Shown: positions 1 to 44,363 of the stretch, piece after piece | Numbering within the stretch: position 1 is the first letter of the stretch | Layout: every line of letters begins with the position of its first letter | Translations under genes and position numbers: made by a program | Notes under the pieces: model-generated | Seen by the model: only the letters and a program-made list of their open reading frames with translations | The model's database searches: none | What the model was told of the DNA's origin: nothing | Assembly: GCA_026713305.1 (NCBI GenBank) | Contig: JAPOOS010000210.1 | Location: 1 to 44,363 of the forward strand | From: Paracoccaceae bacterium | Lineage (GTDB): Bacteria > Pseudomonadota > Alphaproteobacteria > Rhodobacterales > Rhodobacteraceae | Direction: 5' to 3' | Length of the DNA: 44,363 nt

Positions 1-236
1 AGACTTCGGCGCACTCTCGTCTGGCCCCGAGTGAACTTGCTGAGCCGGTTGGTTCCAGCCTGTGGTGGAGATGCCGCTCCACAGGCGCACGAATGTGTGT
101 CGAGCTTGTCCGCGTGATGTTCCATTGTGGTTCGAATCTCGCCACGACCGATGCAAAGCAATCCTTTGAAGCCTTGCATTGCAAGTCGTCGCATGGGGCA
201 GGGGGAGACTTGACGCAGTTCTGCCTCCGCTCAAAA

Positions 237-1340
237 TCAGGAGTTGATCGCAACGACAATGTTCCCTGTGTGCCGCTTGTCGATGAAGGCTTGTTGCGCT
301 TCCCGCAGACTCTCCAGAGGGTATTCCGCTGCAAGAACGGGTCGAATTTCCTTGCCGGCGATGTACCCAACAAGGTCGCGGAATGTGTGCGGAGCGGTAA
401 CGGTTGCACCGCAGAAGGTCAGGTCGCGAAGGTAAAGCTTGCGAAGATCAAGCTCGACCATGGGGCCAGCGATTGCGCCTGAACACACATAGCGACCTCC
501 CCTTGCAAGTGCATCGATCATGGTCGACCAATACTCGCCGCCGACAACGTCCAATGCAGCGGTAACCGTGTCCCTGCCGATCGCCTTTCGCAGTTCCCCG
601 GGAAGATCCGCGGGCGCCCGGCTCAAAACCGCGTCCGCGCCTAGTTTCCGAACTTGACGGTGCTTGGCCGAACTTGCCAGTGCAACGGTCGTTGCCCCTC
701 TACGGTTCGCCAGTCGTATCAGCGCCGATCCAACGCCGCCGGAAGCCCCGGAAACGAGCGCTACATCCTCGGCATAGACCTGACCGCGATTCAGCATGTT
801 TTCGGCAGTTACCCAGGACGTGGCAAAGGTCGCCAGCTCGGCGTGTGACAGTTCACTTTCAATCGGGTGAACCTGGCGACGATCCAAGCAGACAAATTCG
901 GCAAATCCGCCGTCGCACTCGGACCCAAGATACTTGCATCGTTCGCGATTGTAGGGATCGGACCAGTCCCGCAACCACGGATCGACAAGTGCGCGCTTGC
1001 CGATCATTGCCGCATCGGCATCATCGCCAACCTCGGCGACGACACCCACAATGTCAGCGCCTTGAATTCTTGGAAACTCAATGGCTGCTCCGCCCCAAGC
1101 AGCGTCCTTGTCGTCGGCCTGTTGCAGATCGGCTCCCGAGGTGGCTTCCGTTACGCTGCTTGAATACCACGCCGTTCTTGTGTTGACGTCGGTGTTGTTG
1201 AGACCACATGCCTTGACCTTAAGCAGAATCTCCCCGTGTTTGGGGACGGGAACTGGCCAGTCATGATGGTACACGAGCTTGTCCATGCCGCCGTGACCGG
1301 TCAGAACGAATGCTCGCATTGTCTTCGGAATGGAAGCCAT
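237..1340 (-). CDS. MDR-family zinc-type alcohol dehydrogenase / quinone oxidoreductase
   Basis: Full-length ORF with MDR features: N-terminal GroES-like 'MRAFVLTGHGGMDKLVY', Rossmann 'VALVSGASGGVGSALIRLANRRGA', 'GADAVLSR'. Confidence 0.9.
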   Translation of the reverse strand: MASIPKTMRAFVLTGHGGMDKLVYHHDWPVPVPKHGEILLKVKACGLNNTDVNTRTAWYSSSVTEATSGADLQQADDKDAAWGGAAIEFPRIQGADIVGVVAEVGDDADAAMIGKRALVDPWLRDWSDPYNRERCKYLGSECDGGFAEFVCLDRRQVHPIESELSHAELATFATSWVTAENMLNRGQVYAEDVALVSGASGGVGSALIRLANRRGATTVALASSAKHRQVRKLGADAVLSRAPADLPGELRKAIGRDTVTAALDVVGGEYWSTMIDALARGGRYVCSGAIAGPMVELDLRKLYLRDLTFCGATVTAPHTFRDLVGYIAGKEIRPVLAAEYPLESLREAQQAFIDKRHTGNIVVAINS

Positions 1341-1792
1341 GGCACCCTCCTAAATTGGAAATCGCGGTTGGAGCTTGAATGCGGCCCGACCAAAATGTCC
1401 GGCGCCGAGAAGCGCATGCCAAGTTGACGCAGCAATCCGAATTGCATCGAGCCGCGTCCGTGCAGCTGCCCGCATAGGGATGAATTGGCATCCTGCCGAA
1501 ATCAAGGCGGATCTCCCGCACGGCTTCGCGTTCGGCGGCATCGGTGTCCGGAAGCGGACTCGGGTGGAACTCGGCATTGTTTGCCAGGGCTGCAGACCGA
1601 ATCTGGAATCCGCCGGACTCGGCTTGTGCAACAAGGCAGGCAGGCGGGCATTGTGGGAATGGCTCCTGGAATCGGCAATTCAACCAAGCCGCATGCTGCA
1701 GGCTGTCAATCGGCCGATGCTGTTGGCCACTTCCGTGGACTTAGGTCTGCAAGTCAAACTGAACTTCACTTGCGCACTGGAGCATCTTCCCG

Positions 1793-2167
1793 TCAATTCG
1801 ACGACTCAAGCACTTTTCTGGCCACGCGGAAACACTCAAGCGCCTGAGGAACGCCACAATAGATGCCGACAACATGAATGATCGCCCTGATTTCCTCCTT
1901 TGTAACGCCGTTGTTGAGTGCGCCTCGGCAATGCGTTTCCCACTCGGTCATCTTGCCAAGCGCGCCGATCATTGCGAGGTTCATCATTGACCGAGTCTTT
2001 GCATCAATGGTGTCGTCGCCCCAGCCGAACCCCCAACACCAGGCTGTCATGGCCTCCTGAAACGGCTTCGAGAATTCGTCGGCGGTGTCAATCTGCTTGT
2101 TCACGTATTCCGTGCCAAGGGTTGCCTTGCGCTGTTCAAGTCCCGCTCTGTAAAGTTCGCTGTTCAC
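1793..2167 (-). CDS. Carboxymuconolactone decarboxylase (CMD/AhpD-like) family protein
   Basis: 'AMTAWCWGFGWGDDTIDAKTRSMMNLAMIGALGKMTEWETHCRGALNNGVTKEEIRAIIHVVGIYCGVPQALECFRVA' is typical of the CMD family. Probable GTG start at 2167, just after the Rieske gene stop. Confidence 0.85.
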   Translation of the reverse strand: MNSELYRAGLEQRKATLGTEYVNKQIDTADEFSKPFQEAMTAWCWGFGWGDDTIDAKTRSMMNLAMIGALGKMTEWETHCRGALNNGVTKEEIRAIIHVVGIYCGVPQALECFRVARKVLESSN

Positions 2168-2177
2168 TGGACATCCT

Positions 2178-3356
2178 CTAGTTGTGTGTTCCTGGTACCG
2201 ATTGTGGGTCTTCCATTGCACTGTGTTGCCTTGCAACGGAATCAACCCCTTCCGAATTCTCCGCTGAATCTTCGATGCCTTCTCGCATCCACTGCTGCAG
2301 CACCCTGATCGAGTGTTCCGAATTCAGGCCACCCGACGGATCAACGACAAGCGGCCCAGGGCGATACCCTCGGCTTGCCAGCCCTCGCTGCACTGACTCC
2401 ACGAGGTGGATGTCTTCCTCAAGGGTCGTCTCCCGATCCTGCACGGCAAGTCTGCGAATGGTGGTCGAGTCCCTTCCCCGCACAGTGTACCAGCCTCGAA
2501 CCACATCGACGCCACAGTGGTCGGTAGGTCGCCAGTGATAGGTGTTCAGCACATTCCCTGGATACACCTGGAAAGAGAACATCGGCCAGAGATACCATGA
2601 TGAGTACTCGCCAGCCCTCGAGTTTGCCTCAAGATCGACCGTGTAGCTCATCCGGTCGAGATTCTGGCACCTGGTCGTGTGCCGAAGGCAGTATCCTTGG
2701 GGTTGGATGTCGTAGGACTTCGGTTCAACAACGCCGGTTGCAAAGGTCTTGTGGTTGATCGTGCAGTGGTAGCATTCGGAATAGTTCTCGACTGACAGCT
2801 TCCAGTTGCACTTCTCAAACACCTTGATCCACTCCAGCGGCTCCAAGTCCGCAACGTGAGGCACGAACTCAAGCAGTTCATCCCGGACGCCTGGAAACCA
2901 ATCGTTCATCGGCGCTGCATTACGGTCCAGGTTGACGAACAGGAAACCGTGGAAATCCTCAATCCGGACTTCGGCGAGGCGTATGTCGGAGATTTCGAGA
3001 TTTGGCACGGAACGCAGATTTGGACCACCGCGCAAACGACCGTCGAGTTCATACGTCCAAGCGTGATATGGACAGACAATTGATCTGACGCTGCCCATGC
3101 CGGAGACTAGCTCGTGGGCACGGTGCTGGCAGACGTTGTAGAAGGCGCGAACCTTTCCGTCCTTGCCCCGCAGGCAAAACAGGTTCTCCCCGGCAACAAA
3201 AAATGAGAAATAGTCGCCGATGTTTCGGACCTGAGAAGCGTGGCAAGCGAATTGCCAAGTCCTTGCAAGAACCCCTTGCTGTTCGCGCCTGTAAATTTCA
3301 GGCGCCAGATAGAAACGCTTCTCCAGCGTGCGAATTGGCTGTGCCGGGCCGTTCAA
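2178..3356 (-). CDS. Rieske [2Fe-2S] aromatic-ring-hydroxylating/quaternary-amine-type oxygenase, alpha subunit
   Basis: Rieske motif 'NVCQHRAHELVSGMGSVRSIVCPYHAWTY' and mononuclear-iron region 'ENYSECYHCTINHKTF'. Confidence 0.9.
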   Translation of the reverse strand: MNGPAQPIRTLEKRFYLAPEIYRREQQGVLARTWQFACHASQVRNIGDYFSFFVAGENLFCLRGKDGKVRAFYNVCQHRAHELVSGMGSVRSIVCPYHAWTYELDGRLRGGPNLRSVPNLEISDIRLAEVRIEDFHGFLFVNLDRNAAPMNDWFPGVRDELLEFVPHVADLEPLEWIKVFEKCNWKLSVENYSECYHCTINHKTFATGVVEPKSYDIQPQGYCLRHTTRCQNLDRMSYTVDLEANSRAGEYSSWYLWPMFSFQVYPGNVLNTYHWRPTDHCGVDVVRGWYTVRGRDSTTIRRLAVQDRETTLEEDIHLVESVQRGLASRGYRPGPLVVDPSGGLNSEHSIRVLQQWMREGIEDSAENSEGVDSVARQHSAMEDPQSVPGTHN

Positions 3357-3760
3357 ATTCGCCTCCAGTGTTCCGGGGCAGAGATTTCAAGCTCATGTGG
3401 GCGATAGCGGAACTGCGCGAAGTTCGCAATGAGCGATGGGCCATTGGCAGAAGTGGTCTGTGGATTTTTCGCTTCAATGCAAAGGCCTTGAAGCGACGGC
3501 CACTGGTGCGTGCGCCTGTTCCGGAAAGCCGTGCAACTCCGGGTGTGCCGCCGTTGGTTGGAGCGAGTGGCTCATTCCACGCTTGCCATGGCCATGTTCG
3601 ACACTTTCGGGGCATTGACGACAGTGGGCGGCGGCCCGACGCACTGTTGCGCTTGAACAGCAATTGATTGCTGCGCGGGAGCGATCACGATCTCCGAGGC
3701 CAACACTTCGCATGAACAGCATGGCACGGTGCATTGCGGTTCGTTCCGGTCCTTGGCTGC

Positions 3761-3850
3761 TGGCGGAGAGACAGGGATTCGAACCCTGGAGGCGGTTTCC
3801 CGCCTACACGCTTTCCAGGCGTGCGCCTTCGACCGCTCGGCCACCTCTCC
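3761..3850 (-). tRNA. tRNA-Ser (anticodon GGA), CCA encoded
   Basis: Reverse complement reads GGAGAGGTGGCCGAGCGGTCGAAGGC...CTGGAAA...GGTTCGAATCCCTGTCTCTCCGCCA. Acceptor, long variable arm (GGCGGGAAACCGCC) and T-loop TTCGAAT are all visible. Confidence 0.95.
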
Positions 3851-4311
3851 GCAGCGCGCGGAATAGCACCATAGTTCGGGCCAGGCAAACATCTACACGC
3901 GATGCCAACGAATTCGACGTGTTAGGACTGGCATGCAACACTTCAGAGCCAAATGGAAAGGTCGAGTCCTGCCCATTTGGGTAGCAGGGGGCCTGGCAAG
4001 CATGGCATCGAGTACAAGTTGCGGATTGCCAGGAACCAAAGGACAGGAGAGCTTTGCCGCGCTCACGATGCGTTTGACGGTCGAGTGGACCTCAGTCCGG
4101 ACAGGCAGGTGCAGTCGCCTGCTACAGGGCAATGGGTGCGTTGTGGAAAGCTGGTTGGCGAGGACGCTGCATTTGCCAATTGCCTGTGCCTTGTGCGCCG
4201 GATTGACCGCAAAGTGCGCATGCTCAAGGAGAACAGTTTTCCGGCGTCACGGTGCGTGACTCGGGAAGGGCAGGGAAGAGGGGACGGTCCAGTAGGGCAT
4301 TTCTGCAGAGG

Positions 4312-5310
4312 TCAACTCGCGGTTCCGGGAGCCCGTACATGGCAAGCGACCTGATGGCCTTCGGCAACCTGCCGCAGAATGGGCGTTGAAGAACTGCACA
4401 TTGGCACTGCAAGCGGGCAACGTGTTCGATACCGGCAACCTGTTGGTGGATCAAACGGGCTTGGCACTTCTCCGACAACCAGTTGCTTGGACCTGCTCCT
4501 GCGATCAAGAGTTGGAACCGACTGCATGAGCATCTCGGTATAGGGGTGTCTGGGATTCCCGAAGATTCTGCGCCTTGGAGCAAGCTCGACCAGCTGTCCC
4601 AAATACATGACTGCCACTCGATCGCTGATGTGTTCGACCACCGCCAAGTCGTGCGACACGAACAAATAGGCAACGCCTGTTTCGCGCTTGAGCCGCACCA
4701 TGAGGTTGATCACCTGTGCCTGAACTGAAACGTCAAGTGCAGACACCGGTTCGTCTGCGACTATGAGTTGCGGCCTCAGGGCGAGGGCGCGGGCCAGTCC
4801 GATCCGCTGCCTTTGACCTCCGGAAAACGCGTCTGGGTAGTTTGTGGCAAGTTCTGGAGCAAGTCCGACCCGTTGAAAAAGCTCCGCCACTTGCTTTCGA
4901 CGCTTGCGCGCCGACAGTCCGCCGTGTTCACGAATTGGCTCGCCAACTATCTCTCCGGCAGTCATGCGCGGGTTCAACGACGAGTAGGGATCCTGAAACA
5001 CCATTTGCACTCGGCTTCGGTATCGGCGCAGTTCCCTGTCGGTCAGGCGTGAGATGGGAACTCCCTGCAACCTAACCGTGCCGGCTGTTGGTCGATGCAA
5101 ACAGGCAATGAGTTTCGCAATCGTCGATTTGCCGCAGCCGCTTTCGCCGACAAGTCCAAGGGTTTCGCCACGATGAATCTGAAACGAAACGTCGTCCACA
5201 GCCCGAACCTTGGCGTGGGAGGTTCCAAATGCTCCGCGACGGACGTCAAAGTGCTTGGACAATCCTTCAACCTCAAGAAGGGCTGGTTGAGGAGGCATGC
5301 TGGCTCTCAA
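4312..5310 (-). CDS. Oligopeptide/dipeptide ABC transporter ATP-binding protein (DppF/OppF-like)
   Basis: Walker A 'GESGCGKST', signature 'FSGGQRQRIGLARAL', C-terminal oligo_HPY 'GCRYRTRCPLA'. ATGA overlap with the preceding gene. Confidence 0.95.
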   Translation of the reverse strand: MRASMPPQPALLEVEGLSKHFDVRRGAFGTSHAKVRAVDDVSFQIHRGETLGLVGESGCGKSTIAKLIACLHRPTAGTVRLQGVPISRLTDRELRRYRSRVQMVFQDPYSSLNPRMTAGEIVGEPIREHGGLSARKRRKQVAELFQRVGLAPELATNYPDAFSGGQRQRIGLARALALRPQLIVADEPVSALDVSVQAQVINLMVRLKRETGVAYLFVSHDLAVVEHISDRVAVMYLGQLVELAPRRRIFGNPRHPYTEMLMQSVPTLDRRSRSKQLVVGEVPSPFDPPTGCRYRTRCPLAVPMCSSSTPILRQVAEGHQVACHVRAPGTAS

Positions 5311-6323
5311 TCGCTTGCTCCCACCTGTTCACCACGGAAGCAGGCTGCATGGTGATCGTTGCCATAGCTTGCAGGCCTTGGCATCTCCCTTCGGCAGATG
5401 TCGATTGCCAGGCTGCATCGAGGCGCAAAGGGGCAGCCGACGGAAGGTGCATCGAGTATCGGAACCACGCCTTTGATTTCCTCCAGGGAACGCCGCGGGC
5501 CCTCCTGCAAGCTGGAACCAAGCCGCGGGACGGCCTGGAGCAGACCCAGCGTGTAGGGATGCCGGGGTTGGTCGAGAATTTCGTCGACCGGACCTTCCTC
5601 AACCTTGCAGCCCGCATACATGACCATCATTCGATCGGCGTATTCTGCCACCACTGCAAGATCATGTGTTATCAGAATCATGCCAGTCCCGGTCTTGGAT
5701 TGAAGGTCCGACAGGAGATCAAGGATCTGTGCCTGTATGGTAACGTCCAGCGCAGTGGTTGGCTCGTCGGCAACAAGCAGCCGAGGCGAGCAGGCCAGCG
5801 CGATCGCGATCATTGTTCGTTGCCGCATGCCTCCCGAAAGTTGATGCGGGTAGGCGCTCAACCGTTCCTCGGCATCGGGAAGTTGCACCATCTCCATGAG
5901 CTCGCGCGCTCGAGCCAGAGCCTCGTCACGGTTCATGCCGTAGTGCAGTGTGCATGCTTCGGCGATTTGCCTTCCTATCTTCATGGAAGGGTTGAGAGAA
6001 CTCATCGGTTCCTGGAACACATAGCTGATGGCGGGTCCGCGCAGCTGGCGGAGCTTGGACTCCGGCAACTGCATGAGGTCCTGCCCCTCGAACAGAACCG
6101 AGCCCCGAGAAATTCGGGCAGGTGGCATCGCCAGCAGCTTCAGGAGCGCCAATGCAGTGACGCTCTTGCCACAACCCGATTCGCCCACAATTGCAAAAGT
6201 TTCGCCGGCACGGACTTTGAACGACAATCCGTTGACTGCGTGTATTGTTCGCCGGAGCATGTCAAAGCGCACCGCAAGGTCACGCACCTCAAGCAGCGGG
6301 CTGTCGGTCTCGGAGAATGTCAT
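5307..6323 (-). CDS. Oligopeptide/dipeptide ABC transporter ATP-binding protein (DppD/OppD-like)
   Basis: Walker A 'GESGCGKSV', '[15 protein letters not shown]', C-terminal '[16 protein letters not shown]'. Confidence 0.95.
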
Positions 6324-6353
6324 ATGGCTGCAGAAATGCCCCAGGCGCCAGTC

Positions 6354-7460
6354 TCACGCCGGTTTGGATGACTGAAACAGCGAAAGACAGTTTCCGCCGA
6401 AAACCGCTTCATGTTCCTCGCTCGAAAGGAAGTCGCCGTGACGCCTGAAATAGTCGATGCTCTGTCCGTAGGTGCAGTATCGTTCGACATTTGGCATGTC
6501 CGATCCCCACATCATGCAGCCGGCCCCAAACCTGTCGTGAAGCTGACGAATGTGCTCAAGAGCTCGCGGGTAGGGATATTCATGGCTGCGGCCCCATGAA
6601 ATCGGGTAAAGGACTTCCGAAAAGACCGGGAAATTGTCCTGGATGTGCTGGACGATGCCCGGCCAAACGACATGGCCGGTCCCGTCGTCGAACAACGTCG
6701 TGAGCCAACCGTGCACCATCACTGATCGAATGGCGGGAAACTTCTCGAACCAGCATGCGAAGCGCTCCATTTCCTCAAGATAGCTTCCCCAGGGCGTTTC
6801 TCCAGGGTGTACCCAGAACACCGGCAGGTCGTGCCTTTCGACAGTTTTCCAGAAATCGTCAAAGGCACGGTCGGCGTAGGTTTCCTTCCATCCGGAACGC
6901 ATGAAGCCCGAAAGCGTGAAGTAGAGCCCGGACATGCCTTCCTGCAGAACTTGCCGTTCAAGGCGCTGGATTTCGCGATCTGTCCAGGCGAATCCCTCCT
7001 CGACCTGGGCAAGCCCGATGAAGCGGCCCGGGTAGCGGGCAATTGCCTCCGCGAAGATCCTGGACGAGTTGCCATACAGGTGGTCGTTTTGCAGAACCAT
7101 CCGGTCGACGCCGACATAGTCCATTTGCGCGACAATTGTCTCCGCCGGACTTTCGGTTCTGCGCGTTCCGGGGCTCAAGTACTGGACATGGTATTCCTCG
7201 TCGTCGACGTTCCACGCCAAGCGGCCATTGCCCTCAACGCGGAAGTCGAGCCCGGCGACGCGGCCGGATTCCGAGGGGTCGTCAGGATTCCAGAGGTGGC
7301 GTTCCGTCACGATCTGGCGATCTCGAGTCCTGACCACTGGCTGATTTGTGTGCGTGTGCATTCCCCACTGCAAGTACAGGCGGTGGCGTTCCTCGTCCTT
7401 GAACCCGCAGGGTTCGGCAAGCGGCGGAAAGACATGACCGTGGCAATCGACAGTTTGCAT
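6354..7460 (-). CDS. Amidohydrolase-2 family metal-dependent hydrolase (TIM barrel)
   Basis: 'VDCHGHVFPP' metal ligand motif near the N-terminus, 'VFWVHPGETPWG', 'MMWGSDMPNVERYCTYGQSIDYFR'. Confidence 0.85.
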   Translation of the reverse strand: MQTVDCHGHVFPPLAEPCGFKDEERHRLYLQWGMHTHTNQPVVRTRDRQIVTERHLWNPDDPSESGRVAGLDFRVEGNGRLAWNVDDEEYHVQYLSPGTRRTESPAETIVAQMDYVGVDRMVLQNDHLYGNSSRIFAEAIARYPGRFIGLAQVEEGFAWTDREIQRLERQVLQEGMSGLYFTLSGFMRSGWKETYADRAFDDFWKTVERHDLPVFWVHPGETPWGSYLEEMERFACWFEKFPAIRSVMVHGWLTTLFDDGTGHVVWPGIVQHIQDNFPVFSEVLYPISWGRSHEYPYPRALEHIRQLHDRFGAGCMMWGSDMPNVERYCTYGQSIDYFRRHGDFLSSEEHEAVFGGNCLSLFQSSKPA

Positions 7461-7475
7461 CCCTTGTTTCCTTTC

Positions 7476-8333
7476 CTATACGCCAATTCGGGGATCCAGC
7501 CAGTCTCGGAGCCCGTCGCCCAAGAGATTGAATCCCAGAACCAAAAGCGAAATCGCAAGTCCCGGCGCAACCACCATGAAGGGCGCCACGTGCAGGTACT
7601 CGCGTCCATAGCCGAGCAGCGTGCCCCATTCCGGTGTCGGTGGCTGTACACCCAGCCCCAGGAAACCCAGCGCAGTTGCCGTCAGAACTGCTTGCCCAGC
7701 CTGCAGACTTGCCTCGATCACTATGACCGTGGCGGCGTTCGGCAAGACATGGCGCAACAGTATGCGCCACGGTCGAACTCCAATGGTGCGGGCAGCGGCA
7801 ATGAAGTCCTCCTCTCGAATCTCCATGACCCTCCCGCGAACAATCCGGGCGATGGGCGGAGTGAAGGAAATGCTGATGGCCATGATCAGTCCGGTCAGAC
7901 CCGCTCCCATTACCGCGGCGATTGAAATTGCAAGAATCATGTTGGGAATGGTCAACGCCACATCGACGATTGCATCCACCGCGGTCGCCAACGGTCCACG
8001 CACAAATCCTGCGATCAATCCAAGCAGCACACCCAGGCAACACGAAAGAGACACCGCCATGACGGCGACTGAGAGCGTGTGCCGAGTGCCGATGACCACC
8101 CTGCTGAACAGATCGCGCCCAAGTGGGTCGGTCCCCAGCCAGTGAGCGGAGCTTGGTCCCTCAAGCGCTGAAAGCAGATTCTGCTTGTTGGCGCCGTAGG
8201 GTGCGATTTGCTCGCCAAAAACGGCGGCTGCCAGGAATACGAGCAGGATGGCAGCGCCCGACGTCAGGTATAGGTTTTGCCGCAGCCACCTGGCCGAAAA
8301 CGCAGCACGCGCAATTATGGGCTGCGCCTTCAT
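7476..8333 (-). CDS. ABC transporter permease (DppC/OppC-like)
   Basis: 'HWLGTDPLGRDLFSRVVIGTRHTLSVA', 'EEDFIAAARTIGVRPWRILLRHVLPN', terminal 'LLGDGLRDWLDPR'. Confidence 0.95.
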   Translation of the reverse strand: MKAQPIIARAAFSARWLRQNLYLTSGAAILLVFLAAAVFGEQIAPYGANKQNLLSALEGPSSAHWLGTDPLGRDLFSRVVIGTRHTLSVAVMAVSLSCCLGVLLGLIAGFVRGPLATAVDAIVDVALTIPNMILAISIAAVMGAGLTGLIMAISISFTPPIARIVRGRVMEIREEDFIAAARTIGVRPWRILLRHVLPNAATVIVIEASLQAGQAVLTATALGFLGLGVQPPTPEWGTLLGYGREYLHVAPFMVVAPGLAISLLVLGFNLLGDGLRDWLDPRIGV

Positions 8334-9334
8334 GCTGTCCTCATTCGGGGATTGATCAGAAGGTAAAGGAGTTCGACAACGAGGTTTATGACAAGAAACG
8401 CGACGACAAAGAGAATGGTGACGGCCTGCGCGACGGCGTAGTCCCTTTGACCTATTGCGTTGATCATCATGTCGCCAATTCCCGGCCAGGCGAACAGCCT
8501 TTCAATGACTACGGACCCGCCAAGCAGATAGCCGGTCTGAAGGCCGATCACGGTGAGCGTGGGAATCATCACGTTGCGCAACACGTGCCGCATCAGGATG
8601 GCGGTTCTGCCCAGACCCTTGGACCGGGCCGTGCGCACATAGTCCTTGCCGAGTTCGTCGATGGTCACCCCTCGCGTCATTCTCGCAACCAGCGCGACAA
8701 GTCGCGCTGCAAGCGCCAGCGAGGGAAGGATCAGGGAAGCCGGTCCCGAAAAGCCAAAGCTTGGAAGCCATCCAAGCTGCACTGAAAACAACGACAGCAA
8801 CAGCAGTCCGAGCCAGAAATTCGGAACCGCCAGCAGGGCCACGACCGAAAAAGAAATCGTCAGATCGGGCAGGCGGGTGTGAAACATCGCCGACACAAGT
8901 CCGGCGGGAATCCCGATCAGGATGGTCAAGCCAATCGCAGCGCCGGTCAGCGCAAGCGTTGCCGGAATTCGATCCAGAATGAATGGAAGCGGATCCGACC
9001 GAAACACCTCGGAAGTGCCAAAGTCACCCCGCAGGAGACCGGTTACGTGGCGTGCGTATTGAACGAGCAGGGGGTCGTTGAGACCAAGCGACTGGCGAAG
9101 GTTGTCGATTTCCGCCTGCGTAGATCCCGGCCCTGCGAGATAGGCAGCCTGGTCCCCTGGGACCAGGCTGAACAGAAAGAAGATTATGGTGACGACAGCG
9201 AAGGCAATTGCGACGGCGCGCAGCAACCGCAGCCCAAGAAACCGGAACACGGCGCGCGGCCCCGCAAGGGCTGGCAAAGCCCAGTCCCTGCGGGTTCCGA
9301 AGCCCGCGCCCGCGCCGTCAGTAGGCGCCTCCAC
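8330..9334 (-). CDS. ABC transporter permease (DppB/OppB-like)
   Basis: 'KDYVRTARSKGLGRTAILMRHVLRNVMIPTLTVIGLQTGYLLGGSVVIERLFAWPGIGDMM' and multiple TM segments. Confidence 0.95.
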   Translation of the reverse strand: MEAPTDGAGAGFGTRRDWALPALAGPRAVFRFLGLRLLRAVAIAFAVVTIIFFLFSLVPGDQAAYLAGPGSTQAEIDNLRQSLGLNDPLLVQYARHVTGLLRGDFGTSEVFRSDPLPFILDRIPATLALTGAAIGLTILIGIPAGLVSAMFHTRLPDLTISFSVVALLAVPNFWLGLLLLSLFSVQLGWLPSFGFSGPASLILPSLALAARLVALVARMTRGVTIDELGKDYVRTARSKGLGRTAILMRHVLRNVMIPTLTVIGLQTGYLLGGSVVIERLFAWPGIGDMMINAIGQRDYAVAQAVTILFVVAFLVINLVVELLYLLINPRMRTA

Positions 9335-10922
9335 GAACGATGGTGAAGATTACCGGCCACACCTCGACGCCGCCGAGGTCGGCGCGTGATGCCGAAATTA
9401 TGTTGTTCACCTGCAGCCAGACATAGGGAGCTTCGCTCCAGATGTGCTCTTGCACTTCGGCAAGAATGGCAGCTCTTGCTTCGCCGTCCACAGTCACCGT
9501 TGCCTGGTCGATGAGTTCGTCAACACGCGCATTGGAGTAGCGGGTGATGTTCCAGACCGCCGGCCTGTCGCTGTTGTCGGGGTTGGACGAATACATGGAA
9601 TCGAGGTGGTACAAACCTGACGCGTTCGACGGATTGAAACCGAACATGCCCAGTTGCCATCCAGCGTCGGCGACCGGCAGGCGCAGCGTGTCCCAGAAGG
9701 AACTGCGCTCAATTTTCCGAATTTCGATGCCGATGCCCACGTCCTGCAGCGCTGCGGCAACAGTCTCGGCAATCAGCACGTCGTTGGCGAAAACGCCTTC
9801 GGGCACGAGGAGGGTGAAGGACACGTCCTGCCCGTCAAACTCAAGCATGCCATTGCCGTCGCCGTCGGAAAGTCCGGCGGCTGCCAGCATCTCACGCGCC
9901 TTGTCGGGATCATGCGCATAGGGAGAGTTCCCGTGATAGCCGACAGTGTTGAACGCAAGAGGCGAGTCCGAGGCCTTGGCCTGACCAAGGAAAAGCTTCT
10001 CGGCGATTGCATCCACAGGAACGGCATGGTTCAGGGCTCTGCGCACCTCGACATTGTCCAGTGGAGGGATCGTCGTCTGCATTGCGATGCCCATCGGCCG
10101 CAGGGACGGCGCTGCCAGAATCTGCAACCCGTCGGTTGCCTCGATCTGCGAAATCAGGTGCGTTGGAACGCCGTCAATCACGTCGACATCGCCGCTTTGC
10201 AGCGCCGACACACGCGTCGAGGCTTCGGGAATGTAGCGGAACACGATCCGATCGAGCGCCGGCTTTCCCGCCCAGTGCCCTTCATGCGGCTCCAGCACAA
10301 GTTCGAGCCCGGGATCAAACGACGCGACCTTGTAGGGCCCGGAACCGACTGGATTCTGGGTTTCGCTCTCCTGGCCGTTTTCCATGATTGCGGTTGGGCT
10401 GAGAATGGCCCCGGAACCATGCGCAAGCGTGTTCAGGAGCAGCGCGTACGGTTCATGCGTCCGCAACGTCACGGTCAGATCGTCAACCACGTCGGCGCCG
10501 GCGATCGGGTCCCAGAGAGGACGGTTCGTCGTGTTGATCTCCGGGTCCATCATGCGCTCGATGTTGAACTTGACGGCTTCGGCGTTGATCGGCGTGCCAT
10601 CGTGGAACGTGGCGCCGGCCCGCAGCTTGAAGGTGACCGACTTCTGGTCCTCGGCAATCGTCCAGCTTTCCGCCAGCTGCGGATTGAAGCGAAGCTGGTC
10701 GTCGAAAGTCACGAGCCGATCGAAAATCACGAAGGCCGCCTCGTACCCGGACGGGTACTGAAGGAAGGCGTTGAAGGCAGGGCCGATGTCCGTGATCGAC
10801 AGCCGCTGGCCAAACACCAGCGAGTTGTCCTCCGGCCCGGCAACGGCCGCCGGCGAGCCGAGCGCAAGGGCTGCGGCGCAGGCCAGCAGCGGAAGTCGAA
10901 TGAAGTTGATGCTGATTCTCAT
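9318..10922 (-). CDS. ABC transporter substrate-binding protein, family 5 (peptide/nickel type)
   Basis: Signal peptide 'MRISINFIRLPLLACAAALALGSPAAVAG' and SBP_bac_5 motif 'LAESWTIAEDQKSVTFKLRAGATFHDGTPINAEAVKFNIERM'. Start chosen at the signal-peptide Met, not the ORF-track Met. Confidence 0.95.
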   Translation of the reverse strand: MRISINFIRLPLLACAAALALGSPAAVAGPEDNSLVFGQRLSITDIGPAFNAFLQYPSGYEAAFVIFDRLVTFDDQLRFNPQLAESWTIAEDQKSVTFKLRAGATFHDGTPINAEAVKFNIERMMDPEINTTNRPLWDPIAGADVVDDLTVTLRTHEPYALLLNTLAHGSGAILSPTAIMENGQESETQNPVGSGPYKVASFDPGLELVLEPHEGHWAGKPALDRIVFRYIPEASTRVSALQSGDVDVIDGVPTHLISQIEATDGLQILAAPSLRPMGIAMQTTIPPLDNVEVRRALNHAVPVDAIAEKLFLGQAKASDSPLAFNTVGYHGNSPYAHDPDKAREMLAAAGLSDGDGNGMLEFDGQDVSFTLLVPEGVFANDVLIAETVAAALQDVGIGIEIRKIERSSFWDTLRLPVADAGWQLGMFGFNPSNASGLYHLDSMYSSNPDNSDRPAVWNITRYSNARVDELIDQATVTVDGEARAAILAEVQEHIWSEAPYVWLQVNNIISASRADLGGVEVWPVIFTIVRGGAY

Positions 10923-10941
10923 CTTTGAATCCTCCCAGGGG

Positions 10942-11970
10942 CTATGCCGGACTGTCCAGCCACAGCCGATTGTGCGTGAATATCGCCGGCGTTCCGCCCG
11001 TGTGAACGAAGACCAGGACATCCCCGCGATTGAAATCGCCGCGGCGGACATGGGCGATCATGCCTGCCGCAGCTTTGCCAGTGTAGATGGGGTCAAGCAC
11101 AATTCCCTCCGTCCGGGCGAAGAGCCGGACGGCTTCATTGCCCGCTCGGCTGGGGACGCCGTATGCCTCGCCGACAAATGCATTGTCGTTTTCGACGTCT
11201 TCCGGCGCCACGGTGACATTGATGCCCAGTCGGCGCGCTGTTCGATTTGCGATCTCGGCGCAGCGAACGGGCGTGTCAAATTCGTCCGTCGCAGTTATTC
11301 CCCGCACTTCGAAGCCGCCGAGCAGTTTCTGTGCCAGCAACTGTCCGGCCTGTCCCTTGCCGGACGAAGACATGTAGAGGCAGTCCAGGGCAAGGCCTCT
11401 GGCTTCAAGCGCCTCGATGATTTCACAGGTGCTTTCCAGGTAGGCTATTGCCGAGCCTTCGTCGAACATTGGTATGTCGTTGAGCAGGCAGGGCGTGCGG
11501 CCGCTTGAGCGTGCCTGTTCAACCGCCTCGCTGCTCACGCGTGCCTGATCGGCGCGAGTTTTGGCAAAGCGCACGTCGGCGCCGAGCAGATGGTTGACGA
11601 GGAGGTTGCCCTGAATGGTGTCGGGCCTGCTTCCCTGCAGTACCAGAATCGTGTCCATTCCCAGCCGGTTGCAACACCCTGCCGTCTGCCTGGCCGAATT
11701 CGACTGCTGGTCCAGCTCCATGACAATCAGGTCGGCTTCGGCATCCTTGGCGGCCGCAAGGCGAAACTCAAGATTCCTGGTCTTGTTGCCACCGAAGGCG
11801 ACGCCAGTCAGGTCGTCGCGCTTGATGAAGATTCTTGGTCCGCCCAGAATGTCGGTCAATCTGCGCGCTTCCTGAAGCGGGGTGGGGAGGCAGGCAAGCT
11901 CGACACGGGGAATGCGCGCAATGAGCCTGCGAATCTCCGCGGTCGCAGCTGGCAGGGATGTCGAAGTCAT
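10942..11970 (-). CDS. PLP-dependent enzyme, D-cysteine desulfhydrase / ACC deaminase family
   Basis: 'PTPLQEARRLTDILGGPRIFIKRDDLTGVAFGGNKTRNLEF', 'EGIVLDPIYTGKAAAGMI', 'FVHTGGTPAIF'. Confidence 0.85.
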   Translation of the reverse strand: MTSTSLPAATAEIRRLIARIPRVELACLPTPLQEARRLTDILGGPRIFIKRDDLTGVAFGGNKTRNLEFRLAAAKDAEADLIVMELDQQSNSARQTAGCCNRLGMDTILVLQGSRPDTIQGNLLVNHLLGADVRFAKTRADQARVSSEAVEQARSSGRTPCLLNDIPMFDEGSAIAYLESTCEIIEALEARGLALDCLYMSSSGKGQAGQLLAQKLLGGFEVRGITATDEFDTPVRCAEIANRTARRLGINVTVAPEDVENDNAFVGEAYGVPSRAGNEAVRLFARTEGIVLDPIYTGKAAAGMIAHVRRGDFNRGDVLVFVHTGGTPAIFTHNRLWLDSPA

Positions 11971-12084
11971 TCTCGGACCGGCATTGTCGCGAAGCGCGGA
12001 GCAGGTCCCGGAATGTCCAACAGAGAGCTCAAATTCATCAGTTTCCGCATGTGGCGTGCTTGAGCGCCTTGCATTCTTTGAGGC

Positions 12085-12101
12085 GCATTGTGGCACAATG
12101 C
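12085..12101. promoter_or_regulatory. Perfect inverted repeat GCATTGTG-G-CACAATGC, candidate operator
   Basis: 17-nt sequence with 8-bp perfect arms, located about 115 bp upstream of the predicted start (11970) of the PLP enzyme/Dpp operon. Confidence 0.5.
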
Positions 12102-12204
12102 AGACGCAAAGGAAAACCGATTTACCTGTTGCCACCTGCCCAACGGGTCGAATGGAACGGCCGGGCGGCCCCAGGCGGAGTCAAATCCGTTCGCTTGGCC
12201 ATTC

Positions 12205-13185
12205 TCATTCGGCGGTCGCAAGGGAAGCCAGCTGTCGGTGCAGATCTCCCATCACAGGCAAGCATGGTTCCAGGCGGCTCTTTTCAATCCGGCAAAGAAC
12301 GGAGAAGGCGGGGTTTACGAGGTTGCCGATTCGAAGCTGGCACGCCTGTGACACGAATTGGTGTGCGTTTTGGGGATTCAGGCCCGAGATGTCGGCAATC
12401 CATTCAACAAGCCCGGACACTGCAATGCGCACGGCGTCCTCCAGAGGACGCCCGCAACCCACGACGCCAATGTGCGTGCCAGTTTCAATTCGCGGCCAAT
12501 CGAACGTCGGAGAATCGGCCAGACGGTCAACTGCCAGCCTGGATTGAAGTGCGATCTCGATCGCTGTGCCACAAATCTCTCCGTCGCCTTGGGCGCCGTG
12601 CCCATCGCCGAGATAGAGCTGTCCGCCCTCAACGTTTGCACGCAGATAGAGCGTTGTGCCTGCGCCGAGTTGGGGCAGGTCCAGGTTGCCGCCGAAGTCC
12701 CCCGGGACGATGCTGAGCCTGACTTCGCCATGTGCGGGAGCAACGGCGACCGTGCCCAGAAAGGGTTGGCAATCGACCTGCATGTTTCCGTTGGGGGTGG
12801 AGCATGTGTAACGGGTCCGGTCTTCGCTCAGCTGCCACATCCAAACGTGTTCAGCCAGCTGAGGTTGCAGATTCGGGTTTGCGCGGGTGCCGGACAGCAG
12901 ACCGAAATTCGGCGAGACGGCTGAAACTCCCCAATTTCGCGTCGGCTTCAATTCGAGAATGTGGATTGCCAGGACGTCGCCCTCGAGCACTCCTTCAAAG
13001 GCGAACGGGCCTGCGAGTGGATTGACCTTCGGAAACGGCGCGACGGTGCGGGGGCATTGCTTCGTGGATGTGAGCTTCCCGGAAAACGCGTCCTCCGTAA
13101 ACACGTCGAACGCCTTTGATCGGGGGATGCGTTCCGGTGCGCTGCGACCACCAATCCGAAAGACAAAAGCTTCGCTATCTGTCAT
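12205..13185 (-). CDS. Acetamidase/formamidase family protein (FmdA_AmdA)
   Basis: 'PLAGPFAFEGVLEGDVLAIHILELKPTRNWG', 'GGNLDLPQLGAGTTLYLRANVEGGQLYLGDGHGAQGDGEICGTAIE' are characteristic of the family. Confidence 0.9.
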   Translation of the reverse strand: MTDSEAFVFRIGGRSAPERIPRSKAFDVFTEDAFSGKLTSTKQCPRTVAPFPKVNPLAGPFAFEGVLEGDVLAIHILELKPTRNWGVSAVSPNFGLLSGTRANPNLQPQLAEHVWMWQLSEDRTRYTCSTPNGNMQVDCQPFLGTVAVAPAHGEVRLSIVPGDFGGNLDLPQLGAGTTLYLRANVEGGQLYLGDGHGAQGDGEICGTAIEIALQSRLAVDRLADSPTFDWPRIETGTHIGVVGCGRPLEDAVRIAVSGLVEWIADISGLNPQNAHQFVSQACQLRIGNLVNPAFSVLCRIEKSRLEPCLPVMGDLHRQLASLATAE

Positions 13186-13942
13186 GCCCAAACCACTCTC
13201 CTGCTGAAAGCCTTTCAACGATTTCAACGAATTCCTGCGTGGCATCTCGGTGCACGCTGTGTCCGACGCCGGGCATTGCCACAACAGCTTGTTCGCCTAC
13301 CTCCCGTCGAAGCCGGTCCTGGTCGTTGACAGGCACAAACCTGCTGTCTTCAGGCAGGACCCAAACCGTTGGAACCTTGGAAGCGATTTCGCCAGCCTTG
13401 TGCCGCAGATCCCAAGGCGCGTTTCCGGCAAATGCCCTGCGCGCATCCTCAAAGTCCGTCTGCACGAGGGACAGGAGCTTCCAGGCTGCGTCAAGCTGGG
13501 ACCAACCGGGGTTCAGTTGCAGCAAGCCGTCGATGTTGCGAGGCAGATTCGCCTCGTCCCAGGCCAGCATTTCCAGAGGAGTTTCCTGGTCCGCAAAGTG
13601 CGATACAGGATCTTCCAGCAACAGCGCCCGCGGCTCGAACGTGCCGTTCAGCACACCCAACTGCGCCAGCGTTCCGCCGAACGAGTGGCCTATCAGCAGA
13701 TCGGGCTTGACCGGCACCGACGCGGCAAAATCGGCAAGCAAACTGTCGAAGGAAAAGTCTCCATTGGCTCTGGAGCTCTCTCCATGGCCTCGCATGTCGG
13801 GTGCAAGAAACAGCCAGCCGGCGGCAGCAAGTGGCCGGGCCAGTTCCGCCATTGCACCGGCATTTGCGGTTATGCCGTGCAACGCCACCGCCGTTCGCGT
13901 GGATCCGGCATCGCCCCACCGCATCACGTTGAGCTGCACCAT
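13175..13942 (-). CDS. Alpha/beta hydrolase
   Basis: 'VALHGITANAGAM', 'DMRGHGES', nucleophile elbow 'GHSFGG', catalytic His 'GVGHSVHRD'. Start at 13942 overlaps the upstream stop (ATGA). Confidence 0.9.
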   Translation of the reverse strand: MVQLNVMRWGDAGSTRTAVALHGITANAGAMAELARPLAAAGWLFLAPDMRGHGESSRANGDFSFDSLLADFAASVPVKPDLLIGHSFGGTLAQLGVLNGTFEPRALLLEDPVSHFADQETPLEMLAWDEANLPRNIDGLLQLNPGWSQLDAAWKLLSLVQTDFEDARRAFAGNAPWDLRHKAGEIASKVPTVWVLPEDSRFVPVNDQDRLRREVGEQAVVAMPGVGHSVHRDATQEFVEIVERLSAGEWFGHDR

Positions 13943-14700
13943 CAGCGAGCCGCGACCCAGCCAGCTATCTGCTGCCACAGGGTCCGATAGCCGCGCCAAT
14001 TGACAAATTCATCAGGCGCCCAATGCGGACCACAGTCGGACATGAACGCCACGCATCTCCCGTTGCCGAATCTTCCGGTCACGAGAAGTGGATCGTTGCC
14101 AATTGTCGCCACCACACTGCTGCCGGGGCTGGCGGAAACTCGATTGTATCCTAGCAGTGGCGGCCAGGGAGAATCCAGACCTGCGACAATCGGATGATCC
14201 GGCAAGCCTACATCTGCGATGCCTCCTTCCGGCATCTCAACACGATCGTCACCGCCAAGCATTTGCACGGGAAGCGCTTCTTCGATGGGTGACCCGCCAT
14301 ACCGCGCCTTGGCATCGATTCCCTGGAATGACAGGTATCCGCCAATCATAACGAGACCTCCCCCGGCAGCGACAAAATCTCGTATGGCGGCAAGCCGGTT
14401 GGGCGTTCTCCGGGACTTTGAAAACGTGTCCGGATGCAGCAGCAGCGTGTTGGAGCCAATGTCGCTCAGGACGACTGTGCTGAATCGCGCCGACAGCGAT
14501 TCAGCCGAAGAGGGAAACTCCCGAGCTGCGACGTGTGACGGTTGATAGACGATTCTCCAGCCTCGATCCTCCAACGCTTTGCGGAGGGCATGCACTCCTT
14601 CGACATAATCGGTCGTTGTGAAACTGTCGAATCCCTTCTGGTGTATGCTGTGAGTGGTCCAGGACTCGCCGGCAATGAGGATTGGGTGGCTTGGCGTCAT
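13942..14700 (-). CDS. Putative class-I glutamine-amidotransferase-like protein (PF07090/ThuA-like)
   Basis: 'ILIAGESWTTHSIHQKGFDSFTTTDYVEGVHALRKALEDRGW', 'GGGLVMIGGYLSFQGIDAKARYGGSPIEEALPVQML'. Confidence 0.8.
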   Translation of the reverse strand: MTPSHPILIAGESWTTHSIHQKGFDSFTTTDYVEGVHALRKALEDRGWRIVYQPSHVAAREFPSSAESLSARFSTVVLSDIGSNTLLLHPDTFSKSRRTPNRLAAIRDFVAAGGGLVMIGGYLSFQGIDAKARYGGSPIEEALPVQMLGGDDRVEMPEGGIADVGLPDHPIVAGLDSPWPPLLGYNRVSASPGSSVVATIGNDPLLVTGRFGNGRCVAFMSDCGPHWAPDEFVNWRGYRTLWQQIAGWVAAR

Positions 14701-15512
14701 GGGTTTTTCCTGATGTGCTGAGAGTGGCGCTTGCGGCCGTGTCGGCGTCCAGCCTTGGCAGCTCGATTGGTGTCCTGCGAGTGGCCGACCAGTTCAATGA
14801 TGTCACGGAACCGCGGTTTGGTTTCAGTCTGGGCATGCTTCGAGATTCTCGCAACTGTTCCTCCGTACCAGTTCAGGCCGGCAAGGCCGACGTCACCGCA
14901 CGCAGGGTTCCTGGCGGCCAATCCAGTGCCGGTGGCCTTGTGGGGCTTGCATGGTTCATGGGTTGGCATGCGTTCGAGCGTGGCTGGATCGCACGTGAAG
15001 CTGCCGATCAACAAACGCACGAATCCTGCCGCGAACGCCGTCGCCGCTTCGCGAACTCTCTTGAATTCCTGGGCGAATCTCCCATCGACGGCAGCAATGT
15101 GTGGCATCAGCGGGGAACAGGGTCTCGACGCAATGGCCAGAGCGGCCATGGGGACAGCCGTCACTGTTGTGGCTCTGCATCCGAGATAGAGCATTGCGGA
15201 GCTGTGACCGGATGAATGCTGCTTGGCGAGCGTATCCGACGGCCGACCTTGCCCACCCCCAACCGCTGTGGCATCGAATGCAGGCATCCTGGCAATCAGG
15301 CGGTCCTGCCGCAGCGAATTCCCGACGCCAGCTGACACCAATGCACAATCCAGCATGGCGAGGATCGTCGCCTTCTCGGACTTGCCTGCCGTGGGCTCCG
15401 CTTTCGGATGCCCGGCGCCGGTTTCGACTGCGCACTGGCTTGGATGTTCGTGCTCTGCGGCTGCTAGGATGGCATTGGCGCCGCCATTGCCGATCGCGCA
15501 GGCATGTGTCAT
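14697..15512 (-). CDS. Hypothetical protein of unrecognised family, in operon context
   Basis: 271-aa ORF whose start overlaps the upstream permease stop (ATGA) and whose stop overlaps the downstream GATase-like start (ATGA). No family recognised. His/Cys/Arg-rich composition lowers confidence. Confidence 0.55.
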   Translation of the reverse strand: MTHACAIGNGGANAILAAAEHEHPSQCAVETGAGHPKAEPTAGKSEKATILAMLDCALVSAGVGNSLRQDRLIARMPAFDATAVGGGQGRPSDTLAKQHSSGHSSAMLYLGCRATTVTAVPMAALAIASRPCSPLMPHIAAVDGRFAQEFKRVREAATAFAAGFVRLLIGSFTCDPATLERMPTHEPCKPHKATGTGLAARNPACGDVGLAGLNWYGGTVARISKHAQTETKPRFRDIIELVGHSQDTNRAAKAGRRHGRKRHSQHIRKNP

Positions 15513-16438
15513 GCGCCGGGTCGTTTGTCCTCTCCTTCAATCTTGGCCGGGCGGTTGCGCATCTTGATGCGCCACATGCCGATTCCCAGGCCGACCACAG
15601 CGGCGACATAGGGAAGCATTAGAACAAACTGTGCGGGGATGTTGAACGCTTGAAGGCGGTCGCCGATTGCGCCGAACAGTCCGAACAGGAAGGAGGCAAC
15701 GGCGGTCGCAGACGGCAGCCCGTTTCCGAACAACGTTGCGGCAAGCCCAATGAAGCCGCGACCGGCCGTCATTTCCGGCAGGAAGAAGTGCAGCCTGTCC
15801 ATCGCCAGCTGGGCGCCTGCAAGTCCGGACAGCACGCCGCTGATGGCAACTGCGAGCGTCTTCATTCTGTTCACTCGTATTCCTGCCGAACGAGCAGCAT
15901 GCTCGTCTTCGCCGGCTGCCCTAAGATAGGAACCGGTGGGAGTTCGGTACAGGAAGACATGGCAGGCTGGAATGGCCAGAAGCGCGATCAGCACGATTGC
16001 GCTCTGCCCTTCGAAGGCCGGGCCGAGGATGGGAATGAACGACAGGGACCCATCCGGCACATGCCAGATCTCGGGAAACGTGATAGGCCGCAGTCCACCC
16101 GGATTGTAGTAAACCCGTTCAAGCAGAAACAGCGTTCCGCCTGCGGCGAGCAGATTGATGCCGAGGCCGGCGACGATGAAGTCGGCGTGCAGCTTCAACG
16201 TGAAGAATGCCAGCGCCTGCGAGACGAGAAACGCGGCAAACACCGCTGAAACCACAGCAATCAATGCGTTGCCGGTCAGGTCGCCGACCGCAATGGCCAC
16301 AAATGCGCCGACCAGCATCATTCCCTCAACGGCCACATTCAGTATGTTGGCGCGCAAGGTGATCATTGCCGCCAGACCGGCAAGAAGAATCGGCGTGGAC
16401 TGAATCAGCACGGCAGCGATGAAGGATGCCATTTCCAT
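15509..16438 (-). CDS. ABC transporter permease, BMP/nucleoside type (NupQ/YufQ-like)
   Basis: 'MEMASFIAAVLIQSTPILLAGLAAMITLRANILNVAVEGMMLVGAF...' with multiple TM segments. ORF-track extension upstream of 16438 judged spurious. Confidence 0.93.
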   Translation of the reverse strand: MEMASFIAAVLIQSTPILLAGLAAMITLRANILNVAVEGMMLVGAFVAIAVGDLTGNALIAVVSAVFAAFLVSQALAFFTLKLHADFIVAGLGINLLAAGGTLFLLERVYYNPGGLRPITFPEIWHVPDGSLSFIPILGPAFEGQSAIVLIALLAIPACHVFLYRTPTGSYLRAAGEDEHAARSAGIRVNRMKTLAVAISGVLSGLAGAQLAMDRLHFFLPEMTAGRGFIGLAATLFGNGLPSATAVASFLFGLFGAIGDRLQAFNIPAQFVLMLPYVAAVVGLGIGMWRIKMRNRPAKIEGEDKRPGA

Positions 16439-16455
16439 CAGATCGACCTTACGCC

Positions 16456-17487
16456 TCAACCAACAACGCGCGGTGGTCTCAATCGCACGGTCATGAACAG
16501 GACAAGCAGTCCGGTCAACAGGACAACAAGCGATCTCGGCACGTCGGTGGCGATTTGCATGTAGGCGGCGCCATTGAGCATCAGCGCATAGTACAGCGAG
16601 GTGAGCAGGGCACCGATTGGGTGAACGCGTGCCAGGAGCGCCACGGTCAACGCAACCAGACCGTATGCCGGCGAAAAGTTCTGCTCGAATCGGTGACCTA
16701 TGCCGAGCACGTAGAGGGCGCCGGCAAGCCCGGCAAACGCGCCGGCAACAAACATGGCCTCGATGACGCGGCGACCGCCCGGCGTGCCGATGGCTTCGGC
16801 AAAGCGGATGTTGGTCCCCGCAGCCCGCACCTCGGCGCCCCAACTGGTTCGGAACAGGACAATCCAGGAAATGATGGCCAGGATCACGGCTGCAACGAAA
16901 CCCATGGAGGCATTGGGAAGTCCGGGAATGCTCGGCAGCCACACCGATTCGGGCACCTTGCGGCTGAGCGCGCCGTAGGCCTCAGGGTCGCGCAGGGGAT
17001 GATTGACAAGATAGGACGTGAACAGGAGCGCGACAAAGTTCAGCATCAACGTGGAAACAACCTCGTCCACGGCCAGCCTCACCTTCAAGACGGCCGGGAT
17101 CCACCCCCAGATGCCTCCCGCCAGGATGCCGCCGAGCAGGCAAAGCGGCAGGAGCATTGCGCCGGGCAAGTCGCTGAGGAACAGCGCCACCACGGTGGCG
17201 GCCATTGCGCCCAGATACAGTTGCCCCTCTCCGCCGACGTTGAAGACGCCGGCGCGGAACGCAAAGACAATGCCAACTGCAATCAAGGCTATGGGAGTCG
17301 CCCGGTTGATGAACAGCGCGAAGTTGCTGCGGGAATCGAAGTTGGCAAAGAGCAGCTCGCGATAGGCCAGCAGCGGTTCGTCGGCGATGGCGGCGACCAG
17401 CACAAAGCCAAGGAACATGGTGACTGCGATTGCCGCCGCTTGGGGCAGAATCGCGAGCCCGAAACTGCGCAGCGACTTCAGCATCAC
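16456..17487 (-). CDS. ABC transporter permease, BMP/nucleoside type (NupP/YufP-like)
   Basis: 'NRATPIALIAVGIVFAFRAGVFNVGGEGQLYLGAM', 'VSTLMLNFVALLFTSYLV'. Confidence 0.93.
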   Translation of the reverse strand: MMLKSLRSFGLAILPQAAAIAVTMFLGFVLVAAIADEPLLAYRELLFANFDSRSNFALFINRATPIALIAVGIVFAFRAGVFNVGGEGQLYLGAMAATVVALFLSDLPGAMLLPLCLLGGILAGGIWGWIPAVLKVRLAVDEVVSTLMLNFVALLFTSYLVNHPLRDPEAYGALSRKVPESVWLPSIPGLPNASMGFVAAVILAIISWIVLFRTSWGAEVRAAGTNIRFAEAIGTPGGRRVIEAMFVAGAFAGLAGALYVLGIGHRFEQNFSPAYGLVALTVALLARVHPIGALLTSLYYALMLNGAAYMQIATDVPRSLVVLLTGLLVLFMTVRLRPPRVVG

Positions 17488-19121
17488 GGCGTGGATGCGT
17501 CACCGCCGTTCATTAGAAACCCCACGGTTTTCTCGTCGGCTTCGTCGCGCCTCAAGACCTGCGGCAGCCGGCCATTGTACATCACGCCAATCCGGTCGGC
17601 GAGCGACAGGACCTCGGTCAGTTCCGAGGAAATCAAGAGAACCGCGGCGCCGTTGTCGGCAGCTTCAAGTATTTGCTCCTGGATGAATTCGGCGGCGCCG
17701 ATGTCAAGGCCGCGTGTGGGTTGTGAAACCACCAGGATACGCGGCTTGCGGGCAAGTTCGCGGGCGATGACGATTTTCTGCATGTTTCCGCCAGAGAGCC
17801 AACCAACTGGTTGGCCCAGCGTTGCGCCCCTAACGTCAAACTCCTTGATCCTATCGCTAGCGAATGCGTTGCGGACCCCCACATCTATGAATCCCGACTT
17901 CAGCATTCCGGCGGCCACGTAGTTCGTTGCCGCGACGTTTTCCTCAATGCTCATCGTCGCGCTGAGGCCGCGGTCAAGCCGGTCCTCTGGGATGAAGCCC
18001 AGCCCCAGCTTCATGCGCTCCGATATGGGGGCTGCGGTCACGTCGGAGTCCATGAAGTGGATGCGTCCTGCCTGAACGGGCATCAGGCCGGCGACAACTT
18101 CGGCAAGCTGCGTTTGACCATTGCCGTCGACACCGGCCATGCCGAAGACCTCGCCCGAGCGCACATTGAAGCTGACCTGATCGAGCAGTCTTCGACCGGC
18201 CGAATTGGTCACGGTCACCCCGGAAATCCGCAGCAAGTCCTCCCCGAACTGGCGAGGCGACTCAGGGTCGTCCTGCCGCCCGACAAGAAAGACCTGCCGC
18301 CCAACCATGTCGTGTGCAATGTCAGCCTCGCTCACCTCGGTGATCCTGTAGGTGCTCACGCTCTCGCCGTGCCTGAAAATCGTCACCCGGTCGGCTATGG
18401 CCTTCACTTCGCGCAGCTTGTGGGTGATGAAAATGATCGTTCGTCCGCGCTTGCGCAGGATGTCGATGACCCCAAGCAGCTCATCCACCTCGGGCGGCGT
18501 GAGCACGGCGGTTGGTTCGTCGAGAATCAGGATTTCAGCGTCAAAGGCCAGCGCCTTGAGGATTTCCACACGTTGCTTCTGGCCTACCGAAAGCCGATTG
18601 ACCGGAGTGTCCGGGTCCAGTTCGAAGTTGTACCGTTCGATCAATTGGCGGGAGCGCCTGCGCATCGCGTCGCGGTCGGAGAACAGGCCATACCGCGTCG
18701 GGTTGCGTCCCAGGAACAGGTTTTCCGCAACGCTCATCGACGGCACAAGCGTGAAGTGCTGGTGAACCATGCCAATGCCGTGGCGGCTTGCGACCAAGGG
18801 GCTGCCGACCTCGACGCGCTGCCCCTTGATCAGGATCTCTCCCTCGTCGGGGCGGTGGATGCCGTTCAGAATGTTCATGAGAGTTGACTTTCCGGCGCCA
18901 TTCTCACCACAAATCACGTGGACTTCGCCGGCAAGCACCTGCAGGTCGACCCTCTTGAGGGCCCTTGTTGTCAAGAAGCTCTTTGATATCCCCAGAAGTT
19001 CCAAGATGTGCCCGCCGGCATCGCCGGCGGGCTTGGGTTTCGTTCGAGGGAGGCGAGCGCCGGTGTCCCGCACTTCCTCGACGATTGATGCCAACGGTTC
19101 AGAATGCGCTGTCAACGACAA
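17484..19121 (-). CDS. ABC transporter ATP-binding protein with tandem NBDs (nucleoside/simple sugar type)
   Basis: 'GENGAGKSTLMNILNGIHRPDEGEI', 'LSVGQKQRVEILKAL', second NBD 'LSGGNMQKIVIARELARKPRILVVSQPTRGLDIGA'. Confidence 0.95.
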   Translation of the reverse strand: MSLTAHSEPLASIVEEVRDTGARLPRTKPKPAGDAGGHILELLGISKSFLTTRALKRVDLQVLAGEVHVICGENGAGKSTLMNILNGIHRPDEGEILIKGQRVEVGSPLVASRHGIGMVHQHFTLVPSMSVAENLFLGRNPTRYGLFSDRDAMRRRSRQLIERYNFELDPDTPVNRLSVGQKQRVEILKALAFDAEILILDEPTAVLTPPEVDELLGVIDILRKRGRTIIFITHKLREVKAIADRVTIFRHGESVSTYRITEVSEADIAHDMVGRQVFLVGRQDDPESPRQFGEDLLRISGVTVTNSAGRRLLDQVSFNVRSGEVFGMAGVDGNGQTQLAEVVAGLMPVQAGRIHFMDSDVTAAPISERMKLGLGFIPEDRLDRGLSATMSIEENVAATNYVAAGMLKSGFIDVGVRNAFASDRIKEFDVRGATLGQPVGWLSGGNMQKIVIARELARKPRILVVSQPTRGLDIGAAEFIQEQILEAADNGAAVLLISSELTEVLSLADRIGVMYNGRLPQVLRRDEADEKTVGFLMNGGDASTP

Positions 19122-20097
19122 TTGAACCGTCCAGGACCATTGCCTTGGCTTCCTCGACGCGAGACTTCACGTCATCCGGAACCAGGGCGTCGTTGTACGC
19201 AAGGCCCACTCCGCTGTTCTTGAGACCGTACATGACCAGTGTTCCGAAAGGAGCGGTGCCGCCCTGAACCTGCGATATCGAATCGTAGATGGAATTGCCG
19301 ATCTCCTTGAGCATCGAGGCAATTATGTGTTCGGGGTGCAGGTGGTTCTGGTTTGAATCGACGCCGATGGCGTACTTGTTGCCGTCAGCCGCTGCCTTGA
19401 GAATCCCCAGTCCTGCTGGACCGGCCACGTTGTAGACAACGTTGGCGCCGTTGCCGATGGCTGTTGTGGTCAGGTCGTACGCCTTCTGGGCATCGTTGAA
19501 ATTGCCGATGAAAATGACCTGAACCTCGATGTCGGGTACAACCGTGGCGGCGCCCTGTTCAAATCCAACGATGAAGTCGCGAATCACTGGAAGATCCATT
19601 CCCGCGACGAGGGCAACCTTGGCCGCGCCGTCGGAGAGCGGGAACTGTTCGCTGTCGGTGGCTGCAATGGCTGCCAGGGCGCCGGCAAGGTAGGATCCTT
19701 CGTTCTGGGCGTACTTGACCGACATCACGTTCGGTTCGCCCAGCTCGTCGTCGAAGAACACGTACATCTGGTCCGGATGCTGAGGCGCAACCGCGGCGAG
19801 ATTGTCATGCATGTTGGGACCCGTGAAGATCACGTCCCAGTCGCCGCTGTTTGAAACCGCCTCGAGGTTCTGCCGCCACAGCTGTGGGTCGGTTGGCGAA
19901 GCCTGAAGCAAACGGATCCTGGCGCCCTCGTCTTCGGCCCTTCTGAATCCGGTGGCTGCCGAATCATTGAAGCCGTGGTCGCCAAGGTTGTCGGTCATGA
20001 CGTACACCGCGCTGAACTGATCGGCGCTGGCCGCTTGAAACATGAGCAGACATGACGCTGCAAACAGCGCTGCCGGCAGTCCTTTCCAAAAACTCAC
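19099..20097 (-). CDS. BMP-family ABC transporter substrate-binding protein
   Basis: Signal peptide, 'NLGDHGFNDSAATGFRRAEDEGA', 'NEGSYLAGALAAI', 'NGANVVYNVAGPAGLGILKAA'. Confidence 0.92.
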   Translation of the reverse strand: MSFWKGLPAALFAASCLLMFQAASADQFSAVYVMTDNLGDHGFNDSAATGFRRAEDEGARIRLLQASPTDPQLWRQNLEAVSNSGDWDVIFTGPNMHDNLAAVAPQHPDQMYVFFDDELGEPNVMSVKYAQNEGSYLAGALAAIAATDSEQFPLSDGAAKVALVAGMDLPVIRDFIVGFEQGAATVVPDIEVQVIFIGNFNDAQKAYDLTTTAIGNGANVVYNVAGPAGLGILKAAADGNKYAIGVDSNQNHLHPEHIIASMLKEIGNSIYDSISQVQGGTAPFGTLVMYGLKNSGVGLAYNDALVPDDVKSRVEEAKAMVLDGSIVVDSAF

Positions 20098-20132
20098 TGT
20101 TCTCTCCTACGTCTCACTTCCTGGAATTCGAA

Positions 20133-21137
20133 TCACGGGCTTCTGACAAAAACTGATTGGCGTATGACCAGTTCGACGGGCAAGCGCTGCTCCGCTTCGG
20201 TCTCCTCCTGGTTGATCAGGGCATGCAGCGTACGAAACGCCTGCTTGCCCAGCTTCTCCACCGGCTGCCGCACGGTGGTGAGCGCCGGTGCGAGCATCGA
20301 GGAAAACGGCATGTCGTCGAATCCGACAATTGAAAGGTCTTCAGGCACTCGCAGACCGAGTTCCCGCACCCGATGCATGACGCCGATTGCGATGTAGTCG
20401 CTGCCGCAAAAGACTGCCGTGGGCCGTTCGGGCTGCTCCAATATCCTGTCGATCGCCTGGATGCCGAAGGAACGCGAGTAGTCCCCGAGCTGGATCCACG
20501 AGTCCTTCACCTGCAGGCCTTCGAGACGCATTGCCTCCAACATGCCATCCATGCGTTCGCGGACGCTCATCAGGTTTTCGGGACCGCCGATGTGGGCGAT
20601 TTTCCGGTGACCGGCGGCGACAAGGTATTTCGTCGCCTCGAAGGCGCCTTCGCTGTTGTGGACAAATATTCTTGGCACCGAAACGCCGGGCACGTCCTCG
20701 TCAACAAGGACAACATGCGTGTGGCCGCCGAAGTTGGCGGCGAGAGTTCCGTCGTCGGGCTCGTTTGTCATCATCACGAGTCCGTCGACATGGTGATCCT
20801 CGTGCCGTTTGAGGCAGGCAATCTCCCGCGCGCGCTGCCCGCGGGGGCTGGACATGAGCACGAAATAGCCATGCCTTTCGGCTTCGTCCTCAATGGCAAG
20901 AGCCAGTTCGGCAAAGAATGGATTCGAAATGTCGGGAGCCACCAGTCCAATGGTTTCCGTGCGCCCCGTGCTCAGCCTCTTGGCCAGGAGATTGGGTCTG
21001 TAACCCAATCGCTTCACCGCTTCGTCGATTCGGTTCGCAGTCTCGGCTGGAAGTTCAATCTTCTTGTTCAAGTACCTTGAGATCGTCGCCGGCGCATAGC
21101 CGGCCTCCTTGGCTACATCCGTAATTCTCGTCACCAC
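20133..21137 (-). CDS. LacI-family transcriptional regulator
   Basis: N-terminal HTH 'TRITDVAKEAGYAPATISRYLNKKIELPAETANRIDEAVKRLGYRPN' and periplasmic-binding-like domain. Confidence 0.96.
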   Translation of the reverse strand: MVTRITDVAKEAGYAPATISRYLNKKIELPAETANRIDEAVKRLGYRPNLLAKRLSTGRTETIGLVAPDISNPFFAELALAIEDEAERHGYFVLMSSPRGQRAREIACLKRHEDHHVDGLVMMTNEPDDGTLAANFGGHTHVVLVDEDVPGVSVPRIFVHNSEGAFEATKYLVAAGHRKIAHIGGPENLMSVRERMDGMLEAMRLEGLQVKDSWIQLGDYSRSFGIQAIDRILEQPERPTAVFCGSDYIAIGVMHRVRELGLRVPEDLSIVGFDDMPFSSMLAPALTTVRQPVEKLGKQAFRTLHALINQEETEAEQRLPVELVIRQSVFVRSP

Positions 21138-21243
21138 TCCTCCAGTCGCAATTTGAGCTGGGGCGCTGAATCGGTTTAGTCAATCACGAGACCCAAGCTT
21201 CGAGCATTGAACCGCATCCCCTGAAACGACCGTCCAGCGCAAT

Positions 21244-21340
21244 GCACGTTTTTCAAAAACACTTGGCCGCACTTGCCTTTCGGTGTAGCCACTTTCGGCT
21301 ATTCCTCCGTCTTCGACAAGCATAGCACGTTTTCGAACGG
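21244..21340. promoter_or_regulatory. Candidate LacI-type operator pair upstream of the lacI-family gene
   Basis: Two related sites: 21244-21260 GCACGTTTTTCAAAAAC (with perfect 6+1+6 inverted repeat 21248-21260) and 21325-21340 GCACGTTTTCGAACGG, sharing the 9-mer GCACGTTTT. Confidence 0.4.
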
Positions 21341-21364
21341 TTTCGTTCCGCTTTGCAGTTCCTG

Positions 21365-22294
21365 TCAGGATTCGAACAGGGCGGTGACCTCGGCGGCGGT
21401 CGGCATTGAAGGCGCGGTTCCCGGCCTGGTCACGGAAATCGCCGCGGCGCAGGAAGCGTAGCGGGTGGCCTTGTCGGGGCTGAATCCGGCATCAAGCGCC
21501 CAGGCGAACGCTCCGCAGAAGCAGTCTCCTGCGCCTGTGGTTTCCGAAACCTCGCCTGCGCTGACGGCAGGAATGTGCATCCGGTCGCTGTCGCCGCAAT
21601 AGAAGGCGCCTTTTTCGCCCAGCGTGATGATCACCGTTTCTGCGCCTCGCTCCCTCAGTTTTGACGCCGCAGCCGCGGCATCGTCCAGCGTAACAACTTC
21701 CATGCCCGTCAGCATGCCCGCTTCGCCTTCGTTTGGAACCAGGTAGTCGCAAAGCGACAGCAGTTCGCTGTCCAGCGGTGCAGCCGGGGCAGGGTTCAAT
21801 ATGGTTGTCACGCCCGCCTTGCGGGCGACCGCGAGCCCATGACGGGATGCTTCCAACGGCGTTTCCAGCTGCGTCATGAAGATGGAGGAACGCTCGATCG
21901 CCTGCCGGTGCCGGTCGATGTCCGCCACGGCCACCTCCATGGCGGCGCCGGGAACCACGATTATTGCGTTGTCGCCCGTTTCAGCGTCAATGTAGATGTA
22001 GGCTGCGCCGGTAAAGCTGCCTTCGTCACGCGCGACGAGCGCTTCGATGCCTTCCTGACGCCACAAATCCTGCGCCAGATTGGCGAATGCATCGTCCCCT
22101 AGCCGAGAAATGAAACTGACGTTTGCCCCGAGACGCGCCGCGGCCACGGCCTGGTTTGATCCCTTGCCTCCCGGACCCAGGTTGAATCCGAGGCCTATGA
22201 GGGTTTCTCCCATGAGGGGAGGGCGCGTCGCACGGAACGCTGCGTCGGCGACAAAGGCCCCGAGGATCGTGAGTTGGCTGGACCTGGAACTCAT
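21365..22294 (-). CDS. rbsK: Ribokinase (PfkB family)
   Basis: 'GGKGSNQAVAAARLGANVSFISRLGDDAF', 'TTGAGDCFCGAFAWALDAG'. Confidence 0.92.
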   Translation of the reverse strand: MSSRSSQLTILGAFVADAAFRATRPPLMGETLIGLGFNLGPGGKGSNQAVAAARLGANVSFISRLGDDAFANLAQDLWRQEGIEALVARDEGSFTGAAYIYIDAETGDNAIIVVPGAAMEVAVADIDRHRQAIERSSIFMTQLETPLEASRHGLAVARKAGVTTILNPAPAAPLDSELLSLCDYLVPNEGEAGMLTGMEVVTLDDAAAAASKLRERGAETVIITLGEKGAFYCGDSDRMHIPAVSAGEVSETTGAGDCFCGAFAWALDAGFSPDKATRYASCAAAISVTRPGTAPSMPTAAEVTALFES

Positions 22295-22331
22295 GCTGGT
22301 TCAACTCCCTGTGCTGGCGATGGCATGTTGT

Positions 22332-22351
22332 CGGCAAGCCGCGGCTTGCCG
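22332..22351. repeat. Perfect 20-bp palindrome CGGCAAGCCGCGGCTTGCCG
   Basis: Both halves are exact reverse complements. Lies about 40 bp upstream of the ribokinase start. Confidence 0.8.
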
Positions 22352-22501
22352 CGCAGGCTTGGACCCGCCCTTGCCGCCCGATGCCCGCGACGAGCTTGCA
22401 GGTCGGATGATTCGGCTTCGGCGCGCATCGGCAGCGCTGCCTTCAAGGCCGCTGCTGCGCGCTTGTTTCGATGACGCGTGTTCATGGCGGACAGGCCATG
22501 A

Positions 22502-23923
22502 CTATGTGTCGTCTTCACCGCCGGCCTCCGGCAGGCGGCAGGTGATCAGCAGGGGAATCTCGCTGGCGGCACGAAACAGCTCGTCGCCGGTCATGGGAAT
22601 GCCAAAGCCGCCTTCGCCGAGCGCAATGTCGTGCGTGCGCAGAAACCTGCGGATGGCATCGGCGTTCGTTGCAGCTTCCATCCCCTGCGGAAGCTTGCTG
22701 CCAGCTGCACTGCGCGGCAGCAGCATTCCGGCCACGTTCCCGAACCTGTCGACGATTGGGCCGCCTGCGTCGCCCTCCATTGCGTCGACTTCAAGCAGGA
22801 ACGACAGCGTTTCGTCGCCTTCCAACTGTGATGAACTTGCCCGGCCGACCGAGACGGTTGGCTGGCCGAGCAGGCCGCCGTGGGAAAAGCCGCCCAGCCA
22901 AACCTGTGCGTTGGCCGGCGGTGCACGGTTGGAAATCCTGGCGGAACGGAACGGGTAGAGACGTTGCCGAGGGGCAAGCAAAGCCAGATCGGCGGCGGTG
23001 TCCAGTGCAAGGACGCTCACTTCGTACCGGTTGTCAATGCGCAGGCTGCTGCATCCGGAAGCCAAGTTTGCGCTGGTAACGGCAGTACCCTGATCGTCGA
23101 CGAAGAATCCGGAAAACGACCGGTCCGGCTTTGCCGGAAAGAAGTGCTGCTGCAGCTTGGTGGCGGGAGAGGCGTCTGCGGGTTTGGAAAACTGGCTGCC
23201 TTCCTCCGGCTGGATCGCCGTGACGCTGCGCGCCAGGGCTCGGAAGAAATTCATGCCTTCGGGACCCTGTGCGAGCGGCCGCTGGACGAGCATTCCCCAA
23301 ATCCGGCCAAACCGGTATCTTGCTCTCGCATAGGTGAACTTTCCGTCAGCCCCGTTGGAAAACGAAAACTCCGTTGGCGAAAGCATGCCCTGCCGCGCAT
23401 CGGCTTTGAACTCTGCCAGCAGGCTTTGATAGAGCGCACCGAAATCCTCCTGGTCGCCCTCCAGAGACATCAGCGCAATCCGAATGCCGGATTGGTTGAT
23501 CGAACGGAAGGTCACGAACGGGCCCATTGCGCCGTCGAATGCAACCAGGGCGGTCGGAATCAGCGCATGGAGTCCGGCAATTCGGTGATGGAAGCCGGCG
23601 ATGCCGCTCGACCCGTACCTTTGGTTGAAATCGTCCAGAAGAACATTGAGCTGCGCTTCCGTAAGCTCGTCGGCCGGTGGCTCGCCGATGGATGTCAGGT
23701 AGGACCTGATGCCATTCCTGGTTTGGCTGCCGGTGACGCCGTCTATGTCGCCTGTGTAGTAGCCATCGACGCTCAGGGCCAGTTGAATGGACGCAAGTTG
23801 CGAGGGCGTGTAGATCGACCAATCCAGAGCATCTGCCTGCTCGTTGCCGGCTGTTGAATTCTGGGCGCTGGCCGGTGCGCCGCAGAGGATTGGCACTATG
23901 AACGCCAGTAGAGCGATCTGCAT
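22502..23923 (-). CDS. Secreted peptidoglycan-binding-domain / trypsin-like protein (probable pseudoprotease)
   Basis: Signal peptide 'MQIALLAFIVPILCGAPASAQ', PG_binding_1-like 'IQLALSVDGYYTGDIDGVTGSQTRNGIRSYL', chymotrypsin-fold C-terminus with 'TSANLASGC', 'DTAADLALLA', 'EGDAGGPIVDRFGNVAGML'. Confidence 0.85.
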   Translation of the reverse strand: MQIALLAFIVPILCGAPASAQNSTAGNEQADALDWSIYTPSQLASIQLALSVDGYYTGDIDGVTGSQTRNGIRSYLTSIGEPPADELTEAQLNVLLDDFNQRYGSSGIAGFHHRIAGLHALIPTALVAFDGAMGPFVTFRSINQSGIRIALMSLEGDQEDFGALYQSLLAEFKADARQGMLSPTEFSFSNGADGKFTYARARYRFGRIWGMLVQRPLAQGPEGMNFFRALARSVTAIQPEEGSQFSKPADASPATKLQQHFFPAKPDRSFSGFFVDDQGTAVTSANLASGCSSLRIDNRYEVSVLALDTAADLALLAPRQRLYPFRSARISNRAPPANAQVWLGGFSHGGLLGQPTVSVGRASSSQLEGDETLSFLLEVDAMEGDAGGPIVDRFGNVAGMLLPRSAAGSKLPQGMEAATNADAIRRFLRTHDIALGEGGFGIPMTGDELFRAASEIPLLITCRLPEAGGEDDT

Positions 23924-24784
23924 CAATCGATTGCTCACGGCACCTACCTGTACTTGAACTGAAACTGTTCGGTCTGTTGACGCATCATTGCTTGGAGCAA
24001 CGCAAGACCGTTGCCCCCGAGCCTCGTCCTGCGACACTGCAATGGCGAAAGGCGGGAAACCGCGCTGAAACGCAGTGCAGGTTCAGGAGCAATGGACCTG
24101 ATCCCGTATATTTGCAGTACGCGGCAACTTCAACAACTGCAGCCGGCATTGACGGCGCAAGGTCCTGAGCGCTCCAGTTGCCTTGCCTCGAAACCAGCAC
24201 GCATTTCCCAATCTCCAGCAATCGAGATCAAGCAAGGAAACGCGCAACGGGAGGAATTTCGGCCGGTCGGCGCGATTCCGCGAATCCCGAGCTTGCAGAC
24301 ATGCGCCTGTTCAATTGCGAACTTGACAGCGTGCCAGCGTGCGGTTCGAGTTTTCCTGCCGCATTGTGGGGTCGCGCGTTCAATGACAACAGCCTTCGAC
24401 CGCGCCAGGGATCACATTCCGGTGGGTTCAGATGCGTGCCCAAAGGCGATGGCGCCAGAGTCCGGCTCGACCGGTCCGGACACGGCGGCAAACGATGCAA
24501 ATGCATTTGGCAACTGCGTTTGGATTGCGGGTCGAGCGGCTGGGCGGAGAGTATCAGCTTGTGCTTGTCGTTTGGGCTACATAATGCTCAGTTCCTGCGC
24601 ACTCCGTTTGACAGCGCGCAGCACGTCCCGCGTCCATCGCTTCGATCTGGATGGTGGGGCGATTCGTCGAACTAATCACGTCGCAGTTCGCATGTTCCCA
24701 ACAATGGTTCACTGACTTGCAATGATCGCTGACTTCACAAGGAGCTGACGAACCGCCGTGCGGGAATTTGTGGACACGAAGCAT

Positions 24785-25732
<948 letters not shown>

Positions 25733-25799
25733 CGCCGGCTGCAGGTGAGCCGTTTGCCCATTTCATGAACACTGGATCATCGTGTTGACGGACAGTTGA

Positions 25800-27926
25800 A
25801 TGCAACACCTATTGCTTGAAGTGCGCTGTGAGGAAATTCCCGCCACTCTCCAGGAAAGCGGGGCTCGCCGGCTGGCGGACGCCGTCGGATCCGAGCTGGC
25901 GGAGGCAGGGCTGGCAGCCACTGCGGTTTCATCATATTCGACGCCGCGGAGGCTGGTTGCCGTCCTGTCGGGCATGCCGCAGGCATCGGCACCCGTGACA
26001 CATGAGAGGCGAGGACCAAGGGTCGGTGCGCCGCAGCGGGCGATTGCCGGCTTCCTGCGCTCGGCGGGAGCCGATGCCGGCCAGCTTGAGGTGCGCAGCT
26101 CCAGGAAGGGCGAGTACTACTTCGCGGTCACGGTCACACCCGGTCGGCGTTTGGAAGATGTGGCGAGCGAACGGGTTCGCGGAGCAATTGAAGGCCTTGT
26201 CTGGCCGAAATCGATGCGTTGGGGTTCCGGAAACTTCCGCTGGGTTCGGCCCATCCGGTCGTTGCTCTGCATACTGTTCGACGACGAGGGCAATTGTCGA
26301 AACGTTGAATTCGAGGTTGCTGGAATCCAGTCCGGGAACACGACCCGCGGACACCGCTTTCTGTCACCTGGCGACTTCCCGGTCAGATCGTTCGCCGAAT
26401 ACGAAGCCAAGTTGCGGGATGCATGGGTAATGCTCAGCGCCACCGAACGCCGCGATCGAATCAGGGCGGTGGCCGAGAGTTTTGCGCGTGAGCGGCGGCT
26501 TGTTCTTTGGCAGGACGAGGAATTGCTCAAGGAAATCGCTGGGTTGGTGGAGTGGCCAAACCCCATTCTGGGCCGGGTGCCCGCTAGGTACCGGTCGTTG
26601 CCTAGGGAAATTCTGCGAACCGCAATTCGCAGGCACCAGAAGTACCTTTCGCTTTGCAGGTGCGATGGCGATCAGGTTACGCACTTCGTCACCGTTGCAA
26701 ACAACAAGGGAAGCGTCAACGACGACGCGATCCGAAAGGGCAACACACGCGTGCTTTGTGCGCGGCTGGAGGATGCCGAGTTCCACTATGCCGCTGACAT
26801 GCAGTTCCTGCGCCATGCCGGGCTGGATTCCTTCAACCGGAAACTCGAGGATGTCAGCTATCACGCCTCGCTGGGGTCGCAGTGGCAAAGAGTCGAACGC
26901 ATTGCCGGGCTGGCTCGCGCCATCGCCGAACATCTGAATGCGGATGTCGACGTCGTTTCGCAGGCAGCGCGCCATTGCAAGGCCGACCTGGCGTCGCAGG
27001 TCATCGACGAGTTTCCCGAACTCCAGGGTGTCATGGGAAGCCACTACGCCAAGGCCGACGGCTTGGATGCCAACGTGTGCAAGGCAATCGAACAGCATTA
27101 TCGCCCGGTCGGCGACGGCTCGGAACTCCCCTCGGACACGGAAGCCAGCTGTGTGGCGCTGGCGGACAGAATCAACCATCTATGCGGATTCGCGCTCGCC
27201 GGCGAAAGGACAACAGGGTCCAAGGATCCACACGCGTTGCGCCGCGCTGCACTGGCTGCAATCAGAATTGTCCTCGAGAACGAGTATGTGTTGCCGTTGG
27301 ACAGGATTGTGCAGCACGGCCTGGCAAACTACCTTGACGACCAGGAGCCCGGCGACGGCGGGAAGTTTGTCGACAGGCTGTCGGCCGAGCGGCAGGTCAT
27401 GGAGTTCGTGATGGGAAGGTTTGTTGTGCTGTTGCGCCGGCAGGGCATTGAAAGGCAGTACATCGACGCCTGCATGAGCAGTTCGAAGCGTGCGAATCTT
27501 CTCCATCTCAGGCAACATGTGGAATGTTTGCGAAAGGTCGCAAGCGACTGCGGCATTGACAATCTGGCCCAGCCGTCTCTGCGCGCCGGCTCGATCCTTC
27601 GCGCTGCCGGAATTGCGGTGCCGGCAAGAGCTCCTGCCATTGATCCGGAGCTGTTCGGGCATGAATCGGAACACCGGCTGTTTTCCAGGCTGCAACAGCT
27701 TGAAGGACTGGTTGCAAGCATGGACGAGCGCTTTACCGTGAGTGGGTGCGAACGAACGCTGCGCGCCATTCACGAAATGAACGCGCCGTTGGAAGCCTTC
27801 TTTTCGTCGGTGCTCGTGAACGACACCAACAAAGCGGTGCGGAAAAACCGACTTGGCTTGCTGGCGTGGCTGGAAGGCATGTGCATGCGAGTTGCGGATT
27901 TCTCGAGATTGCATGGCGGCGCCTGA
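25800..27926 (+). CDS. glyS: Glycyl-tRNA synthetase beta subunit
   Basis: 'LLLEVRCEEIPATL', 'WPKSMRWGSGNFRWVRPIRSLLCIL', 'VMGSHYA', C-terminal 'RLGLLAWLEGMCMRVADFSRL'. Confidence 0.98.
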   Translation: MQHLLLEVRCEEIPATLQESGARRLADAVGSELAEAGLAATAVSSYSTPRRLVAVLSGMPQASAPVTHERRGPRVGAPQRAIAGFLRSAGADAGQLEVRSSRKGEYYFAVTVTPGRRLEDVASERVRGAIEGLVWPKSMRWGSGNFRWVRPIRSLLCILFDDEGNCRNVEFEVAGIQSGNTTRGHRFLSPGDFPVRSFAEYEAKLRDAWVMLSATERRDRIRAVAESFARERRLVLWQDEELLKEIAGLVEWPNPILGRVPARYRSLPREILRTAIRRHQKYLSLCRCDGDQVTHFVTVANNKGSVNDDAIRKGNTRVLCARLEDAEFHYAADMQFLRHAGLDSFNRKLEDVSYHASLGSQWQRVERIAGLARAIAEHLNADVDVVSQAARHCKADLASQVIDEFPELQGVMGSHYAKADGLDANVCKAIEQHYRPVGDGSELPSDTEASCVALADRINHLCGFALAGERTTGSKDPHALRRAALAAIRIVLENEYVLPLDRIVQHGLANYLDDQEPGDGGKFVDRLSAERQVMEFVMGRFVVLLRRQGIERQYIDACMSSSKRANLLHLRQHVECLRKVASDCGIDNLAQPSLRAGSILRAAGIAVPARAPAIDPELFGHESEHRLFSRLQQLEGLVASMDERFTVSGCERTLRAIHEMNAPLEAFFSSVLVNDTNKAVRKNRLGLLAWLEGMCMRVADFSRLHGGA

Positions 27927-30546
27927 ACGGCCCGTGGTCACCATGACAGGTCCGCCGATCGACAGCGTTCCGAGTTCCGCTGCTTCGGCAGCCGAGGCGG
28001 GAAGAATGGATACAAGTGGCAAAATGGGACCTATCGCAACAAGCTGTGCTCAGGTGGTTGCCGCATCCGAACGGCCAACGGCCCGGAACTTCGGAGAGAG
28101 AGCCGCCCGGATAGGCCGGCTCGTCGAACTCGGCATCAGGTGCCCGCGAACAGTGGCAGTTTCTATCGATGCTGTCGGCGCCGAACATGGCGGCGCAGCG
28201 ATGGATGTGTCGCCCGTGCTGGATCAATTCGAACCGCGACCGCTGCTTTCAGTCAGATCAAGTCCCCGCTTCAGCCGATGTGGCGGCGTTGGCGTGTTTC
28301 TTTGGGTCGGGTTGAACAACGCCGCATTGCCGATGTTGGCGGAGCGAATTGGCAGGAAACGCGCCCTGCACGCGTACAAGAGGCACATCCGCAACTTTGC
28401 GTATCGGGTGCACGAAGTCGAAATCGACAGTCCGAGCCGCCAGCCCGGTCAAAGCACGCGGGAGTGCGAGGTCGAAGTCGGCCGCTTGCTGGAATCCTTC
28501 AGAAGGAAGGTTGGCACGGAGTTTCCCCAGAGTCCAAGCGAACAGCTGCGGGCAGCAGTGCGGACAATGGCCAAGGGATGGAACAAACCGTCCGCCCGGC
28601 TGCTGCGCACGGCCAGGGGATTCTCCGGGGAGACCGGCCTCGGTCTGGTTGTGCAGGAAATGGTTCTATGCCGGTCATCCCGGGGAATGCGGGTTTGGTC
28701 AAGCCAGGCAATCAATGTCGAGACCGGCAGGAAGGACTTCCGTGTTGGAATTGGCGAGCAGGCGAATTCCGCCGACATTGCCACTGCCGATTCCGAAGTC
28801 GCTCTAAGCCGAGGGTGGGAAGACGAACTCAGGCGCATCCACGACAAGCTGCGGCGCAGCCTCGCGGACGAAATTCAGCTCCGGTTTGCCGATGACGGGA
28901 CCGACGTCTTCGTTCTCGAGTACGGTGTTCTTCAAAAGAGCGTCGCCGCGGAAGTTCGCGTCGCAGTTGAACTTGTGCAAGCCGGGGTGATCGACAAGCA
29001 GGACGCACTTCTCAGAATCGATCCCGAAAATTTGGCAAGCCTTCTGCATCCGCAGGTAAGCCCGGAAGCGAACAACCGGGTAATCGCCAAGGGAATCGCC
29101 GCAAGTCCCGGTGCAGCGTCCGGAGCGATAGTGTTTTCCTCCTCGGCCGCAGATGTCAGGGCGGCGCGGTCGCAGGGATGCATTCTTGTCCGAGCCGAGA
29201 CAGGCCCGGAAGACATCAGGGGCATGCACATTGCGCAGGGAGTGCTGACAGGACGCGGCGGAATGACAAGCCATGCCGCTGTAATAGCCAGGGGATTGGG
29301 CGTGCCCTGCGTCGCCGGCGCAACCAACATCGACTTTTGGCCGCAGAGCGGCGCGCTCGTCACCGACGAAGGCAACATCTTTCGAGAGGGCGACACCATC
29401 ACGATCGACGGAACCGCGGGTGTTGTGCTTGAGGGCGCCGCCCCCACATTGCCTCCCGACTATGGCCGGGCTGTCAGGCAGTTTCTTGACTGGGCCGACT
29501 GCTGCCGCGATCTCGGCATTCGCGCCAATGCCGACACGCTCGACGAGGTCAAGATAGCGCTGCGGTTCGGAGCCGAAGGCGTCGGTCTGTGCAGAACCGA
29601 GCATATGTTCTTCGACGAGTCACGGTTGACGGTCATGCGCGAGATGATTTTCGCGTCAACGCCGGCCGAACGCCGCCAGTCACTTGAGAAACTGCTGCCA
29701 ATGCAGCGCGGCGACTTTCTTCAGCTGTTTCAAAGTCTGCCGGGCAAGCCGGTTTGCATTCGACTTCTCGACCCGCCGCTGCACGAGTTTCTCCCCCACG
29801 ATCAGGATGAGCTGGCCGATCTCGCCGAAGCGATCGGCCTGTCGCTCGAACAGCTGACGGCCCGAGCGGAAGAGCTGAAGGAGTTCAACCCAATGCTTGG
29901 ACTGCGCGGCGTGAGGCTGGGCATATCGGTTCCGGAGATCTACGAGATGCAGGCGAGAGCGATTTTCGAGGCCGCGGCCGAGGCAACTGCGCGGGGAATT
30001 TCGGTGTCGCCGGAGATCATGGTTCCGCTGGTAACCGCCAACCGCGAGGTTGTGCTGGTCAAGAGGCAGATCGATCAGGTGGCCGAAGAAGTGCGTGCCT
30101 CGACCGGCGTCGACTTTGAATTCGAACTCGGCGTGATGGTTGAGACGCCGAGAGCGGCGTTGAGGGCCGGCGAACTTGCAGCCAACGCCACGTTTCTGAG
30201 TTTCGGCACGAACGATCTGACGCAGCTTACCTACGGAATAAGCCGTGACGATTCCGCCCGCATTGTCGACGAATATGTCCGTCTCGGCGTATTTCCCGCA
30301 GATCCTTTCAGCAGAATCGATCGCGAAGGCGTCGGGGAACTGCTCCAACTGGCGGTGTCGCGAGGGATGGACACCCGTCCTGATCTCCTGCTTTCGCTTT
30401 GCGGAGAACATGCTGCGAGCGCCGACACGATTGAATTCAGCAGGCAGGCAAAGTTCTCGTATGTCTCCTGCTCTCCGTTTCGAGTCCCGATCGCCCGGCT
30501 GGCGGCCGCCCAGGCCGCAATTCGGCAGAGGCGGGCGGCGGGCTGA
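27913..30546 (+). CDS. ppdK: Pyruvate phosphate dikinase-like protein with divergent N-terminal nucleotide-binding domain
   Basis: 'GGMTSHAAVIARGLGVPCVAG' (phospho-His), 'FGAEGVGLCRTEHMFF', 'IRLLDPPLHEFLPH', 'SFGTNDLTQLTYG', 'SLCGEHAA' (catalytic Cys). glyQ-glyS-ppdK order. Start uncertain (27913 overlaps the glyS end). Confidence 0.85.
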   Translation: MAAPERPVVTMTGPPIDSVPSSAASAAEAGRMDTSGKMGPIATSCAQVVAASERPTARNFGERAARIGRLVELGIRCPRTVAVSIDAVGAEHGGAAMDVSPVLDQFEPRPLLSVRSSPRFSRCGGVGVFLWVGLNNAALPMLAERIGRKRALHAYKRHIRNFAYRVHEVEIDSPSRQPGQSTRECEVEVGRLLESFRRKVGTEFPQSPSEQLRAAVRTMAKGWNKPSARLLRTARGFSGETGLGLVVQEMVLCRSSRGMRVWSSQAINVETGRKDFRVGIGEQANSADIATADSEVALSRGWEDELRRIHDKLRRSLADEIQLRFADDGTDVFVLEYGVLQKSVAAEVRVAVELVQAGVIDKQDALLRIDPENLASLLHPQVSPEANNRVIAKGIAASPGAASGAIVFSSSAADVRAARSQGCILVRAETGPEDIRGMHIAQGVLTGRGGMTSHAAVIARGLGVPCVAGATNIDFWPQSGALVTDEGNIFREGDTITIDGTAGVVLEGAAPTLPPDYGRAVRQFLDWADCCRDLGIRANADTLDEVKIALRFGAEGVGLCRTEHMFFDESRLTVMREMIFASTPAERRQSLEKLLPMQRGDFLQLFQSLPGKPVCIRLLDPPLHEFLPHDQDELADLAEAIGLSLEQLTARAEELKEFNPMLGLRGVRLGISVPEIYEMQARAIFEAAAEATARGISVSPEIMVPLVTANREVVLVKRQIDQVAEEVRASTGVDFEFELGVMVETPRAALRAGELAANATFLSFGTNDLTQLTYGISRDDSARIVDEYVRLGVFPADPFSRIDREGVGELLQLAVSRGMDTRPDLLLSLCGEHAASADTIEFSRQAKFSYVSCSPFRVPIARLAAAQAAIRQRRAAG

Positions 30547-30702
30547 ACGGCTGACATTGAATCATTGCTTCCACTTCCACATCTGCATCCATCCGGCGAT
30601 GCGTTGAATCGAAAGGGCGTGAAGTCATCCGGATTGCCGAAAGTGAGGTGGATGGCCTGGGTTGGCGGCCGAAACTTCATGGAATCCCGAAGGTTCCCGC
30701 GT

Positions 30703-30731
30703 TTGACAGCAGCGCCAACATTGGGTAAAGC
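30703..30731 (+). promoter_or_regulatory. Candidate sigma-70 promoter: TTGACA-17 nt-TAAAGC
   Basis: Consensus -35 and 17-nt spacer upstream of the SleB-type ORF at 30771. The -10 is weak. Confidence 0.35.
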
Positions 30732-30770
30732 CCACCGCCGAACAACCAAACAAAAGAACGAGAAGTCGAC

Positions 30771-31685
30771 ATGCATATGGCGCAATTGCGTCATCCGATA
30801 CGCTGGCATCTGCCATTGAGATTTGCGGTGGCGCCGTTTGTGGCCGGAACAATAGTGGTGCTTCTATTGCACCTCGGCACAACAGCTTCAGCACAGCAAA
30901 GCCTCCCAGCGCCTGACGATCGGACAGCCGGCGCAGGCCTCGGTGCCCCTGTCATGGGGGAATCCGAATTGGAGCTAGCCGCTCGGCAGTCACTGGGTTG
31001 GACTGCCGGCGAGGTCCACGACGAGGTGGGGAAGGAGCACGCGCCTGTCCTCGTCGATGGAATTGTCCCCGCGCTTCGCGGCCCGACGGGAGCCGCGGCT
31101 ACAGGAAATCTGAAGGTCGTTCTTCGGCCCACGACGACAGGTTCAAAGGCGACCTCCTCACGCAATTCCGTTGCGATGATGGCCAAGTCGCCTTCAATTA
31201 AGCGAAGGGATCGGCGGAGCGTCAAGTTGGGCTTGGTTCCAGTGATGCGAACAATTCCCCGGAAACCGGCGTTTGCGCCCAATGGCCTTGCCGACCGAGA
31301 GGAAAGGGCATGCCTTGCGCAGGCCGTTTACTTCGAAGCACGTGGCGAACCAAGGGAAGGAAGGATCGCAGTTGCACAGGTCATACTGAATCGCGTGCGA
31401 TCAAAGCGATTTCCGAACACAATCTGCGGAGTTGTCTTCGAGGGAATGAATCAGCAGCACAAGTGCCAGTTCAGCTACGCCTGCGACGGCGCGCCGGAGT
31501 TGATAGCCAACGAAGACCTGTACAGTCAAATCGCCAAACTGATGGATCGAGTGGTGCGAGGCGAAGTGACCAGTCTGGTCGGGGACGCTGAATTCTATCA
31601 CAACACGCAGGTCAGGCCGGAATGGGCCAAGGAACTGGCCTTGTCCCGGAAGATCGGTCGGCACTACTTCTACACTTCCAAGTAG
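30771..31685 (+). CDS. Cell wall hydrolase, SleB family (PF07486)
   Basis: N-terminal TM/signal segment and 'ERACLAQAVYFEARGEPREGRIAVAQVILNRVRSKRFPNTICGVVFEG...CQFSYACDG'. Confidence 0.93.
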   Translation: MHMAQLRHPIRWHLPLRFAVAPFVAGTIVVLLLHLGTTASAQQSLPAPDDRTAGAGLGAPVMGESELELAARQSLGWTAGEVHDEVGKEHAPVLVDGIVPALRGPTGAAATGNLKVVLRPTTTGSKATSSRNSVAMMAKSPSIKRRDRRSVKLGLVPVMRTIPRKPAFAPNGLADREERACLAQAVYFEARGEPREGRIAVAQVILNRVRSKRFPNTICGVVFEGMNQQHKCQFSYACDGAPELIANEDLYSQIAKLMDRVVRGEVTSLVGDAEFYHNTQVRPEWAKELALSRKIGRHYFYTSK

Positions 31686-31765
31686 TCGGCACGCAGCAGC
31701 TGGATTGCGGTTCGAGCAATCGTCGACTGTCCTGAATTCCGAAGGATGGCGACACCAACAACGTT

Positions 31766-33148
31766 GTGAAGGATTGGCAGTTGGCAGAGCGGAAGTACTT
31801 CGGCACGGACGGCATTCGTGGTCGCTCGAACGCGTTTCCCATCACCGCCGACTGCGTTCTCAGGATCGGAATGGCTGTGGGCGAGCATTTTCGGACTGAC
31901 GACGCAAACCACCACAGGGTGGTCATCGGCAAGGACACCCGCCGCTCGAGCTACATGGTCGAGAATGCATTGACCGCGGGCTTGACGGCAGTCGGAATGA
32001 ATGTTCACTTGCTGGGACCCATACCGACGCCGGCAGTGGGATTGCTCACCAGGTCGATGCGAGCCGATTTGGGCATAATGATCTCCGCCTCTCACAATCC
32101 CTTCGAAGACAACGGCATGAAGTTCTTTGGACCCAACGGGTACAAGATTTCGAAGGACGAGGAGGAGCGCATCGAGGAAAGGATTGATGCCAGCATTGAT
32201 CCCGTTGTGCCGTCGGAAATTGGGCGTGCACGGCGCATCGACGGCGGAATCGGCAGATACGTTGAGTTTGCCAAGACAACATTCCCCAAGTCGTTGCGTC
32301 TTTCCGGCCTTCGAGTGGTTGTTGACTGCGCCAACGGAGCCGCCTACCGGGTTGCCCCCGATGTTCTGTGGGAGTTGGGAGGCGACGTTGTTCCGATTGC
32401 GGTTAGTCCGGACGGCGCCAACATCAACTATCGCTGCGGCGCAACCGACACGCGCAGGGCATGCCAGAAGGTAATTGAAACCAGGGCCGACGTTGGAATT
32501 TGCCTGGACGGCGACGCCGACCGCGTCGTCCTTATCGACGAACGGGGCAGGGCGGTCGACGGCGATCAGGCCTTGGGCTTGCTCGCCAAGCGCATGAAGT
32601 CCGAGGGCCGACTGGCGCACAACACACTGGTTGCCTCAATCATGTCCAACTTTGCGCTTGAAAGGCACCTGTCGGAACAGGGCATTTCGATCCAAAGGAC
32701 TGATGTTGGCGACAAGCACGTAATCGCCGAAATGCTTCGGGGCGGGTATTCCCTTGGAGGCGAACAGTCGGGTCACGTAATCATGGCAAAGCACTCGACA
32801 ACCGGCGATGGGCTTATCACCGCATTGCAGTTGCTGGCCATCCTGGTCGAGGAGGGCCGGCCGGCCAGCGAAATCGTGGACGTGTTTGAACCCCTGCCGC
32901 AAATTCTGCAAAATGTCAGAGTTGGGAGTTTCGCGGCGGTGTCGAACTGCAATGCCCTGAAGCGAACAATCGAATCCCATCGTGCCAAACTCAACGGCCG
33001 CGGCCGCATTGTCGTGCGCAATTCCGGAACTGAACTCGTTGTGCGAATCATGGTCGAGGGAACCGACGCATCCGAGATCCGGCACATCGTGGACGACATC
33101 GACGCCTCAATCGTGAGTGCCAGCCGAATTGCGAATTCGGTGGAATGA
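31766..33148 (+). CDS. glmM: Phosphoglucosamine mutase
   Basis: 'RKYFGTDGIRGRSN', 'ISASHNPFEDNGMKFFGPNGYK', 'DGDADRVVLIDERG', 'RNSGTELVVRIMVEG'. GTG start at 31766. Confidence 0.96.
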   Translation: MKDWQLAERKYFGTDGIRGRSNAFPITADCVLRIGMAVGEHFRTDDANHHRVVIGKDTRRSSYMVENALTAGLTAVGMNVHLLGPIPTPAVGLLTRSMRADLGIMISASHNPFEDNGMKFFGPNGYKISKDEEERIEERIDASIDPVVPSEIGRARRIDGGIGRYVEFAKTTFPKSLRLSGLRVVVDCANGAAYRVAPDVLWELGGDVVPIAVSPDGANINYRCGATDTRRACQKVIETRADVGICLDGDADRVVLIDERGRAVDGDQALGLLAKRMKSEGRLAHNTLVASIMSNFALERHLSEQGISIQRTDVGDKHVIAEMLRGGYSLGGEQSGHVIMAKHSTTGDGLITALQLLAILVEEGRPASEIVDVFEPLPQILQNVRVGSFAAVSNCNALKRTIESHRAKLNGRGRIVVRNSGTELVVRIMVEGTDASEIRHIVDDIDASIVSASRIANSVE

Positions 33149-34479
33149 ACAACGACATTGAGGCGGCAGGGCTTGCGGGCAATCGCTTGATTGGCCGGCG
33201 TATCCGCTCGGACGTGTTGATTGCCGGCGCAGGCCTGGGTGGATTGACCTGCGCATTGAAGATGACCCAATCCGGCTTCCGAACGGCGTTCGTTGACCCA
33301 AGACTGGCAAATTGGAGGGTTGCCGACCAGTCGGTCAGGGACAACCGTGTCACGGCGCTGCTCGAGCCTGCGGTCGAGTTCTATCGTTCACTGGGCGTTT
33401 GGCAGGAGGTCGAGAAGCACGCTGCTCCGCTAAGCGCCATCAGGATAATTCTCGCCAGCGCAGAGGCAAATGAAGGCGATCTGGAGGTAGCCTTCCATGC
33501 TGGCGAACTTGGCCAAAGCCGCTTTGGTTGGTCAGTGCCGAACGCAAGACTGTCAGAAGTGATCGAGAGACGCCTTGCGGAGGCGGATCTTGCTCAGGCC
33601 TTGCCCGGCCGCCTTGTCGCCATGGTTCAGAGAACGAACGAGATTTTCGTCACGCTTGACAGCCGTTTGCAAATCCAGGCCAAGTTGGTCGTTGCGGCGG
33701 ATGGCAGGGAGTCGCCGACGCGGTCGCTTGCCGGAATAGGGTGCAGAACAATTCCCCACGAGAGAAAGGCGGTTGTCTTCGATGTGAGTCACTCGGTTGA
33801 CCACGGAGATGCGTCCTTGGAGATTCACCATCAAGACGGGGCATTGACCTTTGTTCCCATCCCGGACGTGAAGGGGGAATGTGCATCGGCGGTGGTTTGG
33901 ATTGCCAGGTCAAAGGATGCCGACGCGCTTGCGGCCCTTCCAGCAGCCAAACTTGAGGAGCTGGCACAGAAACAAGGCCGCGGCATTCTCGGGCGACTGA
34001 GTGTCTTGACAAGGCCCAGATGCTGGCCGCTCACCAGCCAGCTGGCAAAGCGCTTTTACGGAGAACGCGTTGCGTTGATCGCGGAGGCGGCGCATGTGTT
34101 TCCCCCGATCGCAGCGCAGGGGTTCAACTCCAGCGTCGGCGACGTTTGGACACTCGCCGGGCACATTGGTTCGGCCGGTGCCGACCCAGGTCGTCGAGTG
34201 GCGCTGCAACGCTACCACCGTGCCCGATACGCTGAAGTGTCAGGCCGACTCGCAGGAGTCACACTGCTGAGTCTGTCCTCCATGACGCCGTCCGGAATCG
34301 TAAAGAGACTGCGCAAGACAGTCCTGCAGTCGATTTCCGCAAGTGGCACGGCGCGGAGAAGTCTCATGCGGCTGGGAATGGGTGGCCATCCCCTGTCCGC
34401 GATGCTCGCCCCGAGGCCTGACCCGCGAGCCCGACGCAAGGGGAAGAGATCAGGCATCGTGGATTCCCGACCGTTGTGA
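33145..34479 (+). CDS. FAD-dependent UbiH/UbiF/COQ6-family monooxygenase
   Basis: 'DVLIAGAGLGGLTCALKMTQSGFRTAFVD', 'RVALIAEAAHVFPPIAAQGFNSSVGDV'. ATGA overlap with glmM. Confidence 0.88.
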   Translation: MNNDIEAAGLAGNRLIGRRIRSDVLIAGAGLGGLTCALKMTQSGFRTAFVDPRLANWRVADQSVRDNRVTALLEPAVEFYRSLGVWQEVEKHAAPLSAIRIILASAEANEGDLEVAFHAGELGQSRFGWSVPNARLSEVIERRLAEADLAQALPGRLVAMVQRTNEIFVTLDSRLQIQAKLVVAADGRESPTRSLAGIGCRTIPHERKAVVFDVSHSVDHGDASLEIHHQDGALTFVPIPDVKGECASAVVWIARSKDADALAALPAAKLEELAQKQGRGILGRLSVLTRPRCWPLTSQLAKRFYGERVALIAEAAHVFPPIAAQGFNSSVGDVWTLAGHIGSAGADPGRRVALQRYHRARYAEVSGRLAGVTLLSLSSMTPSGIVKRLRKTVLQSISASGTARRSLMRLGMGGHPLSAMLAPRPDPRARRKGKRSGIVDSRPL

Positions 34480-35293
34480 GTCCTTCGGTTCCATGAAGGC
34501 GCCGCTGCATTGCCGCGCATCGGCGAGCCGGGCCGTTCAAGTCCTTTCCTGTTCCACGATGTCTCAGCGGCCATGCCTTTGCTGCATGCCGGGAGATTTC
34601 GCGATCGGACATGATTGCGTTGCTTGTCGGATTGCGTCGAGAATTGGCCCAGGTTGCCGCTCTCAGCCTTGTGCGCATTGTTTCAGCTCTTGCCGGTCTC
34701 CGCTCGGCAACGCTGCCGGTCAATCCTTCCCCATGCATGGACTCTCGCCCCATGCAAAGTCGCCATGTCGGCCGCACACAATCGCACACTCACTCCCTTT
34801 GCGGCGCAGTTGGCCTCCGTTCCGAGAAAACCTGCTACCGGGATGCGCTTGGGAAGGCCGGCGCTGCCAACGCCAATGGAGCGCTCTGCGCAGTCGTTCC
34901 AGGCAGTATCTGTTCCGCATCGACACGGAGCCCTGCCCATCGGGCGTCGAAACGACTTTCAAGGCTGCCAATCCTTGGGAATGGGAATGTCAAACCAAGC
35001 GGCACCGGTGGGTCGGCTGGTTGGGCGAACGCGTCTGAGCCGCTCGTTCAGTGGATTGCGGCAATGGCGGTGCCGAGAATTGCGGCCTTCAAAGCGTTTT
35101 CACGACTGGACAGCGCACGACGAGGTCGGCAATCCACAGTCAGACCAACCACTTGGCGCTGATCAAGTCGCGCCTGGCCATGTTCCATTTTCCATTGCGA
35201 TTGTGCCAAGTCGAGGCCTTGCTGTGAATCACGCCTGGCAATGCACCGGCCAACCGAGCGATGTCCGTTTTGTGCCCGGCCTGCATGGTCTGA

Positions 35294-36496
<1,203 letters not shown>

Positions 36497-36575
36497 CCGG
36501 CGCGCTTCAACCGACCCGGAGTTCCTCCGGAATGACTGGCCGGCTGGCATTGAAACGACTGAGGAGGCAACGAAA

Positions 36576-38036
36576 TTGGAAAACCTGTCTGACGGCGGCC
36601 ATGATTCGGCAGCGGGAAATGCACAGCGGTTTCGGCCGTTTGAAACGAACTTGGACAGGGAAGCGGCAACCCGCGTTCTGCGCGATGCCTCGATCGGCAG
36701 CGACGATTGCGAGCTGTTCCTCGAAAGGCAGCGTTCGGAACATCTCCTGTACGATGACAATCGGGTCAAGTCCGCAAGTTACAGCGCCCATGAGGGTTTT
36801 GGCTTGCGCGTCGTCCGCCAGGCCACGGCCGGATATGCGCATGCCAGTGAGATTTCCGAAAAGGCGCTGAAAAAGGCCGCGGCAACAGCGAGGCTGGCGG
36901 CCAGGGACGGTGGAGGCACGCTGGATGTCCCGCCGCGTTCCGCCGACAGGCGTCTGTACGCGGCTCGGGATCCCGTTGCCGAAGCGGCGTTTTCCGAGCG
37001 GGTCGAGCTTTTGGAGGAAATCAACAGTTTTGTCCGCCAACTCGACAACCGAGTGGTGCAGGTCACGGCCAACATTGCCACATCCTTTCAGGAAATCGAG
37101 ATCTTGAGACCGGATGGTCATCAGGTCGGCGACGTCAGGCCTATGGCGCGTTGCTCGATTTCGGTGATTCTCCTCGAAAACGGCCGCCGGGAAAGTGGAT
37201 ATTCGGGGCACGGAGGACGCGTTTCCGCATCCTCGATCATGCAGCGTGATTCATGGCAGGAGCTGGCCAGGGAGGCCGTGCGGATTGCCGGCGTCAACCT
37301 GCGTTCGGAAGCGGCGCCGGCCGGAGTGTATGACGTGGCGCTGGGGCCAGGCTGGCCGGGAATTCTTTTGCACGAAGCCATTGGCCACGGACTGGAGGGG
37401 GACTTCAACCGGAAGGGAGTGTCGGCGTTTTCGAATCTGATGGGCAGGCGCGTTGCCGCCAAGGGCGTCACCGTTCTCGACGACGGATCGATCAAGGACC
37501 GGCGCGGCTCAATCACGATAGACGACGAGGGAACGCCCGGCCAGCGCAACACGCTGATCGAAGACGGCATTCTCGTCAAGTTCATGCAGGACAGGCAAAA
37601 CGCCCGCCTGACCGGCAACAGGCCAACCGGCAACGGCAGGCGACAATCCTACGCTCATGCGCCGATGCCGCGAATGACAAACACCTTCATGCTCCCAGGA
37701 GATGCCGATCCCGAGGACATCATCAAGGAGGTTCGGGACGGCGTGTATGCAGTGGGGTTCGGCGGCGGTCAGGTGGACATAACCAACGGCAAGTTCGTGT
37801 TCTCTTGCACGGAGGCCTACCGGGTTCGGAACGGCAAAGTTGGCGCGCCAATTCGCAACGCGACATTGATTGGCGACGGTCCGAGCGCTCTGACCAGAAT
37901 TCGAGCGGTCGGAAACGACCTGGGGCTTGACCCCGGCATCGGCAACTGCGGCAAGAACGGCCAGTGGGTTCCGGTCGGCGTTGGGTTGCCAACCACGTTG
38001 ATTGGAGGACTGACGGTCGGAGGAAGCTCGGAATAG
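36576..38036 (+). CDS. tldD: Metalloprotease TldD
   Basis: 'LLHEAIGHGLEGDFNRKGVSAFSNLMGRRVAAKGVTVLDDG', 'TLIEDGILVKFMQDRQNARL'. Likely TTG start at 36576, preceded by GAGGAGG. Confidence 0.94.
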   Translation: MENLSDGGHDSAAGNAQRFRPFETNLDREAATRVLRDASIGSDDCELFLERQRSEHLLYDDNRVKSASYSAHEGFGLRVVRQATAGYAHASEISEKALKKAAATARLAARDGGGTLDVPPRSADRRLYAARDPVAEAAFSERVELLEEINSFVRQLDNRVVQVTANIATSFQEIEILRPDGHQVGDVRPMARCSISVILLENGRRESGYSGHGGRVSASSIMQRDSWQELAREAVRIAGVNLRSEAAPAGVYDVALGPGWPGILLHEAIGHGLEGDFNRKGVSAFSNLMGRRVAAKGVTVLDDGSIKDRRGSITIDDEGTPGQRNTLIEDGILVKFMQDRQNARLTGNRPTGNGRRQSYAHAPMPRMTNTFMLPGDADPEDIIKEVRDGVYAVGFGGGQVDITNGKFVFSCTEAYRVRNGKVGAPIRNATLIGDGPSALTRIRAVGNDLGLDPGIGNCGKNGQWVPVGVGLPTTLIGGLTVGGSSE

Positions 38037-38075
38037 CAGGCCCGCGACCTCCGCGTGGCGGGTTGAGGCGAATTG

Positions 38076-38100
38076 GGATGCCTACCGGGCATCCTTCTTT
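38076..38100 (+). terminator. Rho-independent terminator after tldD, overlapping the carA stop
   Basis: GGATGCC-TACCG-GGCATCC followed by TTCTTT. 7-bp perfect stem. The carA stop codon (38082-38084) lies inside the hairpin. Confidence 0.75.
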
Positions 38101-39314
38101 CGATCACGCATCAGGCGCGAGAAATCTCTGAAGAGATAGTGGCAGTCCTGCGGACCTGGGCTTGCCTCCGGATGAAACTGCACCGAGAAGACCGGCTTGT
38201 CCCTGACACACAGGCCGCAGTTGGTGCCGTCGAAAAGCGAAACATGAGTTTCCAGCACGTTGGAAGGCAATGTGTCTCGATCGACTGCAAATCCGTGGTT
38301 CATGGAGGTGATTTCAACCTTTCCCGTGCGGATGTCCTTCACCGGATGGTTGGCGCCGTGATGCCCATGGTTCATCTTGACGGTATTGCCGCCGAGAGCC
38401 AGCGCCAGCATCTGGTGACCAAGGCAAATGCCGAACACCGGAATGTCCGAACGATCGATCACTTCCCTTATCATTGGCACGGCATAGGCGCCGGTTGCGG
38501 CAGGGTCGCCTGGACCGTTTGACAGGAAAAGCCCGTCTGGTTCCAGTCGCAGAATGTCGTCCGCCGATGAATCCGCCGTCACAACCTTTGTTTCACATCC
38601 GACGGACGACAGGCAGCGCAGGATGTTGTGCTTGGCGCCATAGTCCACGGCTACAACCAGGAAGTCCCGCTCGGGCTCGCTGCGGTATCCCGAGGGCCAT
38701 TTCCAGATTGACTGATTCCATTCGAAGGCCTGCCGACTGGTAACTTGCATAGCCAGGTCCAACCCGAACAATCCCGGAAACCTGTCGAGGTGGGACTTTA
38801 GCAGCGAAAGGTCGAAATTGCCGCCTCGGCTGTGCTCGACAGCAGCGAGCGGCGCTCCCATCTCGCGAATTTTGCGGGTCAGCATCCGGGTGTCCATGCC
38901 AGCGCAGCCAATCAGTCCCTTGCTGGACATCCAGTTGGAAAGGTCAGAGCGTGCCCGCCAGTTCGATCGGCGGGTTGGCAGCAGCCTGGTGATCATGCCC
39001 GCTGCCGCCGGCGACTCCCTTTCCATGTCTTCAAGATTGACGCCCACGTTGCCAATGTGAGGGAATGTGAAGGTGATGATCTGGCCGCAGTAGGAGGGGT
39101 CGGTGAGGATTTCCTGGTAGCCGGTCATTGCGGTGTTGAAACAGAGTTCGCCAACAGCGCAGCCCTCGGCGCCGAACCCCTGGCCCGTCAAGAGCGTGCC
39201 ATCGTCCAGCAACAGACAGGCGGTTGCTTGGTTTGCCTTGCTGTCCTCTTTCTGCAATTTTGTCTCCGCTGCGATGCCTGAAAGCGTACCAACCACCACG
39301 GGTGTGGCCTGCAT
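38082..39314 (-). CDS. carA: Carbamoyl-phosphate synthase small subunit
   Basis: 'GYQEILTDPSYCGQIITFTFPHIGNVGVN', 'VFGICLGHQMLALALGG', 'VQFHPEASPGPQD'. Confidence 0.97.
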   Translation of the reverse strand: MQATPVVVGTLSGIAAETKLQKEDSKANQATACLLLDDGTLLTGQGFGAEGCAVGELCFNTAMTGYQEILTDPSYCGQIITFTFPHIGNVGVNLEDMERESPAAAGMITRLLPTRRSNWRARSDLSNWMSSKGLIGCAGMDTRMLTRKIREMGAPLAAVEHSRGGNFDLSLLKSHLDRFPGLFGLDLAMQVTSRQAFEWNQSIWKWPSGYRSEPERDFLVVAVDYGAKHNILRCLSSVGCETKVVTADSSADDILRLEPDGLFLSNGPGDPAATGAYAVPMIREVIDRSDIPVFGICLGHQMLALALGGNTVKMNHGHHGANHPVKDIRTGKVEITSMNHGFAVDRDTLPSNVLETHVSLFDGTNCGLCVRDKPVFSVQFHPEASPGPQDCHYLFRDFSRLMRDRKKDAR

Positions 39315-39651
39315 GCCCGTGACGGGAACGGCCGTCGGTCAGATAGGACGGCAAGACCGGCAGTGCCCTCGGCATGAATGTACGAACCTGCCATAGTCTA
39401 GACCGGCGGCGCTGGCAATGTTGCTGCCACTTGAAACTGTCGATTCTGCACTATCTCAACGATGGAAGAAGTCATCGGTTGCTTCGGCGGGAATTGACGA
39501 CTGAAAGTCGCCGGGCATGAATGGGGTCATTGCACCATGGCAGGGACGGACAGGCACAAAGGCCAAATCCTTCAACAGCGGGGCCATGGCGCTTCCCAAA
39601 GGACAACGGTGTTGGCACAAATTGGAATTGCCGGCGGCCTTCCGATTGGGC

Positions 39652-39679
39652 TTGAACTATTAAACGCATTTAGTAGTAT
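39652..39679 (+). promoter_or_regulatory. Candidate sigma-70 promoter: TTGAAC-16 nt-TAGTAT
   Basis: Located in the AT-richer carA/yqeY divergent intergenic region. Confidence 0.3.
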
Positions 39680-39961
39680 GTCCGTCAGGCGATTTGGTTG
39701 TCCGTGGCAGGGAGGAAATGTCCCATCAGGGAACGGCAGTTCCAGACATGAGAGTGCCTTTCTCAACGTTCTCGGGGCGAATTGCGGAAAACTGCGCTGA
39801 ATGTCGGGCACAAATGCAAAGTGGTCCGGCAATACGAGGTGAGTTCAGTTTGGTAGTTCGATTTCGCAACGGGACATTGTTGTTCGTACCGGTTTTCGGT
39901 TTCCTCAACTGATGCGAACTTTCCGCGAGCAAACCTATGGAAAGAGGTGAAAGCCAATTTT

Positions 39962-40435
39962 ATGGGGGCAATAAGAGAAAGAATAGAAACTGCACTTCGT
40001 GAGGCCGAGCAGGAAGACGACAAGGACCGAACTGCCGTGCTCAGGCTTATCAACGCGGCGATTCTGGACAAGGATTTCACCGAACGGAGCAGGGGAAATC
40101 AGGAAGGCATCACAGACTCGGTGATCTGCGACATTCTGCGGCAGATGCGTCACCAGCGATTGAACAGCGCCAAGCGCCATGACGAGAACTGGCAGGTGGA
40201 GCTGGCCGAACGGCATAGGCAGGGAGCTCGGGTCATAGACGGCTTGCTGCCGCGACAATTGACGCAGTCCGAGCACCGGCAGGCTGTATCCGAGGTAATC
40301 AGCGAGATTGGCGCAACCGGCATCCGCGACCGCGGCAGAGTCATTAGGGTACTGCGCGTGCGCTTCAGCGAAAGGCTGGATTTTGACGCAACCGGAAAGC
40401 TGGTTGACGATGCCCTGAGCCTTCCTTCGAAGTAG
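39962..40435 (+). CDS. yqeY: GatB/YqeY-domain protein
   Basis: 'ALREAEQEDDKDRTAVLRLINAAILDKDFTERSRGN', 'ELAERHRQGARVIDGLLPRQLT'. GTG at 39947 is an alternative start. Confidence 0.92.
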   Translation: MGAIRERIETALREAEQEDDKDRTAVLRLINAAILDKDFTERSRGNQEGITDSVICDILRQMRHQRLNSAKRHDENWQVELAERHRQGARVIDGLLPRQLTQSEHRQAVSEVISEIGATGIRDRGRVIRVLRVRFSERLDFDATGKLVDDALSLPSK

Positions 40436-40686
40436 CCCGCGGCGAGTTGACAGCCCAAAGGTCTCCGACACGTAGCCCACAACCATTCCGAGACACTCAC
40501 ACCACGCAGTTGAGATTCCTTGATCCGGCTGGGCCCAATTGGTCCCGGGCCAGCCACGTTCGGCGTTTGTATCCCACATTGGTTCGGGTCATTTGAAGGA
40601 AAGGCTTTTTCCTCGACGGCTTGCGCCCGAAAGTGCAGCGTCTGGTTCTTCCCCAAACACACAATCAACAATGCCGCCTGCCCCTC

Positions 40687-41711
40687 TTCGTGCCTCCGCA
40701 GGAAGGGTCGCCGGTCCGCTTCCCGCACAGATCGCGGCCGCAGTCCAGTTCGTCGTTCGAAACATGCGCGTTTCTGCGCGCAAGACTCCGGAACGCGAGG
40801 ACGCTTCCCAGTACAGTGGAGCCGCGGTGTTTGAAGCGGTGGTCAACGCGGTCGCGCACCGCGACTACTCCATGTCTTCGCGGAGGATCCGGCTGTCCAT
40901 GTTCAAGGACCGTCTTGAGATCGATTCGCCCGGTCAGCTACCCAACGGCATGACCATCGAAGGCATGGAGGCCAGTCAGGCCACCCGTAATGAAGCAATT
41001 GTTTCCGTTTTCGCTCGCATCCCCGTCGCCAACGTGGCGGGGTCAGGCAATCGCAGGTATCTGATGGAACGCCGAGGGGGCGGCGTGTCGATTATCCGCA
41101 AGGAAACCGAAGAAGCCACTGGTTTGCAGCCGAAATACGAAATGATTGATGAATCGAGCTTGGCGCTCAGCATCCCTGCTGCGAAGCTGGAGCTTGTTCC
41201 CGCCGACGCGACGGTCACGGTGCATTCTGAAGGTGAGCCTGTCGCCGGCATAGAGGTTCTCGCGGTCTTTCCCAACAAAACCTGGGTGCAGGCGATCACC
41301 GACGAGGAGGGTGATGCGGCTCTGGACCTTTACACGACACATCTGCCGATGACGATCTATGCCGCTGGGCCCGCCTATGCGGCCGGACTGGAGCAAGGGT
41401 GGACGCCCAATCAGGGTGGTCTACTGCTCGAACTCAAACCGCTTGAATCCGGTGGTGCAGCCATTTTCGCCCAGAACTCGGGGCACCTTCCTGGCTTGCG
41501 CGGCCGGCTGGAGCCAATTCGCGACACTTCCGACCGGACCTACCTGTACGCCGAAAACGTCGCCATCAACGAGGGGCGGCAACAGCCAGCGGCGTTTCGG
41601 CTCGGCAATCCGATTCGACTGACGGACGCCCATGGTTCGGAATTGTCGGTCACCATTGTGGACATCCTTGGCCGGTCTTCCTTGATCGAATACCAACCAT
41701 TCAAACCGTGA
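40687..41711 (+). pseudogene. N-terminally truncated ATP-binding protein (HATPase with C-terminal carboxypeptidase-regulatory-like domain; AlbA_2/Schlafen-like N-domain missing)
   Basis: Homology-like sequence begins near 'GPLPAQIAAAVQFVVRNMRVSARK'. ATPase motif 'FEAVVNAVAHRDYS...DRLEIDSPGQLPNGM' and conserved tail 'GHLPGLRGRLEPIRDTSDRTYLYAENVAINEG...VDILGRSSLIEY'. ORF open from 40539 but the upstream part is not recognisable. Confidence 0.65.
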
Positions 41712-41784
41712 TGGTCGGCGACTCCCTAATTTGCACCAAGAGCCTGCATTGCGGCTTCGAATTCTGCGCCGCCTTCCGAATTGA

Positions 41785-42005
41785 CCGGTCGAGGAGAATC
41801 GCCGCCTGCACCGGTACCTGGTCGAGGGTGTGCCCGTGGAGTTTCCCGGGAAGATGGCAGCATCGGCTGCGATGCCGCCCCGCTGATCGACTTCGCCTAC
41901 GCCGTTGCCAATGACTGGCTTGCGCTAAGCCAGTTTAGGGTGATCGAGGAACAGAACAACCGTCGGGCGGATGTTCTGTTGTTTGTCAACGGCCCGCTAG
42001 TGCTG
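41785..42005 (+). pseudogene. hsdR: Frameshifted internal fragment of a type I restriction enzyme R subunit (HsdR)
   Basis: Frame 1: 'ENRRLHRYLVEGVPVEF'. After a 1-nt frameshift near 41841-41850: '[51 protein letters not shown]', matching the HsdR pattern 'DGVxVEY..[56 protein letters not shown]'. Confidence 0.8.
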
Positions 42006-43670
42006 CGGATACCTGTCCCAAAGTTCACGTTCCGGGAGTGTTTCGTACGTATGGTGAGGCGGTGGGTTGGAGTGTATCCATTCCATTGAATCCGCGTGCT
42101 TGCCCCAGTAGGCCGGCTCCTCGACCCTCCTTCCGTAGAGCAATGTGTAGGCGATCACTCCAATGAAGAACACGAAGGAACCAAACGACAGGAATGCCCC
42201 CAACGACGAAATCTGGTTCCACAGGGCAAACGCCTCCGGGTAGTCGATGTAGCGCCGCGGCATGCCTTGGCGACCCAGAAAATGCTGCGGAAAGAAGGTT
42301 AGGTTGGATCCGATGAACATCGTCCAGAAGTGCAGCTTTCCTGCCCACTCGGGATATTGCCGACCGGACATCTTTCCAATCCAATAGTAGATGCCGGCGA
42401 AAATGCAGAACACAGCCCCCAGCGACATTACGTAGTGGAAATGGGCCACAACATAATAGGTGTCGTGGTAGGCGCGGTCCAAACCCGCCTGACTCAAGAT
42501 TATTCCGGTTACGCCGCCTAGGGTGAACAGGAAAAGGAAGCCAAACGCCCAGAGCATCGGGGTCTTGAATTCAACCGAACCACCCCACATTGTGGCGATC
42601 CAGGAAAATATCTTTATGCCGGTTGGAACGGCGATGACCATCGTTGCCAGCATGAAGTAGGATTGCTGGGTCAGGCTCATTCCAACTGTGTACATGTGGT
42701 GGGCCCACACGACAAAGCCCAGCGCGCCAATGGCAACCATTGCGTAGACCATCGGCAGATAGCCGAAGATCGGCTTTTTCGAAAAAGTCGCGATCACGTG
42801 GGAGATTATGCCGAATCCCGGCACGATAATTATGTAGACTTCGGGATGCCCGAAAAACCACAGCAGGTGTTGGTAGAGAATTGGATCTCCGCCGCCCGCC
42901 GCATCGAAGAAAGTCGTTCCAAAGTTGCGGTCGGTCAACAGCATCGTGATGGCGCCGGCCAAGACAGGAAGAGACAGAAGTATCAGCCAGCCGGTCACAA
43001 AAATCGACCACGCAAACAGGGGCACCTTGTGCAAGGTCATGCCTGGCGCGCGCATGTTCAGGAACGTGGTGATCATGTTGACAGCGCCAAGAATCGACGA
43101 GGCGCCCGAGACATGCACCGCAAATATGGCCAAGTCCATCGACATGCCGGCTTCACGCGTCGAGAGTGGGGCGTAGAGCACCCAGCCGACGCCGGAGCCG
43201 GTTTGGCCGTTCCCTCCCGGAGCCAGGACGGAGGCTATCGCCAGGCACGAACCCGCGACAAACATCCAGTAGCTCAGATTGTTGAGGCGTGGAAACGCCA
43301 TGTCGGGCGCGCCGATCATCAGCGGCATGAAGTAATTCCCAAAGCCACCGAACAGCGCCGGAATGACCACAAAGAACATCATCAGGATGCCGTGACCGGT
43401 GATCAGAACGTTCCACAGATGACCGTTGGGCGTGCAGTCTTCGACTGCTGCGGCAATGAGGCCGGCGCCTTCCAGGCACATGTATTGCACTCCGGGCTGG
43501 TACAGCTCCATGCGCATGTAGACTGTGAACAGAACTGAGACGAATCCGACAAGTGCGGCGGTCACGATGTATAGGATTCCAATGTCCTTGTGGTTCGTCG
43601 ACATGAACCATCTGGTAAAGAAACCAACGTGTTCGTGATGCTCGTCAGCGCGCGCTGTAATGTCCGCCAT
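41997..43670 (-). CDS. ctaD: Cytochrome c oxidase subunit I (aa3-type)
   Basis: '[11 protein letters not shown]', '[22 protein letters not shown]', '[23 protein letters not shown]', '[20 protein letters not shown]'. Confidence 0.97.
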
Positions 43671-43739
43671 CGTTGCCCTTTCCTTGGCCTTGCGCAACTC
43701 TAGAGTAGATTCGGGTCTTCCCCCGCCTCATGCGCCTCT

Positions 43740-44363
43740 TTAGCGCAACTGGGCAGAATCCTCAACCTCACGTCGCTCAAATTGGCGCCCCTGGCGGTTC
43801 GCCTGCCTGCTGCACACGGAATCTCCAAATGCGGCGCCGAATGTATCCATGAGCGCCCTGTCCACTTCGCTCATTGACGACTGAACGCCAAGCTCCAGCA
43901 GGCTAGTAGCGGCATATCCCTCCAAACCACAAGCCACAATTCCTTCATAGTGGGACAGGTCCGGATTTACGTTTATGGACATGCCGTGAAAGCTGACCCA
44001 CTTGCGCACCCGGACCCCCAGGGAAGCGATCTTTTTCTCGTTGCCTGGATCCGAACCGACCCAGACTCCAATTCGATCGCTGCAAGTGTGGGATTCCAAT
44101 CCAAGTTCCCCAAGCGCGCCAATCATCCAATGTTCAAGGCACTTGACGAACGCCCGAATGTCGCGTCCCCGCTTCGTCAGGTCGAGCATTACATATACAA
44201 CTCGCTGCCCGGGACCATGGTAGGTGAACTTGCCGCCTCGACCGGTTTTGTGGACGGGCAGAGACGCTGGCTCAAGCAGGTCGCTTGCCCTGGCGCTGGA
44301 ACCGAACGTATAGATCGGTGGATGTTCCAAAAGCCACACTGCTTCGCCGCGCCTCCCAGCGCG
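43740..44363 (-). CDS. lipB: Octanoyltransferase (partial; 5' end beyond the window)
   Basis: 'VWLLEHPPIYTFGSSA', 'RGGKFTYHGPGQRVVYVMLDL', 'VSFHGMSINVNPDLSHYEGIVACGLEGYAATSL'. Frame stays open to the window edge. Confidence 0.94.
   Translation of the reverse strand, partial: RAGRRGEAVWLLEHPPIYTFGSSARASDLLEPASLPVHKTGRGGKFTYHGPGQRVVYVMLDLTKRGRDIRAFVKCLEHWMIGALGELGLESHTCSDRIGVWVGSDPGNEKKIASLGVRVRKWVSFHGMSINVNPDLSHYEGIVACGLEGYAATSLLELGVQSSMSEVDRALMDTFGAAFGDSVCSRQANRQGRQFERREVEDSAQLR

Follow-up and report, generated by a model that had tools for sequence, protein, structure and literature searches.

Genomes of the Rhodobacteraceae, a bacterial family that is common in the ocean and includes the marine roseobacters, are regularly annotated with pyruvate phosphate dikinase (PPDK). 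Whether the protein behind this annotation can still carry out the PPDK reaction is the question raised by one open reading frame in the window, by which we mean the whole 44,363-nucleotide stretch of Paracoccaceae contig JAPOOS010000210.1 that was analyzed. A sequence-only reading of this DNA had described a PPDK-like protein with an eroded nucleotide-binding domain and had offered three explanations: a PEP-dependent relay with another phosphoryl partner, a protein relying on a different nucleotide, or an early-stage degenerate gene. Loss of the ATP site is not special to the window gene but extends across the Rhodobacteraceae, with the window's clade as the most diverged branch. Because the ATP-binding residues have been lost while the phosphohistidine and PEP sites have been kept, the sequences suggest that the Rhodobacteraceae "PPDK," here called PpdKL, probably does another job and is thus misnamed in genomes and metabolic models.

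The PPDK-like gene and its ATP site

The frame encodes 877 amino acids with zero internal stops and a TGA stop codon, in line with the roughly 880 open codons described earlier, and is a full-length PPDK homologue (Table 1). The start originally assigned to it holds up less well. Because ATG 27913 overlaps the glyS stop codon (27926), 62 codons upstream of the K22 position, and same-genus relatives begin only 19 codons ahead of that position, the real start is likelier to be ATG 28024 or 28006. An ORF of 511 amino acids for a trypsin-like peptidase (PF13365) lies ahead of glyQ on the minus strand (22502-24037).

Table 1. Features of the PpdKL locus in window coordinates (Cs, Clostridium symbiosum PPDK)
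Feature	Position	Strand	Evidence or remark
PPDK-like protein (PpdKL)	27913..30546	+	Open frame; likelier start 28024 or 28006
N-domain (ATP-grasp fold), K22 to R337 equivalents	28099..28926	+	Residue mapping, AF2; ATP-site residues replaced
Central swiveling phospho-His domain, residues 389-503, intact	29077..29421	+	PF00391, E=5.1e-23; resembles 2fm4
Catalytic histidine codon, H454 (Cs H455), in GGMTSHAA	29272..29274	+	Residue mapping
C-terminal PEP/pyruvate domain, residues 521-868	29473..30516	+	PF02896, E=2.6e-70; R561/R617/E744/N767/D768/C830 intact
glyQ, glycyl-tRNA synthetase alpha, upstream	24758..25732	+	PF02091, E=3.6e-132; conserved neighbor by synteny
glyS, glycyl-tRNA synthetase beta, directly upstream	25800..27926	+	PF02092, E=8.8e-161; conserved
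Cell-wall hydrolase (Hydrolase_2), downstream	30771..31685	+	PF07486; conserved neighbor, no partner role claimed

Pfam recognizes PEP-utilizers and PEP-utilizers_C alone in the window protein, and PPDK_N (PF01326) has no match there even at an E value of ≤1; weak PF01326 matches occur in 10 of 30 Rhodobacteraceae N-domains, the best at 3.3e-6. Against the PPDK equivalog TIGR01828, the window protein scores 761.6 bits, under the cut-off of 843.45, compared with 854 for the R. pomeroyi member (just over the cut-off) and 1382 for Sinorhizobium meliloti. A Phmmer alignment to the C. symbiosum PPDK, the reference for residue mapping, extends from about residue 109 through to the end. For both the window protein and its R. 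pomeroyi counterpart, AF2 (mean pLDDT, 82) predicts the full-length PPDK fold, including the ATP-grasp fold, and the window model is confident across most of the N-domain region (28099..28926).

K22, D321, E323, Q335, and R337 are residues of the PPDK ATP-grasp site, and PDB titles name the mutants K22A (1JDE) and R337A (2DIK); mutants of this site were reportedly studied by Ye et al. in 2001. The three residues previously named as lost are all replaced when mapped on the C. symbiosum enzyme (K22 by R63, E323 by R324, and Q335 by E336), and D321 (Q322), E279 (A287), and R337 (G338) are additional losses. G94 has become S117, M102/M103 have become G125/V126, and the D168/D170 loop is deleted. 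The N-domain retains R92 (R115), G101 (G124), and Q240 (Q248), and from the ATP/Mg/phosphate-loop set (K22, GMM 101-103, E279, D321, E323, Q335, and R337), the window protein keeps G101 alone. At the docking positions R219 and E271, it carries S and G. On the His/PEP side, T453/H455 (T452/H454), R561, R617, E745, N768, D769, and C831 are retained. The residue map, Pfam, and TIGR01828 thus agree with the original description of intact His and PEP domains beside an eroded nucleotide domain.

Distribution and descent

A contig scan with the single window N-domain gave no matches, and an alignment-based N-domain model recovered the Rhodobacteraceae members. This model matches all 296 near-complete Rhodobacteraceae genomes, covering 114/114 genera, with one match per genome in all but four. 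Relatives 45 to 67% identical are present in almost all genomes of the window's family, and named members include Ruegeria, Leisingera, Phaeobacter, Roseovarius, and Sulfitobacter. When 112 other alphaproteobacterial families were sampled across the class with one genome apiece, 87 matched the family model, all at 212 bits or less; the window scores 403 bits and G061 scores 540. PPDKs of nine other alphaproteobacterial families had a canonical ATP site in the first mapping, and a complete one is present in all principal full-length copies checked in other families and in the S. meliloti ppdK. The genome bin of the window (3.35 Mb) holds one PpdKL gene; its other match, on a separate contig, is PtsP (GAF plus enzyme I), and the search for a second, canonical ppdK suggested by the sequence-only reading found none in this genome.

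The ppdK or PpdKL gene adjoins glyS in 94 of 95 loci, and a Hydrolase_2 gene is close to it in 89/95. Since the glyS neighborhood is common to canonical and rewritten lineages, PpdKL is a vertical descendant (ortholog) of the alphaproteobacterial ppdK that changed early in the Rhodobacteraceae. We built a tree from the C-terminal half only, leaving out the columns of the ATP-site trait itself, and obtained a ladder from canonical sequences through intermediates to the crown. A chimera or horizontal import was ruled out by this tree and by the glyQ-glyS synteny shared with the canonical ppdK of other families. The basal genera G012, G168, G286, and G199 stand in between: they still have K22, E279, and E323 but show changes at G94, D321, and Q335 and in the GMM loop. 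On this tree, ATP-site loss is stepwise.

The regulator PDRP (DUF299) follows the same order. Of the 9 outgroup genomes in the first mapping of canonical PPDKs, 8 have it; of 70 Rhodobacteraceae genomes tested, it occurs in 7, all of them basal, and is absent from the other 63, among them the window's genome and every crown genome tested. This distribution calls for one loss before the crown and one in an odd basal genome, G025. The PpdKL of G025 (C41:8500-11800) is itself a very diverged basal member, with a C-half branch of 0.73 changes per column. A review describes PDRP as found in every bacterium that has PPDK (PMC8100219); the Rhodobacteraceae would be an exception to this rule, as is expected if they have no true PPDK. 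The ordered series of canonical, intermediate, rewritten, and regulator-lost forms would then document a central-metabolism enzyme turned into something else.

Residue replacement, selection, and the docking face

The His/PEP-site residues are kept in all Rhodobacteraceae members, with a single R617H among 116 crown sequences. In the crown N-domain, R stands at K22 almost without exception, S at G94, G at M102, and D at Q335; the usual residues at D321, R337, and E279 are Q, V, and R, and the D168/D170 loop has been deleted. Invariant residues in the cleft of this rewritten N-domain are R92, S94, G102, and Q240, and E323 is retained in most members. Canonical PPDKs have 137 invariant N-domain columns; the Rhodobacteraceae members retain 27 of them, have a different fixed residue or gap in 20, and vary in 90, compared with 107, 2, and 34 of 143 such columns in the C-domain. 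Identity within the Rhodobacteraceae is 41% for the N-domain versus 65% for the C-domain; canonical PPDKs have about 72% in both.

Selection was compared between the two domains, as had been proposed at the outset, using 44 close pairs, which gave a pooled omega (dN/dS) of 0.25 for the N-domain and 0.14 for the C-domain; these pairs were substituted for 1578 wider pairs because synonymous sites in the latter look saturated. A test for stronger conservation of the ATP-site columns than of the remaining N-domain within the Rhodobacteraceae gave a P value of 0.07, which is suggestive only. Given that the N-domain evolves faster but is constrained, and that new residues have become fixed, it is best read as rewritten and not decaying; its faster evolution could partly be relaxed constraint. 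Around E745 in the C-domain (Cs 742-746), the flanking residues have switched and are fixed family-wide (T742V, I744V, and L746T), and for this reason the PEP site may be subtly retuned.

The docking face of the N-domain has also changed. In a C. symbiosum PPDK carrying R219E/E271R/S262D (PDB 2R82), the His domain is positioned next to the PEP domain (PMC5371819). Two of these three docking positions are altered in PpdKL: R219 is S or T in 116/116 crown sequences, and E271, present in 24/24 canonical PPDKs, is R in most members (108/116 crown and 5/5 basal). The mutant was engineered on a canonical ATP site, whereas the PpdKL changes are natural, family-wide, and combined with ATP-site loss. 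Both AF2 models, from the window and from R. pomeroyi, have TMq values of 0.77 to 0.85 to PEP-facing PPDK structures and 0.61 to 0.68 to NBD-facing C. symbiosum structures, a preference that, in this comparison of two PpdKL models, is no more than supportive of a His domain located at the PEP site.

Candidate functions and metabolic relevance

We consider it probable that PpdKL is an ancient ex-PPDK whose histidine, charged by PEP, either donates its phosphate to an acceptor other than ATP or signals the ratio of PEP to pyruvate. Early in the Rhodobacteraceae, ppdK would have been converted to a non-PPDK. The sequences show the ATP, Mg, and phosphate-loop residues replaced within a predicted fold that was kept, the docking face altered against an essentially invariant His domain and PEP site, and PDRP lost later. 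PEP would phosphorylate the histidine reversibly (PEP + His <-> pyruvate + His-P), with the His domain resting at the PEP site and no further exchange of phosphate with ATP, AMP, or PPi. The phosphate would go instead to another acceptor, which could be a protein or else a ligand bound in the cleft of the rewritten N-domain; alternatively, the state of the histidine would itself be the readout.

Among the three original explanations, the PEP-dependent relay with another partner fits best, given the altered docking face, the lost PDRP, and 13C flux that is undetected or weak (see below). Use of a different nucleotide is unlikely, since the whole family has lost D321, Q335, and the GMM of the phosphate loop. 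The early-stage degenerate gene is ruled out by universal retention (296/296 genomes, almost always in single copy), invariant His/PEP residues, purifying selection on the N-domain, and newly fixed columns; a gene heading for loss would suit the faster N-domain and the strongly diverged window clade, but open frames kept in 114 genera and omega values of about 0.25 and 0.14 make it a most improbable description.

A pseudo-enzyme deserves more attention: PpdKL could be a structural or allosteric sensor of PEP and pyruvate, perhaps phosphorylated on its histidine, that regulates a partner by binding and passes phosphate to nothing. The conserved N-domain fold with newly fixed residues, the invariant His and PEP site, and the lack of an evident acceptor would all suit such a sensor, but essentially invariant catalytic His, T453, and PEP-site residues in 116 crown sequences go beyond what binding needs, and we regard it as unlikely. 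We give still less weight to a surviving PPDK-type dikinase that uses ATP through altered contacts or takes another nucleotide or phosphoryl donor. The full ATP-grasp fold is predicted, R92, G101, Q240, and mostly E323 are retained, and the R. pomeroyi member scores slightly above the TIGR01828 cut-off (854 versus 843); set against this are the loss of K22, GMM, D321, Q335, and mostly R337 and E279, together with the docking, PDRP, and flux evidence. Residual nucleotide binding may nonetheless persist through R92, Q240, and, in most members, E323. An alternative enzyme I that feeds PTS-Ntr (HPr/NPr) from PEP shares the His and PEP-binding domain families with PpdKL, but the window protein has no Pfam match to the HPr-binding PEP-utilisers_N and a PtsP carrying that domain is already in the window's genome, so that we find this role very hard to credit. 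A phosphoryl relay or regulator is favored over a dead scaffold.

Canonical PPDKs (EC 2.7.9.1; C. symbiosum, Flaveria, and S. meliloti) share with PpdKL the three-domain fold, the phospho-His domain, the PEP/pyruvate site, and, in most alphaproteobacteria examined, the glyQ-glyS neighborhood, whereas PpdKL is without the ATP/Mg/phosphate residues, R219/E271, and, in the crown, PDRP. Enzyme I and PtsP of the PTS likewise have a swiveling phosphohistidine charged by PEP with no nucleotide, but PpdKL has an ATP-grasp-derived N-domain in place of the HPr-binding one. The closest precedent is mycobacterial VadK (Rv1127c), a former PPDK in which one substrate half is disabled; it has no PPDK flux, retains the phospho-His, autophosphorylates, and interacts with methylcitrate-cycle enzymes (PMC13400623). 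VadK is the mirror image of PpdKL: it has the ATP-grasp and His domains without the PEP domain, whereas PpdKL has kept the PEP domain and lost the ATP site. As a fuller but tentative proposal, which we rate at a little under an even chance, PpdKL would be a Rhodobacteraceae-wide PEP-charged phosphohistidine protein with a rewritten N-domain and an undescribed acceptor, forming a second PEP-dependent phosphorelay beside PTS-Ntr as the counterpart of VadK. A few Rhodobacteraceae have, in addition to PpdKL, short VadK-like ORFs with ATP-grasp and His domains, no PEP domain, and a fully canonical ATP site (L123 in G182 and L124 in G197); such an ORF and PpdKL would complement each other as two halves.

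Flux through the PPDK reaction has been sought in this family. Dinoroseobacter shibae and Phaeobacter gallaeciensis have an annotated ppdK, yet 13C analysis detected no conversion of pyruvate to PEP in either (PMC2761930), and in Roseobacter denitrificans only weak pyruvate-to-PEP flux was found (PMC2749216); these data cover few carbon sources and few strains. A Phaeobacter PpdKL was seen directly, and from the 114/114 genera, the D. shibae and R. denitrificans genes would be of the same type. If the ATP half-reaction is gone, the missing flux despite an annotated ppdK is explained. PEPCK is present in 16/16 Rhodobacteraceae genomes tested and in the window's genome, which also has pyruvate kinase; the PPDK reaction can therefore be dispensed with. 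In every state simulated with iDsh827, the genome-scale model of D. shibae, PPDK operates in reverse (PMC3789786), and PPDK has been placed in proposed roseobacter routes of CO2 assimilation (discussed in PMC2761930); if the ATP half-reaction is gone family-wide, PPDK reactions should leave such models. We found no description of an ATP-site-less Rhodobacteraceae PPDK in the literature searched, mostly without subscription papers, and priority is not assured. As a universal, almost always single-copy protein, PpdKL is testable throughout the Rhodobacteraceae.

Second PPDK copies can be altered in either half. In an alphaproteobacterium outside the Rhodobacteraceae (G364:C1:1620200-1623400, L181), a second copy has K22Q and GMM changed to GLP alongside a canonical copy (L179); this erosion of the ATP site is independent and constitutes a parallel case. 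Another second copy (G423:C55:121000-124300, L182) has the opposite half altered, with a canonical ATP site and a PEP site carrying R561S and N768D.
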